Of a stretch of 64,000 nt of DNA, positions 1 through 64,000 are shown piece after piece. This DNA is from Mycolicibacterium sp. MU0053. Its GTDB lineage: Bacteria; Actinomycetota; Actinomycetes; Mycobacteriales; Mycobacteriaceae. Position 1 is the stretch's first letter. Each line of letters starts with the position of its first letter. The notes beneath the pieces were generated by a model. That model ran no database searches. It had not been told where the DNA came from and was given only the letters and a program-made list of their open reading frames with translations. Position numbers and translations under genes: made by a program. The stretch is taken from NCBI RefSeq assembly GCF_963378095.1, contig NZ_OY726397.1, positions 1,178,001 to 1,242,000 of the forward strand. The letters are read 5' to 3'.

Positions 1-108
1 GACCAGCACGAAGGAGCCGCCCACGGGCAGGTGGGCGTACGCCGCGAAAATCGCCGGGTGCTTGTCGGGTTTGGGGAGTCCGCGGACATCGAGTTGCTGT
101 TCGGTCAT
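1..108 (-). CDS. DUF2249 domain protein, partial (N-terminus only)
   Basis: The reverse strand from 108 reads MTEQQLDVRGLPKPDKHPAI followed by a segment ending VGGSFVLV, where the window stops. The LDVR-LP-P-x-x-HP start and the VGxSFVLV end are the signature of the DUF2249 family (known from the family; function unproven, often near haemerythrins, nitrite reductases and other nitrogen-oxide genes). It diverges from the ferredoxin at 158 across a 49-bp gap holding an inverted repeat, so the two may share one regulator. The C-terminal part lies outside the window. Confidence 0.75.
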   Translation of the reverse strand, partial: MTEQQLDVRGLPKPDKHPAIFAAYAHLPVGGSFVLV

Positions 109-120
109 CGAGAATCTCCC

Positions 121-151
121 TAGTTTCTACAAGCGGTTGTTGTGTAAACTA
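121..151. promoter_or_regulatory. Inverted repeat, candidate operator between DUF2249 and ferredoxin genes
   Basis: TAGTTTCTACAA (121-132) and TTGTGTAAACTA (140-151) form an inverted repeat with 10 of 12 matched positions and a 7-bp spacer. It is AT-rich in a GC-rich region and ends 6 bp before the ferredoxin start. The size and symmetry suit a dimeric winged-helix repressor. The natural candidate, by inference, is the regulator encoded at 496-1125. Confidence 0.55.
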
Positions 152-157
152 TCGCTC

Positions 158-499
158 ATGACCTACGTGATCGGCAAGCCCTGTGTGGATGTGAAGGATC
201 GGGCCTGCGTGGAGGAGTGCCCGGTCGACTGCATCTACGAAGGCGGCCGGGCCCTGTACATCCATCCCGACGAGTGCGTGGACTGCGGCGCCTGCGAACC
301 GGTGTGTCCGGTGGAGGCGATCTACTACGAGGACGATCTACCGGACGAGCTCACCCCGTATGCGACAGACAACGCAGAGTTTTTCACCGAGACGTTGCCG
401 GGTCAGGACGGACCGCTGGGATCGCCCGGCGGAGCGGCGAAACTGGGACCCATCGGTGCCGACGCACCGTTGGTCGCCAGCCTGCCGCCGCAGCAGTGA
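158..499 (+). CDS. 7Fe-type ferredoxin (FdxA/FdxC-like) with extended C-terminus
   Basis: A 113-residue protein with eight cysteines at residues 9, 17, 21, 25, 40, 43, 46 and 50, the arrangement of [3Fe-4S][4Fe-4S] ferredoxins of the FdxA/FdxC type. It would be a soluble low-potential electron carrier. It is a paralogue of FdxC at 5645 (same opening MTY-I-PC-DVKD and CPVDCIYEG core) but has a longer tail (about residues 85-113). The ATG at 158 is chosen because the family begins MTYxI; the longer upstream frame has no family match. Its stop overlaps the start of the regulator (GTGA, 496-499), indicating an operon. Its position next to an Fe-S-type regulator and a truncated haemoglobin suggests a role in nitrosative or oxidative stress; this is inference. 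Confidence 0.85.
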   Translation: MTYVIGKPCVDVKDRACVEECPVDCIYEGGRALYIHPDECVDCGACEPVCPVEAIYYEDDLPDELTPYATDNAEFFTETLPGQDGPLGSPGGAAKLGPIGADAPLVASLPPQQ

Positions 500-1125
500 A
501 CACCCAGGCCGGCGGCCGGCGCCGCGACGTATTGGCGATCCTTCGCGACGCCGAGGAGCCGCTGAGTATCGCCGCGATCGCCGAGCAACTGCAGGTACAC
601 CCCAACACCGTCCGGTTTCACCTCGACGCGTTGCAGGACAGTGGGCAGGTGGAGCGGGTGGCCGTCCGCCAGGCCAAGCCGGGTCGCCCGCCGCAGCTTT
701 TCGCGGCGACCAGGGGCATGGATCCGGCCGGACCGCGCGACTACCGGTTGCTCGCCGCGGCGCTGACCGATTCGCTGGCCCGCAGCGCCGACACCGTCAA
801 GACTGCCACCGCCTCCGGCCGGGCCATCGGCGCCGAACTCGGCCGCTCGCGACGCGACGCCGCGCAGGACGAACCGGTCGGGCAGCTGGTGGAACTTCTC
901 GATGAACTCGGCTTCGCGCCCGAGGTGCAAGGCGCGCGGATCGGGTTGCGGCACTGTCCCTTTCTGGAGTTGGCGAAGGTGCACCCCGGGGTGGTGTGTC
1001 CCGTGCATCTGGGACTGATGCAGGGCGCGATGGAGGCCTGGGATGCCCCGATCGCCGTCGACGACCTCACCCCGTTCGTCGAGCCGGACCTGTGCGTGGC
1101 GCAACTGAGCGGAGCGTCGTCATGA
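496..1125 (+). CDS. SufR/ArsR-like winged-helix regulator with putative Fe-S cysteines
   Basis: A 209-residue regulator from a GTG start overlapping the ferredoxin stop. Residues 8-75 form a winged helix: RRRDVLAILRDAEEPLS followed by VHPNTVRFHLDALQDSG, with a GRPP wing. The C-terminal half carries Cys154 (RHCPF), Cys168 (VVCPVH) and Cys200 (DLCVAQ), resembling the cluster-binding pattern of SufR, the Fe-S-sensing repressor of suf operons. This is not the suf operon itself, so it is probably a paralogue sensing Fe-S damage or nitric oxide (inference). It overlaps the next gene by ATGA. The inverted repeat at 121-151 is its likely site. It could instead be a generic ArsR-family protein. Confidence 0.75.
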   Translation: MNTQAGGRRRDVLAILRDAEEPLSIAAIAEQLQVHPNTVRFHLDALQDSGQVERVAVRQAKPGRPPQLFAATRGMDPAGPRDYRLLAAALTDSLARSADTVKTATASGRAIGAELGRSRRDAAQDEPVGQLVELLDELGFAPEVQGARIGLRHCPFLELAKVHPGVVCPVHLGLMQGAMEAWDAPIAVDDLTPFVEPDLCVAQLSGASS

Positions 1126-1553
1126 GTGCCGCGGGCGCGGTCGCGGCGGGGGCGATCTTCTTCTGGCTGGGGATGGTGGCGGCCATCTCGTTCCTGGAGG
1201 CGCCGCTGAAGTTCCGGGCGCCCGGGGTCACGCTGCCGATCGGGCTGGGTATCGGTCGGCTGGTGTTCAGGGCGCTCAACGCGTGCGAAATGGTCCTGGC
1301 GGTGCTCGTCGTCGTCGCCCTGGTCCTCGGATCGCCGTCGGTCACGACCGCGGTCGCGGCGGGGGTGGCGATCGTGGCGCTGCTCATCCAAGTGCTGGCG
1401 GTGCGGCCCCGGCTGACGCGGCGCTCGAATGCGGTGCTCGCCGGGGCGGCGGAATCCGAGCAGCGGTCCCGGGTGCACTTCGTCTACCTGGGGCTGGAGC
1501 TCATCAAGGTGCTCGGGCTGATTGTGGCCGGCGTCCTGCTGTTGGCCGGGTGA
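1122..1553 (+). CDS. Four-helix integral membrane protein
   Basis: A 143-residue protein with four hydrophobic stretches (about 5-25, 48-72, 75-95 and 120-142). The first loop contains SFLEAPLKFRAPGV, and a charged HFVYLGLELIK segment opens the last helix. I do not recognise a named family. The start ATG at 1122 overlaps the regulator stop (ATGA), and the haemoglobin gene follows 10 bp after its stop, so it belongs to the same transcription unit. In that setting it may handle a gas, haem or electron-transfer partner, but nothing in the sequence proves this. Confidence 0.6.
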   Translation: MSAAGAVAAGAIFFWLGMVAAISFLEAPLKFRAPGVTLPIGLGIGRLVFRALNACEMVLAVLVVVALVLGSPSVTTAVAAGVAIVALLIQVLAVRPRLTRRSNAVLAGAAESEQRSRVHFVYLGLELIKVLGLIVAGVLLLAG

Positions 1554-1563
1554 AAGGAAAAGC

Positions 1564-2058
1564 ATGACTGTTCCGACGATGGTGCGCTCCGATATCACCG
1601 ACCGGGCCGACGTGTACGCGCTGTTGTCCCGCTTCTACGGCCAGGCGCTGATCGACGACGTGCTGGCCGAGCCGTTCAGCGAAGTCCGCGCCAAGGGCCT
1701 GGACGAACACCTGCCGGTGATGTGCGACTTCTGGGAGACCATGCTGCTGCGGGCCCGGCTCTATCAGCGCAGCGCGTTGGAGGTGCACCGCGAGGTGCAT
1801 CTCAAGCATCCGCTGACCCACGAGCATTTCCTGCGCTGGTTGACGCTGTGGGTGGAGACCGTCGACGCCATGTTCAGCGGCCCGGTTGCGGAGAAGGCCA
1901 AGCTGCACGGCCGGCGTACCGCCTGGGCCTTCCATCGCCGACTGACCGGCCACGACGTCCCCGAACTCGACGCCGCCGCCCTCCCAACCCCGCGAGCGGG
2001 CGTGTCCCCGGGCGACAGGCCGCAGAATCTTCGTGGTTTGCGCACGTTGGCGCAGTGA
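1564..2058 (+). CDS. Group III truncated haemoglobin (trHbP) with repeat-derived C-terminal tail
   Basis: A 164-residue protein. Residues 10-130 match group III truncated globins: SRFYG with Tyr25 (B10), the DFWETML helix with Trp57, the proximal-histidine region EVHLKHPLTHEHFLRWL with His79, and a closing helix ending FHRRLTG. Such globins bind haem and handle oxygen, nitric oxide or peroxynitrite in the cytoplasm. A GAAAGGAAAA ribosome site precedes the ATG. Family members usually end near residue 130; here about 22 extra residues (from roughly 143, RAGVSPGDRPQNLRG onward) are encoded by the dispersed palindromic repeat at 1991-2052, so the tail looks acquired rather than functional. It closes the ferredoxin-regulator-membrane protein operon. 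Confidence 0.85.
   Translation: MTVPTMVRSDITDRADVYALLSRFYGQALIDDVLAEPFSEVRAKGLDEHLPVMCDFWETMLLRARLYQRSALEVHREVHLKHPLTHEHFLRWLTLWVETVDAMFSGPVAEKAKLHGRRTAWAFHRRLTGHDVPELDAAALPTPRAGVSPGDRPQNLRGLRTLAQ
1991..2052 (+). repeat. Dispersed palindromic repeat, copy A (inside globin 3' end)
   Basis: The arms CGCGAGCGGGCG (1991-2002) and CGCACGTTGGCG (2041-2052) flank a core with GTCCCCGGGCGACAGGCCGC. The same layout recurs at 2704-2765 (inverted), 28402-28465 and 56332-56393. The right arm has drifted from the CGCACGCTCGCG seen elsewhere, which weakens the hairpin. The copy is translated as the last residues of the truncated haemoglobin and supplies its stop region. Confidence 0.75.
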
Positions 2059-2144
2059 CCGCTCGGGAATTATCCGGACCGGAGTCCGGTTATGCCTAGA
2101 GGTGGCGCGGAAGGCCCGCGACCCATGCAACCCCTAGGAGCACG

Positions 2145-2696
2145 ATGACCACCGTACTGACAACGACTCCACTGAGCGCCGGCACCTGGACCATTGACCC
2201 GGTGCATTCGGCGATCCAATTCTCGGTGCGCCACCTCGTGGTGAGCAAGGTCCGCGGGAACTTCGGCACCTTCTCCGGCGCCATCACCGTTGCCGAGGAC
2301 GGGACGCCGTCGGTTTCGGCCGAGATCGACGTCGCCTCGGTCGACACTGGCAACGAGCAGCGCGACGCGCACATCAAGTCTGCCGAATTCTTTGACGTGG
2401 AGAAGTACCCGACCGCGACGTTCCGCTCGACCGGCGTCGAGGCAAAGGGCGACGACTACGTGCTCAACGGCGACTTCACCTTGCATGGCGTGACCAAGCC
2501 GATCAGCCTCGCCCTGGAGTTCGGCGGCATCAGCCCCGGCATGGGCAGCGGCGAGGTCGCCGGCTTCGAGGCTTCGGTGGTGTTGAACCGCAAGGACTTC
2601 GGCATTGACCTGGACATGCCGCTGGAGACGGGCGGGGCGGTCGTCGGCGACAAGGTCACCGTCACCGTCAACATCGAAGCGTTGCGACAGGCCTGA
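2145..2696 (+). CDS. YceI-family polyisoprenoid-binding-like protein
   Basis: A 183-residue protein that starts with GTWTIDPVHSAIQFSVRHLV, the classic YceI opening, and continues with the SAEFFDVEKYPTATF and GDFTLHGVTKPISL blocks of that lipocalin-like beta-barrel family. YceI members bind isoprenoid or fatty amide ligands; their physiological role is poorly defined. No signal peptide is visible, so a cytoplasmic location is likely. AGGAG lies 6 bp before the ATG. The gene stands alone downstream of the globin operon and converges on fadH, with palindromic repeat copy B in the gap. Confidence 0.9.
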   Translation: MTTVLTTTPLSAGTWTIDPVHSAIQFSVRHLVVSKVRGNFGTFSGAITVAEDGTPSVSAEIDVASVDTGNEQRDAHIKSAEFFDVEKYPTATFRSTGVEAKGDDYVLNGDFTLHGVTKPISLALEFGGISPGMGSGEVAGFEASVVLNRKDFGIDLDMPLETGGAVVGDKVTVTVNIEALRQA

Positions 2697-2703
2697 CACC
2701 TGC

Positions 2704-2765
2704 CGCGAGCGGGCGCAAACCCCGTGATTATCGCGGCGTGTCGGCCGGGGACTCGCACGCTCGCG
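2704..2765 (-). repeat. Dispersed palindromic repeat, copy B (inverted)
   Basis: Read on the minus strand, this copy has left arm CGCGAGCGTGCG, then GTCCCCGGCCGACACGCCGC, a short AT-containing centre, GGTTTG and right arm CGCCCGCTCGCG. The arms (2704-2715 and 2754-2765) can pair with one mismatch. It fills the gap between the convergent yceI and fadH genes, a position suited to a bidirectional terminator or mRNA 3'-end stabiliser. Confidence 0.75.
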
Positions 2766-2790
2766 CGAATTGTTGGGGGGCGGGCAGGGG

Positions 2791-5387
<2,597 letters not shown>

Positions 5388-5418
5388 GGGCACACAGTAG
5401 GCGATACCGCGAGTCCTA

Positions 5419-5432
5419 TGCAACAAGTTGCA
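5419..5432. promoter_or_regulatory. Candidate PadR operator (TGCAAC inverted repeat)
   Basis: TGCAAC-AA-GTTGCA is a perfect 6+6 inverted repeat upstream of the padR-fadH unit. A further TGCAAC half-site lies at 5476-5481, 57 bp away, in the same intergenic region that also carries the fdxC promoter. Autoregulation by the adjacent PadR protein is the simplest reading; it is inferred from position and symmetry only. Confidence 0.5.
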
Positions 5433-5644
5433 CAATTCCGAGGCGCGGTGCGGTTGCGATTGGAGAGTTTGTATATGCAACGTCTAGTATCAGTAACCGC
5501 GCGCTGCCTTGCGAGGCGCGCAAGTTAGGGCACACTGGCACAGCCGTCTAGTTGTGACCGTGGATACTGTTCGCAGCCCGCTGGACGACCAGGACAGCAG
5601 CCCACCAAAACGAGACAACGCAGAGAAATCCTGAGGAGCTTTCT

Positions 5645-5965
5645 GTGACCTACACGATCGCCGAACCCTGCATCGACGTCAAAGACAAGGCATGCATCGA
5701 AGAGTGCCCCGTCGACTGCATCTATGAGGGCGCACGGATGCTCTACATCCACCCCGATGAGTGCGTGGACTGTGGCGCGTGCGAGCCGGTCTGCCCGGTC
5801 GAGGCCATCTTCTACGAGGATGACGTGCCGGATAACTGGGCTGCCTACACCCAGTACAACGCCGACTTCTTCGACGAACTCGGCTCCCCGGGTGGCGCGT
5901 CCAAGGTGGGTCAGACCGACAACGATCCGGAGGCCGTCAAGAACATGCCTCCGCAGGGCGACTGA
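5645..5965 (+). CDS. fdxC: 7Fe ferredoxin FdxC
   Basis: A 106-residue acidic ferredoxin whose two clusters are formed by PCIDVKDKACIEECPVDC and ECVDCGACEPVCPVEA (eight cysteines). It carries electrons at low potential in the cytoplasm. The GTG start has AGGAG 7 bp upstream, and the family opening MTYTIAEPC fixes it. The aminotransferase gene dapC begins 8 bp after its stop, so the pair is probably one operon, as in the M. tuberculosis Rv1177-Rv1178 order. It is about two-thirds identical by eye in its core to the accessory ferredoxin at 158. Confidence 0.93.
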   Translation: MTYTIAEPCIDVKDKACIEECPVDCIYEGARMLYIHPDECVDCGACEPVCPVEAIFYEDDVPDNWAAYTQYNADFFDELGSPGGASKVGQTDNDPEAVKNMPPQGD

Positions 5966-5973
5966 TCCGAACG

Positions 5974-7077
5974 ATGTCACGCCGGCGCCCGGTATCGGCG
6001 TCGCTGCCGGTCTTTCCGTGGGACACCTTGGCCGATGTCACGGCCAAGGCCCGCGCGCATCCCGACGGCATCGTCGACCTGTCGGTCGGCACTCCGGTCG
6101 ATCCCGTCGCCCCGCTGATCCAGGACGCGCTGGCGGCGGCCGCGCCGTCGCCCGGCTATCCGACGACCGCAGGTACCCCGGCCCTGCGCGCGGCCGCGGT
6201 GGCCGCGCTGCACCGCCGGTACCGGGTCACCGGGCTCAGCGAGGCCGCGGTGCTGCCGGTCATCGGCACCAAGGAGCTCATCGCCTGGTTGCCGACGCTG
6301 CTCGGACTGGGATCCGAGGACCTCGTCGTCATTCCCGAACTCGCGTATCCGACCTATGACGTGGGCGGCCGGCTGGCCGGTACCCAGGTCCTGGCCGCCG
6401 ACTCGCTGACCCAGCTCGGCCCGCAGCGACCCGCCCTGGTGTTCATCAACTCCCCGAGCAACCCGACCGGCAAGGTGCTGGGCCTCGACCACCTGCGCAA
6501 GGTGGTGGGCTGGGCCCGCGAACGCGGCACCGTCGTCGCCTCCGACGAGTGCTATCTGGGTCTGGCGTGGGACGCCGAACCGCTGTCGGTGCTGCACCCG
6601 GACGTGTGCGACGGGGACCACACCGGCCTGCTCGCGGTGCATTCACTGTCGAAGACGTCGTCGCTGGCCGGATACCGCTCCGGTTTCGTTGCCGGCGATA
6701 CCGCGCTGGTCGCCGAGTTGCTCGCGGTGCGCAAACACGCCGGGATGATGGTGCCGACCCCGGTGCAGGCGGCCATGGTGGCCGCCCTCGGCGACGACGA
6801 ACACGAGGCGCGGCAGCGGGACACCTATCAACGGCGGCGTGCGGCGCTATTGCCCGCGGTGCGCAAGGCGGGTTTCACCGTCGAGCATTCCGAGGCCGGG
6901 CTGTACCTGTGGGCCACCCGCGGCGAACCCTGCCGCGACACCGTGTCCTGGCTCGCCGACCGCGGGATCCTGGTGGCACCCGGCGAGTTCTACGGTCCCC
7001 GCGGCGCGCAACACGTGCGGATCGCGTTGACCGCGACCGACGAGCGGATCGCCGCGGCCGCCGACCGGCTGGCCTAG
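5974..7077 (+). CDS. dapC: Succinyldiaminopimelate aminotransferase (actinobacterial DapC)
   Basis: A 367-residue fold-type I PLP aminotransferase. Visible landmarks are the FINSPSNPTGKVLGL substrate/cofactor segment, SDECYLGLAW, the Schiff-base region HSLSKTSSLAGYRSGF with its lysine, and a C-terminal RIALTAT. It corresponds to Rv1178, which falls in the actinobacterial DapC group that transfers the amino group to N-succinyl-2-amino-6-ketopimelate in lysine/diaminopimelate synthesis; dapD and dapE of the same pathway lie at 16-18 kb. The stop codon TAG is part of the CTAG target of the IS element that follows, and the reading frame is intact. Confidence 0.88.
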   Translation: MSRRRPVSASLPVFPWDTLADVTAKARAHPDGIVDLSVGTPVDPVAPLIQDALAAAAPSPGYPTTAGTPALRAAAVAALHRRYRVTGLSEAAVLPVIGTKELIAWLPTLLGLGSEDLVVIPELAYPTYDVGGRLAGTQVLAADSLTQLGPQRPALVFINSPSNPTGKVLGLDHLRKVVGWARERGTVVASDECYLGLAWDAEPLSVLHPDVCDGDHTGLLAVHSLSKTSSLAGYRSGFVAGDTALVAELLAVRKHAGMMVPTPVQAAMVAALGDDEHEARQRDTYQRRRAALLPAVRKAGFTVEHSEAGLYLWATRGEPCRDTVSWLADRGILVAPGEFYGPRGAQHVRIALTATDERIAAAADRLA

Positions 7078-8777
7078 GAGCGCGGGTCGGTAACGCCTTG
7101 AGGGGGTGCGGGGTGTCGAATGTGGGTAGCGATCGCATTTCACGTGATGTGGGTGATCCGGGTGCCCGCTCGGTGTGGAGGTCTCCGATGGGTCGGGTGC
7201 TGGCAATTGAGACGCCCCATCGGATGGCTTGTTAGGCCGGTAGGGCGGTCAGTCCGGTAACTCCGATGTGGCCGTGCAGTTTTCGTAGGTTGTGGCAGGC
7301 GGCTAGCAGCAGCCATTCTCCGCGGGCTTGGTCGAGTCCTCGCAGCAGCAGATGTTTGGCGTTCTGCAGGGTGCTCATCTGGCCGAAGACCGGTTCGACG
7401 ATCGCTTTGCGGCGGGCATAAACGGTCTGTCCGCGTTTGGTGGCCAGCTTGCGGGCCATCCGCTGTTTTGCGGTGGCCTCGGCGGGGATGCGTCCCCGCG
7501 GGGCGACCGGTGGCGGGTCATCGCGGCGGGGGCGGCCGGGGGCGATGAAGAACTCGGTGCCATGTTCTTCGGTGAACCCGGCGGCGGCGTCGAGGTTGGC
7601 GGTGCTGGTGTAGCCGGCATCGGCGAGCATTTGGCTAGGAATCTGGCCGGTGTTGGTGACGGTTTGTTCGGTCATCGGCATCAGCGTGTTCACGTCGGCG
7701 GCGTTGGTGCCCACTTCGGTGGCCACGATCACCTGATGATCACCGTCGACGACGGCCGCGGCGTTGTAGCACTGGTGGAATGCCCCGTCGCTGGTGAGCA
7801 TGATCTTGGAATCGGGGTCGGTGAAGTTGCGTTGCGCCTTCGGTTTCGGTGTCGCGGCCTGCGCAGCCGCGGCACCCTTGCCCGCGGTGGTGTCATCGTC
7901 GTCACCGCGGTCTTTGGCCCGCTGCTCAGCGCGTTCCCGTGCCGCTTGGGCGGCTTCGGCTTCCAGGGCGGCCTTGGCTTCCCGGATCTTGACCAGCCGG
8001 GTTTCGCGCCGCGCCAGCTCCGCCGGTAGTTCGTCACCGCGGCGATTTTTGCCGAACGCCTTGTCTTCGGCGGTGTCGATGCGCTGCGCCTCGGCCAGCA
8101 GTGCTGAGACCTCAGCGGCCAGGATCTTTTCCTTCTCGGTCATCCGGACGTAGCTCATGGCTTTGCGTTTGGAGGCATTGGCGCGCACCTTCGTGCCATC
8201 GAGTGCGACCTGGCCCAGGCTGACCATCCCGGCGGCCTGGCACAACGCCAACGCTTGGACGAACAGGCGTCCCAACGCCGAGAGGTGGCGTTTGCGGAAC
8301 CGGGCGATCGCCCGATAGTCCGGGGCGCTGCCTGCAGCCAGCCACCGAAACGCGACCACATCGGTGCAGGCGGCTTCCAGCTTGCGCGAGGAACGAACCC
8401 CGGTGGTGTAGCCATACAGCAGGATCCGCACCATCAGCCGCGGGTCATACGGTGGCCCACCGCGGACCTCGGTATAGGCGGCGTGGATCCGGGACAGGTC
8501 CAAGTGCTCATCGACCAGATCGGCGATGAACCGGACCAGGTGCTCGGCCGGTAGCCAGTCATCCAGCGATGGCGGCAACAACAAGTCTTGATCCGGGTTG
8601 AACGGGCGAAACGACTTATCCACCGGCGCCTTCGGCGCCACAGAATGCGAATCCACCCGCAGTTCGGGATCTACCTCGAACAAACCCTCGGCATCGAGAT
8701 CATCAGGCACACCCCATGATCCCCTACACCCGCCGCCAACCCAGACACCCCACCCGGCGTGTTACCGACCCACGCTC
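7078..8777 (-). mobile_element. IS1182-family insertion sequence, 1,700 bp
   Basis: The ends are terminal inverted repeats: the left outer end GAGCGCGGGTCGGTAAC and the complement of the right end GAGCGTGGGTCGGTAAC match in 16 of 17 positions. A 4-bp CTAG flanks the element on both sides (7074-7077 and 8778-8781), consistent with target duplication. The single transposase gene fills most of the element and is intact. Removing element plus one CTAG joins dapC to pruC with only 8 bp between their convergent stop codons, so the insertion is precise and harmless to both genes. Confidence 0.9.
7232..8710 (-). CDS. IS1182-family transposase
   Basis: A 492-residue DDE transposase from a GTG start. 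The N-terminal half has the DUF772-type helical domain (FRPFNPDQDLLLPPSLDDWL, GGPPYDPRLMVRILLYGY, RAIARFRKRHL). The first catalytic aspartate lies in QVALDGTKVRANAS, the second in MLADAGYTS, and the C-terminal glutamate region in KAIVEPVFGQMS. A charged alanine/arginine-rich insert (about residues 205-290) separates the catalytic blocks, as is usual in the family. There is no frameshift, so the element may still be mobile. It is transcribed toward dapC, on the same strand as pruC. Confidence 0.93.
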   Translation of the reverse strand: MPDDLDAEGLFEVDPELRVDSHSVAPKAPVDKSFRPFNPDQDLLLPPSLDDWLPAEHLVRFIADLVDEHLDLSRIHAAYTEVRGGPPYDPRLMVRILLYGYTTGVRSSRKLEAACTDVVAFRWLAAGSAPDYRAIARFRKRHLSALGRLFVQALALCQAAGMVSLGQVALDGTKVRANASKRKAMSYVRMTEKEKILAAEVSALLAEAQRIDTAEDKAFGKNRRGDELPAELARRETRLVKIREAKAALEAEAAQAARERAEQRAKDRGDDDDTTAGKGAAAAQAATPKPKAQRNFTDPDSKIMLTSDGAFHQCYNAAAVVDGDHQVIVATEVGTNAADVNTLMPMTEQTVTNTGQIPSQMLADAGYTSTANLDAAAGFTEEHGTEFFIAPGRPRRDDPPPVAPRGRIPAEATAKQRMARKLATKRGQTVYARRKAIVEPVFGQMSTLQNAKHLLLRGLDQARGEWLLLAACHNLRKLHGHIGVTGLTALPA

Positions 8778-8785
8778 CTAGCGCG

Positions 8786-10363
8786 TCACTGGTCCAGGGC
8801 CCGCAGACTCAACGCCAACAGCAGTCGGACATCCGGATCGGCCAGCGAGGTCCCCAGGACCTGCTCGATCCGGCGCACCCGATAACGCACTGTGTTGGGG
8901 TGCACGTGTAGCCACCGCGCGGCGGCCGCCACGTCCCCGAAGCTGTCCAGGTAGGCGCGCAGCGTCTCGGTCAGCATCGAATCCAACCGCCCCACCCGGG
9001 AATCGACCAGGTGGGCGTTGGCCGCCAGCCACGTGACGATCTCGTCGAGCACGACGGTGGTGCGGGCCTCCACCAGCGAGCTCACCTGCCCGATGGTGTC
9101 CGGATGTCGCCCGGCGCTGTCGAGCACGCGGTCGATGTCGACCCGGGCCGCGGCCGCCTGCGCCAATCCGGCAACCGGCGCCGCGATGACCGCGCGCAGT
9201 TCCAGCCCGAGTTCGGTCCGCAGCGATGCGACCACCCCACGAACCCAGGACGTGACGGCGGCGGGTCGGCCCGCCTCGGGGAACAGCACATAGACCCGCT
9301 GCCCGACGGCACTGACCTGCGCGTCGCGATGAAAGGCGCTCGCGCTCAGGGCCAGCACATCGGCCAGCCGCGGCTGTGCCGCGGCACTTTCGACCCCCAC
9401 CACCGCGGCGCGCCCGTCCGGGGCGATCCCGAGTTCGCGGGCGGTGGCGGCCGGATCGTCGGCGGTGCCATCCCGGCGCAGACCGAGCAGTTCCTGCACC
9501 CGCAACGCATGCGTCGACGGCGTCGCCGCGAGCCGCGCGATGATGCGTGCGGCCAGCACCGCCGCGCCGTGCAGCACCTCGTCGGCGTCCTCGGCCAACG
9601 GCCGCGATCCCTGCTGCACCCAGATGGTGCCGCCGAAGACCGGGGCGTGCCGACGATCCGCGGCGGGCTGGTGGATGCCGATCGCGCGACGCGGCCGCAG
9701 CCCCAGCTCCGGCCGCTCCTGCACCCGGACCACCTGCGAATCGCTGCGCAACGCATCGAAGATGCCCCACTGGGCCAACCACCGCAGATGCTCCGGCGGC
9801 CCGGCACGCCCCAGAATGGACAGCCGCCGCAGTTCGTCGGCCTCGTCGTTGGAGGCCGAGTACGCCAGGACGTGTGATTGGGCGTCCTCGATGCTGACCA
9901 TGCCGTGGGTGCGCTCGGCGATCGACTGCGCGAGCCCGAACAGATCGGTGCCGGAATCATGGTGTGGATCGGCCCGGTCGCCGTGATGGTCGAAGACGTG
10001 ATTGACCAGCCGGTACACCCGCTCCCAGCGGGCGCGGGGCTCCACCGCGACGACGGCGACGCCGCAGGCCGCGGCGCGGCGCACCAGATCGGAACCCGGC
10101 TCCTTGACGAAGATGGCGGTGGGCCGGGTGGTCGCGGTCTGGCGGTCGATCCAGCCCAGCGCCTCGTCGCCGGCGACGCCCAGCAGGAAGAACACGTCCG
10201 CCGAGCCCGCCGACACGGCCAGACCGAGCCGCACGTCGTCCGCGTCGATCAAGGCCGCCGAGGCCACCGGCAGGTCCAGTCCGCGCGGCGCCTCGACCAG
10301 GTTGACCAGCGTCGCGTCCAGCGCAAGCAGCAATTGGCCCAGGCTCACACCGGTACCGGTCAT
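8786..10363 (-). CDS. pruC: PucR-family activator of proline utilisation
   Basis: A 525-residue protein with an N-terminal PucR-like sensory region, a GGDEF-like middle, and a C-terminal helix-turn-helix, DVAAAARWLHVHPNTVRYRV, of the PucR/CdaR type. It diverges from pruA-pruB. In M. tuberculosis the equivalent gene, Rv1186c, encodes PruC, reported to be needed for full expression of the proline catabolic genes. The 84-bp gap to pruA contains three TTGGT/AACCAA elements (10365-10402) that are good candidates for its sites. The C-terminus ends 4 bp from the right CTAG of the IS element and is undamaged. Confidence 0.88.
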   Translation of the reverse strand: MTGTGVSLGQLLLALDATLVNLVEAPRGLDLPVASAALIDADDVRLGLAVSAGSADVFFLLGVAGDEALGWIDRQTATTRPTAIFVKEPGSDLVRRAAACGVAVVAVEPRARWERVYRLVNHVFDHHGDRADPHHDSGTDLFGLAQSIAERTHGMVSIEDAQSHVLAYSASNDEADELRRLSILGRAGPPEHLRWLAQWGIFDALRSDSQVVRVQERPELGLRPRRAIGIHQPAADRRHAPVFGGTIWVQQGSRPLAEDADEVLHGAAVLAARIIARLAATPSTHALRVQELLGLRRDGTADDPAATARELGIAPDGRAAVVGVESAAAQPRLADVLALSASAFHRDAQVSAVGQRVYVLFPEAGRPAAVTSWVRGVVASLRTELGLELRAVIAAPVAGLAQAAAARVDIDRVLDSAGRHPDTIGQVSSLVEARTTVVLDEIVTWLAANAHLVDSRVGRLDSMLTETLRAYLDSFGDVAAAARWLHVHPNTVRYRVRRIEQVLGTSLADPDVRLLLALSLRALDQ

Positions 10364-10364
10364 A

Positions 10365-10402
10365 TTGGTCGATTCTACTAACCAAGCTTATGCGCGTTGG
10401 TT
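10365..10402. promoter_or_regulatory. Repeated TTGGT/AACCAA elements between pruC and pruA
   Basis: TTGGT (10365-10369), AACCAA (10380-10385) and TTGGTT (10397-10402) alternate in orientation with 10- and 11-bp spacers, so successive elements lie about one and a half helical turns apart. The second and third form a perfect 6+6 inverted repeat. They begin immediately upstream of the pruC start codon and end 45 bp before pruA. A dimeric regulator such as PruC could act on both genes here; inferred from arrangement only. Confidence 0.5.
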
Positions 10403-10447
10403 GATCGGCTAACTGTTTGGCCGCGCTTCTCGGGGATGCTGATCGGT

Positions 10448-12085
10448 ATGGCCGCCGTCACCGGCATCACCGAGGTGCCGCTTCCGCACAACGAACCCGT
10501 GCGCGACTACGCGCCGGGATCCCCCGAACGAGACCGCCTGCTCGCGGCGCTGGCCGAACTCTCCGGCGCCGCGATCGCCCTGCCGCACGTCATCGGCGGC
10601 AGGCACGCGATGGGCGACGGGCGACGAATCGACGTCGTCCAGCCGCACCGGCACAGCGCGGTGCTGGGCACCCTCACCAACGCCGAACACGGGCAGGCCG
10701 CCGCGGCCGTGGACGCCGCGATGTCCGCCCGGGCCGGCTGGGCGGCCCTGCCGTTCGACGACCGGGCCGCGGTGTTCCTGCGCGCCGCGGACCTGATGTC
10801 CGGGCCGTGGCGGGAGAAGATCGCCGCGGCCACCATGCTGGGCCAGTCCAAGACCGCGTATCAGGCCGAGATCGACGCGCCCTGCGAACTCGTCGACTTC
10901 TGGCGGTTCAACGTCGCCTTCGCCCGCGGCATCCTGGAGCAGCAGCCGAACAGCTCACCGGGGGTGTGGAACCGCACCGACTACCGGCCGCTGGACGGTT
11001 TCGTCTACGCCGTCACGCCCTTCAACTTCACCGCGATCGCCGGCAACCTGCCCACCGCACCAGCGTTGATGGGCAACACCGTGGTGTGGAAACCGTCGAT
11101 CACCCAGACCCTGGCGGCGTATCTGACGATGCAACTGCTGGAGGCGGCGGGTCTGCCGCCGGGGGTCATCAACCTGGTCACCGGCGACGGCTTCGCGGTC
11201 TCCGAGGTGGTGCTGACCGACCCGCGGCTGGCCGGCATCCACTTCACCGGCTCGACCGCCACCTTCCAGCACCTGTGGCGGGAGGTCGGATCCAATATCG
11301 AGCGGTACCACAGTTATCCGCGGCTGGTCGGGGAGACCGGCGGCAAGGACTTCGTGGTCGCGCACCCGTCGGCGCGCCCGGAAGTGTTGCGCACGGCGTT
11401 GATCCGCGGGGCGTTCGACTATCAGGGCCAGAAGTGTTCGGCGGCCTCCCGGGCGTTCATCCCGCATTCGGTATGGCAGCAGATGGGCGATGAGTTCCTG
11501 GGCGCCACCGAGCAACTGCGCTACGGCGACGTCACCGACCTGGACAACTACGGCGGCGCGCTGATCGACGAGCGGGCATTCGCCAAGAACGTGACGGCGA
11601 TCGAGCGGGCCAAGAGCGCCCCGGGTGTCACGGTGGCCGCCGGGGGTGAATACAACGACAGCACCGGGTATTTCGTACGGCCCACGGTGCTGTTGTCCGA
11701 CGACCCGACCGACGAGGCCTTCGCCACCGAGTATTTCGGACCGATCCTGGCGGTGCATGTCTTCCCCGACGACAAGTTCGACGACATTCTGGGCGTGGTG
11801 GATGTCGGCGCCAAGTACGCGTTGACCGGTGCGCTGATCGCCGATGACCGGGTGGCCATCGCCGCGGCCGCCGAGCGACTTCGCTTCGCGGCCGGCAACT
11901 TCTACGTCAACGACAAACCGACCGGCGCCGTCGTCGGTCAACAACCATTCGGCGGGTCGCGGGCCTCGGGCACCAACGACAAGGCCGGGTCGCCGCTGAA
12001 CCTGCTGCGGTGGACGTCCGCGCGCTCACTCAAGGAGACCTTTGTCCCGCCGACCGAACATCGCTACCCGCACATGGGCCGGTAG
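10448..12085 (+). CDS. pruA: L-glutamate gamma-semialdehyde (delta-1-pyrroline-5-carboxylate) dehydrogenase
   Basis: A 545-residue aldehyde dehydrogenase, also called RocA, that oxidises glutamate semialdehyde to glutamate with NAD, the second step of proline breakdown. Landmarks are TPFNFTAIAGNLPTAPALMG, the glycine-rich GIHFTGSTATF, the general-base segment GETGGKDF and the catalytic cysteine in YQGQKCSAASRAF. The ATG at 10448 is chosen because the family starts near ITEVPLPHNEPV; starts further upstream would run into the putative operators. The proline dehydrogenase gene starts 2 bp after its stop, giving an operon. It is the Rv1187 equivalent. Confidence 0.93.
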   Translation: MAAVTGITEVPLPHNEPVRDYAPGSPERDRLLAALAELSGAAIALPHVIGGRHAMGDGRRIDVVQPHRHSAVLGTLTNAEHGQAAAAVDAAMSARAGWAALPFDDRAAVFLRAADLMSGPWREKIAAATMLGQSKTAYQAEIDAPCELVDFWRFNVAFARGILEQQPNSSPGVWNRTDYRPLDGFVYAVTPFNFTAIAGNLPTAPALMGNTVVWKPSITQTLAAYLTMQLLEAAGLPPGVINLVTGDGFAVSEVVLTDPRLAGIHFTGSTATFQHLWREVGSNIERYHSYPRLVGETGGKDFVVAHPSARPEVLRTALIRGAFDYQGQKCSAASRAFIPHSVWQQMGDEFLGATEQLRYGDVTDLDNYGGALIDERAFAKNVTAIERAKSAPGVTVAAGGEYNDSTGYFVRPTVLLSDDPTDEAFATEYFGPILAVHVFPDDKFDDILGVVDVGAKYALTGALIADDRVAIAAAAERLRFAAGNFYVNDKPTGAVVGQQPFGGSRASGTNDKAGSPLNLLRWTSARSLKETFVPPTEHRYPHMGR

Positions 12086-12087
12086 CG

Positions 12088-13050
12088 ATGGCCACCGTGT
12101 TCGGCACCCTCGCGCGTCCGGCGATCCTGGCCGCGAGCCGGTCGGACCGGCTCAAGCAAGCCGCCCAAAGTTGGCCGGTGACCCGGAAAGTGGTGCACCG
12201 CTTCGTAGCCGGGGAAACCGTCGATGACGTGGTGGCCGCCGTCGCGAAACTGCGTGGCACCGGCCGCCTGGTCAGCATCGACCACCTCGGCGAGGACGTC
12301 ACCGACACCGATGCGGCCGATGCGAACGTGCGGGCCTATCTGCTGCTGCTCGACGCGCTGGCCGACACCGCCGCAGCCGGCGCCGGTGCCGTTGCGGAGG
12401 TGGAGGTTTCGCTGAAGCTCTCGGCGTTGGGCCAGGCCCTGGGCCGCGACGGTGAGAAGATCGCGGCCGAGAACGCGCATGCGATCTGCGCTCGTGCCCG
12501 GGACGTGGGCGCGTGGGTGACGATCGACGCCGAGGGGTTCGCCGGCACCGATTCCCGGTTGGCGATCGTGCGGGAACTGCGCACCGACTTCGACCAGTTG
12601 GGCACCGTGGTGCAGGCGTACCTGCACCGCAGCCACGCCGACTGCCGGGATCTCGCCGACGCCGGTGCCCGGGTTCGGCTGTGCAAGGGCGCCTATGACG
12701 AGCCGGCGTCGGTGGCCTACCGCGACCGCGACGAGGTCACCGCCAATTATCTGCGCTGCCTGCGCGTGCTCATGGCCGGCAGCGGATACCCGATGGTGGC
12801 CTCCCACGACCCGGTCGTGATCGACGCGGTCCCGGCGTTGCTACGCGAGACCGCGCGTGGCGCAGCGGATTTCGAGTATCAGATGCTGTATGGAATCCGG
12901 GCGGACGAGCAGCTGCGCCTGGCCGGGGAGGGCCACCCGGTGCGGGTGTACGTGCCGTTCGGCGAGCAGTGGTACGGCTATTTCATCCGCCGCCTCGCGG
13001 AGCGGCCGGCCAATCTGATGTTCTTCCTGCGGGCGCTCGCGCGCCGCTGA
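12088..13050 (+). CDS. pruB: Proline dehydrogenase (monofunctional, FAD)
   Basis: A 320-residue TIM-barrel flavoenzyme oxidising proline to pyrroline-5-carboxylate and passing electrons to the respiratory chain. Typical segments are VSIDHLGEDV, the barrel strands VEVSLKLSALGQ and WVTIDAEGF, RLCKGAYDEP, and the C-terminal YVPFGEQWYGYFIRRLAERP, whose paired arginines contact substrate in the family. The ATG at 12088 follows the pruA stop by 2 bp, so the two enzymes are co-expressed. Its stop codon abuts the stop of the convergent gene at 13051. It is the Rv1188 equivalent. Confidence 0.92.
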   Translation: MATVFGTLARPAILAASRSDRLKQAAQSWPVTRKVVHRFVAGETVDDVVAAVAKLRGTGRLVSIDHLGEDVTDTDAADANVRAYLLLLDALADTAAAGAGAVAEVEVSLKLSALGQALGRDGEKIAAENAHAICARARDVGAWVTIDAEGFAGTDSRLAIVRELRTDFDQLGTVVQAYLHRSHADCRDLADAGARVRLCKGAYDEPASVAYRDRDEVTANYLRCLRVLMAGSGYPMVASHDPVVIDAVPALLRETARGAADFEYQMLYGIRADEQLRLAGEGHPVRVYVPFGEQWYGYFIRRLAERPANLMFFLRALARR

Positions 13051-13560
13051 TCACACCGGGTGGGCGGCCACCGGCATGACCACCGAACCCCGGCACGCAC
13101 CCGAGGCGATGTCGGTGTGCCACATGCCCCGCAACGAACCGTCGGCCCGCGGCGCGTAGTAGGTGAAGGAACGTGCGGGGCTCCACTGCGAGTCCGCCGC
13201 GCATTGCCAGACCCAGTCGTAGCTGGTCTTCCACTGCTGTCCGTCCCAGCTGTAGCGCAGCGGATGCGGCACGGTCGGATTCGACGAGGCCGGCCCGATT
13301 GCGGTGGCCACACACGCGCCGCCGGCACACGAGGTCGTCACGGCGAAGACCGCACCGAAGTCGCCCTCGCCCTGCCGCGCAGCGGCACTGGTACCGCCCT
13401 TCTGCGAGGCGTAGGTCACCATCGAGTACTGCCCCGTCCACGGCTGCGGGGCCGCGTGCGCCGGCGCCACCCCGGCCGCGAACAGCCCCAGTACCGCACC
13501 GAGCAGCAACCCCACGGCGGGGTATCCGCGCAGCACGGAACGGAGACGGCGGGCAGTCAT
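13051..13560 (-). CDS. Secreted protein of unknown function
   Basis: A 169-residue protein with an N-terminal signal peptide: MTARRLRSVLRGY, a hydrophobic stretch to about residue 30, and an AHAAP cleavage-like site. The mature part begins QPWTGQYSMVTYASQKGGTS and contains TSCAGGACVATAIG and WQCAADSQWSP, so three or more extracytoplasmic cysteines could form disulfides. Similar small secreted proteins occur in several mycobacteria, but I cannot assign a function. The ATG at 13560 gives the best signal peptide. It abuts pruB tail to tail with no spacer. Confidence 0.7.
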   Translation of the reverse strand: MTARRLRSVLRGYPAVGLLLGAVLGLFAAGVAPAHAAPQPWTGQYSMVTYASQKGGTSAAARQGEGDFGAVFAVTTSCAGGACVATAIGPASSNPTVPHPLRYSWDGQQWKTSYDWVWQCAADSQWSPARSFTYYAPRADGSLRGMWHTDIASGACRGSVVMPVAAHPV

Positions 13561-13704
13561 GGTGATCCTCGATGGTGGGGGGCTCTCTGCCACCACCGTA
13601 GTGGCGGCCGGTGAGCGCTCCGGACCCCGACGCGGCGCGATGACCAGTTGTTATGCAGTCGATGCCGGGTCTTGGCAAAGGCGTTGCCGGTCCGAGACCG
13701 CTCC

Positions 13705-14250
13705 TCAGTTGCCGTCGCCGCCGGACAGTTGCAACAGCGCCCACGCCGCGATCGACTGGGCGTCGGTGATTTCCCCGCGCCGCATCATCGCCTCGACGTC
13801 GGCGCGCGCGAACCACGCGCTGCGCATGTCCTGTTCCTCGGGTTCACGCTCGTGTTCGCCCTCGCTGATCCCGGTGGCCAGAAAGACCCGGCCGCGCTGG
13901 CTGCTCATGCCGGCCGCGAGGTCGAGCAGACCCAACTCGACCATCGAGTCGGCCCGCAGCCCGGTCTCCTCCCGCAGTTCCCGGGCGGCGAGTTCGGCCG
14001 GTGCCACCGCCGCCAGGCCGGGCCCGGTGCCCTGCGGAAACTCCCACCGGCGCAACCCCAGTGGGTACCGGAACTGCTCGACGAGCATGAACCGGTCCCG
14101 ATCCCGCGCGATCACCAGCGCGTAGTCGGGTTTGTCGATCACCCCGTAGACGCCCCGGGTGCCGTCGGGGCGTCGGAGGGCGTCTTCGCGGACGGTCATC
14201 CAGGCGTTGCGGTAGACCTCGCGGCTGGACAGTCGTTCGATCGGATCCAC
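13705..14250 (-). CDS. NUDIX hydrolase (ADP-ribose pyrophosphatase-like)
   Basis: A 181-residue protein with the NUDIX core APAELAARELREETGLRAD, the metal-binding REx2EE motif, preceded by LRRWEFPQGTGPG. The arrangement FMLVEQFRYPLGLRRWEFP resembles ADP-ribose or nucleoside-diphosphate-sugar pyrophosphatases. The GTG at 14250 is 29 bp from the divergent GTG of fadD36, so the two genes share a very short promoter region. The segment between the glycine and the helix is slightly longer than the textbook GX5E spacing. The substrate cannot be told from sequence. Confidence 0.85.
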   Translation of the reverse strand: MDPIERLSSREVYRNAWMTVREDALRRPDGTRGVYGVIDKPDYALVIARDRDRFMLVEQFRYPLGLRRWEFPQGTGPGLAAVAPAELAARELREETGLRADSMVELGLLDLAAGMSSQRGRVFLATGISEGEHEREPEEQDMRSAWFARADVEAMMRRGEITDAQSIAAWALLQLSGGDGN

Positions 14251-14279
14251 CCGGCCAGTATCGCGGTACCGTCACAGGC

Positions 14280-15689
14280 GTGTTGCTGGCCTCCCTGAAC
14301 CCCGCCGCCGTTGCCGGCGGATCCGACCTGCCCGACGCCGTCACGATCGGCGAAACCACGCTGAGCCGCAGCGACCTCGTCGGCGCGGCCACCTCGGTCG
14401 CCGAACGAGTCGGGGGCGCCGCGCGGGTGGCGGTGCTCGCGACCCCGAGCGCCACCACCGTGCTGGCCGTCACCGGCTGCCTGATCGCGGGGGTGCCGTT
14501 CGTCCCGGTGCCGGCCGACGTCGGCGCGGCCGAACGCGCCCACATCCTGACCGATTCGGGTGCGCAGGCCTGGCTCGGCGAGCTGCCCGCGGACACCGGC
14601 GGACTGCCGCATGTGCCGGTCCGGTTGCACGCGCGCTCCTGGCACCGCTATGCCGAACCGGCCCCCGATGCGCCGGCCTACATCATGTACACCTCGGGCA
14701 CCACCGGTGCGCCCAAGGGCGTGCAGACCAGCCGCCGTGCGATCGCGGCCGACATCGATGCGCTCGCGGCGGCCTGGCGGTGGACGCCGGAGGACACCCT
14801 GGTGCACGGGCTGCCGCTGTTCCACGTGCACGGCCTGGTGCTGGGTCTGCTCGGCTCGCTGCGCATCGGCAATCGCTTTGTCCACACCGGCAGGCCGACC
14901 CCGGAGGGCTACGCCCGGGCCGCCGAAAGCAACGGCGGCACTTTATTTTTCGGGGTTCCGACGGTCTGGTCCCGGCTGGTGTCCGATACCGCCTCGGCCA
15001 CCGCGTTGCGGTCGGCGCGGCTGCTGGTGTCCGGCAGCGCCGCGCTGCCGGTTCCGGTGTTCGAGCGGATGGTCGAGCTGACCGGACACGCGCCGGTGGA
15101 ACGGTACGGCAGTACCGAATCGCTGATCACGTTGAGCACTCTCGTCGACGGCGAACGCAGGCCGGGCTGGGTGGGGATGCCGCTCGACGGCGTGCAGACG
15201 CGGGTGGTCGACGAGGACGGCGGCGCGGTGCCGCACGACGCGGAAACCATCGGCCGGCTTCAGGTGCGCGGGCCCATGCTGTTCGACGGCTATCTGAACC
15301 GCCCGGCGGCCACCGCGGAGGTGTTGGGTGACGACGGGTGGTACCGCACCGGCGATGTCGCGGTCGTCGACGACACCGGCATGCACCGCATCGTGGGCCG
15401 CGAATCCGTCGACCTGATCAAGACCGGCGGCTACCGGGTGGGCGCCGGTGAAATCGAGACCGCACTGCTGGGACATCCCGGGGTGGCCGAGGCCGCGGTG
15501 GTCGGGTTGCCCGACGACGACCTGGGCCAGCGGATCGTGGCCTTCGTGGTGGGGCAGGCCACGCCGGAGCAACTCATTGCGTTTGTGGCCGAGCAGCTTT
15601 CGGTGCACAAGCGACCGCGGGAGGTGCGGATGGTGGACGCTCTACCGCGCAACGCGATGGGCAAGGTGCTCAAAAAGGAGCTTGGGTAA
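14280..15689 (+). CDS. fadD36: Fatty acyl-CoA/AMP ligase
   Basis: A 469-residue ANL-superfamily adenylating enzyme. The P-loop-like AMP motif is YIMYTSGTTGAPKGVQTS. Later motifs are YGSTESLITLS, GWYRTGDVAVVDDTGM, and the C-terminal RESVDLIKTGGYRVGAGEIE hinge with PRNAMGKVLKKELG, whose lysine is the usual catalytic one. At under 480 residues it is short for an acyl-CoA synthetase, like Rv1193 FadD36, and resembles malonyl-/methylmalonyl-CoA-type ligases; the true substrate is unknown. The VOC gene begins within its stop codon (TAATG), indicating translational coupling. Confidence 0.85.
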   Translation: MLLASLNPAAVAGGSDLPDAVTIGETTLSRSDLVGAATSVAERVGGAARVAVLATPSATTVLAVTGCLIAGVPFVPVPADVGAAERAHILTDSGAQAWLGELPADTGGLPHVPVRLHARSWHRYAEPAPDAPAYIMYTSGTTGAPKGVQTSRRAIAADIDALAAAWRWTPEDTLVHGLPLFHVHGLVLGLLGSLRIGNRFVHTGRPTPEGYARAAESNGGTLFFGVPTVWSRLVSDTASATALRSARLLVSGSAALPVPVFERMVELTGHAPVERYGSTESLITLSTLVDGERRPGWVGMPLDGVQTRVVDEDGGAVPHDAETIGRLQVRGPMLFDGYLNRPAATAEVLGDDGWYRTGDVAVVDDTGMHRIVGRESVDLIKTGGYRVGAGEIETALLGHPGVAEAAVVGLPDDDLGQRIVAFVVGQATPEQLIAFVAEQLSVHKRPREVRMVDALPRNAMGKVLKKELG

Positions 15690-16036
15690 TGGGTTTGACC
15701 TTCGCCGAAATCTGCATCGACGCCCGCGACGCCACGGCGCTCGGCCAGTGGTGGGCGCAGGCGCTCGGCTGGCCACACCACGTCGACTCCGACGGGGATG
15801 TGCGGTTGACCCCGCCGCCCGGAGCGGGGCCGCCATGGATATTTCTGGCCGTACCCGAGGACAAGGTCGTGAAGAACCGCGTGCACCTGGACTTCACGCC
15901 CGACGATCAGCAGGCCGAGGTACGGCGGTTGGTCGCCCTCGGTGCCCGACCCGTCGACATCGGACAGGGGGACCAGAGTTGGGTGGTGCTGGCCGATCCC
16001 GAGGGCAACGAGTTCTGCATCTTGGCCGCCGAGTAA
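15689..16036 (+). CDS. Glyoxalase-like VOC-fold protein
   Basis: A 115-residue single-module vicinal oxygen chelate protein: EICIDARDATALGQWWAQAL at the start, RVHLDFTPDD in the middle and WVVLADPEGNEFCIL at the end, matching the Glyoxalase_6 type common in actinobacteria. Metal-binding candidates are the His of RVHLDF and the Glu of GNEFC. Its ATG shares one base with the fadD36 stop. Coupling to an acyl-CoA ligase hints at handling of an acyl-CoA-related or dicarboxylate substrate, for example as an epimerase, but this is speculative. Confidence 0.8.
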   Translation: MGLTFAEICIDARDATALGQWWAQALGWPHHVDSDGDVRLTPPPGAGPPWIFLAVPEDKVVKNRVHLDFTPDDQQAEVRRLVALGARPVDIGQGDQSWVVLADPEGNEFCILAAE

Positions 16037-16056
16037 CCGGCCGCGCGCCGCGGTGC

Positions 16057-16998
16057 CTAGTTGGCGTGCAGGTCCTCGTTGAGCGTGATGCCGTGGCCGC
16101 CGCGGGACACCACCTCGACGGCACCGCTGATCGAGTTCCGGCGGAACAACAGGTTGTTGGCGCCGGACAGCTTGCGGGCCTTGACCGACTTGTCGTCGGG
16201 GGTGGCGACCTTGGTACCCGCCGTGACGTACAGGCCGGCCTCCACCACGCAGTCGTCGCCCAGCGAGATGCCCAGGCCCGAGTTGGCCCCGAGCAGGCAC
16301 CGCTTGCCGACCGAGATAACCTCGCTGCCGCCGCCGGACAGCGTGCCCATGATGGAGGCGCCGCCGCCGATGTCGGACCCGTCGTCGACCACCACGCCCG
16401 CCGAGATGCGGCCCTCCACCATCGAGGAGCCCAGCGTGCCGGCGTTGAAGTTGACGAAACCCTCGTGCATGACCGTGGTGCCGGCGGCCAGATGCGCGCC
16501 CAGGCGCACTCGGTCCGCGTCGGCGATGCGCACGCCGGACGGCACCACGTAGTCGACCATCCGGGGGAACTTGTCCACGCCGTACACCGTCACCGGGCCG
16601 CGGCGCCGGAGCCTGGCCCGCACGGTTTCGAAGCCCTCGATGGCGCAGGGGCCGTGGTTGGTCCACACCACGTTGGTGAGCAGTCCGAAGAAGCCCTCGG
16701 CGTTGAGCTTGTGCGGCGCGACCAGGCGATGCGAAAGCAGATGCAGCCGCAGGTACACGTCGTAGGTGTCGACGGCCTTGGCGTCCAGGTCGGCGATCGT
16801 CGTGCGGACCAGCACGGTCTCGGTGCCGCGGTCCTCGTCGCGTCCGGTCAGCCCGGCCAGGTCGGCGGGGGCGCCGTCGGGACCCTGTTGGGTGCCCGTG
16901 GTGTCGAACGATCCCAGTTCCGGTGCCGGAAACCAGGTGTCGAGCACCGATCCGTCGGCCGCCAGCGTTGCCACTCCAAAACCCGAAGCTCCAGTCAC
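16057..16998 (-). CDS. dapD: Tetrahydrodipicolinate N-succinyltransferase
   Basis: A 313-residue enzyme of the actinobacterial DapD type. It has a mixed N-terminal domain, then a left-handed beta-helix of hexapeptide repeats from about residue 165 ([39 protein letters not shown]), ending NEDLHAN. It transfers succinyl from succinyl-CoA to tetrahydrodipicolinate in the diaminopimelate/lysine route that feeds peptidoglycan. It reads divergently from dapE, next step but one of the pathway, across 53 bp, so the two promoters overlap. The start is GTG. It is the Rv1201c equivalent. Confidence 0.95.
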
Positions 16999-17051
16999 GG
17001 TGCTACAGGCTACCGGGGTGGGGCCCGGGCCTGCCCCGATACCCTGAACGG

Positions 17052-18137
17052 GTGCCCGACCTCCGCGTTGACCGCCTCGATCTGCATGCCGACCCCGTTG
17101 CGCTGACGGCGGCCCTCGTCGACATCCCCAGCGAATCGCGCGACGAGGCGCGCCTCGCCGACCTGGTCGAGGCGGCGCTGCGCGCGCAGACCGACGGCTT
17201 CGAGGTCATCCGCAACGGCGATGCGGTGCTGGCCCGCACCAACCGCGGCCTGCCGAGCCGGGTGCTGCTGGCCGGGCACCTGGACACCGTCCCGATTGCC
17301 GACAACCTGCCCAGCCGCATCGAGGACGGCCGGATGTACGGCTGCGGCACCTCGGACATGAAATCCGGCGACGCGGTCTTCCTGCATCTGGCCGCCACCG
17401 TGGCCGACCCGGCGCACGACCTGACGCTGGTCTTCTACGACTGCGAGGAGATCGAGGCCGCCGCCAACGGGCTGGGCCGCATCGAACGCGAGCTGCCCGA
17501 GTGGCTGCGCGCCGATGTCGCGATCCTGGGCGAACCCACCGGCGGCTTCATCGAGGCGGGGTGTCAGGGCACGCTGCGTGTCATCGTCAGCGCCACCGGT
17601 ACCCGCGCGCATTCGGCACGATCGTGGATGGGCGACAACGCGATTCACAAACTCGCCGCGGTGCTGGGCCGCCTGGCGGAGTACCGGCCCCGCAACGTCG
17701 ACATCGACGGCTGCGTGTACCGCGAGGGGCTGTCGGCGGTGCGGATCGACGGGGGAGTCGCCGGCAACGTCATTCCCGATGCGGCGTCGGTGACGGTGAA
17801 CTTCCGGTTTGCCCCGGACCGCTCCCCGCAGCAGGCCCTCGACCACGTCCGGGAGGTCCTCGACGGACTGCCGGTCACCCTCGAGCAGACCGACTCGGCC
17901 GCCGGGGCGCTGCCGGGGCTGGCGCAGCCCGCGGCCGCCGCACTCGTGGCCGCCGCCGGTGGGCAGGTCCGGGCGAAGTACGGCTGGACCGACGTGGCCC
18001 GTTTCGCCGCCCTGGGCATCCCGGCGCTCAACTACGGTCCCGGCGATCCGAACCTGGCGCACCGGCGCGACGAGAACGTCGAGATCGCCCAGATCACCGC
18101 CGTGACCGAAACGCTGCGGGCCTACCTGGCGCGCTGA
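17052..18137 (+). CDS. dapE: Succinyl-diaminopimelate desuccinylase
   Basis: A 361-residue M20 metallopeptidase-fold enzyme. Metal ligands and catalytic residues are visible in [30 protein letters not shown] (catalytic Glu pair) and AILGEPTGG, and the C-terminal histidine in [10 protein letters not shown]. It removes succinate from N-succinyl-LL-diaminopimelate, and it acts after DapD and DapC, which are both encoded in this window. The GTG at 17052 gives the usual opening [20 protein letters not shown]. Its last 16 bases overlap the convergent ATPase gene. It is the Rv1202 equivalent. Confidence 0.94.
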
Positions 18138-20140
18138 GCGGTCTGCGCCTCGGCCGCGCGCAGCGCCGCCTCGGCGAGCGGGCAGCCCACCGCTGTCGAC
18201 AGCCGCCGCAACGGGTCGACGGCCCGGGCATCGCCCAACTCCACCGCGTCGCGCCAGCAGCGCACCGCCACGGCCCGCTGGCCCGACCGCTCGGCCATCC
18301 CGGCGGCCTGCCGCGCGGCGGCCAGGGCGCCGTGCTCATCGCGGCCCGCGGCCAGCCGCCAGGCCCGCGCGATACCCAACTCGGGGGCGAACAACGCCGA
18401 CTTGGTGCCGTGTCGGGATTCCGCCCGCGACAACGCCTTTGCGGCCTCGGTGAGCTCCCCGAGCCGGGCCAACGCGGTCGCCGACAACATCAGGGACAGC
18501 GGCCCCCACGAGTAGCCGGTCCGGTCCAGCGTCGCCGCGGCCGGACCCAACAGCGTCGCCGCGGACTCGAAGTCGCCGCGGGCGAGCCGGACGTGGGCCA
18601 GCAGGACCTCGCCGATGGCGCGCCCGGGCTGCTGCAACTCGGCGAAGTCGGTGTACTGCTGGGCAATTCGTTCGGCGCCGTCGGCGTCGTCGTCCATCAG
18701 CAACACGCTGGTCAATGCCAGACCGACGGTGAACCGCAGCAGGCCCGGATGCTCGGCGCCGGCCGCGCGCTGCGCGTACCCGTCGACCTCGGCCAGTCGG
18801 CCCATCCGCGCCGAACTCAGGCTCGCCGCACTGGCCGCCCAGGCCACCGCGGTGTCGTCGGCCACCGGCGCGGCCAGCACGTCGGCGGCGATCTGCAGGG
18901 CCCGCTGCGGGTTACCCGAGTTCATGGCGAAGGTGGCGGTCAACGCGTCCAGCGTCACCCGGTCGGCGGCAGCGGTGAGGCGGGCGCGCGCGGTGTTGAG
19001 AAACGCCGTGGCGCGTTCCGGCGCTCCGAGCATCCAGAACTGGTTGGCGGCCCGCGGCAGCGCCCAGGCCAGCAACTCCGCGTCGGTCAACGCGGCCGAA
19101 TCCACGGCGGACAGCACCTCATCGGCGTCGCGGCCGCGGCCCTGCCAGGCCAACGCGTGCGCCAGCACCAGCCGCGCATCCAGCCGGGCCGAGCGGGCCA
19201 GCGCCGAACGCGCCAGTCGCTCGGCCAACGACAGGTCGCCGAGGCGTAACGCTTCGCCGGCGGCCGCGACGGTCTCGTCGACGGACAACGGATGGTCGCT
19301 GCCCAGCGCCAGCCCCGCGATCCGCAGCCGGTCGCTGGGATGCGGGCGGGCGCGGCGGCGGGCCGGTTCGAGGAGCCGGGAGCGCAGCCGGCGAGCCCCG
19401 GCATCGCCGAGTGCGGCCAGCGCCTGCGCGGCGAACAGCGGGTGGGCGGTGAACACCATCGGGGTGTCGCCGCGCGCGAGGACCTCGGCGGCGCCGAGGC
19501 GTTCGGCTTCGCGCACCGCATCGGCCGACGTCAGTTCGGTGAGGTCCGCGAGCGGAATCGGCTCCTGCACGCTGAGGTGGTCGAGCACCTCCCGCACCGG
19601 GGCGGGCAGCGCGGCCAAGAACTCCGCGGTCGCGGCGGGATCCGAGGTGGCACCTGATGTTTCGATCTGTACCCGGCTCAGCAGCCCGTCGTCCCAGAGC
19701 GCGCGGACCGTCGGCGCGGCGGTGTCGGCCCGGGCGGTGACGATCATCCGGGTTTGGCCCGCCAGCGCCAACTGATAGGTCAGGGTCGCCGACAGGGGAT
19801 CGAGTTGATTGGCGTCGTCGACGATCAGCAGGTCTGCGGGCGCGGCCCGCAACGACAGCCGCGCCGCCCGCAACAACGCCGCGGGCTTGCCGATGTCGGC
19901 GAGGTCGACGAGGTGACTGAACGCGCCGAAGGGCACCGCTTGCTCGGTCGGGGTCGCGGTCACCCACCGCAACACCGCGTCGGGATGCGCGGCGGCGTAC
20001 CGTTCGGCGACCTGGCGGGCCAGCGTCGACTTGCCGCTCCCGTCGGGCCCGGTCAGCACCGCTCCCGGGACCCCGGTGAGCGCCGCTTCGAGGCGCTCGA
20101 GCGCGTCGGCATGCTGCGGGACGCTCCATTGCACCGACAC
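18122..20140 (-). CDS. STAND/MalT-like ATPase with helical repeats and no recognisable HTH
   Basis: A 672-residue protein. Walker A is [17 protein letters not shown] near residue 30, Walker B is [14 protein letters not shown], and from about residue 290 to the end there are alanine-rich helical hairpins of the TPR kind (for example [20 protein letters not shown]). This is the layout of large LuxR-type regulators, but the C-terminal LuxR helix-turn-helix is absent; the protein ends TAQRAR. The GTG at 20140 is chosen because the domain starts just after it; a far-upstream start would run through the divergent LOG gene. It corresponds to Rv1204c by position. A signalling ATPase is likely; the partner is unknown. 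Confidence 0.75.
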
Positions 20141-20203
20141 CGTCCGAATCCTATGGGTGAGCCGGTCTGCCGAGGCCGTGATCGCCCCAAATACCCTCAG
20201 CGT

Positions 20204-20776
20204 GTGCAACGTGAATGGGCGGTGTGTGTGTACTGCGCGTCGGGACCGCGGCATCCGGAACTGCTGGCGCTGGCCACCGAGGTGGGCCGGGCGATCGCCG
20301 ACCGCAACTGGGCGCTGGTCTCCGGTGGCGGCAACGTCTCGGCCATGGGAGCCGTCGCCGACGGGGCCCGGTCCCGCGGCGGTCGCACGATCGGGGTGAT
20401 CCCCAAGGCCCTGGTGCACCGCGAGGTCGCCGACGTGCACGCCGACGATCTCATCGTCACCGACACCATGCGGCAGCGTAAGCAGGTCATGGAGGACCGC
20501 TCCGATGCCTTCCTCACGTTGCCCGGCGGCATCGGCACCATGGAGGAGATGTTCGAGACCTGGACCGCGGGTTCCCTAGGGATGCATGACAAGCCGGTGG
20601 TGGTGCTCGATCCCGACGGCCACTACGACGGCCTGCTGTCGTGGCTGCAGGGCCTGGTGGCGTCCGGCTACGTCGCGCAGCGGTCGCTGGATCGACTGTT
20701 GGTGGTCCGCGACGTCGACGCCGCGCTCGACCTTTGTGCCCCCGGGCCCGCCCCGCGGCCCACGGCCCCCGATTAG
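20204..20776 (+). CDS. LOG-family cytokinin riboside 5'-monophosphate phosphoribohydrolase
   Basis: A 190-residue Rossmann-fold protein with CVYCASGPRHPELLALATEV, the nucleotide-binding LVSGGGNVSAMGAVAD and the family signature PGGIGTMEEMFETWT, whose glutamate is catalytic. LOG enzymes release free cytokinin-type adenine bases from their monophosphates; in M. tuberculosis Rv1205 is the corresponding gene, linked to cytokinin accumulation when not removed by the proteasome. The GTG at 20204 is 63 bp from the divergent ATPase gene. fadD6 starts 9 bp after its stop, so the two are co-transcribed. Confidence 0.92.
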   Translation: MQREWAVCVYCASGPRHPELLALATEVGRAIADRNWALVSGGGNVSAMGAVADGARSRGGRTIGVIPKALVHREVADVHADDLIVTDTMRQRKQVMEDRSDAFLTLPGGIGTMEEMFETWTAGSLGMHDKPVVVLDPDGHYDGLLSWLQGLVASGYVAQRSLDRLLVVRDVDAALDLCAPGPAPRPTAPD

Positions 20777-20785
20777 GCTGGCGGC

Positions 20786-22567
20786 ATGGCAGCCACCGAT
20801 ACCCGCACCTCTGTCGGCCTTCTCGACATCGTCAGCCAGGTGCCCGGCGTACTGATGGACGCGCCGTCGATCCTGCGAGGCGTGAGCACGGGCCTGCTGG
20901 CCCGCCCCACCTCGAAGACCTCGATCGGCAAGGTCTTCCAGGAGCGGGCCAAGAAGCACGCCGACAACGTCTTCATCAAGTTCGGTGAACAGCGACTGAC
21001 GTACGGCCAGGCCAACGACACCGTCAACCGGTACGCCGCGGTCCTGGCCGGCCGCGGGGTCGGGCACGGCGACGTCGTCGGGATCATGCAGCGCAACTCG
21101 CCGACCGCGGTGTTGCTGATGCTGGCCACGGTCAAATGCGGCGCGGTGGCGGGCATGCTCAACTACCACCAGCGCGGCGGCGTACTGAAGCACAGCATCG
21201 GGCTGCTCAACGCGACGGTGCTGGTCTCCGAGGACGATCTCGTCGAGCACATCACCGAATCCGAGGTCGAACTCGCACCCGGTGTGGTGGTCACCAACAC
21301 GGACCTCGAGGCCTTGGCGGCCACCGCGCCGACCGGCAATCCGCGGTCGGCCTCGGCGGTGCTGGCCAAGGATCCGGCGTTCTACATCTTCACCTCGGGC
21401 ACCACCGGTCATCCGAAGGCCAGCGTCATGACGCACATGCGCTGGCTGCGCGCGCTGGGCATCTTCGGCGGTCTCGGGCTGCGGCTCACCAGCGATGACA
21501 CCCTCTACAGCTGCCTGCCGCTGTACCACAACAACGCGTTGACGGTCGCGATGTCCTCGGTGCTCAATGCGGGTGCGACGCTGGCGCTGGGCGAGAAGTT
21601 CTCCGCGTCGCGGTTCTGGGACGAGGTCATCGCGTATGACGCGACCGCCTTCGTCTACATCGGTGAACTGTGCCGCTATCTGCTCAATCAGCCAGTCAAG
21701 CCCACCGACCGGGCGCACAAGGTGCGGGTGGTGGCCGGCAACGGTTTGCGCCCTGAGATCTGGGACGAGTTCACCGGGCGGTTCGGCATTGACCGGGTGT
21801 GCGAGTTCTACTCCGCGAGCGAGGCCAACACCGCATTCATCAACATCTTCAACGTGCCCAAGACCACCGGCGTCTCGTTCCTGCCGCTGGCCTACGTCGA
21901 ATACGACGCCGATACCGGCGAGCCCACCCGCGACGAGTCCGGCCGGGTGCGCAAGGTGCCGGCGGGGGAGCCGGGCCTGCTGATCAGCCCGGTCAACCGG
22001 CTCTCGCCTTTCGACGGCTACACCGATCCGAAGGCCAGCGAAAAGAAGCTCATCCGGGACGCCTTCAAGGAGGGCGACGTCTGGTTCAACACCGGTGACG
22101 TGATGAATCCGCAGGGTATGGGTCACGCCTCGTTCGCCGACCGGCTCGGCGACACCTTCCGGTGGAAGGGCGAGAACGTCGCGACCACCGAGGTCGAGGC
22201 GGCCCTGACCGCCGATCCGCAGATCGAGGAATGCACGGTCTTCGGGGTCGAGGTGCCGCGCACCGGCGGGCGCGCGGGCATGGCCGCGGTCAAGGTCCGC
22301 GACGGCGCCGAGTTCGACGGCGTGGAGCTGGCCGAGACGCTGTACGCGAAGCTGCCGGTGTACGCGATCCCGCTGTTCATCCGGGTGGTCGACGAACTCG
22401 AGCAGACCACGACGTTCAAGAGCCGCAAGGTCGACCTGCGCGAACAGGCCTACGGCGAGGAGGTCGACGACCCGATCTTCGTGCTGGCGGGCCGCCGCGA
22501 GGGGTACATCCCGTTCCACGACGAGTACCCGGAAGAGGTCGCGGCCGGGCAGCGTCCGAAGGGCTGA
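20786..22567 (+). CDS. fadD6: Long-chain acyl-CoA synthetase/transporter (FATP type)
   Basis: A 593-residue very-long-chain acyl-CoA synthetase of the FATP branch. The AMP-binding motif is YIFTSGTTGHPKASVMTHMR, the FATP/VLACS segment is EFYSASEANTAFINIFNV, and the C-terminal hinge is GHASFADRLGDTFRWKGENV. It activates fatty acids to CoA esters, probably at the membrane (hydrophobic segment near residues 130-155). It is the Rv1206 equivalent, in the LOG-fadD6-folP2-gpgS order. Its last codons and stop are embedded in the first unit of a 58-bp tandem repeat. Confidence 0.93.
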   Translation: MAATDTRTSVGLLDIVSQVPGVLMDAPSILRGVSTGLLARPTSKTSIGKVFQERAKKHADNVFIKFGEQRLTYGQANDTVNRYAAVLAGRGVGHGDVVGIMQRNSPTAVLLMLATVKCGAVAGMLNYHQRGGVLKHSIGLLNATVLVSEDDLVEHITESEVELAPGVVVTNTDLEALAATAPTGNPRSASAVLAKDPAFYIFTSGTTGHPKASVMTHMRWLRALGIFGGLGLRLTSDDTLYSCLPLYHNNALTVAMSSVLNAGATLALGEKFSASRFWDEVIAYDATAFVYIGELCRYLLNQPVKPTDRAHKVRVVAGNGLRPEIWDEFTGRFGIDRVCEFYSASEANTAFINIFNVPKTTGVSFLPLAYVEYDADTGEPTRDESGRVRKVPAGEPGLLISPVNRLSPFDGYTDPKASEKKLIRDAFKEGDVWFNTGDVMNPQGMGHASFADRLGDTFRWKGENVATTEVEAALTADPQIEECTVFGVEVPRTGGRAGMAAVKVRDGAEFDGVELAETLYAKLPVYAIPLFIRVVDELEQTTTFKSRKVDLREQAYGEEVDDPIFVLAGRREGYIPFHDEYPEEVAAGQRPKG

Positions 22568-22700
22568 GGGACGAAGTCCTGAAGGGGCGGTGCCCCGTCT
22601 GGTTCAGCAGCGTCCGAAGGGCTGAGGGACGAAGTCCTGAAGGGGCGGTGCCCCGTCTGGTTCAGCAGCGTCCGAAGGGCTGAGGGACGAAGCCTTGAAG
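22551..22700 (+). repeat. 58-bp tandem repeat duplicating the fadD6 3' end
   Basis: AGCGTCCGAAGGGCTGAGGG begins at 22551, 22609 and 22667, a period of exactly 58 bp. Two full units are followed by a partial third that diverges after GACGAAG. Each unit carries the QRPKG-stop codons of fadD6 and, in the full units, a GGGGC-GGT-GCCCC hairpin. The array fills nearly all of the 156-bp gap before folP2. It looks like slippage duplication of the gene end with its stem-loop. Confidence 0.9.
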
Positions 22701-22723
22701 GGCGCTCCACTAGCCTGGACGGC

Positions 22724-23599
22724 GTGTACTCGACGTTCCTGGGCAAGCCCGTCGCGGGCGATCGCGCGCTGATCATGGCGATCGTCAACCGCACCCCGGA
22801 CTCCTTCTACGACCGCGGCGCCACGTTCACCGACGAGGCCGCGAAGTCGGCGGTACACCAGGTCATCGAAGCGGGCGCCGACGTCATCGACATCGGTGGG
22901 GTCAAGGCCGGCCCCGGCCAGGTGGTCGATGCGGACGAGGAGATCGCCCGCGTGGTGCCGTTCATCGAGTGGCTCCGGGACGCCTATCCGGAGCAGCTGA
23001 TCAGCGTGGACACCTGGCGCGCGTCGGTCGCCAAGCTGGCGTGTGCCGCCGGCGCGGACCTGATCAACGACACCTGGGCGGGCGCAGATCCGGGCCTGCC
23101 GGAGGTGGCCGCCGAGTTCGGCGCCGGCCTGGTCTGTTCGCACACCGGCGGGGCCATGCCGCGCACCCGACCGTTCCGGGTCAGCTACGGCACCACCACC
23201 GACGGCGTCGTCGCCGACGTCATCCGGGAGGTCACCGCGGCCGCCGAACGCGCCGTCTCCGCCGGGGTCGACCGGGACGCGATTCTGATCGATCCGACCC
23301 ATGATTTCGGTAAGAACACTCACCACAGTCTTAGTTTGTTGCGCCACCTGAAAGAGCTTGTAAACACTGGATGGCCTGTCCTGATGGCGCTGAGCAACAA
23401 GGATTTTATCGGGGAGACTCTTGGTGTGGGTCTGACCGAACGTCTGGAAGGCACGCTGGCGGCCACCGCTCTGGCGGCGGCCGACGGCGCGCGGATGTTC
23501 CGGGTACACGAGGTCGGCCCCACTCGGCGCGTACTGGAGATGGTCGCGTCGATCGAAGGCCTGCGTCAGCCGACGCGCACGGTGAGGGGACTGGCATGA
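22724..23599 (+). CDS. folP2: Dihydropteroate synthase homologue FolP2
   Basis: A 291-residue TIM-barrel of the pterin-binding family: MAIVNRTPDSFYDRG at the N-terminus, IDIGGVKAGPG, then INDTWAG and DPTHDFGKNTHHS. Rv1207, its equivalent, is reported to lack classical DHPS activity, so the folate role is doubtful; its place upstream of gpgS suggests a link to methylglucose lipopolysaccharide. The GTG at 22724 suits the family N-terminus. Its stop overlaps the gpgS start (ATGA). Codon use changes sharply in the stretch about 23285-23440, with many AGT, CTT, ACT, GTA and GGA codons. Confidence 0.88.
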   Translation: MYSTFLGKPVAGDRALIMAIVNRTPDSFYDRGATFTDEAAKSAVHQVIEAGADVIDIGGVKAGPGQVVDADEEIARVVPFIEWLRDAYPEQLISVDTWRASVAKLACAAGADLINDTWAGADPGLPEVAAEFGAGLVCSHTGGAMPRTRPFRVSYGTTTDGVVADVIREVTAAAERAVSAGVDRDAILIDPTHDFGKNTHHSLSLLRHLKELVNTGWPVLMALSNKDFIGETLGVGLTERLEGTLAATALAAADGARMFRVHEVGPTRRVLEMVASIEGLRQPTRTVRGLA

Positions 23600-24540
23600 C
23601 GACGACACCGGAGCTGTCCACCAAGAGCACATTGCCCGGCGATACCTGGCTTTCCGACCACAGTTGGAGCCGTCCGTCGTGGACGCTCGCCGAGTTGGAG
23701 GCCGCCAAGCGGGGCCGCACCATTTCCGTGGTGCTGCCCGCGCTCAATGAGGAGGAGACCGTCGCCTCGGTCATCGACAGCATCTCGCCGATGCTGGGCG
23801 GACTCGTCGACGAGTTGATCGTGCTGGACTCGGGTTCCACCGACGACACCGAGATCCGGGCCATCGCCGCGGGGGCGCGCGTCGTCAGCCGCGAGCAGGC
23901 CCTGCCGGAGGTGCCGCCGCAGCCCGGCAAGGGGGAAGTGCTGTGGCGCTCGCTCGCGGCCACCAGCGGCGACATCGTGGTGTTCGTCGACTCCGACCTG
24001 ATCGATCCCGATCCGATGTTCGTGCCGCGACTGGTCGGCCCGACCTTGCTCGCCGACGGCATCCATCTGGTCAAGGGCTTCTACCGGCGCCCGCTGAAGG
24101 TCAGCGGCGGTGAGGACACCAACGGTGGCGGGCGCGTCACCGAGTTGGTGGCCCGGCCGCTGCTGGCCGCGCTGCGCCCGGAACTGGGGTGCCTGCTGCA
24201 ACCGCTGGGCGGCGAATACGCGGCCACCCGCGAGCTACTCACCTCGTTGCCGTTTGCGCCGGGTTACGGCGTGGAGATCGGCCTGCTCGTCGACACCTAC
24301 GACAAGCTAGGTCTCGATGCCATTGCACAGGTCAACCTCGGGGTACGCGCACACCGCAACCGCCCGCTGACCGAGCTGGGCGTGATGAGCCGGCAGGTCA
24401 TCGCGACGCTGCTGACGCGTTGCGGCGTGCCGGATTCCGGTGTCGGGCTCACCCAGTTCTTCGCCGACGGCGACGGCTTCACACCGCGGACGACCACGGT
24501 GTCGCTGCAGGACCGCCCCCCGATGAGCACCCTGCGCTGA
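23596..24540 (+). CDS. gpgS: Glucosyl-3-phosphoglycerate synthase
   Basis: A 314-residue GT81-type retaining glycosyltransferase. It has ISVVLPALNEEETVASVIDS at the nucleotide-binding start, the metal-binding DSD in IVVFVDSDLIDPD, and QPLGGEYAATRELL in the acceptor region. It joins glucose from NDP-glucose to 3-phosphoglycerate, the first committed step of methylglucose lipopolysaccharide synthesis in the cytoplasm (Rv1208 equivalent, known to be essential in M. tuberculosis). It overlaps the folP2 stop by four bases. glgM and glgC nearby make related maltose-1-phosphate and ADP-glucose precursors. Confidence 0.94.
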   Translation: MTTTPELSTKSTLPGDTWLSDHSWSRPSWTLAELEAAKRGRTISVVLPALNEEETVASVIDSISPMLGGLVDELIVLDSGSTDDTEIRAIAAGARVVSREQALPEVPPQPGKGEVLWRSLAATSGDIVVFVDSDLIDPDPMFVPRLVGPTLLADGIHLVKGFYRRPLKVSGGEDTNGGGRVTELVARPLLAALRPELGCLLQPLGGEYAATRELLTSLPFAPGYGVEIGLLVDTYDKLGLDAIAQVNLGVRAHRNRPLTELGVMSRQVIATLLTRCGVPDSGVGLTQFFADGDGFTPRTTTVSLQDRPPMSTLR

Positions 24541-24610
24541 GCGACCGTTATCCACAACCGAGTGGTGACCACGACGCCGGTTCGGCGGGCGTTGAGGCAA
24601 AATCGGTGAG

Positions 24611-24982
24611 GTGACCCTGGTTCTGCTCTATCTCGTGGTCCTCGTTTTGGTGGCCATCGTGCTGTTCGGCGTGGCGAGCGTGATCTTCGGGCGTGGTGAG
24701 CAGCTGCCGCCGTTGCCGCGGGGGACGACGGCCACCGTGTTGCCGGCCTCGGGCGTGACCGGTGCCGACGTGGAGGACGTGAAGTTCGCGCAAACCCTGC
24801 GCGGGTACAAGACCAGCGAGGTCGACTGGGTTCTGGAGCGGCTCGGCGCCGAACTCGACTCGCTCCGTGGCGAACTCGCGCTGCTGCGCGGCGTCCACGA
24901 GCAAGGCGTCGAAGACCGTCGGGCGGCCACCGCGGCCGAGCCCGCGGACGCCGACGCGCAGAGCAGCCAGGACGCCCGGTGA
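24611..24982 (+). CDS. DivIVA-domain membrane-anchored protein (Rv1209-like)
   Basis: A 123-residue protein with one N-terminal transmembrane helix (residues 2-24, LVLLYLVVLVLVAIVLFGVA), a short linker, then VKFAQTLRGYKTSEVDWVLE, which matches the DivIVA lipid-binding hook and coiled-coil start. The C-terminus is helical and charged. It is probably anchored at the inner membrane with the DivIVA-like part in the cytoplasm. The GTG start is followed by the membrane helix at once. Its stop overlaps the tagA start (GTGA). Confidence 0.82.
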   Translation: MTLVLLYLVVLVLVAIVLFGVASVIFGRGEQLPPLPRGTTATVLPASGVTGADVEDVKFAQTLRGYKTSEVDWVLERLGAELDSLRGELALLRGVHEQGVEDRRAATAAEPADADAQSSQDAR

Positions 24983-25563
24983 GCGCGGCCGCCGACGACC
25001 TCGTCCGGTGCGGATGGGTCGAAGCGGTCCGCGGGGCCCACGCTCAGCTCTACCGCGACTACCACGATCAGGAGTGGGGCCGGCCGTTGCGGGGCACGGT
25101 GGCGCTTTTCGAGCGGATGACCCTCGAGGCGTTCCAGAGCGGCCTGTCGTGGTTGACCATCTTGCGAAAACGCGACAACTTCCGGGCGGCTTTCGACGGG
25201 TTCGACGTTGCCAAGGTCGCCTGCTACGGCGACCCGGAGGTGCAGCGGCTGATGGCCGATGCGGGGATCGTGCGCAACCGCGCCAAGATCGACGCGACGA
25301 TCAGCAACGCCCGCGCGATCGCGGAGCTCGACGGCGACCTGACCGAGCTGCTGTGGTCGTTTGCGCCCGTACCCCGGCCCCGGCCGGTGGACCTGTCCGA
25401 GGTGCCGGCGACGTCGCCGGAGTCCACCGCGATGGCCAAGGAGCTCAAGCGGCGCGGCTTCCGCTTCGTGGGCCCTACCACTGCTTATGCCCTGATGCAG
25501 GCCACCGGGATGGTCGATGACCACGTCGCGGACTGTTGGGTTCCTGCAGCTGAACGCGCTTAA
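24979..25563 (+). CDS. tagA: DNA-3-methyladenine glycosylase I
   Basis: A 194-residue Tag-family base-excision enzyme: CGWVEAVRGAHAQLYRDYHD at the N-terminus, the EWGRPLRG and LTLEAFQSGLSWLTIL-like blocks, and the C-terminal CGW/His zinc-type end seen here as VDDHVADCWVP. It removes 3-methyladenine from alkylated DNA. The GTG start overlaps the stop of the DivIVA-like gene. It is the Rv1210 equivalent. The E-x-FQSGLSW core, with its tryptophan, matches the base-binding pocket of the family. Confidence 0.93.
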   Translation: MSAAADDLVRCGWVEAVRGAHAQLYRDYHDQEWGRPLRGTVALFERMTLEAFQSGLSWLTILRKRDNFRAAFDGFDVAKVACYGDPEVQRLMADAGIVRNRAKIDATISNARAIAELDGDLTELLWSFAPVPRPRPVDLSEVPATSPESTAMAKELKRRGFRFVGPTTAYALMQATGMVDDHVADCWVPAAERA

Positions 25564-25679
25564 CAGCCGGGTCTTGCACACGCTGGCAGGGCCATAGGGA
25601 ACAATGGAACATTGAATCGGCAGATCGTGCTGACCAGGTCCGGACCCATGGACCAGCTTAAATGTGGAGGGAGCACTCG

Positions 25680-25847
25680 ATGGCGGCCATGAAGCCCCGG
25701 ACTGGAGACGGTCCTCTGGAAGCAACCAAGGAGGGGCGCGGCATCGTGATGCGGGTACCACTTGAGGGAGGTGGCCGCCTCGTGGTGGAGTTGACGCCCG
25801 ATGAGGCGGCAGCCTTGGGCGACGAACTGAAGAACGTCACCAGCTGA
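25680..25847 (+). CDS. DUF3117 small conserved protein (Rv1211-like)
   Basis: A 55-residue protein, MAAMKPRTGDGPLEATKEGR then RVPLEGGGRLVVELTPDEA, almost invariant across actinobacteria (DUF3117). The function is unknown. The ATG at 25680 is preferred over the in-frame ATG at 25662 because it has GGAGGGAG 7 bp upstream and matches the family N-terminus. A small CAATG-GAA-CATTG palindrome lies at 25602-25614 in its upstream region. It converges on glgM with a 14-bp gap. Confidence 0.9.
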   Translation: MAAMKPRTGDGPLEATKEGRGIVMRVPLEGGGRLVVELTPDEAAALGDELKNVTS

Positions 25848-25861
25848 ATGGGCGCCGGCGG

Positions 25862-27022
25862 CTAACTCGACACCTTGCGGTAGATCTCCAGCGTTTGCTC
25901 GGCAACACGCGCCCAGGAGAATTCGTCGATGCAACGCCGCCGGCCGGCCCGACCGTAGGCCGCGGCCCGGTCCGGGTCGGCGACCAATCCGTTCACCGCG
26001 GCCGCCAGCCCGGACTCGAAAGCGCGCGGATCCTCGGGGTCGTAGTGCACCAGGACTCCGGTGCTCCCGTCGTCGACGACCTCCGGGATGCCGCCGACGT
26101 CGGAGGCGACCACCGGGGTGGCGCACGCCAGCGCTTCGAGGTTGACGATGCCGAGCGGCTCGTACACCGACGAGCACACGAATACGGCTGCCGCGGAGAG
26201 AATGTCGCGGATGTCGGCGATCGGCAGCATTTCCCGCACCCAGAACACGCCGGAGCGGACGGCCGCAAGCTCCTGCACCGCGGCCGTCACCTCGGCGGCG
26301 ATCTCGGGGGTGTCCGGGGCGCCCGCGCACAACACCAACTGCACCTCGGGCGCGAACTGGTGGGCCGCGGCGATCAGGTGCGCGACGCCCTTTTGCCGGG
26401 TGATGCGTCCGACGAACGCCACCACCGGTCGGGACAGGTCCACGCCCAATTCGATCAGCACCGAGGCCTCGGCCGGGACGGTCGGATGCCAGACATCGGT
26501 GTCGATGCCGTTTCGGACCACGTGCACACGCGCGGGATCCAGCGCCGGGTACACCCGCAGCACGTCCTCGCGCATCCTGGAGCTGACCGCGATGACCGCC
26601 GCGGCGGCCTCCAGCGCGGTGCGTTCCACCCACGACGAGACCCGGTAACCGCCGCCGAGTTGTTCGGCCTTCCATGGCCGCAACGGCTCCAGCGAATGCG
26701 CCGTGACGACATGCGGCAGGCCGTGCAACAGCGCCGCCAGGTGGCCGGCCATGCCGGTGTACCAGGTGTGCGAGTGCACGACGGCGGCGCCGGCCGCGTG
26801 GTGTGCCATCACCAGATCGGCCGACAGCGTCGACAGGGCCGGGTTCGCGTCGTGCAGCGCCGGATCGGGTTGGGCCACCGTGGCCTCGGCCCGCGGCACC
26901 CCCATGCAGTGCACGTCGACGTCGCACAGCAGTCGCAGCTGAGCGACGAGTTCGGTCACATGCACCCCGGCGCCGCCATAGACCTCCGGCGGATACTCCC
27001 GAGTCATCATCGCCACCCGCAT
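25862..27022 (-). CDS. glgM: Alpha-maltose-1-phosphate synthase / glycogen synthase-like GT4
   Basis: A 386-residue GT4 glycosyltransferase. It opens MRVAMMTREYPPEVYGGAGV, the acceptor loop, and has SRPVVAFVGRITRQKGVAHL and the EX7E motif in YEPLGIVNLEALA. In mycobacteria this enzyme (Rv1212c) uses ADP-glucose from GlgC and glucose-1-phosphate to make alpha-maltose-1-phosphate for GlgE-dependent alpha-glucan. The ATG at 27022 matches the family start and length; a longer frame would overlap glgC. It diverges from glgC across 132 bp, so substrate supply and use are likely co-regulated. Confidence 0.93.
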   Translation of the reverse strand: MRVAMMTREYPPEVYGGAGVHVTELVAQLRLLCDVDVHCMGVPRAEATVAQPDPALHDANPALSTLSADLVMAHHAAGAAVVHSHTWYTGMAGHLAALLHGLPHVVTAHSLEPLRPWKAEQLGGGYRVSSWVERTALEAAAAVIAVSSRMREDVLRVYPALDPARVHVVRNGIDTDVWHPTVPAEASVLIELGVDLSRPVVAFVGRITRQKGVAHLIAAAHQFAPEVQLVLCAGAPDTPEIAAEVTAAVQELAAVRSGVFWVREMLPIADIRDILSAAAVFVCSSVYEPLGIVNLEALACATPVVASDVGGIPEVVDDGSTGVLVHYDPEDPRAFESGLAAAVNGLVADPDRAAAYGRAGRRRCIDEFSWARVAEQTLEIYRKVSS

Positions 27023-27154
27023 ACGCACGACCGTAGTAGCGCGCGCGTCCACCCGCACCGCCGCCCGGCCCTTCGGGACGAATTCTTCTACCAGGTGAGC
27101 GTGCATCGGCGTTTGGTCTAGCCGCAACACGACGGTGCGGATAGGTTTGGACCC

Positions 27155-28369
27155 ATGAGGGAAGCGCCACATGTGCTTGGCATCGTCCTGGCCGGGGGTG
27201 AGGGCAAGCGGCTCTACCCGCTGACCGCGGATCGGGCCAAGCCCGCCGTTCCTTTCGGCGGTGGCTACCGGCTGATCGATTTCGTGCTGTCGAATCTGGT
27301 CAACGCCCGCTACTTGCGCATCTGTGTTCTGACGCAATACAAGTCGCACTCGCTGGACCGGCACATCTCGCAGAACTGGCGGCTGTCCGGACTGGCCGGG
27401 GAGTACATCACCCCGGTGCCGGCCCAGCAACGGCTGGGGCCGCGGTGGTACACCGGTTCGGCCGACGCGATCTATCAGTCGATGAACCTGATCTACGACG
27501 AGGACCCCGACTACATCGTCATCTTCGGCGCCGACCACGTGTACCGGATGGATCCCGAGCAGATGGTGCAGCAGCACATCGAAAGCGGCGCGGGCGCCAC
27601 GGTAGCCGGCATCCGGGTGCCGCGGGCCGAGGCCACGGCGTTCGGCGTGATCGACGCCGACGATTCCGGACGCATCCGGCAGTTCATCGAGAAGCCTGCC
27701 GACCCGCCGGGCACCCCCGACGATCCCGACCAGGCGTTCGTGTCGATGGGCAACTACATCTTCACCACCAAGGTGTTGATCGATGCGCTGCGGGCCGACG
27801 CCGAGGACGACCATTCCGACCACGACATGGGCGGGGACATCATCCCGCGACTCGTCAACGACGGGATGGCCTCGGTCTACGACTTCAGCAACAACGAGGT
27901 GCCCGGCGCCACCGAGCGTGACCATGGCTACTGGCGGGACGTGGGGACCCTGGACGCGTTCTACGACGCCCACATGGACCTGGTGTCGGTGCACCCGATC
28001 TTCAACCTCTACAACAAGCGCTGGCCGATTCGCGGCGGCTCGGAAAACCTGGCGCCGGCCAAATTCGTCAACGGCGGATCCGCCCAGGAGTCGGTCGTGG
28101 GTGCGGGCAGCATCATCTCGGCCGCCTCAGTGCGCAACTCGGTGCTGTCCTCCAACGTCGCGATCGACGACGGTGCGATCGTCGAGGGCAGTGTGCTGAT
28201 GCCGGGCGTGCGGGTCGGCCGAGGCGCGGTGGTGCGCAAGGCGATCCTGGACAAGAACGTGGTGGTCGGGCCCGGCGAGATGGTGGGCGTCGACGTGGCC
28301 AAGGACCGCGAGCGGTTCAGCATCAGTGGCGGCGGCATTGTCGCCGTCGGCAAGGGCGTCTGGATCTAG
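27155..28369 (+). CDS. glgC: Glucose-1-phosphate adenylyltransferase
   Basis: A 404-residue ADP-glucose pyrophosphorylase. The nucleotidyl-transferase part has the pyrophosphorylase signature [20 protein letters not shown], then [20 protein letters not shown], and [12 protein letters not shown]. From about residue 300 a left-handed beta-helix carries hexapeptide repeats ([20 protein letters not shown]). It makes ADP-glucose for GlgM and other glucan enzymes. It is the Rv1213 equivalent. Its 3' end faces the DUF4126 gene, with repeat copy C between them. Confidence 0.95.
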
Positions 28370-28379
28370 GCACCCCTCC

Positions 28380-28465
28380 CCTTCTGGCGCGAGCCCTTCT
28401 GGCGCGAGCGTGCGGGTCCCCGGCCGACACGCCGCCGAATTCACGTATTCGGCGCACGCTCGCGC
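28380..28465 (+). repeat. Dispersed palindromic repeat, copy C, with duplicated left arm
   Basis: The arms GCGCGAGCGTGCG (28402-28414) and CGCACGCTCGCGC (28453-28465) are perfectly complementary over 13 bp, enclosing the GTCCCCGGCCGACACGCCGC core. Just upstream, CCTTCTGGCGCGAGC is present twice in tandem (28380-28394 and 28395-28409), so the left arm was duplicated. The right part is coding: it encodes the last residues and stop of the DUF4126 gene. It lies between convergent glgC and DUF4126. Confidence 0.8.
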
Positions 28466-29037
28466 CGGGAGCGAATCCGACGCCACAGTCGCCACCCGCA
28501 CCAGATCAACGCTGCCAGGATCACCAGTACCAGCAGCGGAAGCAGCAGCGCGATGAAGACCAGCCCGATGCTGGTGACATCCTCGATGGTCGACAGCACG
28601 GGCGCCGCCACCCCCGCGGTCGCGACGTTGGCGGCCGGCCGTACCGCCGTCTTCGTCAGTGAAACAGTCAGCGCCACAACGACACCGATCAGCACCGGGA
28701 CCCACTGCCCGGACTGGGCCCATCCGCCGGGATCGGCCACCGCAGCAGTCTCGGCGGCGGTGCCGGAGCCGAACACGATGCCGCCGGAGGCGGGCCGCAC
28801 GAACGTCTGGACGGTGTCGTTGATCGAGTCCAGCGCCGGCACCTTGTCGGCGATGACCTCCACCACCAACAGCACGGCCACGATGGTCAGGACCCAGCCG
28901 TTCTCGAGCCACGACCAGCCCGAAGGCAGGCTGACCACCTCGGTGAAGCGCGCCAGCAGTCCGAGCATCAGCATGGGGATGTAGGCGTTGAGTCCCGCCG
29001 CGGTGGACAGCCCCAGGCCCGTCAGCAACTGCTCCAT
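28441..29037 (-). CDS. DUF4126 integral membrane protein
   Basis: A 198-residue protein with the DUF4126 opening TGLGLSTAAGLNAYIPMLML and WSWLENGW, and about five membrane segments. VEVIADKVPALDSINDTVQTFVRPASGG is the conserved central loop. The function is unknown. The last residues (RERAPNT) and the stop codon are encoded by the dispersed repeat copy C, so the natural C-terminus was probably replaced. It stands alone, with a 291-bp gap to the marR gene that contains two inverted repeats. Confidence 0.82.
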   Translation of the reverse strand: MEQLLTGLGLSTAAGLNAYIPMLMLGLLARFTEVVSLPSGWSWLENGWVLTIVAVLLVVEVIADKVPALDSINDTVQTFVRPASGGIVFGSGTAAETAAVADPGGWAQSGQWVPVLIGVVVALTVSLTKTAVRPAANVATAGVAAPVLSTIEDVTSIGLVFIALLLPLLVLVILAALIWCGWRLWRRIRSRRERAPNT

Positions 29038-29160
29038 GGAAGTCAGTATGCGGTCACGTTCCGCGCGGCACGTCTGCTTGCGGCCCAGCCGTGCCCGGTC
29101 GGCGCCGCCGCGGGGCGCCCCGAGGCGGCCCGGACGGTGGTGCGACCGGGTGTTAGAGCA

Positions 29161-29193
29161 CCAGGATTAGTTGAGAACACAACTAGCTCCTGG
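29161..29193. promoter_or_regulatory. Long inverted repeat upstream of marR
   Basis: CCAGGATTAGTTG (29161-29173) and CAACTAGCTCCTGG (29180-29193) pair over 12 bp with a one- or two-base bulge and loop AGAACA. No T-run follows, so a simple terminator is unlikely. The inner TAGTTG-N6-CAACTA is of the size bound by MarR-family dimers. The rest of the 29038-29328 gap shows only GC-rich sequence and the palindrome at 29293. Confidence 0.5.
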
Positions 29194-29292
29194 GCGAGCG
29201 AAGAGTGTCGGGGGTACCGAATTCTGTCAAACGTCTGCGAGACGGCCTGGAACGGGATAAGCTCACGGCGCCGTCTGGGAGGATCGCCTATT

Positions 29293-29302
29293 ATACTAGT
29301 AT
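29293..29302. promoter_or_regulatory. Palindrome overlapping a -10-like sequence before marR
   Basis: ATACTAGTAT is a perfect 10-bp palindrome and overlaps TATACT (29292-29297), a good -10 hexamer, 31 bp before the marR start. Binding here would block the promoter. No convincing -35 hexamer is visible at the expected distance. Autorepression by the MarR protein is an inference. Confidence 0.45.
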
Positions 29303-29328
29303 CGGTAGCAACTACCCGGGGGTGATGG

Positions 29329-29799
29329 TTGGCGGAGGCAGAATGGCTGAGCGAGTCCGAACAGCAGATGTGGCGTGCCTATCTCGAGAGCACTCGGCTG
29401 CTGTTGCGGGCATTGGACCATCAGCTGGAGGTCGACGCCGGGATCTCATTCGCCGACTACGAGGTGCTGGGACTGCTGTCGGAGGCGCCGCAGCGGCGGT
29501 TGCGTATGAGCGAGATCGCCGAGGCCGCGGTGACGACACGCAGCGGGGTGACTCGCGCGGTGAACAGGCTCGCGGACGCCGGGTGGCTGCGCCGGGTCCC
29601 GTGTCCGGACGACGGCCGGGGCCTGTTCGCGGAACTCACCGAAGCCGGGCTCGCAAAATTGCGGTCGGCCGCGCCGGGGCACGTGGCGATGGTGCGGCGC
29701 AACGTCTTCGAACTGATCAGCCCCCGTGATGTCAGGTTGTTCACGCACACCTATGCCGAGATCCGCGCCCACCTGCTCGACGCCCATGACCGTGAGTAA
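29329..29799 (+). CDS. MarR-family transcriptional regulator
   Basis: A 156-residue regulator. The N-terminal dimer helix is EQQMWRAYLESTRLLLRALD; the winged helix contains RLRMSEIAEAAVTTRSGVTR and VNRLADAGWLRRVPCPDDGRG (the wing arginine/aspartate turn typical of MarR). It starts with TTG at 29329, with GGGGGTG upstream. The Rieske-fusion gene begins 15 bp after its stop behind a GAGGAG site, so the regulator heads the operon. No redox cysteine pair is apparent; a single Cys lies in the wing (VPCPDD), which could sense electrophiles. The ligand is unknown. Confidence 0.88.
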   Translation: MAEAEWLSESEQQMWRAYLESTRLLLRALDHQLEVDAGISFADYEVLGLLSEAPQRRLRMSEIAEAAVTTRSGVTRAVNRLADAGWLRRVPCPDDGRGLFAELTEAGLAKLRSAAPGHVAMVRRNVFELISPRDVRLFTHTYAEIRAHLLDAHDRE

Positions 29800-29814
29800 C
29801 CCGAGGAGCAGTCA

Positions 29815-31446
29815 ATGACCACGGCGCCAGAATCGCGATCCGGCGTGCGGGTGGTGGCCCTGTCCGAGCTGCCCGATAACGCTCCGTTCGCGGTCAACAC
29901 CGCGGGTGTGGACCTTGTGCTCATCCGGCGTGGTGCGGATGTCTCTGCGTTGTATGGCCGTTGTGCACACCGTGGTGCGCTGCTCGCGGATGGGCACGTA
30001 GACGGCGACGTGGTCGTCTGTGACGTGCATGGCTGGCGTTACGACGTCGAGACCGGTGTCTCACCGGTCAACCCCGCGGTGGCGTTGGCGACGTTTGCGG
30101 CCTGGGTCCGGGACGGGGCCGTCTATGTCGACCAATCCGCGATCGCCGAGTTCGCCCGGGCCAATGGGCAATCCCACGATGACGACGGTTACCAGGGCCG
30201 GTGGGCCAGGCCCGCCGACACGGCGGAAGAACCGTTCAACACCGGAATTCATGAGCTTGCCGCGCACGGACTGAGCAAGGTCGGAAAGCACGGTCCCGCA
30301 GCGGCGATGGGCGTGCCGCGCACCGAGCTGCCGTGCTGGGATTCGATCCAGCTGGTCACCGCGCAGCTGGCGCGGCTACCGCTGCTCGATGAGGAACCGG
30401 TCAGCACCGAGACAGTGATCGGACCGGGTGCCAGACGCCCGCTGGTGCTCGACATTCCGGTGTTCGTCAGCGATATGAGCTTCGGTGCGTTGTCCGAGGA
30501 GGCCAAGACTGCGCTGGCGGCCGGGGCCGAACTCGCCGGGACGGGGATCTGTTCCGGGGAGGGCGGCATGCTTCCCGAAGAACAGCAGCAGAATTCGAGG
30601 TACTTCTACGAACTTGCCTCCGGCCGGTTCGGGTGGAGCGTTGAGCATCTGAACAAGGTCCAGGCGTTTCATTTCAAAGGGGGCCAGGGCGCCAAAACGG
30701 GTACCGGCGGACATCTTCCCGGCACCAAGGTGGTGGGAAAGATCGCCGAAGTGCGGGGTTTGGCCGCGGGCACGGCGGCGATCTCGCCGGCCCGGTTCCC
30801 GGACTGGACCTCCCTGTCGGAGTACAAGGACTTCGCCGCGCAGGTCCGCGACATCTCGGGCGGGATCCCGGTCGGCTACAAACTCAGTGCCCAACACATC
30901 GAGCGCGACCTGGACGCCGCCCTCGAGATCGGCGTCGACTACATCATCCTCGACGGCCGCGGCGGCGGAACCGGTTCCGCGCCCACGATTTTCCGCGACA
31001 ACATCTCGGTACCCACCATCCCGGCGTTGGCCCGGGCCCGCCGGCACCTGGACCGCAGTCAAAGCCGGATCACGCTGGCCATCACCGGTGGCCTCCGCAC
31101 ACCGGCGGACATGGTCAAAGCGCTGGGGCTGGGGGCCGACGCGATCGGCATCGCCAACAGCGCGATTCAGGCCATCGGCTGCGTCGGCATGCGGGCCTGC
31201 CACACCAACACCTGCCCGGTCGGCATCGCCACCCAAGATCCGCGCCTGCGCGCTCGCCTGCCGGTGCGACAGGCCGCCGAACGGTTGGACCGGTACCTGC
31301 GTTCGGCGGTGGACCTGATGGTGGTGCTCGCGCGGGCCTGCGGACACCGGCGCCTCGCCGATTTCACCCTCGAGGACCTGACGACGTTCGACCGCGACTT
31401 CGCCTACCTCAGCGGAGTCCCCTACGCAGGAGTGACGCCGCTGTGA
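29815..31446 (+). CDS. Rieske [2Fe-2S] domain fused to glutamate-synthase-type FMN domain
   Basis: A 543-residue fusion. Residues 10-110 are a Rieske ferredoxin module with ligands Cys50, His52, Cys69 and His72 (CAHRG-x-CDVHGW, C-x-H-x16-C-x2-H). From about residue 140 a glutamate synthase FMN/Fe-S domain follows: PVFVSDMSFGALSEEAKTAL, the FHFKGGQGAKTGTGGHLPG loop, ILDGRGGGTGSAPTIF, and a [3Fe-4S]-type cysteine set CVGMRACHTNTCPVG. There is no glutaminase (GATase II) domain, so it is not a complete GOGAT; similar stand-alone domains occur in N-methylglutamate synthase subunit C. It overlaps the Rieske-ThDP gene by GTGA. It is predicted cytoplasmic. The reaction is unknown; electron flow from Rieske to FMN is likely. 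Confidence 0.88.
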   Translation: MTTAPESRSGVRVVALSELPDNAPFAVNTAGVDLVLIRRGADVSALYGRCAHRGALLADGHVDGDVVVCDVHGWRYDVETGVSPVNPAVALATFAAWVRDGAVYVDQSAIAEFARANGQSHDDDGYQGRWARPADTAEEPFNTGIHELAAHGLSKVGKHGPAAAMGVPRTELPCWDSIQLVTAQLARLPLLDEEPVSTETVIGPGARRPLVLDIPVFVSDMSFGALSEEAKTALAAGAELAGTGICSGEGGMLPEEQQQNSRYFYELASGRFGWSVEHLNKVQAFHFKGGQGAKTGTGGHLPGTKVVGKIAEVRGLAAGTAAISPARFPDWTSLSEYKDFAAQVRDISGGIPVGYKLSAQHIERDLDAALEIGVDYIILDGRGGGTGSAPTIFRDNISVPTIPALARARRHLDRSQSRITLAITGGLRTPADMVKALGLGADAIGIANSAIQAIGCVGMRACHTNTCPVGIATQDPRLRARLPVRQAAERLDRYLRSAVDLMVVLARACGHRRLADFTLEDLTTFDRDFAYLSGVPYAGVTPL

Positions 31447-33401
31447 GCATCGTCGACAACGACCACGAACTCGACTGGCACAAAGCCGCCGACCCGGGCG
31501 AACTCGACGAGGGCCAGGTCGCAGCGTGCCCGGCCGGGCTCAAGACGGTGGCGGTGACCAAGCTGGACGGCCGCTACGGCGCCATCGACAATCGCTGCCC
31601 GCACCAAGGCGGACCGCTGGGGCAGGGGACCCTCGAGAACGCCAAGATCCGTTGTCCGTGGCACGGTTTCGACTTCGACCCGTTCACCGGTCAAGCCGCC
31701 GGCGGACCAGATTTCGACGTCGCAACCTACCCGGTGCAAGTGCGCGACGACGGAATCTACGTCGGCATCCCGGCACCTGCGCCCGCGCCGCGCACCGTCA
31801 GCGACGTCTTGATCGAGACCATGACCAACTGGGGCGTCGACACGGTTTTCGGGATGGTCGGTCACTCCAACCTCGGCATCGCCGAGGCCTTGCACCGCGC
31901 CGAAAGTGCTGGAAAGCTACGCTATTTCGGCATCCGTCATGAAGGGGCCGCGGCGTTTGCGGCGGCGGCCTACGGAAAACTCACCGGCCGCCCCGCGGTC
32001 TGCTTCGGTATCGCGGGGCCGGGTTCGACGAATCTGCTGACCGGGCTCTATGACGCCAAGGCCGACCGCGCGCCGGTGCTGGCACTGTCCGGCAACGTCG
32101 ATTCCGCGGTGGCCGGAAAAGGGGCGTTTCAGGATATCGACCTGCTGGCGGCGTTCGCCGATGTCGCGGTCTACTCCGAGATGGTGCGCGCCGGCTCCGA
32201 ACACGCCGAACTGATGACCCTGGCGCTCAAACACGCGATCCTCGAACGCGGGGTCGCCCACCTTGTGGTGCCCGATGAAGTGCAGATCATCGAGGACCCG
32301 GATCAACCGCCGTCTGGCCCCGAGGGCCGGATGCCCGATCTGCGGGTCGCACCGCCCGCGGCGGCGCTGGAGCAAGCGCTCGACCGCATCGCATCGGCGA
32401 CTCGCCCGGTGATCATCGTCGGAGCCGGCGCCAAGTTCGACATGGCGGCCATCGTCGCGTTCGCCGAGCGCCTGCGGGCGCCGGTGTTGACCACCTTCAA
32501 GGCCAAGGGCCAGCTCTGCGACGAGCATCCGCTGGCCTGCGGGGCGCTGGGCCGTTCGGGCACCCCGGTCGCGTCCTGGATGATGAACAAGGCCGACCTG
32601 CTGGTGGTGTTCGGCGCGTCATTCTCGAATCACACCGGCATATCGCCGTACAAGCCCATCGTCCAGGTCGATACCGACCCGCTGGCGCTGGGCCGATTCA
32701 ACCCCGTGGCGGTGCCCGTGCTCGGCGACGTGGGCGTGACGGCGTCGGCCCTGACGCACCAGCTGCGCACCCATCCGGATCTGGTCGACCAAGGCCCGGA
32801 AGTCGCCGACCGATGGTCGGTGTGGCGCACCGAGAAAGCCCGCCGCGCCGCCAAGCACCCCGACGACCGGATCGCTGCAGCGACGGTCTTCGCCGAACTC
32901 AGCCACCTCGTCCCGGCCAACGCCGTGCTCACCGTGGACGTGGGCAACCATGCCTACTCGTTCGGGCGCTACTTCGAGACCAAAGACCAACAGTCCGTGC
33001 TGATGTCGGGCTATCTCGGGTCCATCGGCTTCGGCTTCCCGGCGGCGATGGGGGCCTGGGCCGCTGGCCCCGACCGCCCCATCATCGCCGTCACCGGCGA
33101 CGGTGGCTTCGGCCAGTACCTCGCCGACTTCACCACGGCGGTCAAGTACGACATGAACATCACCCACATCCTGCTCAATAACGGTGAACTCGGCAAGATC
33201 ACCCAGGAACAGCGCAGTTCCGAGTACGAGGTGTGGCAGACCTCGCTGCACAATCCAGACTTCGCCGCGTATGCGCGAGACTGCGGCGCCTACGGGATAC
33301 AGGTCAGCAGCCCCGCCGAGTTGAACACCGCCATCGCAACGGCGCTCAGCCACCCCGGGCCGGCGCTGGTCGAGATCCTCACCGACGCGCGGTCGAGCTG
33401 A
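31443..33401 (+). CDS. Rieske [2Fe-2S] domain fused to ThDP-dependent oxidase/synthase-like enzyme
   Basis: A 652-residue fusion. Residues 8-110 are a Rieske module with Cys52, His54, Cys71 and His74 (CPHQGGPLGQG, CPWHGFDFDPFTG). A proline/alanine linker (about 112-119) leads to a full ThDP enzyme of the pyruvate oxidase/acetolactate synthase class: Pyr domain with catalytic Glu in GIRHEGAAAFAAAAYGKLTG, a central domain, and the PP domain with GDGGFGQYLADFTTAVKYD ending LLNNGELG (the GDG-x-NN ThDP motif). The GTG start is inside the stop of the previous gene, so the two proteins are made together and probably interact. A 2-oxo acid oxidase or decarboxylase feeding electrons to the Rieske centre is plausible; the substrate is unknown. 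Confidence 0.88.
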   Translation: MSIVDNDHELDWHKAADPGELDEGQVAACPAGLKTVAVTKLDGRYGAIDNRCPHQGGPLGQGTLENAKIRCPWHGFDFDPFTGQAAGGPDFDVATYPVQVRDDGIYVGIPAPAPAPRTVSDVLIETMTNWGVDTVFGMVGHSNLGIAEALHRAESAGKLRYFGIRHEGAAAFAAAAYGKLTGRPAVCFGIAGPGSTNLLTGLYDAKADRAPVLALSGNVDSAVAGKGAFQDIDLLAAFADVAVYSEMVRAGSEHAELMTLALKHAILERGVAHLVVPDEVQIIEDPDQPPSGPEGRMPDLRVAPPAAALEQALDRIASATRPVIIVGAGAKFDMAAIVAFAERLRAPVLTTFKAKGQLCDEHPLACGALGRSGTPVASWMMNKADLLVVFGASFSNHTGISPYKPIVQVDTDPLALGRFNPVAVPVLGDVGVTASALTHQLRTHPDLVDQGPEVADRWSVWRTEKARRAAKHPDDRIAAATVFAELSHLVPANAVLTVDVGNHAYSFGRYFETKDQQSVLMSGYLGSIGFGFPAAMGAWAAGPDRPIIAVTGDGGFGQYLADFTTAVKYDMNITHILLNNGELGKITQEQRSSEYEVWQTSLHNPDFAAYARDCGAYGIQVSSPAELNTAIATALSHPGPALVEILTDARSS

Positions 33402-33461
33402 GGCAGCTCGGGGCGACGCGGTAGTTGGCCCGAACGGCGTTGCGGTGCGGCCGGCGTCGGT

Positions 33462-34118
33462 TCACCACAGGTAGGGCACCAACCGGTACGGCACCCGCCT
33501 CCGATAATCGGGATAGCCGGCCAGGTCTTGGACGAGCATCTTCTCCTCGTCGAGGATGCGCAGGATCAGCGCGACCGCGGCGATCAGTCCGGGCAGCAGG
33601 CCCCAATAGGATCCGAGCCCCAGCGGCATGCCCGCCAACATGATCAGCGCACCGGTGTACATCGGATGGCGCACCACCCCGTACAGGCCGGTACTCACCA
33701 GCTCCTGACCGGCTTCCACGGCGATAGTCGCTGCGGCCCAACTATTCTGGACGACCACCAGGATCGCCAGGCCGTAACCCAACGCGGTCAACGCGATCCC
33801 GACGACGCACAACCAGAACGGTACGTGCGACCAACCGAACCGGTGGTCGAACGCGCTGACCACCATCATTGCCAGAAAGAACACTTGCAGCAGTCCCACC
33901 GCGAGTTTCTGGGTCCCGCGCGATTCTGCCACTGGGCCGGAACGGAGGCGACGCTGCAGGACGTCAGGACGCCTGATGGCCAGATACAGGGTGTAGGGGA
34001 TCGACAGCAGCAGCATGATCGCCAACACGGCCCATGCTTGCCAGTAGTCGAAGGTTCCTGCGGGCCAGAATAAGAGGACGCCGAACAGGACGAAACCGAG
34101 GACGGTGTACACCGCCAC
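33462..34118 (-). CDS. Isoprenylcysteine carboxyl methyltransferase-like membrane protein (1)
   Basis: A 218-residue protein with four to five membrane helices and the C-terminal ICMT/PEMT-type signature YGVVRHPMYTGALIMLAG, followed by ILDEEKMLVQDLAGYPDYRR. Such bacterial proteins are predicted SAM-dependent methyltransferases of membrane or small hydrophobic substrates; activity is unproven. The GTG at 34118 is the first normal start in frame. A few more upstream codons read ISTYLR after an AAAGG-like site, so the true start may be non-standard. It is paralogous to the gene at 34178-34844 (shared SAFDHRFGWS and RHPMY blocks) and lies downstream of the ABC exporter on the same strand. Confidence 0.8.
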   Translation of the reverse strand: MAVYTVLGFVLFGVLLFWPAGTFDYWQAWAVLAIMLLLSIPYTLYLAIRRPDVLQRRLRSGPVAESRGTQKLAVGLLQVFFLAMMVVSAFDHRFGWSHVPFWLCVVGIALTALGYGLAILVVVQNSWAAATIAVEAGQELVSTGLYGVVRHPMYTGALIMLAGMPLGLGSYWGLLPGLIAAVALILRILDEEKMLVQDLAGYPDYRRRVPYRLVPYLW

Positions 34119-34177
34119 GCGTAGATAGGTGCTGATGGTTGTTGCCTTTCTACTCGAACGTTTCGATCAAATCCCGT

Positions 34178-34844
34178 TCACCAGACGCGGGGCACCAACC
34201 GATAACGGACGTACTCGGAGTAGCCGTCCAGTGCGTTGGTGAGCATCCGCTCCTCGTCGAGGATGCGGGACGCCGAGTAATGCCAATGCGGGAACGACGA
34301 TGACCAGACCCCAGTAGGAGTCGAGCGCCGGCGGCGTTCCGAACATCATGATCAGCGTGCCGGAATACATCGGATGGCGCACCACCGCATACAGACCCGT
34401 GGTGACCAGTTGCTGTCCCGGCTCGACGGTGATGGTCGCGGCGGCGTAACTGTTCTGGATTACCACGAGCTGGGCCAGTAGGAGACCGGCGGCCACCAGC
34501 ACAGTGCCGATCACGTTGACCCCAAGCGACACCGACGACCAACCGAACCGATGATCGAATGCGCTGACCACCAGCATCGCTGCCACCAATACGACGATCA
34601 CGACCATGATGGCGCGTTGTAGCGGACGGGTCTCGGCGGTAGGGCCGGCCCGCATCCGCCGTTGCAGTGCGGCGGGATCGCGAACCGCAAGATAGCAGCT
34701 CGGAACCAGGGTGGTGACCAAGAAGACCGCGATGAAAACCCATGCCTGCCAGTAGTTGAACGTGCCGGCCGGCAAAAACAGCGCCATACCGAAGAGCAGT
34801 AGCCCGATCAGTGCGGAGGCGGCGGTTTGCAGCGCAATCTTCAT
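34178..34844 (-). pseudogene. Isoprenylcysteine carboxyl methyltransferase-like protein (2), frameshifted near its 3' end
   Basis: The frame from ATG 34844 gives a normal ICMT-like protein (FNYWQAWVFIAVF, SAFDHRFGWSS, YAVVRHPMYSGTLIMM) up to ALALLGVP, then leaves homology. After a one-base shift at the GGG run 34267-34269 the other frame continues RILDEERMLTNALDGYSEYV and RYRLVPRVW, ending at a stop at 34178, which aligns with the C-terminus of the paralogue at 33462. So a single-base insertion (or a sequencing error) replaces the last ~30 residues. The unshifted frame would stop at 34167. It starts 10 bp after the ABC permease stop, in the same operon. Confidence 0.75.
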
Positions 34845-34853
34845 GGTGGTTCC

Positions 34854-36488
34854 TCAGGTGGCGTCCCGATTGCGGTAGAGGTATCCGGCGAGTACTGCCA
34901 GGCCGGCCCCGATTGCGGTGAGTGACAACAGGACAACGACCGAGACGTCGAGGGGAGCGGTGACGCGGCCCACCGGGGACAGGTCGAGGAGCCACTGCGG
35001 CAACCGCAGCAGCGCGCCGAGATACAGTGCCGCGATCACGAAGGTCACTGCGGCCCAACCGATCCAGGTGTGACGCAGGGCCACCGCCAGGGCGGCCAGA
35101 CCGGCCATCGCGACCAGCGCGGGAACGAAGGCCAGTCCGGCCAGCGTCAACCGGACGATGGTGGCCGGCTCGCCGAGGGTGAGTGCGGCCCCCAGGCCGT
35201 TGCCGAGTCCGGCGGCGAACATCAGCACCGTCGATCCCAGTGCCGCCGAGACGACCGCGGTCAGCAGCCACCGCCACCGCGAGACCGCGCCGGCCAGCAC
35301 CGGTTCGGCCAGCCCGTTGCGTTCATCGGAACTGAGCCGCAGGACGGCCGCCACCGTGTAGGCGCCCGCTGCTGCGGCCAGGAACTGGGTCATCGTGGTG
35401 TAGACGCCGTCGGTGCCCTGGGTCGCGAGCATCCGGGTGATCAGCTCGTTGCCCTCGGCCGCCTCAAGCATCGAGTTGGTCAGCGAGCCGAGGCACAACC
35501 CGGCCAGGAACAGCCCGATCGCCCAGCCCACGGTCTGACCGCGCTGCAACCGCAGATGCAGTCCGAGAACCCCGTTGACGCGGCGGGCGTTCGGACGCTC
35601 GCCGGTGGACGCGAAGGTGCCGGCATCGTATTGGCGGCGGTTCTGCAGCACTGCCGCCAGGACGGCGAGCGCGCCGGTCAGCGCCACCGACAGGGCCAGT
35701 GGCCACCACCGCAGGTCCGCGAATGGACGCAGCTGCTGCGCCCAGGCGATGGGGGAGAACCAGGACAGCGCGCTGCCGGAGTTGTCGATGACATCGCCGA
35801 CGCCTCGCACCAGCACCGCAAGGGCCAGCACCGCCAGTGCGGCCCCGGTCGCCGTGCGCGACTGCCGCCACAGCTGTGCGGTTACCGCCGCCAGCGCAGC
35901 GAAGACCATCGCGCACGCGGTGACGCCGACCGCCATCGCGGCACTGTCCACCGGGGCGAAGCCGCTCGCGGCCATCGCCGTCGTCATCACCACGGCGAGG
36001 ACCAGATTCACCCCGGCCGCCAGCAGCAGCGCAGCGGCGGTGCGCGCGTCGCGCCCGACGACCGAGGCCAGTACCAGCTCGGCGGCCCCGGCTTCCTCCT
36101 GGGCGCGGGTGTGCCGGATCACCGTCAGTACCGCCAGGATCGAGGTGGCGACAATCAGGGTCAGCGTCAGCTCGGTCGCCATCATGACGCCCATGTCGGT
36201 CTCGTTGATGCCGAACATGGGCCCGCCCAGCATCATGGCCGCGGGCGTCTTGAGCAGATCGATGCGCGCGATGCGTTGGGCCTCATCGGGGTAGGCCAAC
36301 TCCAACGCTCCGGGCGAGTACACCACCAGCAGGCTCAGGGTCGCGGTCCAGATGGCGAGGCGGGTGCGGTCGCGGCGCAGCGCGAGCCACAGCAGGCTCC
36401 GGGTGCCGGTGAGCCTGGCACCGACCGCGGGGGCCTGACGGCGCACCCCGGTGCGAACCCGGTCCGGATCCGCCGCGGTGGCGGTCAT
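34854..36488 (-). CDS. ABC exporter permease (Rv1217c-like)
   Basis: A 544-residue membrane protein with about twelve hydrophobic segments, starting with a short basic arm and LLWLALRRDRTRLAIWTATL. Repeated halves suggest a duplicated six-helix permease of the ABC-2 type. It partners the ATPase at 36485-37390, whose stop overlaps its start (ATGA). In M. tuberculosis Rv1217c-Rv1218c form a multidrug exporter controlled by the TetR protein Rv1219c; the same gene order is seen here. The substrate in this organism is unknown. Confidence 0.88.
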   Translation of the reverse strand: MTATAADPDRVRTGVRRQAPAVGARLTGTRSLLWLALRRDRTRLAIWTATLSLLVVYSPGALELAYPDEAQRIARIDLLKTPAAMMLGGPMFGINETDMGVMMATELTLTLIVATSILAVLTVIRHTRAQEEAGAAELVLASVVGRDARTAAALLLAAGVNLVLAVVMTTAMAASGFAPVDSAAMAVGVTACAMVFAALAAVTAQLWRQSRTATGAALAVLALAVLVRGVGDVIDNSGSALSWFSPIAWAQQLRPFADLRWWPLALSVALTGALAVLAAVLQNRRQYDAGTFASTGERPNARRVNGVLGLHLRLQRGQTVGWAIGLFLAGLCLGSLTNSMLEAAEGNELITRMLATQGTDGVYTTMTQFLAAAAGAYTVAAVLRLSSDERNGLAEPVLAGAVSRWRWLLTAVVSAALGSTVLMFAAGLGNGLGAALTLGEPATIVRLTLAGLAFVPALVAMAGLAALAVALRHTWIGWAAVTFVIAALYLGALLRLPQWLLDLSPVGRVTAPLDVSVVVLLSLTAIGAGLAVLAGYLYRNRDAT

Positions 36489-37390
36489 CGGCCGGTCCCC
36501 TGGTATTCGCGCAGGAACAGATCCTCGAGCGAGGCCGGTGTCACCGTCAGGTCCGTGATGCCCAGGCCGACAAGCTGTTCCATGGCGTGATCGAGGTCTG
36601 CGCGGTCCACGCTGAATCGGAGCACGCCATCGGTGACGGTGAGCTCGTGGATACCCGAGGACTGTCGCAATGCGGCGGCATCACCGCGGGTTCGGGCGGT
36701 CACCGTGGTACGCATCAGGTGGCGCAGTTCGGCGAGTGTCCCCGACCGCACGGCTCGGCCGGACCGGATGATCGTGACGGTGTCACAGAGCTTTTCGACC
36801 TCGGCCAGAATGTGGCTGGAAAGCAGCACCGCCGCGCCGTCGTCGGCAACTTCTCGGACGCAGCGCTGGAAGGCCTTTTCCATCAGTGGGTCCAGGCCGG
36901 AAGTCGGCTCGTCCAGGATGTACAGGTCGGCCGGCACGCTGAACGCCGCCACGATGGCCACCTTCTGGCGATTGCCCTTCGAATACGCGCGGGCCTTCTT
37001 GTGCGGGTCGAGTTCGAATCGGTCGATCAACTCGTCCCGACGGCGGGTGCCACTGTCGGAGTCCCCGCGCAGGCCGATGAGAAAGTCGATGGCCTGCATA
37101 CCGGTCAGGTTGGGCCACAACGTCACATCGCCGGGCACGTAGGCGAGCCGCCGATGCAGGTCGACGGCGTCGCGCCACGGGTCGCCGCCGAGCACCCGCA
37201 CGGTCCCGGCGTCACTGCGCAGCAGGCCCAGGAGCACCCGGATGGTGGTGGACTTTCCCGCTCCGTTCGGGCCGAGAAAGCCGGCGATCTCGCCCGGGGC
37301 GACCGACATGTCGAGTCCGTCGATCGCCCTGGTCTTCCCGAAACTCTTCGACAGGCCTTCGATTTCGATGGTGCGCGCTGAGTTTGTCAT
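36485..37390 (-). CDS. ABC exporter ATP-binding subunit (Rv1218c-like)
   Basis: A 301-residue ATPase: Walker A GFLGPNGAGKSTTIRVLLGL (residues ~37-56), a degenerate signature around AYSKGNRQKVAIV, Walker B ADLYILDEPTSGLDP and the H-loop LLSSHILAEVE. The C-terminal extension is typical of drug-export ATPases. The ATG at 37390 follows the TetR stop by overlap (ATGA at 37387-37390), and its own stop overlaps the permease start, so three genes form one translationally coupled operon under TetR control. The signature reads YSKGNRQK instead of the usual LSGGQ. Confidence 0.92.
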   Translation of the reverse strand: MTNSARTIEIEGLSKSFGKTRAIDGLDMSVAPGEIAGFLGPNGAGKSTTIRVLLGLLRSDAGTVRVLGGDPWRDAVDLHRRLAYVPGDVTLWPNLTGMQAIDFLIGLRGDSDSGTRRRDELIDRFELDPHKKARAYSKGNRQKVAIVAAFSVPADLYILDEPTSGLDPLMEKAFQRCVREVADDGAAVLLSSHILAEVEKLCDTVTIIRSGRAVRSGTLAELRHLMRTTVTARTRGDAAALRQSSGIHELTVTDGVLRFSVDRADLDHAMEQLVGLGITDLTVTPASLEDLFLREYQGTGR

Positions 37391-38055
37391 GGAATATCCG
37401 ATCCATCGTGGTTGGCGGCGGCCACCGGTTCGGCTGCCCGTTGGTGGGCGACGAAGGCGTCGTACATCGTTGCGTCGGCCAGCACGCCTTGGGTGTAGAC
37501 CTCGAGCGCGGGCACGACCATGTCGCGCGTGTAGTCGCGCAGGACCGCCCGCAGATCGTGTGGGGTGTCGTGCATCTGCAGATACAGCAGAAATCCGCCC
37601 CCGCCGGCGATCGCCAGATACTGTGCGCGGGCCCGCGGGTCGCGGCTGCCCTTGATGGTGCCGGCCCGCACCCCCTCCGCCAGATACTGCTCCGCGTTGT
37701 CGATCATCCTGCGCCACAGCGTCTTTGCCAGTTCGCCGCCGCCCTGCAGGGTGCGCGCCAGATACGCCATGTGCGGTGCAAAGGATTCGACTTCGTCCAG
37801 TGCGGTGAACCATTGGGCGGGATCGGTGGATTGCACCGATTCGGTCTTGGCATCGGCGATGGCCGCGGCGACGTAGTCGTCACACGCCTTGCGCAGGCCG
37901 TCCTTGGAACCGAAGTGATGGATCACCAGGCCGGGGCTGACGCCGGCGGCGGTCGCGATGGTCCGCACGCTCACCCCGAACCCGTGCTGGCCGAACTGAT
38001 CGATGGCCGCGTCGCGGATCCGTGCGGTCGTGGTCAAATCCTCGGTTGAACGCAC
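37387..38055 (-). CDS. TetR-family repressor of the ABC exporter (Rv1219c-like)
   Basis: A 222-residue TetR protein. The helix-turn-helix is in FGQHGFGVSVRTIATAAGVS followed by GLVIHHFGSKDGLR, and the remainder is the ligand-binding helical domain. It starts with GTG at 38055. It heads the operon with the ABC ATPase and permease, and Rv1219c is known to repress the equivalent exporter. A perfect AACGCGCGTT palindrome lies 14 bp upstream of its start and is the best operator candidate. Confidence 0.9.
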   Translation of the reverse strand: MRSTEDLTTTARIRDAAIDQFGQHGFGVSVRTIATAAGVSPGLVIHHFGSKDGLRKACDDYVAAAIADAKTESVQSTDPAQWFTALDEVESFAPHMAYLARTLQGGGELAKTLWRRMIDNAEQYLAEGVRAGTIKGSRDPRARAQYLAIAGGGGFLLYLQMHDTPHDLRAVLRDYTRDMVVPALEVYTQGVLADATMYDAFVAHQRAAEPVAAANHDGSDIP

Positions 38056-38068
38056 ATTTAATAGCCTA

Positions 38069-38105
38069 AACGCGCGTTCAGTCTGGCGTCAACTCTGGCG
38101 TCAAC
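38069..38105. promoter_or_regulatory. TetR operator candidate plus 12-bp tandem duplication
   Basis: AACGCGCGTT (38069-38078) is a perfect 10-bp palindrome, extending imperfectly to TAAACGCGCGTTCA. Directly beside it, TCTGGCGTCAAC occurs twice head to tail (38082-38093, 38094-38105). This lies between the tetR start and the end of the O-methyltransferase gene. The palindrome suits a TetR dimer; the duplication could move the promoter or form a second site. Confidence 0.5.
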
Positions 38106-38133
38106 AGCGTGCGGCGAGAACTTCGCCGGGAAT

Positions 38134-38799
38134 TCAGTCGCGGGCCGCGGCCAGGATGCCGTCGCCCAGCGGGATCAACACCGGCGTCAACCGCTCGTCC
38201 TCGGCGATCAACCGGGCGGCCTCCCGCACGGCCGTGACCTCCGCATCGTTGGCAGCCGGATCGCCGGCCCGGCCGCCCAGCGCCGCGCGGTGCACCACGA
38301 TCACGCCGCCGGACCGCAGCAGCCGGACCCCCTCGACCACGAACTCGGGCTGATCACGCGGATCGGCGTCGATGAACACCAGGTCATAGGACTCGTCGGC
38401 CAGCCGGGTCAACACGTCCTGGGCCCGGCCGCCGATCAGCCGGGTTCGCGACGGGCCGATCCCGCCGTCGGCGAACGCCTGCTTGGCCAGGCGCTGATGC
38501 TCCGGTTCCACGTCGATGGTGGTCAGCACGCCCGCCTCGCGCATACCGGCCAACAGCCACAGGCCGCTGACCCCGACGCCGGTGCCTACCTCGACCACGG
38601 CTTTACCGCCGGACAGACGCGCCAACAGACTCAGCAGCGCCCCAACTGCCGGGGTGACCGCGCCGCTGCCGGTGTCCTCCGAGCGCTCGCGCGTGGCGGC
38701 CAGCACGGCATCCTCGGATATCGAGCCCTCGGCGTGGGCCAGCATCGCCTCGGCGCGACTGGGCGCCGTCGCGCCGCTCGATTCGTCTTCAGAGGCCAT
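38134..38799 (-). CDS. SAM-dependent O-methyltransferase (family 3, Rv1220c-like)
   Basis: A 221-residue class I methyltransferase. The SAM-binding GxG is [20 protein letters not shown], the acidic strand end is [10 protein letters not shown], and the metal-binding region is [17 protein letters not shown], matching catechol-type O-methyltransferases. The substrate is unknown. It lies divergently from sigE across 219 bp and is one of the few genes whose position next to sigE is kept in mycobacteria. Confidence 0.9.
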
Positions 38800-38959
38800 T
38801 CTCGCAGCGTAGAGCGAATTCGCCGAGGTGGGGAACAGGCGCGCCCGGTTGCGGCGCTGCCGGCGGCGATTTCCGGGGCCGCGACACGCCCGGGTCGCCG
38901 CACGGGTTTTGCCGAGGTCGACGACGTTTTCGCAGCACCGCGACGGTGTGACAGCATTC

Positions 38960-38975
38960 TCAGTGAAAGTTCAGT
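38960..38975 (+). promoter_or_regulatory. TCAGT direct repeat upstream of sigE
   Basis: TCAGT occurs at 38960-38964 and again at 38971-38975, 11 bp apart (one helical turn), about 45-60 bp upstream of the sigE ATG. Direct repeats with this spacing are usual for response regulators, and MprA is known to act at sigE in M. tuberculosis. Assignment to MprA is only a suggestion. Confidence 0.3.
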
Positions 38976-39018
38976 TTGCTCACACCCCCGCCACACGCCG
39001 ATAGACGACGGTAAGCGC

Positions 39019-39774
39019 ATGGAACGCGGCGCACGTTTGGGCGGGATTGAACTCGGGAATATCCCCCCGCACCTCGATGTTGCCGAGGGGGACGCCTTGC
39101 GGGCCACGGTCCGCAGCCACGACGAGGAGGATCCGACGACCGCCCCATTGATGGCCCCGACCACCATGGCCCACTTCGAGCAGGACACTGCGCAGTGGGT
39201 GGAAACCAGCGAGGAACCGCAGGGCACGGCGGTGTTCGACGCCACCGGTGACCTGGCCACGATGCCGTCCTGGGATGAGTTGGTGCGCCAACACGCCGAC
39301 CGGGTCTACCGGCTGGCCTACCGCCTCTCCGGCAATCAGCACGATGCCGAGGATCTCACCCAGGACACCTTCATCAGGGTGTTCCGCTCGGTGCAGAACT
39401 ACCAGCCCGGAACCTTCGAGGGCTGGCTACACCGCATCACCACCAACCTCTTCCTGGACATGGTGCGACGCCGTGCCCGGATTCGGATGGAGGCATTGCC
39501 GGAGGACTACGACCGGGTGCCCGCCGACGACCCGAACCCCGAGCAGATCTACCACGACGCCCGCTTGAACCCCGACCTGCAGGCCGCGCTGGACTCGTTG
39601 CCGCCAGAGTTCCGCGCCGCGGTGGTGCTGTGCGACATCGAGGGGCTGTCCTACGAAGAGATCGGTGCGACGCTCGACGTCAAGCTCGGCACCGTGCGCA
39701 GCCGCATCCATCGTGGCCGGCACGCGATCCGCGCCTACCTGGCCGCCAATCAGCCGGCCGCCGACCCGGTCTGA
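39019..39774 (+). CDS. sigE: ECF sigma factor SigE
   Basis: A 251-residue sigma factor from ATG 39019. Region 2 is [20 protein letters not shown] with [20 protein letters not shown]; region 4 is [20 protein letters not shown] and [14 protein letters not shown]. It drives envelope-stress genes when released from RseA, encoded next. The N-terminal extension before region 2 (about 78 residues) is poorly conserved; M. tuberculosis SigE is known to be made from several starts, so a shorter form, for example from the [12 protein letters not shown] region near 39150-39170, is possible. It is the Rv1221 equivalent. Confidence 0.93.
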
Positions 39775-39898
39775 CGCGAGAAATTCGGTCATGGCCGTGA
39801 ACTATCGCTATCAACGTGCGCGCGTGGCGCGCTACATTCGAGGTGGATCTGTTCGGCGGCGAGTACGCCACCGAGTCGGTGGGAGAGGAGTGCAGGTG

Positions 39899-40306
39899 AT
39901 GGTCGAGCGTGGACACCTGTTCCGCCGCGCCTTCTCATGGCTGCCCGCCCAGTTCGCCTCGCAGAGCGATACGCCCGTCGGGGCGCCGCGGCAGTTTGGC
40001 TCCACCGAACACCTGTCCACCGAGGCCATCGCCGCCTACGTCGACGGCGAGTTGCGGATGAACGCCCACCTGCGCGCCGCGCATCACCTGTCGTTGTGCG
40101 CTCAGTGCGCCGCCGAGATCGAGGCGCAGCAGCAGACCCGCGCGGCCCTGCGTGAGTCGTCGTGTCCCATCAGCATGCCGAGTTCACTGTTTTCGGCGCT
40201 GTCGCAGATCCCCCACGCGCCGCTGACACCGCCCGATGACGCCGCGGGCCCACTGAGCGAGCAGTTAGCGGATGACCGCGCCCGCGGCCGGCGTCGTCGC
40301 CGGTAG
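39899..40306 (+). CDS. rseA: Anti-sigma factor RseA (zinc-binding)
   Basis: A 135-residue protein with the ZAS motif HHLSLCAQC (His-x3-Cys-x2-Cys) in a helical N-terminal domain opening HLFRRAFSWLPAQFASQ. It binds SigE in the cytoplasm and releases it on surface or redox stress. GAGGAG lies 7 bp upstream of the ATG at 39899; a GTG just before it (39896) is possible. The C-terminal tail is arginine-rich and variable. The 124-bp gap after sigE contains no clear gene. It is the Rv1222 equivalent. Confidence 0.9.
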   Translation: MVERGHLFRRAFSWLPAQFASQSDTPVGAPRQFGSTEHLSTEAIAAYVDGELRMNAHLRAAHHLSLCAQCAAEIEAQQQTRAALRESSCPISMPSSLFSALSQIPHAPLTPPDDAAGPLSEQLADDRARGRRRRR

Positions 40307-40370
40307 GGTGGACCACGCCGGACCCACTGCACGGCCGGGCCTCGGAGGAGACGAGTCCCGTGCTGCGTGA

Positions 40371-41890
<1,520 letters not shown>

Positions 41891-41891
<1 letters not shown>

Positions 41892-42277
41892 TGTTCGCGA
41901 ACGTCGGCTGGGCCGAGATGCTGATGTTGGTGGTCATCGGCCTGGTGGTGCTCGGACCGGAGCGGCTGCCCGGCGCCATCCGGTGGACCGGCAACGCGCT
42001 GCGGCAGGCCCGCGACTACGTCAGCGGGGCCACGACGTCGCTGCGGGAGGACTTCGGCCCCGAATTCGAGGACCTCAGGCAGCCGCTGAGCGAACTCAAC
42101 AAACTGCGTGGGATGACGCCGCGCGCCGCGATCACCAAACACCTTCTCGACGGCGATGATTCGATCTTCACCGGCAAATACGACACGTCCGCGCCGCCGC
42201 CGACACCACCGCCGCCGGCACCCGATGGCGAACCCGCGCCGGAGCGCCCGACCAAGTTCGACCCGGACGCCACCTGA
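41891..42277 (+). CDS. tatB: Sec-independent translocase subunit TatB
   Basis: A 128-residue protein: [20 protein letters not shown] is the short N-terminal membrane helix, [11 protein letters not shown] the hinge, and an amphipathic helix follows with [20 protein letters not shown]. The C-terminal tail is rich in proline ([12 protein letters not shown]). TatB acts with TatA and TatC in twin-arginine export; it overlaps the htrA stop by one base (TGATG), as in Rv1223-Rv1224. The HtrA-TatB link is conserved in mycobacteria. Confidence 0.92.
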
Positions 42278-42301
42278 GCGCGTCGGTCCGGCAGGGCCGA
42301 C

Positions 42302-43441
42302 TCAGCGCCGGGTGGTGTCCAGCCCCAGCGACATCCCGGCCAGTCCACGCTTGCGGGTGGACAGCGCGTCGGCGATCGACTGCAGTTCCTTGCCGGCCGC
42401 CGAATCCGGTGCGGACAGCACCAGCGGAACCCCGGTGTCCCCGGCCGTGACCAGTGCCGGGTCGAGCGGCACCTGACCCAGGAGCGGCACGTCGGCACCG
42501 ACCGACCGCGACAGGCTCTCGGCCACCTGCCGGCCGCCGCCTTCGCCGAAGATCGCCATCGTGGTGCCGTCCGGCAATACCAGCCCGGACATGTTCTCCA
42601 CCACCCCGACGATGCGTTGACGGGTCTGCAGCGCGATCGCGCCCGCGCGCTCGGCGACCTCGGCGGCCGCCAGCTGCGGCGTGGTCACCACCAGGATCTC
42701 GGCGGTGGGGATCAGTTGCGCCACCGAGATCGCGATGTCACCGGTGCCGGGCGGCAGGTCCAGCAGCAGCACGTCCAGGTCGCCCCAGTAGACGTCGGCC
42801 AGGAACTGCTGCAACGCGCGGTGCAGCATCGGTCCGCGCCACACCACGGGCGTGTTGCCCTGGGTGAACTGGGCGATGGAGATCACCTTCACGTCGTGCG
42901 CCACCGGCGGCACGATCATCGAGTCGACCTGCACGGGCCGGTCGTCGGTGCCCATCATCCGTGGCACCGAATGGCCGTAGATGTCGGCGTCGACGAGCCC
43001 GACGGACATGCCGCGGGCCGCCATCGCGGTCGCGAGGTTGACGGTCACGCTGGACTTGCCGACCCCGCCCTTGCCGGAGGCCACCGCGTACACCCGCGTC
43101 AACGAACCGGGCTGGGCGAAGGGGATGACCGGCTCCGCGGCGTCACCGCGCAGTTGCTTGCGCAGTTCGGTGCGCTGCTCGTCGTTCATCACATCAAGGG
43201 TGACCCGGACCGCGCCGGTGCCCGGAACGTCGGCGGCGGCCCGAGTGACCTGCTCGCTGATCTCGGTCTTCTTCGGACAGGCCGCCGTGGTCAGGTAGAT
43301 CTCGACGTGCACGGCTGCATCGGGGCCGACCTCGATGTTTTTCACCATGCCGAGTTCGGTGATCGGCCGACGCAACTCGGGATCGATCACTTTGGCCAGC
43401 GCGGTGCGAACCGCGGCTACGAGGTCAGGGCTTTGAGTCAT
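42302..43441 (-). CDS. mrp: Mrp/ApbC-type Fe-S cluster carrier ATPase
   Basis: A 379-residue protein. It has an N-terminal MIP18/DUF59 domain (ALAKVIDPELRRPITELGMV) followed by a P-loop NTPase with YAVASGKGGVGKSSVTVNLA near residue 120 and DVLLLDLPPGTGD. It scaffolds or transfers Fe-S clusters in the cytoplasm. The C-terminal part seems to lack the classical CxxC cluster ligands of some Mrp proteins. The ATG at 43441 agrees with the family; a nearby upstream TTG would add only LTL. It converges on tatB with a 24-bp gap. It is the Rv1229c equivalent. Confidence 0.92.
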   Translation of the reverse strand: MTQSPDLVAAVRTALAKVIDPELRRPITELGMVKNIEVGPDAAVHVEIYLTTAACPKKTEISEQVTRAAADVPGTGAVRVTLDVMNDEQRTELRKQLRGDAAEPVIPFAQPGSLTRVYAVASGKGGVGKSSVTVNLATAMAARGMSVGLVDADIYGHSVPRMMGTDDRPVQVDSMIVPPVAHDVKVISIAQFTQGNTPVVWRGPMLHRALQQFLADVYWGDLDVLLLDLPPGTGDIAISVAQLIPTAEILVVTTPQLAAAEVAERAGAIALQTRQRIVGVVENMSGLVLPDGTTMAIFGEGGGRQVAESLSRSVGADVPLLGQVPLDPALVTAGDTGVPLVLSAPDSAAGKELQSIADALSTRKRGLAGMSLGLDTTRR

Positions 43442-43514
43442 CAGCGTCAAGTCTAGGCCGCGCGCATTGCGCCCTTGGCACCGATGGCCGGTAGCAGCGG
43501 CCGGCGGCAGCGAT

Positions 43515-44825
43515 CTAGGCCGCAGGACCGGGTGCCGGTCCCAGCGGCAACGCCGGAGCCGGCGGCGGTGCGGGCGCCATCCAGGGCGGCGTGAACGGTG
43601 CCGGTGCAGGCGGGACGGCCGGCGCGGGAGCGGGCGGCAGACCCGGCGCCGCGGGCGGCGGGGGCCCCATCCACGGCGGCGTGAACGGTGCCGGCGGTGC
43701 GGCCGGCGGGGTGGACGGGCGCTTCTCACTGATGCAGAACACCACGCACGGCGAGGCCGGTGCTGTGCCCGGCAGTGCCTCGGGTCCGGGCGGCACCGGC
43801 AACTGGTTGGCGACGTCGGTCTGGGCCAGCATCGGGTTGCGCGCCATCGGATCCGTGGACGGCAGGCCCAAGGCGGTGCCCGGCAGGTCCGGACCCAGCC
43901 CCTTGTAGGCGTTGATGTGCGACGACACGTTGATCGCGGGGACGGGGCCGTTGATGGGCGGCAGGTCCACCGGCGCGACGCCGGTGGCATAGGCGGCCGC
44001 CCAGCCCAACACGTTGCGGGCATAGGCCATTGAGTTGTTGTAGCGCAGGATCGAGGTCAGCACCTGATCCTGGTCGCGCAGGTTCAGGTTGCCGCTGCAC
44101 AGATAGCGGGCCGCGGCCAGCGTGGCGTCGTAGATGTTCTGCGGGTCGGCCTCACCGTCACCGTCGCCGTCGGAGGCGTACCGCGACCAGGTGCCCGGCA
44201 GGAACTGCATCGGGCCCATCGCGCGGGCGTAGGTGACGCGGCCGGCCTGCACGCTCTGCACGATGACCTCATTGCCCGGCAGGGTGCCGTCCAGGGTCGG
44301 GCCGTAGATCGGCTTCACGGGGTTGCCGCGGGTGTCGGTGGCTCCGCCGTTGGCGTGCCCGGACTCGATGCGGCCGATCCCGGCCAGCAGGTTCCAGCTG
44401 ACCCCGCAGTCCGGGTAGGCCCGGGTCATCATCGACTCGGCGTTGCGGTAGGCGCTCAGCGCGATTGAGGGGATGCGCAATGCGCCCGGGGCGGTCACCA
44501 CGGCCGACGGCGGTGGCGCCGCGGTGCTGGCGGAGGCGACGTTGAAGCTGGTCGCGGGCCTGGCGACGGCCACCACGGTCGGTCCGGAGGTGTCCAGCGG
44601 GGTGGGGGCCACGGCCACCATGGGCAGCACGTCGGTGTTCTGCACCGCCGCGGGTGCCGGTGCCGGTACGGGCCCGGCGGCGCCGACGGCCGCGGCCAGC
44701 ACCAGCGGTGCGATGACGACGACGCCGACCGCCGGCGAGCGCACCGCCCGCGACGTCAGGTCACGCGCAGAACTCAGCGCCGCCGACAGGGCCGGGTGTG
44801 CACCCAAGCCGCCCCTTATGCGCAC
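43515..44825 (-). CDS. Secreted/membrane lytic murein transglycosylase (Rv1230c-like)
   Basis: A 436-residue protein from GTG 44825, which has GAGGA about 8 bp upstream. An N-terminal membrane helix (VVVIAPLVLAAAVGAAGPV) acts as an uncleaved or cleavable signal, followed by an alanine/proline-rich linker. The lytic transglycosylase domain has the catalytic Glu in LLAGIGRIESGHA, with ARAMGPMQFLPGTWSRYASD and PQNIYDATLAAARYL. The last ~90 residues are proline-rich repeats such as PFTPPWMGPPPP and PFTPPWMAPAPP, probably a cell-wall-spanning tail. It cleaves peptidoglycan glycan strands. Confidence 0.9.
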   Translation of the reverse strand: MRIRGGLGAHPALSAALSSARDLTSRAVRSPAVGVVVIAPLVLAAAVGAAGPVPAPAPAAVQNTDVLPMVAVAPTPLDTSGPTVVAVARPATSFNVASASTAAPPPSAVVTAPGALRIPSIALSAYRNAESMMTRAYPDCGVSWNLLAGIGRIESGHANGGATDTRGNPVKPIYGPTLDGTLPGNEVIVQSVQAGRVTYARAMGPMQFLPGTWSRYASDGDGDGEADPQNIYDATLAAARYLCSGNLNLRDQDQVLTSILRYNNSMAYARNVLGWAAAYATGVAPVDLPPINGPVPAINVSSHINAYKGLGPDLPGTALGLPSTDPMARNPMLAQTDVANQLPVPPGPEALPGTAPASPCVVFCISEKRPSTPPAAPPAPFTPPWMGPPPPAAPGLPPAPAPAVPPAPAPFTPPWMAPAPPPAPALPLGPAPGPAA

Positions 44826-44928
44826 TCGACCGTCCTCTGTGGCTTCCGTAGGCTGTCGTACCCGTCCGGGTTTGGACTTGTGAATCAAGTCACCATACCT
44901 AGTCGAATCTGCTCTGTGGCAACAATGG

Positions 44929-45480
44929 TCACGCTTGTCCGTCCCGTTGCTTCCGGGGACCGTGCGGTTCGGACGCGTCGCCCTTGCGGGCCCGGGTTTT
45001 CTCGGGCTTCTCACCCGGTTCGGGTTGCAGCGCCTCCAGCAGTTCGCGCAGCTCGTCGAGCTCTTTGCGGAGGTAGTCGCGGGTGACGCCCTCGCCGACC
45101 GCCAACCGCAGCGCCGCCAGCTCGCGGGCCAGGTATTCGGTGTCGGCCTTGGTCTGCTGCGCGCGGCGGCGATCTTCCTCCAGCGACACCCGGTCGCGGT
45201 TCTCCTGCCGGTTCTGCGCGAGCAGGATCAAGGGGGCCGCGTAGGCGGCCTGGGTCGAAAACGCCAGGTTGAGCAGGATGAACGGGTAGGGATCCCACTG
45301 CCAGGCGAACGCCCCGAGGTTCAGCGCAATCCAGACGATCACCAGCATCGTCTGCCACATCAGATAACGGCCGGTGCCCAGATACCGGGCGATCGACTCG
45401 CTGAACTTGCCGACCGCCTCGGCGTCGACGTTGAACCGGGGGCGCCGCGAAACCCGCGGGGTGTCGAGCCGGTTGCTCAC
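44929..45480 (-). CDS. DUF1003 membrane protein (Rv1231c-like)
   Basis: A 183-residue protein with two membrane helices (TMLVIVWIALNLGAFAW and FILLNLAFSTQAAYAAPLIL) flanking the DUF1003 core, then a coiled-coil-prone charged tail (EDRRRAQQTKADTEYLAREL, LRKELDELRELLEAL). The function is unknown. The GTG at 45480 overlaps the stop of the upstream MgtE-N/CBS gene (GTGA), so they are co-translated; that link is conserved in mycobacteria and suggests a shared ion or envelope role. Confidence 0.9.
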   Translation of the reverse strand: MSNRLDTPRVSRRPRFNVDAEAVGKFSESIARYLGTGRYLMWQTMLVIVWIALNLGAFAWQWDPYPFILLNLAFSTQAAYAAPLILLAQNRQENRDRVSLEEDRRRAQQTKADTEYLARELAALRLAVGEGVTRDYLRKELDELRELLEALQPEPGEKPEKTRARKGDASEPHGPRKQRDGQA

Positions 45481-46763
45481 GGCGCCGGATCCAGTTCGAC
45501 TTCGTCGTCGCGCGCCCGCCAGTCGTGCGGCAGCAGATGGTCGAGCACGTCGTCGACGGTCACCGCACCCAGCAGGTGGCCGGCCTCGTCGAGGACGGGA
45601 CCGCACACCAGGTTGTAGGCGGCGAAGTAGCGGGTCAGCGCCGACAGTGGCATCTCGGGCGTCAGGCTGGGCAGATCGTCATCCAGGATGCCGCTGACCA
45701 GCGCCGCCGGCGGCTCCCGAAGCAGCCGCTGCAGATGCACGCCGCCGAGGTAGTGCCCGGTCGGGGTGGCCGTCGGCGGACGCACCACCAACACCAGCGA
45801 GGACAGCGCGGGCGTCAGGTCCGGGTCGCGCACCCGCGCCAGCGCCTCGGCCACCGTGGTGTCGGTCCCGACGACCACCGGCTCGGAGGTCATCAGACCG
45901 CCCGCGGTGTCGGGGGAGTGCTGCAGCAGCCGCCGCACCGGATCCGAGTCCTCGGGATCCATCCGCGCCAGCAGCAGTTCGGCCTCGGTCGGATTGAGTT
46001 CGCCGAGCACGTCGGCCGCGTCGTCGGGATCCATGGCCTCCAGCACGTCGACCGCGCGCTTGGTGCCCAGCGTCTGCAACACCTCGACCTGCTCGTCCTG
46101 GGAGAGTTCCTGCAGGATGTCGGCCAACCGTTCGTCGTCGAGGGCGTTGAGTACCTCGGTGCGCCGCTTGGGGGGCAGTTCCCGCATGGCGTCGGCGACC
46201 TTGATCGGGCGCTGGCCCTCGAATTGGTGCAACAACTGCGCGACGCCCTGGCCGGGCATCGACAACGCCGACGGGGTCAGACCGGAGACGTTCTGCCAGT
46301 CCACCACGTAGACGTTGCTGCGCCGGCCGAGGCGCCGGTGGTTGCGCACCGCGACCCGGGTCACCACCCAGTCCCGGGACCGGGTCTGCTCGATGCCGAG
46401 GTCGACGACGTTCAAGTCGGTGCCCGCGAGCTCTTCGAGCTCGGGGTCGTTGACCCGCACCCGGGTGTCGAGCACCTGTCCCAGCACCAGGGCCTCGCCG
46501 GGACGCTGGGCGAACCGGCGCAGCGACACGTTGCCGGTGGTCAATGTCACCGCATGCGGTTCGATCGCGGTCACCCGCAGAATCGGCACGAAAATCCTTT
46601 GGCGCGTGAGCAATTCGACCACCAGGCCGATGACCCGCGGTTGCTGACGCACAATGCTGATACTCACCACGACATCGCGAACCCGCCCCAGCGATTCGCC
46701 GTCGGGTCCCAGTACCACCAGACCGGCGAGCCGTGCTGCGTAGACCCTGTTCACCGCCGCCAT
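45477..46763 (-). CDS. PRC-barrel, MgtE-N and CBS domain protein without a channel (Rv1232c-like)
   Basis: A 428-residue soluble protein. Residues 1-75 look like a PRC barrel (LGPDGESLGRVRDVVVSI). About 165-275 form the MgtE N-terminal superhelix (KRRTEVLNALDDERLADILQ, MDPDDAADVLGELNP). About 285-415 form a CBS pair (GGLMTSEPVVVGTDTTVAEA, GAVTVDDVLDHLLP). The MgtE transmembrane pore is missing, so it is probably a Mg2+ or nucleotide sensor acting on the partner DUF1003 membrane protein (inference). An IS607-type element lies directly upstream of its start and may have changed its promoter. Confidence 0.9.
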   Translation of the reverse strand: MAAVNRVYAARLAGLVVLGPDGESLGRVRDVVVSISIVRQQPRVIGLVVELLTRQRIFVPILRVTAIEPHAVTLTTGNVSLRRFAQRPGEALVLGQVLDTRVRVNDPELEELAGTDLNVVDLGIEQTRSRDWVVTRVAVRNHRRLGRRSNVYVVDWQNVSGLTPSALSMPGQGVAQLLHQFEGQRPIKVADAMRELPPKRRTEVLNALDDERLADILQELSQDEQVEVLQTLGTKRAVDVLEAMDPDDAADVLGELNPTEAELLLARMDPEDSDPVRRLLQHSPDTAGGLMTSEPVVVGTDTTVAEALARVRDPDLTPALSSLVLVVRPPTATPTGHYLGGVHLQRLLREPPAALVSGILDDDLPSLTPEMPLSALTRYFAAYNLVCGPVLDEAGHLLGAVTVDDVLDHLLPHDWRARDDEVELDPAP

Positions 46764-46827
46764 AGTTCAAAGGGTCGCACACCCATTGCGAGCTGAGTTG
46801 TCGGTGGTGTGCTGTAGGAACAGAAAT

Positions 46828-47074
46828 ATGAATCTGGTGGCGTGGGCTGAGCGCAACGGCGTTGCGCTCGTACCGGACTTCGAGTGGGCACGGCGGTGTT
46901 GCGCGGATGACTGCGTGGGCGAAGGTCCAGCAGATCCCGGTCGACAAGTTCGAGATCGACGTCGGGTCTGCGTTGAGCTGGCACCGTCGGACGTTTGTTG
47001 CCCTGCTGCGTGTGCGGTCGGTGCACCGGAACTTGGGCGAGTATCTGGACCGGCTCGGCTCGGAATCTGTGTAG
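46828..47074 (+). pseudogene. IS607-family serine recombinase tnpA, degraded
   Basis: The frame from ATG 46828 reads MNLVAWAERNGVA, the typical IS607 TnpA start of the MerR-like DNA-binding region, then leaves homology. In another frame, from about 46910, TAWAKVQQIPVDKFEIDVGS followed by HRRTFVALLRVRSV matches the serine recombinase catalytic domain after its active-site entry, and it ends at 47074. A large internal deletion and a frame change therefore separate the pieces. The conserved EHRDR-type segment is altered. It cannot transpose by itself. Confidence 0.75.
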
Positions 47075-47154
47075 GCCGCACTGGCCGCACCGGGCCAAGG
47101 CTGGTTGTGGTGGGTGCTGTCCGTCGCAGCGACCGATGATCGAGGTGTGGCGTG

Positions 47155-48534
47155 ATGGCGAAGTTGGAGGTCCCTGACGGACGGTGTGTGCAGGCGTTTC
47201 GGTTCACGCTGGACCCGACCGAGGATCAAGCGAGTTCGTTGGCAAGGCATTTCGGCGCGCGGCGCAAGGCGTACAACTGGGCCGTGGCCATCCTGAAAGC
47301 CGATATCGAAGCGTGGCACGCAGCCGGGACGCAGGCGGCGAAGCCGTCCCTTCGGGTGTTGCGGAAACGCTGGAACACGGTCAAAGACGAGGTGTGTGTC
47401 AACGCTGAGACTGGTGCGGTGTGGTGGCAGGAATGTTCGAAGGAGGCCTACGCCGACGGCATCGCTGGAGCGGTGCACGCCTATTGGAACTGGCAGACTT
47501 CCCGTGCAGGCAAGCGTGCCGGGAAAAGGGTCGGCTTTCCGCGGTTCAAACGGAAAGGCCGCGACATTGACCGGGTGTCCTTCACTACCGGCGCCATGCG
47601 GGTCGAGCCCGACCGTCGTCACCTCACGCTTCCGGTGGTCGGCACTGTCCGCACGCACGAGAACACCCGTCGTGTCGAGCGGCTCATCCGTGCCGGGCGG
47701 GCGCGGGTGTTGGCGATCTCGGTTCGCCGCAACGGCACTCGCCTGGATGCGAGTGTGCGGGTTGTGGTCAAACGGCCCCAGCAAGCCGGTGTGGTGCGAC
47801 CTGATTCGCGGGTCGGTGTCGATGTCGGCGTGCGGCGGTTAGCCACCGTGGCCACCGCTGACGGCACCGTGATTGAGCGGGTCGAGAACCCGCGCCCGTT
47901 GGACAACGCGCTGCGTGAGTTGCGCCATGTTTCGCGTGCCCGGTCGCGCTGTGTGAAAGGTTCCCGACGTTACCGGGAACGCAGCACTGCACTGTCCCGG
48001 CTGCACCGCCGGGTCAACGACGTCCGCGCTTATCACCTGCACGTCCTCACAACACGGTTGGCTAAAACCCACGGCCGGATCGTTGTTGAAAGATTGGACA
48101 CCGCGGGGATGTTGCGGCAAAAGGGCTTACCGGGGGCTCGCGCCAGGCGGCGTGGACTCTCGGACGCTGCCCTGGCCACACTGCTCCGCCACCTGTCCTA
48201 TAAGACGGGTTGGTACGGGTCGCAGCTGGTCATTGCTGACCGCTGGTTCCCGTCGTCGAAAACCTGCCATGCCTGCGGGCATGTGCAGGACATCGGATGG
48301 ACCGAACAGTGGCAATGTGACGGCTGTTCGGCAGCGCCACATCAGCGCGATGACAACGCATCTATCAACCTCGCACGCTACGAGGAAACTCTAGCGTCGT
48401 CGGCCCAGTTGGGGCCGCCGTCAAGCGTGGAGCCGACCGTAAGACCCGGACTGGCCGGGCTGGAGGCCGTGAAGCGCGAAAGGGAACCGGCCACTCGGCC
48501 GGGGAACAACCCCGAGATGGGGTGCGAGTCGTGA
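47155..48534 (+). CDS. TnpB RNA-guided nuclease (IS607-associated)
   Basis: A 459-residue TnpB. The N-terminal region is CVQAFRFTLDPTEDQASSLA; the RuvC-like active site has Asp in RVGVDVGVRRLATV, Glu in GRIVVERLDTAGM and Asp in HQRDDNASINLARY, and a zinc ribbon uses CHACG and CDGC. All catalytic residues are present, so it may be an active RNA-guided nuclease even though tnpA is dead. ATG 47155 is used; a GTG directly before it (47152) is possible. The 3' end of the gene carries the structured sequence expected of its guide RNA. Confidence 0.9.
   Translation: MAKLEVPDGRCVQAFRFTLDPTEDQASSLARHFGARRKAYNWAVAILKADIEAWHAAGTQAAKPSLRVLRKRWNTVKDEVCVNAETGAVWWQECSKEAYADGIAGAVHAYWNWQTSRAGKRAGKRVGFPRFKRKGRDIDRVSFTTGAMRVEPDRRHLTLPVVGTVRTHENTRRVERLIRAGRARVLAISVRRNGTRLDASVRVVVKRPQQAGVVRPDSRVGVDVGVRRLATVATADGTVIERVENPRPLDNALRELRHVSRARSRCVKGSRRYRERSTALSRLHRRVNDVRAYHLHVLTTRLAKTHGRIVVERLDTAGMLRQKGLPGARARRRGLSDAALATLLRHLSYKTGWYGSQLVIADRWFPSSKTCHACGHVQDIGWTEQWQCDGCSAAPHQRDDNASINLARYEETLASSAQLGPPSSVEPTVRPGLAGLEAVKREREPATRPGNNPEMGCES
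48395..48534 (+). ncRNA. Putative omegaRNA/reRNA scaffold overlapping tnpB 3' end
   Basis: In TnpB systems the guide RNA scaffold comes from the transposon right end, overlapping or following the tnpB 3' end, and the guide is the adjacent flank. Here the last ~140 bp of tnpB is rich in stem-loops: CCGGCC-ACTC-GGCCGG (48487-48502) and GGGG-AACAA-CCCC (48501-48513, mutually exclusive at the join). The C-terminal protein segment it encodes is low in recognisable domain content. The boundaries are approximate and the guide would start near 48531-48536. Confidence 0.45.
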
Positions 48535-48575
48535 CCACTAGAGTTTCACGTACTCGCAACGGTAGGAGTGGAACC

Positions 48576-49559
48576 GTGAACAGTGCGCATCGATCCGGCC
48601 TAGAAGACGAACTCGTCCATCCCAGGAGGACCTGCCTGTCCGTGCCGGGCAGCAGCCGCAAGATGATCGACAAGGCCAAGGGCCTGCCCGCCGACCAGGT
48701 GTTCCTCGACCTCGAGGACGCCGTGGCACCCGACGCCAAGGCCCAGGCGCGCACCGAGGTTGCCGCCGCGCTGGCCGAACCGGGCTGGGGGCGGCAACAG
48801 CGCGGCGTCCGGGTCAACGACTGGACGACCCCGTGGACCCACGCCGACACCATCGAGGTCGTCGCCGCGGCCGGTGCGCACCTCGATGTCGTGGTGTTGC
48901 CCAAGGTGACCGACGTCTCCCACATCACCGCGCTGGACCTGCTGCTGACCCAGCTCGAGCACACCCACGGTCTGGACGTCGGTCGGATCGGGATCGACGC
49001 CCAGATCGAGGACGCCCGGGGGCTGACCAACATCGACGCGATCGCGGCGCATCCCCGGGTGCAGGCGCTGGTGCTCGGTCCCGCCGACCTGATGGCGAGC
49101 CTGAACATGCGCACGCTGGTGGTGGGGGAACAGCCCGAGGGATACACCGAGGGCGACGCGTACCACCACGTTCTGATGACGATCCTGGTGGCGGCCCGGA
49201 CGCACGGCATCGCCGCCGTCGACGGCCCGTTCCTCAAGATCCGGGACGTGGACGCATTCCGCCGGGTGGCCGGCCGGGCCGCGGCGTTGGGCTACGACGG
49301 CAAGTGGGTGCTGCACCCGGATCAAATCGCCGCGGGCAACGAGATCTTCAGCCCCCGGCAGGCCGACTACGACCACGCCGAGTTGATCCTCGAGGCCTAC
49401 GAATGGCACACCTCGCTGGCCGGCGGGGCGCGCGGCGCGGTGATGCTGGGCGAGGAGATGATCGACGAGGCCAGCCGCAAGATGGCGTTGGTGATCGCCG
49501 GCAAGGGGCGCGCGGCCGGTATGAAACGTCAGGGGGCGCCGTTCACCCCGCCGAACTAG
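48576..49559 (+). CDS. CitE/Mcl-type HpcH/HpaI lyase (malyl-CoA or citramalyl-CoA lyase-like)
   Basis: A 327-residue TIM-barrel lyase. Diagnostic segments are TCLSVPGSSRKMIDKAKGLP with the CoA/oxaloacetate-binding arginine, VFLDLEDAVAPDAKAQ, metal ligands in GIDAQIEDARGL and VLGPADLMASL, and DGKWVLHPDQIA. Members cleave beta-hydroxyacyl-CoA esters such as malyl-, citramalyl- or citryl-CoA; the exact substrate is not decidable. The GTG at 48576 follows GTAGGAGTG. It is the first gene after the IS607 element, so its native promoter may have been displaced. Confidence 0.88.
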   Translation: MNSAHRSGLEDELVHPRRTCLSVPGSSRKMIDKAKGLPADQVFLDLEDAVAPDAKAQARTEVAAALAEPGWGRQQRGVRVNDWTTPWTHADTIEVVAAAGAHLDVVVLPKVTDVSHITALDLLLTQLEHTHGLDVGRIGIDAQIEDARGLTNIDAIAAHPRVQALVLGPADLMASLNMRTLVVGEQPEGYTEGDAYHHVLMTILVAARTHGIAAVDGPFLKIRDVDAFRRVAGRAAALGYDGKWVLHPDQIAAGNEIFSPRQADYDHAELILEAYEWHTSLAGGARGAVMLGEEMIDEASRKMALVIAGKGRAAGMKRQGAPFTPPN

Positions 49560-49574
49560 TCGGGCGGGACGCGG

Positions 49575-50114
49575 CTACAGCGTCCAGTTGTCGTTCGACA
49601 TTCCGATCGCACCGAGCACCGTGAACAGCAGGATCAGCAACGCCAGGGTCACCGCGCCGATGACGATCCCGGCGATGGCCATCCCGCGGCCCTCCTGATT
49701 GGTCCGCTTGATCTGGTTGAGCGCGACGGTGCCGAGCACGATGCCCACGACCGGCAGGAATCCGCCGATGCAACAGATCAGGCTGAGCAGCGCGCCCACG
49801 ATCGAGGTGATCAGCGACGCGGTCGCCAGGCTGTTGGTGCCGGCCGGGATCGACGTCGCGTAGGGGTCATACGGCCCGGGTGGGCCACCGAAGCCCCCGG
49901 GATAGCCGCCGTACCCGGGCGGGGGCGGATAACCACCGAGCGGCGGCGGGGGATAGGCCCCGTATCCGGGCGGTGGTGGGTAGTCCGCCGGGGGCGGCGG
50001 GTAGGCCGGCGGGTCCGGGTATCCCGCCGGGTAGTCCCACGCTGCGTTGGGATCCGCCGGATTCTGGTGCTCGCCCGAGTTGGCGTCGCCGGGGTTCGGG
50101 TTCGGTGTTGTCAT
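49575..50114 (-). CDS. DUF4190 membrane protein with proline-rich arm (Rv1233c-like)
   Basis: A 179-residue protein: residues 1-95 are a disordered Pro/Gly/Tyr arm with repeated YPPPP units, then two membrane helices in the DUF4190 order SLATASLITSIVGALLSLIC ... GIVLGTVALNQIKRTNQEG ... MAIAGIVIGAVTLALLILLF. The function is unknown. A second, shorter DUF4190 protein is encoded directly upstream on the same strand (4-bp gap), so the pair probably arose by duplication and is co-transcribed. Confidence 0.88.
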   Translation of the reverse strand: MTTPNPNPGDANSGEHQNPADPNAAWDYPAGYPDPPAYPPPPADYPPPPGYGAYPPPPLGGYPPPPGYGGYPGGFGGPPGPYDPYATSIPAGTNSLATASLITSIVGALLSLICCIGGFLPVVGIVLGTVALNQIKRTNQEGRGMAIAGIVIGAVTLALLILLFTVLGAIGMSNDNWTL

Positions 50115-50118
50115 GTCC

Positions 50119-50517
50119 TCATCGCATCGCGTAGATGGTCCAGATCAATCCGATGATCAGGGTGGCGACCCCGACGACGATGCCGGCCACGGCCAGTCCG
50201 TAACCGTTCTGCGGGGCCTGCTTGATCTGGTTGAGCGCCACGGTACCGAGCACGATGCCGGCAATCGAAAAGACGCCACCGAAATACGGTGCGAAACCGA
50301 CGATCGAGGCCACCAGCGCCGCGACCGCCATCGGGTTGGTGCCCGCGGCGGTCGGGGGCCCGTATTCGTACCCCGAATAGGCGGGATTATCGGCGCCCGG
50401 CGGGACCTGGTGCGGATAGCCCGGGACGGGGTGGGCGCCGTGGGGCGGCGGGGGGTGGGCGGCCCACTCCTCGGGCAGGTGCGGATCCGGGCGAGCATCG
50501 CCGTCCGCGGCTGTCAT
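50119..50517 (-). CDS. DUF4190 membrane protein, shorter paralogue
   Basis: A 132-residue protein. It has a short proline-rich arm (PHLPEEWAAHPPPPHGAHPV) then the DUF4190 helices NPMAVAALVASIVGFAPYFG and GIVLGTVALNQIKQAPQNGY. The middle segment is nearly identical to that of the gene at 49575. The ATG at 50517 is chosen because the upstream frame is not homologous. It diverges from the YflT-like gene at 50653. Confidence 0.82.
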   Translation of the reverse strand: MTAADGDARPDPHLPEEWAAHPPPPHGAHPVPGYPHQVPPGADNPAYSGYEYGPPTAAGTNPMAVAALVASIVGFAPYFGGVFSIAGIVLGTVALNQIKQAPQNGYGLAVAGIVVGVATLIIGLIWTIYAMR

Positions 50518-50652
50518 GCTGATAAACCTAGCGTATCCGCAGGTCGAGCGGTGGAACCTCAGGCATCCGGCACCATTGCCCGCGCCGGTTCGTTGCACCG
50601 GCAACCCGCGAAGCGCTGAAACAATCGGCACCGAAGAGGAGAATGAGCACCG

Positions 50653-51180
50653 ATGACCAGTCCATTTCAGCCCGGTCCGGCGGCTGGGCCGGGTTCAGCC
50701 CAGCCCGGTGCGAGCCGGCGCGGACCGATCAACCTGCCCACGCCACCCAAGGGGTGGCCCATCGGGTCCTATCCGACCTACGCCGAGGCGCAGCGCGCCG
50801 TCGACTATCTGTCCGATCAGGAGTTCCCGGTTCAGCAGGTCACGATCGTCGGTGTCGACCTGATGCAGGTCGAGCGCGTCACGGGTCGGCTGTCCTGGCC
50901 CAAGGTGCTCGGCGGCGGCATCCTCACCGGCGCCTGGCTGGGCTTCTTCATCGGCCTGGTGCTGGGTTTCTTCAGCCCCAACCCGTGGGCCGCGCTGCTG
51001 ACGGGTCTGATCGCGGGCGTCTTCTTCGGTCTCATCACCTCGGCCATTCCGTACGCGATGGCGCGCGGCACGCGCGATTTCAGCTCCACGATGCAGCTGG
51101 TCGCCGGCCGCTACGACGTGCTGTGTGACCCGCAGAATGCCGAACGCGGCCGCGACCTGCTGGCGCGGCTGAAGATCTGA
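50653..51180 (+). CDS. General-stress YflT/DUF1269-like two-helix membrane protein (Rv1234-like)
   Basis: A 175-residue protein. After a proline-rich start, SYPTYAEAQRAVDYLSDQEF and VQQVTIVGVDLMQVERVTGR match the general stress protein 17M (YflT) fold. Two membrane helices follow (ILTGAWLGFFIGLVLGFFS and WAALLTGLIAGVFFGLITSA), then a soluble end, DVLCDPQNAERGRDLLARL. It is found upstream of lpqY in mycobacteria. The ATG has GAAGAGGAGAA about 12 bp upstream. A G/C-rich stem-loop follows its stop. Confidence 0.88.
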   Translation: MTSPFQPGPAAGPGSAQPGASRRGPINLPTPPKGWPIGSYPTYAEAQRAVDYLSDQEFPVQQVTIVGVDLMQVERVTGRLSWPKVLGGGILTGAWLGFFIGLVLGFFSPNPWAALLTGLIAGVFFGLITSAIPYAMARGTRDFSSTMQLVAGRYDVLCDPQNAERGRDLLARLKI

Positions 51181-51183
51181 GCC

Positions 51184-51204
51184 GGCGGGGCCGCTCCGCC
51201 CGCC
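51184..51204 (+). terminator. Stem-loop after the YflT-like gene
   Basis: GGCGG (51184-51188) can pair with CCGCC (51196-51200), with extra G/C pairing, starting 4 bp after the stop codon. There is no T-run, as is usual in mycobacteria. It separates the gene from the lpqY-sugABC operon, which starts 129 bp further on. Confidence 0.4.
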
Positions 51205-51299
51205 AAAGCCGCTTCGATAGCCTGCTCGAAATGCGACGCGCGTGCCACAAGTGTTGCGTGTCACGTGGGCGTGGCTCTACGGTTCACGCGCGGGAGTAA

Positions 51300-53680
<2,381 letters not shown>

Positions 53681-54526
53681 ATGTCGACGCGCTTGAGTGG
53701 GGGCCGGGCCGCCGGCTGGACCGTCGTCAACGTCGTCGTGGTGATCTACGCACTGCTGCCGGTGCTGTGGATCCTGTCGCTGTCGCTCAAGCCCACGTCG
53801 ATGGTCAAGGACGGCAACCTGATTCCGTCGCAGATCACCTTCGACAATTACCGCGCGATCTTCACCGGCGGCGCGACCAACATCTTCAACTCGGCACTGA
53901 TCAACTCGATCGGCATCGGTCTGATCACCACCGTGATCGCCGTCGTCATCGGCGGCATGGCCGCCTACGCGATCGCCAGGCTGGACTTCCCCGGCAAGAA
54001 GCTGTTGGTCGGCATGGCATTGCTCATCGCGATGTTCCCGCAGATCTCGCTCGTGACACCGATTTTCAACATGTGGCGCAACATCGGACTGTTCGACACC
54101 TGGGCCGGTCTGGTGATCCCGTACATCACGTTCGCGTTGCCGCTGGCCATCTACACCCTGTCGGCGTTCTTCCGGGAAATCCCGTGGGATCTGGAGAAGG
54201 CTGCCCGGATGGACGGGGCCACCCCGGCGCAGGCGTTCCGGATGGTGATCGCGCCGTTGGCGGCCCCGGGGATCGTGACCGCGGCCATCCTGGTGTTCAT
54301 CTTCGCGTGGAACGACCTGCTGCTGGCGTTGTCGCTGACCGCGACCAAGGCGGCCATCACGGCCCCGGTGGCCATCGCAAACTTCACCGGCAGTTCGCAA
54401 TTCGAGGAACCGACGGGTTCGATTGCGGCCGGCGCGATGGTGATCACCATTCCGATCATTGTGTTTGTCTTGATCTTCCAACGGCGCATCGTCGCCGGCT
54501 TGACCTCTGGCGCGGTGAAAGGTTAG
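53681..54526 (+). CDS. sugB: Trehalose ABC importer permease SugB
   Basis: A 281-residue MalG-type permease with six helices starting [20 protein letters not shown]. The EAA loop [20 protein letters not shown] couples to the ATPase. Its ATG is immediately adjacent to the sugA stop with no spacer, and sugC follows after 2 bp. It forms the translocation pore together with SugA. It is the Rv1237 equivalent. Confidence 0.94.
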
Positions 54527-54528
54527 CG

Positions 54529-55716
54529 ATGGCCGAGATCGTTCTCTCGCATGTGACCAAGAGTTACCCCGACGGCAAGGGCGTCCGGGACGCCGTCAAG
54601 GATCTGTCGCTGACGATCGCCGACGGCGAGTTCATCATTCTGGTCGGGCCCTCCGGTTGCGGTAAGTCGACCACGCTGAACATGATCGCGGGCCTCGAGG
54701 ACATCACCTCCGGTGAGCTGACCATCGGCGGTGAACGGGTCAACGAGAAGGCCGCCAAGGACCGCGATATCGCGATGGTGTTCCAGTCCTACGCGCTGTA
54801 TCCGCACATGACGGTGCGGCAGAACATCGCCTTCCCGCTGACCTTGGCCAAGCTGCCCAAGGCCGACATCGCCAAGAAGGTGCAGGACACCGCGAAGGTG
54901 CTCGACCTCACCGAGTTGCTGGACCGCAAACCGTCACAGCTCTCCGGTGGTCAGCGGCAGCGGGTGGCGATGGGGCGCGCAATTGTGCGCGATCCCAAGG
55001 CATTCCTGATGGACGAGCCGTTGTCGAACCTCGACGCCAAGCTGCGGGTGCAGATGCGCGGTGAGATCGCCCGCCTGCAGCAGCGGCTGGGCACCACGAC
55101 GGTTTACGTCACCCACGACCAGACCGAGGCCATGACACTCGGCGACCGGGTGGTGGTGATGCGCGCCGGCGTGGCCCAGCAGATCGGTCCGCCCGACGAG
55201 TTGTATGCGCGGCCGGCGAACCTGTTCGTGGCCGGCTTCATCGGGTCACCGTCGATGAACTTCCTGCCCGCAACGTTGACGCCGGTGGGTGTGGAGCTGC
55301 CGTTCGGGGAGGTGACCCTGACCCAGGAGGTGCTCGACAACATTGCGGCGCACCCGAAACCGAAGAACATCATCGTCGGCGTGCGGCCCGAGCATTTCGA
55401 GGACGCCACCCTGCTCGACGGCTACCAGCGGATCCGCGCGTTGACCTTCGAGGTCAAGGCGGACCTGGTGGAGTCCCTGGGCGCCGACAAATACGTGTAC
55501 TTCGCCACCGGCGGCGAGGGAGCGCATTCCGAGCAGTTGGCCGAGTTGGCCGCCGACTCCGGTGCGGGCGCAAACGAATTCGTCGCGCGGGTGTCCACCG
55601 ATTCCCCGGTGACCGCCGGGCAAACCGTGCAGCTGTCGTTCGACTCCTCGCGAGTGCTGGTCTTCGACGCCGATTCCGGTGTCAACCTGACCTTGCGCCC
55701 GGCCGGAGACGGGTGA
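54529..55716 (+). CDS. sugC: Trehalose ABC importer ATPase SugC
   Basis: A 395-residue MalK/UgpC-type ATPase. Walker A is [20 protein letters not shown], the signature [14 protein letters not shown], Walker [16 protein letters not shown] and the switch [11 protein letters not shown]. After residue ~240 come the OB-fold regulatory domains. The full length indicates a working importer. The ATG at 54529 begins [15 protein letters not shown], the usual start. The downstream SUFU-domain gene overlaps the stop (GTGA), which adds an unexpected partner to this operon. It is the Rv1238 equivalent. Confidence 0.95.
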
Positions 55717-56306
55717 GCTCAGTTCTGGCCGAGGTGCGCGCCCACGTGCGCGCGCACTTCGCGGCCAGCGGCATGGACACCGAGCCGGGGTCGGCCAGCG
55801 TGACGTTTTTGGGTATCGAGCGCATCGAGGTGCTGCGCTTCGGTCCCGACGCCGACGGTGTGCTGCATTACGTTTCGCTGGGGTGCGCGCGGCATCCGAT
55901 GGGGGATCCGGCTGCGCTGGCCGCCGACCCGGTGCGCGGCCCCCGCGCCGAAGTGATTGTGAGCCTGCGTAATACGGTGCCCACACCGGGGATCGCCCGT
56001 ACCGTGGCGCTGCTGGCCGCGACGCCGGCCGTCGACGGGTTGGTGTTGGTGGAGGATGCGCTGATAGACCTCGGATCGGCGTTGTGGGCGCAGGAGCCCG
56101 GGCACGCGCCGCTGTCGGCCGTGCTGCTGGGTCCCGGACAGATCGCCGACCTGGAACTGTCGCCGCCGATGGACGCGGTGCAATTTTTGGCCGCCACACC
56201 GATCACCGCCAACGAGGCGGCCTGGGTGCGGCTCAAGGGTGTCGACGAACTGCGGGCCACCTGGGCGCAGGACGGCACCGACGTGCTGGATCCGGGCCGC
56301 GTCTAG
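55713..56306 (+). CDS. Suppressor-of-fused-domain protein
   Basis: A 197-residue protein whose body resembles the bacterial SUFU domain: [46 protein letters not shown], and [20 protein letters not shown]. Bacterial SUFU proteins are often toxin-immunity or general protein-binding modules; here no toxin is visible. The GTG overlaps the sugC stop, so it is co-translated with the trehalose importer. It ends 26 bp before dispersed repeat copy D and converges on corA. Confidence 0.72.
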
Positions 56307-56331
56307 CGAGCAGCACCCCCGACCCTCTTTC

Positions 56332-56416
56332 CGCGAGCGGGCGAGTCCCCGGCCGACACGCCGCTGATTTCCCGTGGTTTGCGCACGCTCGCGCCTTCGA
56401 ACGCTCGCGCCTTTAA
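56332..56416 (+). repeat. Dispersed palindromic repeat, copy D, with duplicated right arm
   Basis: The arms CGCGAGCGGGCG (56332-56343) and CGCACGCTCGCG (56382-56393) pair with one mismatch around the GTCCCCGGCCGACACGCCGC core. The right arm is followed by a tandem near-copy: ACGCTCGCGCCTTCGA (56385-56400) then ACGCTCGCGCCTTTAA (56401-56416). It sits between convergent SUFU and corA genes. Confidence 0.8.
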
Positions 56417-56437
56417 CGCGACGCCGTCGTCGCGCTG

Positions 56438-57532
56438 TCAGAGCCAGTGGTTGCGGCGAAAGACGCCGTACAGCAGTGAACACACCGTGAGCATCAGCAG
56501 CAGCACCGCCGGATAGGCCCAGGGCTCATTGAGTTCGGGCATGTACTCGAAGTTCATGCCGTAGACGCCGGCGATCATGGTCGGTACCGCGGCGATCGCG
56601 ACCCAGGCCGAGATCTTGCGCATGTCGACGTTCTGTTGCACGCTCACCTTCGCCAGCGCGGCATGCACCAGTGAGGACAGCATCTCGTCGTAGCTGGCGA
56701 TCCGGTCGGCCGCCTGGGTCTGATGATCGAGCACGTCGCGCATGTAGCGGACCAGTTCTTTGGAAAGCAGATCCTTGTATTCGGAGTTGATCCGACCCAG
56801 CTCCACCGAGAGCGGGGCGACCGCGCGGCGCAGTTCCACCACTTCGCGCTTGAGCATGTAGATCTGGCCGATGTCGGTCTTGCTGTTGGTGGAGAACGTC
56901 TCCTCCTCGATGGTGTCGATGTCGGCCTCCATCAGCGTCGTCACGTCCAGATAGCTGTCGACGACGTGGTCGGCAATCGCATGCATCACCGCATACGGCC
57001 CCAACGCCAGCTGCCGCGGCCGGCTTTCGAGGGCTTTGCGGACACCGGCCAACCCGGAGTGCTCGCCGTGCCGAACGGTGACGACGAAATCCGGTCCGAC
57101 GAACACCATGATTTCGCCGGTCTCGACGATCTCACGGGTCAGCAGCACCGACTCGTGTTCGACGTAGTTGACCGTCTTGAGCACCAGGAACAACATGTTG
57201 TCGTATCGCTCGAGCTTGGGGCGCTGATGAGCGTGCACGGCGTCCTCGACTGCCAGCGGGTGGATGTCGAAGACCTCTGCCACCGAATGCATTTGATCTT
57301 CGGTGGGCTGGTGCAACCCGATCCACGCGTAGGCCTTTTGGCCGGCCTGTTCCAGTTCCCGGACGCGGGCGATCGCCTCGATGGGGGTGAACTGACCCGG
57401 CAACCGCGTGCCGTCGTGGTAGACCGCGCAGTCGACCATCGCGCCGGATGGGGGACGTGGGTACCGCTCGGCCGTCGCACGGGTGCGGGTTGCCCTGAGC
57501 AACGCGGGAGGGACGGCACGAAACGGCGGCAT
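56438..57532 (-). CDS. corA: CorA-type Mg2+/divalent cation transporter
   Basis: A 364-residue protein with a large cytoplasmic N-terminal domain, a long stalk helix region (VVELRRAVAPLSVELGRINS), and two C-terminal membrane helices. The first ends with the GMN motif in AGVYGMNFEYMPEL. It forms pentameric channels for Mg2+ (or Co2+). The ATG at 57532 has GGAAGG about 8 bp upstream and follows the family; a longer frame is not homologous. It is the Rv1239c equivalent. Confidence 0.93.
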   Translation of the reverse strand: MPPFRAVPPALLRATRTRATAERYPRPPSGAMVDCAVYHDGTRLPGQFTPIEAIARVRELEQAGQKAYAWIGLHQPTEDQMHSVAEVFDIHPLAVEDAVHAHQRPKLERYDNMLFLVLKTVNYVEHESVLLTREIVETGEIMVFVGPDFVVTVRHGEHSGLAGVRKALESRPRQLALGPYAVMHAIADHVVDSYLDVTTLMEADIDTIEEETFSTNSKTDIGQIYMLKREVVELRRAVAPLSVELGRINSEYKDLLSKELVRYMRDVLDHQTQAADRIASYDEMLSSLVHAALAKVSVQQNVDMRKISAWVAIAAVPTMIAGVYGMNFEYMPELNEPWAYPAVLLLMLTVCSLLYGVFRRNHWL

Positions 57533-57657
57533 GACCAACCTTCCCTTCTGCAGGGTCGAGCGCACCGTGATGTTACGCCGCGGGCCTGCGGACCGTCCCG
57601 TCCTCACGATGGGGGAACCACATTCGGTGAGGTTATCCGGTGCAGTAACCTGGCTCG

Positions 57658-58833
57658 GTGGCCGAATCGGATAGTGCACCGCATCTGGTGCTCACGGACG
57701 AGGAAATTTTCGACGCGCACTTGGGCGGCAAACTGTCGGTGGAGTTGAAGTCGCCGCTGGACACCCAGCGGGCGCTGTCCATCGCCTACACGCCGGGGGT
57801 GGCCCAGGTCAGCCGCGCCATCGCCACCGATGTCACCCTCGCCAAGCGCTACACCTGGGCCAACCGCCTGGTGGCCGTGGTGAGCGACGGGACCGCGGTG
57901 CTCGGTCTCGGCGACATCGGCCCGGCCGCCTCGCTGCCGGTGATGGAGGGCAAAAGCGCGCTGTTCAAGACGTTCGCAGGCCTGGATTCCATTCCGATCG
58001 TGCTGGCCACCAAGGACCCCGACGAGATCGTCGAGACCCTGGTGCGGCTGCGCCCGACGTTCGGCGCGGTCAACCTGGAGGACATCTCGGCGCCGCGCTG
58101 CTTCGAGATCGAACGCCGCGTCATCGAGGCCCTGGACTGCCCGGTCATGCACGACGATCTGCACGGCACCGCGATCGTGGTCCTCGCGGCCCTGCTGGGC
58201 GCGACGAAGGTGGTCGGCCGTGAGATGAGTTCGCTGCGGGTGGTGGTGTCGGGCGCCGGCGCGGCCGGGGTGGCCTGCACCAACATCCTGCTGGCCAGCG
58301 GCGTCTCCGATGTCACGGTGCTGGACTCCAAGGGCATCGTGTCCCGCGAGCGGGAAGACCTCAACAGCTTCAAGGCCGAACTCGCCGAGCGCACCAACCC
58401 CGCCGGGCGGACCGGCGGTCTGGCCGAGGCCCTCGACGGCGCCGACGTTTTCCTGGGAGTTTCGGCCGGGGTGGTGCCCGAGGACATCATCGCGACGATG
58501 GCCCCGAAGAGCATCGTGTTCGCGTTGTCGAACCCGGACCCCGAAATCCACCCCGATGTCGCGCACAAGTACGCGGCGGTGGTCGCGACCGGACGCAGCG
58601 ACTTCCCCAACCAGATCAACAATGTGCTGGCATTCCCCGGCGTGTTCCGCGGGGCGTTGGACGCCGGCGCGCGGCGCATCACCGAGCGGATGAAGGTGGC
58701 CGCGGCCGAGGCGATTCACGCCGTGGTGGGCGACGATCTGGATCCGGAGTACATCGTGCCGAGCCCGCTGGATCCGCGGGTGTGCCCCGCGGTGACCGAA
58801 GCGGTGAGCGCCGCTGTTGAGGACGAGGACTAG
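57658..58833 (+). CDS. mez: NAD(P)-dependent malic enzyme (short form)
   Basis: A 391-residue malic enzyme. It has the catalytic tyrosine segment AYTPGVAQVSRAIATD, substrate/metal residues in VNLEDISAPRCFEIER and PVMHDDLHGTAIV, and the Rossmann motif VVVSGAGAAGVACTN. It oxidatively decarboxylates malate to pyruvate. At this place M. tuberculosis has malate dehydrogenase (mdh, Rv1240), so the gene content differs while the neighbours corA and lpqZ remain. The GTG at 57658 is 125 bp from the divergent corA. The lpqZ gene follows within a few bases. Confidence 0.92.
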   Translation: MAESDSAPHLVLTDEEIFDAHLGGKLSVELKSPLDTQRALSIAYTPGVAQVSRAIATDVTLAKRYTWANRLVAVVSDGTAVLGLGDIGPAASLPVMEGKSALFKTFAGLDSIPIVLATKDPDEIVETLVRLRPTFGAVNLEDISAPRCFEIERRVIEALDCPVMHDDLHGTAIVVLAALLGATKVVGREMSSLRVVVSGAGAAGVACTNILLASGVSDVTVLDSKGIVSREREDLNSFKAELAERTNPAGRTGGLAEALDGADVFLGVSAGVVPEDIIATMAPKSIVFALSNPDPEIHPDVAHKYAAVVATGRSDFPNQINNVLAFPGVFRGALDAGARRITERMKVAAAEAIHAVVGDDLDPEYIVPSPLDPRVCPAVTEAVSAAVEDED

Positions 58834-58836
58834 CCG

Positions 58837-59694
58837 CTGACTGGCATCGGCCGGCTACGCCCCGCACTGTGGGGGGTGCTGGTGGTGTTGGTGCTTGCGG
58901 GATGCGGTGGCCCGCAACCCGGCGACGGTTCGGTGGGCGTCGGTGCCGGCCCGGACCCGGATTCGGTGCTGCTGGCCAATCTGTACGCGGCCGCGCTGCG
59001 GTATTACGGCACCCCGGCCCACGTCGTCGAGCTTTCCGATCCGTTGGCGGGACTGGACTCCGGCGAGGTCACGGTGGTCCCGGGCTACACCGGCCGGCTG
59101 TTGCAGCGGTTTGCCCCCGGCACCCGCGGCACCGGCGATGAGCAGGTGTACAAGGCCATGGTCGGCATGCTGCCCGAGGGGGTCAGCGCCGGCGACTACG
59201 CGACCGCCGCCGAGGACAAGCCGGCCGTCGCGATCACCGAGGCCACCGCAGCGGACTGGGACGGCCGCGATCTGGCGACCATGGTCGAACACTGCGACGA
59301 ACTGCGGCCAGGTGCGCCGCGGGGGATGCGGCCGCCGTCGTCGGTCGGCACGTGCACGCTGCCCGCACCTCGCGAATTCAGCGACGACACAGCGCTTTTC
59401 GAGGCTCTGCAGGCTGACCGCATCAACGTGGCCTGGACCATGACGGCCGATCCGAAGGTGCCCGGCGAGGTGGTGGTGCTGGCCGACCGCAAGCCGAACA
59501 TGGTCCGGGCGCAGAACGTCGTACCGCTGTACCGGCGCAACGAACTGAGCGCGCGGCAGGTGCTGGCGGTCAACGAGGTTGCCGGTGTGCTCGACACCGC
59601 GACGCTCAAACAGCTGCGAAAAGACCTGGCCGCGGGGGCCGATCCGCGCGTCCTGGCCGAGGAGTGGTTGGCGGAGAACCCGCTGGGCCGCTGA
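58837..59694 (+). CDS. lpqZ: Substrate-binding lipoprotein LpqZ (OpuAC/glycine betaine type)
   Basis: A ~285-residue lipoprotein if translation begins at CTG 58837. The frame then reads LTGIGRLRPALWGVLVVLVL then AGC, a good lipoprotein signal with two basic residues and a lipobox Cys. The first ordinary start, GTG 58876, would leave only nine residues before that Cys, too short for export. The mature part has VTVVPGYTGRLLQRFAPGTR and LNEVAG-like elements of the ABC glycine betaine/choline binding (OpuAC) family. It lies 3 bp after mez, and there is a GAGGACGAGG stretch ahead of the CTG. It is the Rv1244 equivalent. Confidence 0.75.
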   Translation: MTGIGRLRPALWGVLVVLVLAGCGGPQPGDGSVGVGAGPDPDSVLLANLYAAALRYYGTPAHVVELSDPLAGLDSGEVTVVPGYTGRLLQRFAPGTRGTGDEQVYKAMVGMLPEGVSAGDYATAAEDKPAVAITEATAADWDGRDLATMVEHCDELRPGAPRGMRPPSSVGTCTLPAPREFSDDTALFEALQADRINVAWTMTADPKVPGEVVVLADRKPNMVRAQNVVPLYRRNELSARQVLAVNEVAGVLDTATLKQLRKDLAAGADPRVLAEEWLAENPLGR

Positions 59695-59699
59695 GCGAC

Positions 59700-60530
59700 T
59701 CAGTGCGCGCCGGGCACCGCCTTGGCCATCGCCTTTGCGACGATCCGCTGATAGCCCGAACCGGTCAGGCGCACGAGCACGTCGAGGACCTTGGCGTCGG
59801 CGCCCACGAGGACCCGCGCCTTCTTCTTGCGCACCGCTTCGAGGATGATCTGGGCGGCCCGTTCGGGGCTGGTGCGCGCCAGCTTTCGGTCGAATTCGTT
59901 GGCCAGTTGCTGCGCGTCGAGGCCCTCGGCGGCGGTGGCGTTGCGGGCGATCGCGGTCTTGATGCCACCCGGATGCACCGTCGTGACCGCGACGTGCGGG
60001 TACTTGGTGAGCATTTCCTGGCGCAGTGCCTCGGTGAAGCCGCGCACGGCGAACTTCGCCGCGTTGTAGGCCGCCTGCCCGGGCACGGAGAAGATGCCGA
60101 ACAGGCTCGAGACGTTGACGACGTGACCGTCACCGGACTCGATCAGGTGCGGCAGGAAGGCCTTGGTGCCGTTGACGACGCCCCAGAAGTCGACGTCCAT
60201 CACGCGTTCCATGTCCTTGTAGGCGGTGACCTCCACATCACCGGAGTAGGCGATGCCCGCGTTGTTGTAAACCTGGTTGACCTTGCCGAAGTGTTCTTTG
60301 ACCTGTCCGGCATAGAGTTCGAACGCTTCGCGCTCGGTGACGTCGAGGCGGTCGGTCTTCACGGGCGCGCCGATGGCCTTGAGTTCGGCCTCGGTCTCGG
60401 CCAACCCCTCGGTGTCGACGTCGCTGATGGCGACCTTGGCCCCGGAGCGGCCGAGTTCGATCGCGAGCGCGCGTCCGATGCCCGAACCGGCACCCGTCAC
60501 GACGCACACTTTTCCGGCGAAGCCCTCCAT
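59700..60530 (-). CDS. Short-chain dehydrogenase/reductase (Rv1245c-like)
   Basis: A 276-residue SDR. The cofactor motif is VCVVTGAGSGIGRALAIELG, then NNAG in QVYNNAGIAYSG, the catalytic serine in VNVSSLFGIF, and YxxxK in AAYNAAKFAVRGF. An Asp after the second strand (ISDVDTEG) suggests NAD(H) preference. The substrate is unknown; the extended C-terminus could be membrane-associated. The ATG at 60530 matches the domain start. It converges on lpqZ, with a 5-bp gap. Confidence 0.9.
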   Translation of the reverse strand: MEGFAGKVCVVTGAGSGIGRALAIELGRSGAKVAISDVDTEGLAETEAELKAIGAPVKTDRLDVTEREAFELYAGQVKEHFGKVNQVYNNAGIAYSGDVEVTAYKDMERVMDVDFWGVVNGTKAFLPHLIESGDGHVVNVSSLFGIFSVPGQAAYNAAKFAVRGFTEALRQEMLTKYPHVAVTTVHPGGIKTAIARNATAAEGLDAQQLANEFDRKLARTSPERAAQIILEAVRKKKARVLVGADAKVLDVLVRLTGSGYQRIVAKAMAKAVPGAH

Positions 60531-60627
60531 GAGCGCACTCCTCGCTTGTTCAACTCGTGTCAAGTAGATCAGATTAGCCGATACCGACGGTACCGGGTTG
60601 GGCCGGGTCGCGGTCTGCTTGGGTAAC

Positions 60628-60653
60628 GGAACACTACGGGCCTACGATGCGTC
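60628..60653 (+). promoter_or_regulatory. ECF-like promoter and near-leaderless start before the DUF732 gene
   Basis: GGAAC (60628-60632), a 17-bp spacer and CGTC (60650-60653) resemble an ECF-sigma promoter. TACGAT (60643-60648) would also serve as a SigA-type TANNNT -10. Either way, transcription would begin at or within a few bases of the ATG at 60658, giving a leaderless mRNA, which is common in mycobacteria. No Shine-Dalgarno is seen. Confidence 0.35.
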
Positions 60654-60657
60654 AATC

Positions 60658-61017
60658 ATGAAGTACTCGCATATTGCGGCCGTTGCTGCGATCGGGCTTT
60701 CGGTGGGACTGGCCACGGCCGTGCCCGCTGCGGCCGATGCGGAAACCGACGCTTTTCTGAATTCGCTGGCCGATGCCGGTATCACCGACATCGATCCGGC
60801 CACCGCAGCGAACGTGGGCCGCGACGTCTGCCCCATGCTGGCCGAACCCGGTCAGCGGATGGCGGATGTGGCCGGACGGGTGTCCGAGTCCATCGGCCGA
60901 CCGCTGGGACCGGCCACGATGTTCACCGGCCTGGCCATCACGTTGTTCTGCCCCAGCGCGGTGGCCTCGGTCGCCAACGGCGAATACCCCGTTCCGCTCG
61001 GGCTGTTCGGCTTCTGA
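60658..61017 (+). CDS. DUF732 small secreted protein
   Basis: A 119-residue protein. A signal peptide (MKYSHIAAVAAIGLSVGLAT, cleavage after PAAADA) is followed by the mycobacterial DUF732 domain DAFLNSLADAGITDIDPATA with two cysteines (VCPML and LFCPSA) likely forming a disulfide. It is extracellular or cell-wall-located. The function is unknown. The ATG at 60658 has no ribosome-binding site and may be translated leaderlessly. It converges on kgd, with a hairpin repeat in the gap. Confidence 0.88.
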   Translation: MKYSHIAAVAAIGLSVGLATAVPAAADAETDAFLNSLADAGITDIDPATAANVGRDVCPMLAEPGQRMADVAGRVSESIGRPLGPATMFTGLAITLFCPSAVASVANGEYPVPLGLFGF

Positions 61018-61032
61018 CCTACCGGTCTTCGC

Positions 61033-61092
61033 GCGAGCGCCCACCGTTGTACGCGACACGCCGCTGCGCGGTGTACAAGGGTGGCCGCTCGC
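61033..61092 (+). repeat. Long hairpin related to the dispersed repeat, copy E (divergent)
   Basis: GCGAGCGCCCACCGTTGTAC (61033-61052) pairs with GTACAAGGGTGGCCGCTCGC (61073-61092) in 18 of 20 positions, around a 20-nt loop. The loop contains CGACACGCCGC, also present in copies B to D. The longer stem suggests a related but distinct form. It lies between the convergent DUF732 and kgd genes and could terminate both. Confidence 0.65.
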
Positions 61093-61104
61093 GCTGAAGA
61101 ACTC

Positions 61105-61176
61105 AGCTCAGGCGAAGGCCTCGCGCTGGTGGGATACTCCTCGGCTGCGCCTTCGCAAGCTCAGGCGAAGGCCTCG
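61105..61176 (-). repeat. 19-bp direct repeat of the kgd 3' end plus stop-codon hairpin
   Basis: AGCTCAGGCGAAGGCCTCG occurs at 61105-61123 and 61158-61176. The second copy holds the last codons and stop of kgd (EAFA-stop on the minus strand), so the gene end was duplicated 53 bp downstream. In addition GCCTTCGC (61149-61156) and GCGAAGGC (61165-61172) form a perfect 8-bp stem across the stop codon. Confidence 0.75.
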
Positions 61177-64000
61177 TCGATGATCTCCTGCTGTTCGACC
61201 GCGTGCACCTTCGACGAACCCGACGACGGTGCCGACATCGCGCGCCGGGAGATCCGCTTGATCCCGGTCAGCTTCTCCGGCAACAACTCTGGCAGGGCCA
61301 GCCCGAAGGTGGGCCAGGCGCCCTGGTTCGCCGGCTCCTCCTGGACCCAGAAGAACTCCGCGGCATTCTGGTAGCCGTCCAGGGTGGCCGGCAACCGGCG
61401 GCTCGGCAGCGGGTACAGCTGCTCGACCCGCACGATCGCGATGTCCTCCCGGTTCTCCTTGGCCTTGCGCGCCACCAACTCGTAGTACAGCTTGCCGCTG
61501 GTGAGCAGGACTCGCTTGACCTTGCTGCGATCACCGACGCCGTCGGCATACGTCGGCTCCTCCAAGACCGAGCGGAACTTCGACTCGGTGAAGTCCTTGA
61601 TGTCGCTGACCGCGGCCTTGTTGCGCAACATCGACTTCGGGGTGAACACCACCAGGGGGCGGTGGATCCCGTCGTAGACGTGCCGGCGCAGCAGGTGGAA
61701 GTAGTTGGCCGGGGTCGACGGCATCGCGACCGTCATGGAACCTTCCGCGCACAGCTGCAGGAACCGCTCGATGCGTCCCGAGGTGTGGTCGGGACCCTGG
61801 CCCTCGTGACCGTGCGGCAGCAGCAGGACCACCTCGGAGAGCTGGCGCCACTTGGCCTCACCCGAACTGATGAACTCGTCGATGATCGATTGCGCGCCGT
61901 TGACAAAGTCGCCGAACTGGGCCTCCCACAGCACCAGCGCCTGCGGGTTGCCCACCGAGTAGCCGTATTCGAACCCGACCGCGGCGAACTCCGAGAGCGC
62001 CGAGTCGTACACCAGGAATTTTCCGCCGCTGGGGGTGCCGTCCTCGTTGGTGGCCAACAGTTGCAGCGGCGTGAACTCTTCGCCGGTCTTGCGGTCGATG
62101 ATCACCGAATGCCGCTGGGTGAAGGTTCCGCGCCGGGTGTCCTGGCCGGACAGCCGGATCAACTTCCCTTCGGCCACCAACGATCCCAGCGCCAACAGCT
62201 CGCCGAAGGCCCAGTCGATCTTGCCCTCGTAGGCCATCTCGCGACGCTTCTCCAGCACCGGCTTGACCCGCGGATGCACCGTGAAGTTCTCCGGGGTCGC
62301 CAGGTGCGCATCGCCGATGCGGGCCAGCATCGACTTGTCGACCGCGGTCACCAGACCGCGCGCCAGTTCCTGCTCGGACTCCACCGACTCGCTGGGTTCG
62401 ATCTCGTGCTTCTCCAACTCGCGCACCTCGTTGAAGACCCGCTCCAGCTGCCCCTGGTAGTCGCGCAGCGCGTCCTCGGCTTCCTTCATCGAGATGTCGC
62501 CACGGCCGATCAGCGCCTCGGTGTAGGACTTGCGGACCCCGCGCTTGCGGTCGATGACGTCGTACATCGCCGGCTGCGTCATCGACGGGTCGTCGCCCTC
62601 GTTGTGACCGCGGCGGCGGTAACACAGCATGTCGATCACGACGTCCTTCTTGAACTTCTGCCGGAAGTCCACCGCCAGCTTGGCGACCCAGACACAGGCC
62701 TCCGGGTCGTCGCCGTTGACGTGGAAGATCGGTGCGCCGATCATCTTCGCGACGTCGGTGCAGTACTCGGAGGAGCGGGAGTCCTCGGGCGAGGTGGTGA
62801 AGCCGACCTGGTTGTTGACGATCATGTGGATCGTGCCGCCGACCCGGTACCCGCGCAGCAGCGCCAGGTTCAGCGTCTCGGCCACCACACCCTGCCCGGC
62901 GAATGCGGCGTCACCGTGCAGCATCAGCGGCACCACCGAGAAGCCGTCGTCGCCGTCGCCCTTGTCCAGTAGGTCCTGCTTGGCGCGCACCAAACCCTCG
63001 AGCACGGGGTCGACGGCTTCGAGGTGGCTCGGGTTGGCGGTCAGCGACACCTCGATGTCGTTGTCGCCGAACATCTGGATGTAGGTGCCCTCCGCGCCCA
63101 GGTGGTACTTGACGTCGCCGGAGCCATGCGCCTGCGACGGGTTGAGGTTGCCCTCGAACTCGGTGAAGATCTGCGCATACGGCTTACCCACGATGTTGGC
63201 GAGCACATTCAGCCGGCCGCGGTGCGGCATCCCGATGACCACCTCATTGAGGCTGTGTTCGGCACACTGGTCGATGGCCGCGTCCATCATCGGGATGATG
63301 GTTTCCGCGCCCTCCAGCGAGAATCGCTTCTGCCCAACGTATTTGGTCTGAAGGAAGGTCTCGAAGGCCTCGGCCGCGTTCAGTCGGCTCAGGATGTACT
63401 TCTGCTGGGCAACCGTGGGCTTCTCGTGCTTGACCTCGACGCGCTCCTGCAACCACTGCTGCTGCTCGGGTTCGAGAATGTGGGTGTACTCCACCCCGAT
63501 GTGGCGGCAGTAGGCGTCGCGCAGCACCGACAGGATGTCGCGCAGCTTCTTGTACTCGCTGCCGGCGAATCCGGCGACCTTGAACTCGCGGTCCAGGTCC
63601 CACAGCGTCAGCCCGTGGGTCAGGATGTCAAGGTCGGGGTGGCTGCGGAAGCGGGAGTTGTCCAACCGCAGCGGATCGATGTCGGCCATCAGGTGGCCGC
63701 GGTTGCGGTAGGCGGCGATCAACTCGATGACGCGCGCGTTCTTGTCGGTGACCGAGTCCGGGTTGTCGATGCGCCACCGAACCGGCTCATACGGAATGCC
63801 GAGTTCGAGGAAGATCTCGTCGTAGAACTCGTCGGCGAGCAGCAGTTCGTGGATGGTGCGCAGGAAGTCCCCGGACTCCGCGCCCTGAATGATGCGGTGG
63901 TCATAGGTGGACGTCAGCGTGATCAGCTTGCCGATGCCCAGGTCCGCGATGCGTTCCGCGCTGGCCCCCTGGAATTCGGCGGGGTACTCCATGGCTCCGA
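61161..64000 (-). CDS. kgd: 2-oxoglutarate decarboxylase/dehydrogenase E1, multifunctional (C-terminal ~945 residues)
   Basis: The frame is open from the stop at 61161 to the window end, so the N-terminus (about 285 residues by comparison with the ~1,230-residue family) is missing. The visible part begins in the E2-like succinyltransferase-type domain ([17 protein letters not shown]) and continues with the E1o domains: [20 protein letters not shown], ThDP-binding [20 protein letters not shown] with [11 protein letters not shown], and the transketolase-like C-terminus [20 protein letters not shown]. It performs oxoglutarate decarboxylation/dehydrogenation in the TCA cycle and is known to be controlled by GarA in mycobacteria. 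The internal ATG at 63992 is not the start. It is the Rv1248c equivalent. Confidence 0.96.

Follow-up and report, generated by a model that had tools for sequence, protein, structure and literature searches.

Paired Rieske-fused ThDP and GltS-type enzymes in Mycolicibacterium: a probable, hitherto undescribed partnership in electron transfer with a possible role in redox-stress defence

Organisation of the operon

Three consecutive genes of the window, i.e. the whole 64,000-nucleotide stretch of Mycolicibacterium sp. MU0053 DNA that was analysed, form one operon. In order, they code for a MarR-family regulator, a Rieske/[3Fe-4S]/FMN protein of the glutamate synthase (GltS) type and a Rieske/ThDP protein resembling pyruvate oxidases. 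The features of the locus are as follows:

29168..29185, no strand: predicted MarR operator, palindrome TAGTT-N8-AACTA, 5' of the operon (pattern search)
29329..29799 including stop, + strand: MarR-family regulator, 156 aa, TTG start at 29329; PF12802 (MarR_2), 3.6e-15
29815..31446, + strand: Rieske-GltS/FMN protein, 543 aa, without glutaminase domain; PF00355 and PF01645
29848..30087, + strand: Rieske domain at the N-terminus of the GltS-type protein, ligands C50, H52, C69 and H72; PF00355, residues 12-91
30418..31344, + strand: glutamate-synthase FMN domain; PF01645 (Glu_synthase), residues 202-510, E 4.9e-89
31180..31215, + strand: [3Fe-4S] cysteine motif C-x5-C-x4-C (C456, C462, C467), aligned to GltS
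31443..31446, + strand: start/stop overlap GTGA of both enzyme genes, read from the sequence; the ThDP gene opens with GTG at 31443
31443..33401, + strand: Rieske-ThDP protein, 652 aa, pyruvate-oxidase/acetolactate-synthase-like; PF00355 and PF02776/PF00205/PF02775
31476..31733, + strand: Rieske domain at the N-terminus of the ThDP protein, ligands C52, H54, C71 and H74; PF00355, residues 12-97
31794..32147, + strand: ThDP pyrimidine-binding domain with Glu167; PF02776, residues 118-235
32367..32753, + strand: central domain, which binds FAD or nucleotides in some relatives; PF00205, residues 309-437
32937..33377, + strand: ThDP diphosphate-binding domain with GDG...NN and Lys585; PF02775, residues 499-645

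The gene set and its coordinates had been given correctly in a first-pass annotation made from the sequence, and the GTGA overlap that it described is present. Its notion of a MarR-headed operon is valid in the window and fails across the genus, where MarR comes first in just two of 19 carriers (G000 and G144). In the window the operon does not occupy its ancestral position, which by synteny is near 5.33 Mb of this genome. Apparent orthologues of the three genes were found in M. smegmatis (MSMEG_5593-5595).

Rieske modules of the two enzymes

The Pfam Rieske model matched both enzymes above its cut-off (1.1e-15 for the GltS-type and 8.7e-16 for the ThDP protein). Each has its own N-terminal module with identical ligand spacing, as had been claimed, C-x-H-x16-C-x2-H being read in both window proteins, and by this motif both are predicted to belong to the Rieske [2Fe-2S] proteins. 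All four ligands are intact in 85/85 aligned rows of the GltS-type protein and in 55/55 rows of the ThDP protein, the latter alignment being built without two truncated pieces (L101 and L109). As for the spacing, 16 residues were found in all 84 fetched GltS-type proteins, and the ThDP alignment has 16 in 37 of its 55 rows, 21 in 17 and 22 in one. The two domains share on average about 22% identity and are thus not recent copies of one domain.

The GltS-type protein

Among solved structures, a GltS large chain matches best, with E 6.8e-40 for residues 220-481. Pfam matched only Rieske, Glu_synthase and FMN_dh in this protein, the glutaminase and C-terminal GXGXG domains of glutamate synthases (GOGAT) being absent, and the three [3Fe-4S] cysteines are kept in 83/84 non-gap rows, only L112, with its frame-shifted gene, deviating. 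The protein has the FMN synthase domain and the [3Fe-4S] cysteines of a GOGAT without the other two domains, and the earlier description of a Rieske domain joined to a glutamate-synthase FMN/[3Fe-4S] domain lacking glutaminase proved accurate. Concerning the residues K966, Q978 and R992 of GltS, which we take to form the 2-oxoglutarate site, the lysine and the arginine are kept (Lys288 and Arg314, 84/84 non-gap rows), but Q978 is replaced by His300 and E975 by Thr297 (also 84/84). Judged from these residues, amination by the protein is uncertain.

The conserved Lys288 and Arg314, the preserved [3Fe-4S] site and the name "methylamine---glutamate N-methyltransferase subunit C", which one source gives to two close relatives, would fit an amine synthase akin to N-methylglutamate synthase (MgsC/GlxD), which would aminate a 2-oxo acid that the ThDP enzyme makes or uses. 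We regard this as improbable: His300 and Thr297 are invariant, no glutaminase-type, GXGXG or MgsA-/MgsB-like partner was found among the nine flanking window genes scanned, and the genome already has a separate GltS-type gene elsewhere (1541-codon frame).

The ThDP protein

The TPP_enzyme N, M and C domains were matched by Pfam at 6.3e-34, 4.4e-31 and 5.5e-38, respectively. Glu167, presumably the catalytic glutamate of the ThDP core, is kept in 55/55 rows of the alignment, and the GDG motif and Lys585 in 53/53 non-gap rows. The protein thus shares with the POX/PQO family the three-domain ThDP core, the catalytic Glu and GDG. However, Lys585 sits at the position of POX Phe479, and Phe479/Phe465 is, as we assume, the phenylalanine between ThDP and FAD; the family model PRK08611 gave 404 bits vs. 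a cut-off of 742. None of the 25 NCBIfam models listed, of the 60 matched, was reached at its cut-off score. In both NCBIfam and the PDB, the best matches by sequence are to pyruvate oxidases, in agreement with the claim of a Rieske domain (PF00355) fused to a pyruvate-oxidase-like ThDP enzyme.

The AlphaFold model (pLDDT 87.7, pTM 0.85) had a PoxB-type protein as best fold match in the structure aligner, with HKA synthases, acetolactate synthases and benzaldehyde lyases within about 3 Z units of PoxB; Foldseek, ranked by E-value, placed an acetohydroxyacid synthase first. Together with the lysine replacing the POX phenylalanine, such matches would suit a lyase or carboligase without an oxidative step, resembling acetolactate synthase, benzaldehyde lyase or HKA synthase, in which the Rieske domain would sense redox state or oxygen or have a structural role. 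This is improbable, given that pyruvate oxidases lead the sequence matches, albeit under the NCBIfam cut-off, and that the partner protein is of the flavin oxidoreductase type and has a Rieske domain as well.

Co-occurrence and distribution

The first-pass annotation had proposed a search for genomes carrying both fusions and for their conserved neighbours. Among 198 genomes of the genus, each enzyme is present in 19, and these are the same 19; the two genes are adjacent in all of them, and their pairing is therefore beyond chance. Among 298 genomes of the order, five have both, four the ThDP gene only and one the GltS-type gene only (Fisher p 3.9e-8, no phylogenetic correction), so that four of the nine ThDP carriers are without the GltS-type gene. 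The linked pair was also found in alpha- and gammaproteobacteria, one cyanobacterium and one acidobacterium. Of 80 GltS-type loci, 37 have a ThDP gene within the fetched flank, two flanks ending at a contig end. The 43 other GltS-type genomes, one of which holds a linked remnant, include 13 with a ThDP gene elsewhere; at E 1e-90 no ThDP orthologue was found in 30 of the 80 genomes, many of these 30 being draft MAGs. The pair is not obligate: each enzyme is also found alone, and a dedicated two-protein path thus cannot be the whole story.

The two proteins might accordingly serve the same pathway without mutual wiring, each Rieske domain being a docking ferredoxin for general reductases or other carriers, and the linkage reflecting co-regulation only. 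The solitary genes speak for this, as do the 20 neighbours of solitary GltS-type genes, in which no common pathway was seen, and the low identity of the two Rieske domains. We nevertheless consider it rather unlikely in view of the adjacency in every genus carrier, the overlapping start and stop codons in the window and the correlated divergence of the two.

Conserved neighbours do exist: outside the genus, the recurrent companions of the linked pair are an antiporter, DUF5996 and a membrane haem/Rieske protein, the last being MsrQ-like over its membrane part, with a score below cut-off, and having its own C-terminal Rieske domain. DUF5996 was not found in the window genome and shows no genome-level association in the genus (8/19 carriers vs. 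56/179 non-carriers, p 0.44). In the fourth ThDP-only locus of the order sample (L113), on a contig of 6.1 kb, the ThDP gene is followed by an ECF sigma factor gene instead of FMN_red.

The MarR regulator and its predicted operator

Within the 64 kb window, TAGTT-N8-AACTA matches exactly only once, in front of the operon (0.00 expected), and the 5.45 Mb window genome has no other site. A reversed control pattern gave 0-4 matches per genome and strand and, in the window genome, more matches (4) than the real pattern (1). The palindrome also lies upstream of the operon in G144, G016, G140 and G217, and is absent there in one of six MarR-bearing carriers (G145). The regulator has a MarR fold, and the palindrome conserved upstream is its predicted operator. 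Cys92, its only cysteine, is invariant in the alignment of 6/6 orthologues.

The palindrome was also found upstream of four unlinked MarR orthologues; those elsewhere that have it are divergent from flavin-enzyme genes. In relatives, the MarR gene adjoins flavodoxin-fold reductase genes, and in G217 a DoxX gene also stands behind tandem sites. Since operon and orthologues share the palindrome, a flavin/quinone redox-stress regulon is suggested by the sequences, rather than ordinary nitrogen assimilation. Neither the window genome nor G144 gave a match, at E 1e-90, to the monooxygenase of this putative regulon, and G176, a carrier without MarR orthologue, has it; the regulon argument therefore rests on relatives.

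Proposed mechanism

Computation shows which genes and domains are present, that the ligands are conserved, that the two enzymes are co-inherited and have recurrent companions, and that a conserved site is linked to the MarR gene. From these we infer cofactor loading, electron path, substrates, MarR binding and a stress role. Our main reading, to which we give a probability of roughly 40%, is that electrons from a 2-oxo acid oxidised by the ThDP enzyme travel via the Rieske centres to the FMN partner, with MarR controlling the operon at TAGTT-N8-AACTA in some mycobacteria. Each redox enzyme would bring its own one-electron Rieske [2Fe-2S] module. The ThDP enzyme would most likely oxidise a pyruvate-type 2-oxo acid, and single electrons would move to its tethered Rieske centre, perhaps via FAD in the central domain, then to a flavin partner, which in mycobacteria and many proteobacteria would be the Rieske-GltS protein. 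There, Rieske and [3Fe-4S] clusters would feed FMN, which may reduce a substrate of the imine, oxo or quinone-like type. The membrane haem-b/Rieske protein or an FMN_red flavoprotein may, in other lineages, act beside the GltS-type acceptor or take its place. Control by MarR at the predicted site would be part of a flavin/quinone redox-stress response.

A ThDP-Rieske-FMN path over two proteins had been put forward in the first-pass annotation. Co-occurrence, invariant ligands and conserved neighbours favour it; that the pair is not obligate weakens it, and the amination step that it envisaged is uncertain. Counting against the path are the occurrence of each gene without the other, the lysine in place of the POX phenylalanine and the almost equally good match of non-redox ThDP folds. 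A broader proposal, which we hold more tentatively, is a new electron-transfer system in which one tethered Rieske domain is the outlet of the ThDP enzyme and the second the inlet of the FMN/[3Fe-4S] enzyme, the membrane haem-b/Rieske protein being a third station in some lineages, and which would serve flavin/quinone or electrophile stress with the antiporter and DUF5996.

Significance

Known electron acceptors of ThDP enzymes include FAD, quinones, lipoamide and low-potential Fe-S clusters. If the proposed path is true, a Rieske outlet coupled to a flavin enzyme with a Rieske module of its own would wire 2-oxo-acid oxidation to a reduction in a new way. The annotation knew of no described pathway with this pair, and neither a functional description nor a characterised system was found in the literature searched. 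The family spans several phyla, its members being annotated, for example, as "glutamate synthase-related protein", "pyruvate oxidase" or "thiamine pyrophosphate-dependent enzyme". The two Rieske fusions, often inherited and regulated jointly, suggest a partnership in electron transfer that is so far undescribed and may serve redox-stress defence. Through the predicted operator, the operon and, in relatives, flavin-enzyme genes would be linked to a MarR regulator that has no name as yet, and the apparent orthologues MSMEG_5593-5595 make the question directly testable in M. smegmatis.

Comparison with known systems

Both enzymes are variants of known enzyme kinds. The ThDP protein has the three-domain core, Glu167 and GDG...NN in common with E. 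coli PoxB, L. plantarum POX and C. glutamicum PQO, and differs by its N-terminal Rieske domain and by Lys585 in place of the POX phenylalanine. The GltS-type protein shares with GltB and Fd-GOGAT a homologous FMN domain, the [3Fe-4S] cysteines and the K966/R992 equivalents; unlike them, it lacks glutaminase, begins with a Rieske domain and has Q978 changed to His and E975 to Thr. The N-methylglutamate synthase subunit MgsC, or GlxD, is a stand-alone GltS FMN domain, which the GltS-type protein resembles in lacking the rest of GltS and in the source annotation of two relatives, whereas fusion to Rieske and the lack of MgsA-/MgsB-like partners in the nine flanking genes scanned set it apart from MgsABC. 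The Rieske domains are homologous to the ferredoxins CarAc, BphF and HcaC of ring-hydroxylating oxygenases, with the same ligand motif, but are fused to ThDP and GltS enzymes in an operon without oxygenase. The companion membrane protein is like haem-b proteins of the MsrQ/YedZ type in its membrane part (below cut-off) and adds a C-terminal Rieske domain. Finally, RrpA/RrpB of C. jejuni (PMC8765430) and MhqR (PMC7662651) are described as MarR-family redox regulators of flavin/quinone reductases. The MarR protein resembles them in its conserved cysteine, in its place beside flavodoxin-fold reductase genes in relatives and in the G217 DoxX gene behind tandem sites, and differs in that the window MarR is predicted to control a Rieske-fusion operon.

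Operon architecture and domains

Three genes on the plus strand form the operon, and a palindrome lies upstream of it.

29168-29185, upstream of the operon: palindrome TAGTTGAGAACACAACTA, predicted operator
29329-29799, plus strand: MarR-type regulator, TTG start
29815-31446, plus strand: Rieske-GltS (GltS-type) protein, 543 aa
31443-33401, plus strand: Rieske-ThDP protein, 652 aa, GTG start

The GTGA overlap reported by the first-pass annotation was borne out by the window sequence, the GTG start of the ThDP gene (31443) overlapping the GltS-type stop that ends at 31446. All domains of the three proteins are backed by Pfam. The first fusion does join a Rieske module to the FMN/[3Fe-4S] part of glutamate synthase (GltS), as proposed: no glutaminase domain was found by Pfam, and alignment to GltS chains of solved structure shows the [3Fe-4S] cysteine motif to be kept. 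As for the second, described as pyruvate-oxidase-like, its top matches are indeed pyruvate oxidases, with scores below the cut-off of every NCBIfam model among the 25 listed of 60 matched. Two tandem isoprenylcysteine/phospholipid methyltransferase-like genes (33462-34844), then an ABC transporter and a TetR regulator (to 38055), are convergent with the operon.

Co-occurrence of the two enzymes

The enzyme pair is real and conserved, and apparently undescribed. In the genus sample (n = 198), a search for genomes with both fusions, as the first-pass annotation had suggested, found the GltS-type gene in 19 genomes and the ThDP gene in the same 19 (the carriers), adjacent and co-directional in 19/19. 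Identical sets would arise by chance with a probability of 7e-27 if genomes were independent, a value that is indicative only given shared ancestry. The order sample (n = 298) has five genomes with both genes, four with ThDP only (outside the genus) and one with GltS-type only. A scan of public genomes retained the best 80 of 187 GltS-type loci, spread over mycobacteria, proteobacteria, cyanobacteria, acidobacteria and further groups; the ThDP gene is in the flank of 37 of these 80 (15 of the 37 being non-mycobacterial, and two of the 37 cut by a contig end). Among the 43 other GltS-type genomes, the ThDP gene lies elsewhere in 13, one of the 43 has a linked remnant, and 30 gave no match at E 1e-90, an absence that is partly uncertain, many being draft MAGs. 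With species relatedness uncontrolled throughout, the correlation between the distances of the two proteins is 0.93 for 38 linked pairs (25 mycobacterial loci alone, 0.60; the 13 others, 0.97) and 0.52 for 13 unlinked pairs. One carrier has a second GltS-type gene (G140:C1:3766429-3768045), 78% identical and unpaired with any ThDP gene; it lies roughly 5 kb away from the operon.

The electron path suggested earlier, from ThDP through both Rieske centres to FMN, would be plausible, but it cannot be obligate, since each gene also occurs alone.

Ligand and active-site conservation

The window proteins were aligned with 84 fetched GltS-type and 54 ThDP relatives, leaving out the truncated ThDP pieces L101 and L109; some of the loci may belong to one genome or to close relatives. 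The motif C-x-H-x16-C-x2-H, claimed for both Rieske modules, held for the four ligands (85/85 GltS-type and 55/55 ThDP rows) and for the 16-residue gap of the 84/84 fetched GltS-type proteins, but the gap is 16 in only 37/55 ThDP rows (21 in 17, 22 in one). The ThDP glutamate is kept in 55/55 rows and the GDG motif in 53/53 non-gap rows. In 53/53 ThDP rows, lysine occupies the position of the pyruvate-oxidase phenylalanine that lies between ThDP and FAD (Phe479/Phe465). In 84/84 non-gap rows, GltS-type proteins retain the counterparts of K966 and R992 and carry Thr and His in place of E975 and Q978; K966, Q978 and R992 belong to the 2-oxoglutarate site of GltS. Both catalytic domains are probably active, yet with parent-family signatures lost. 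The GltS-type gene of G014 (L112, 8357-9965) is split across two frames, by a real shift or an assembly error.

Recurrent companion genes

The conserved neighbours looked for do recur across loci. Common to the neighbourhoods of either gene are an antiporter (PF00999; 10 of the best 80 GltS-type loci, 3/13 unlinked ThDP loci), whose nearest NCBIfam model, below cut-off, is a potassium/proton antiporter, and DUF5996 (PF19459; 17 of the best 80, several weak or partial, and 4/13). DUF5996 adjoins the operon in 5/19 genus carriers, and its genome-level association there was negative (8/19 carriers vs. 56/179, p 0.44), so the tie in the genus is positional only. Its predicted fold (L069, 9633-10472, and relatives) is confident, with no clear PDB match, and it was not named in the literature searched.

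L091 12167-13992: MsrQ-like/Rieske membrane protein (eight similar loci besides)
L113 2204-2800 and L141 11180-11779: genes for ECF-type sigma factors in the Rieske-ThDP neighbourhood

This membrane protein, which joins a ferric-reductase/MsrQ-like part to a Rieske domain of its own at the C-terminus, occurs in 9 of the best 80 loci, none mycobacterial, and in 9/9 is followed by a protein of 253-aa type that matches no Pfam family and has invariant Cys and His residues. Next after the ThDP gene comes an FMN_red flavoprotein gene in three of the four ThDP-only order loci (L141-L143); L113, the fourth and a 6.1 kb contig, has an ECF sigma factor gene there. Both ECF-bearing genomes (L113, L141) are without a GltS-type gene; L141 also has an antiporter and a remote relative of DUF5996 (profile probability 96%, E 2.8e-9). 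These neighbours make the operon part of a wider redox module, in which the identity of the flavin partner may vary.

Predicted operator and MarR regulation

TAGTT-N8-AACTA has one match in the window against 0.00 expected, which is also its single occurrence in the window genome (G000); it is present in six of the first 148 loci, window included, every time upstream of the operon. Five other carriers have MarR orthologues that share 64-78% identity with the window protein (6/19 with the window genome), and Cys92 is invariant in 6/6. The operon is MarR-headed, as first annotated, in G000 and G144, but MarR is unlinked in the other four, with the pattern just upstream of 4/4. In upstream regions of about 1 kb or more, the operon has the pattern in 5/6 MarR-bearing carriers (not G145) vs. 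0/13 others (Fisher p 0.0005, kinship ignored); without the window and G144, the source of the pattern, the figures are 3/4 vs. 0/13 (p 0.006, kinship ignored). Genome-wide, G144 has one site, at the operon, like G000; G016 and G140 have two each (MarR and operon), G145 one (MarR), G217 six (MarR, operon and two pairs), and three genomes without a MarR orthologue none. A reversed control pattern had between 0 and 4 matches on each strand of a genome, with 4 in the window genome; a single site is therefore unremarkable in itself, and the argument rests on positions. The genes beside the two G217 pairs are possible further regulon members.

L186 5619-5672: tandem operator pair before a DoxX gene
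L185 5926-5981: tandem operator pair beside a PPE-family gene

Where MarR is unlinked, it is divergent from a luciferase-like monooxygenase gene, behind which lie genes of FMN_red type and of flavodoxin fold (WrbA-like, our label), and the predicted operator sits between MarR and monooxygenase in L181-L184 (G217, G016, G140, G145); in G140 the adjoining reductase was not found by tblastn. At E 1e-90, the monooxygenase was found in the four unlinked-MarR carriers and G176, whereas the window genome and G144 gave no match.

Second copy in the window genome

A second locus lies at about 5,330,000 of G000:C1 (L109, 7954-10284). It is likely the ancestral site, because G012 has matching flanks and G447 partly matching ones. 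Its GltS-type gene is intact (99% identical to the window copy), its ThDP gene is broken by an internal deletion that removes the counterpart of window 31552-32828, and MarR was not found at the locus. With such a locus in the same genome, the window copy is probably a relocated or duplicated, intact operon.

Comparison with known systems

A relative in M. smegmatis mc2 155, 87% identical, is named ferredoxin-dependent glutamate synthase. From names and gene order, we infer that MSMEG_5593-5595 are the orthologues of the operon. In one study (PMC8866557), the order is MSMEG_5593 (pyruvate dehydrogenase), MSMEG_5594 (ferredoxin-dependent glutamate synthase) and MSMEG_5595 (MarR), and the three are jointly higher in zinc-limited wild type than in either the zinc-replete wild type or an altRP deletion mutant; a section heading there links zinc limitation to an increased oxidative stress response. 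The three genes thus change in concert, with higher levels under one stress condition. MSMEG_5594 and MSMEG_5593 also appear in proteomic comparison tables of two further papers. Since the operator is shared and, in relatives, flavin-enzyme genes are neighbours, a redox-stress role of the operon is suggested, to which M. smegmatis expression lends slight weight. MarR regulators of flavin and quinone reductases have precedents in C. jejuni RrpA/RrpB (PMC8765430) and S. aureus MhqR (PMC7662651).
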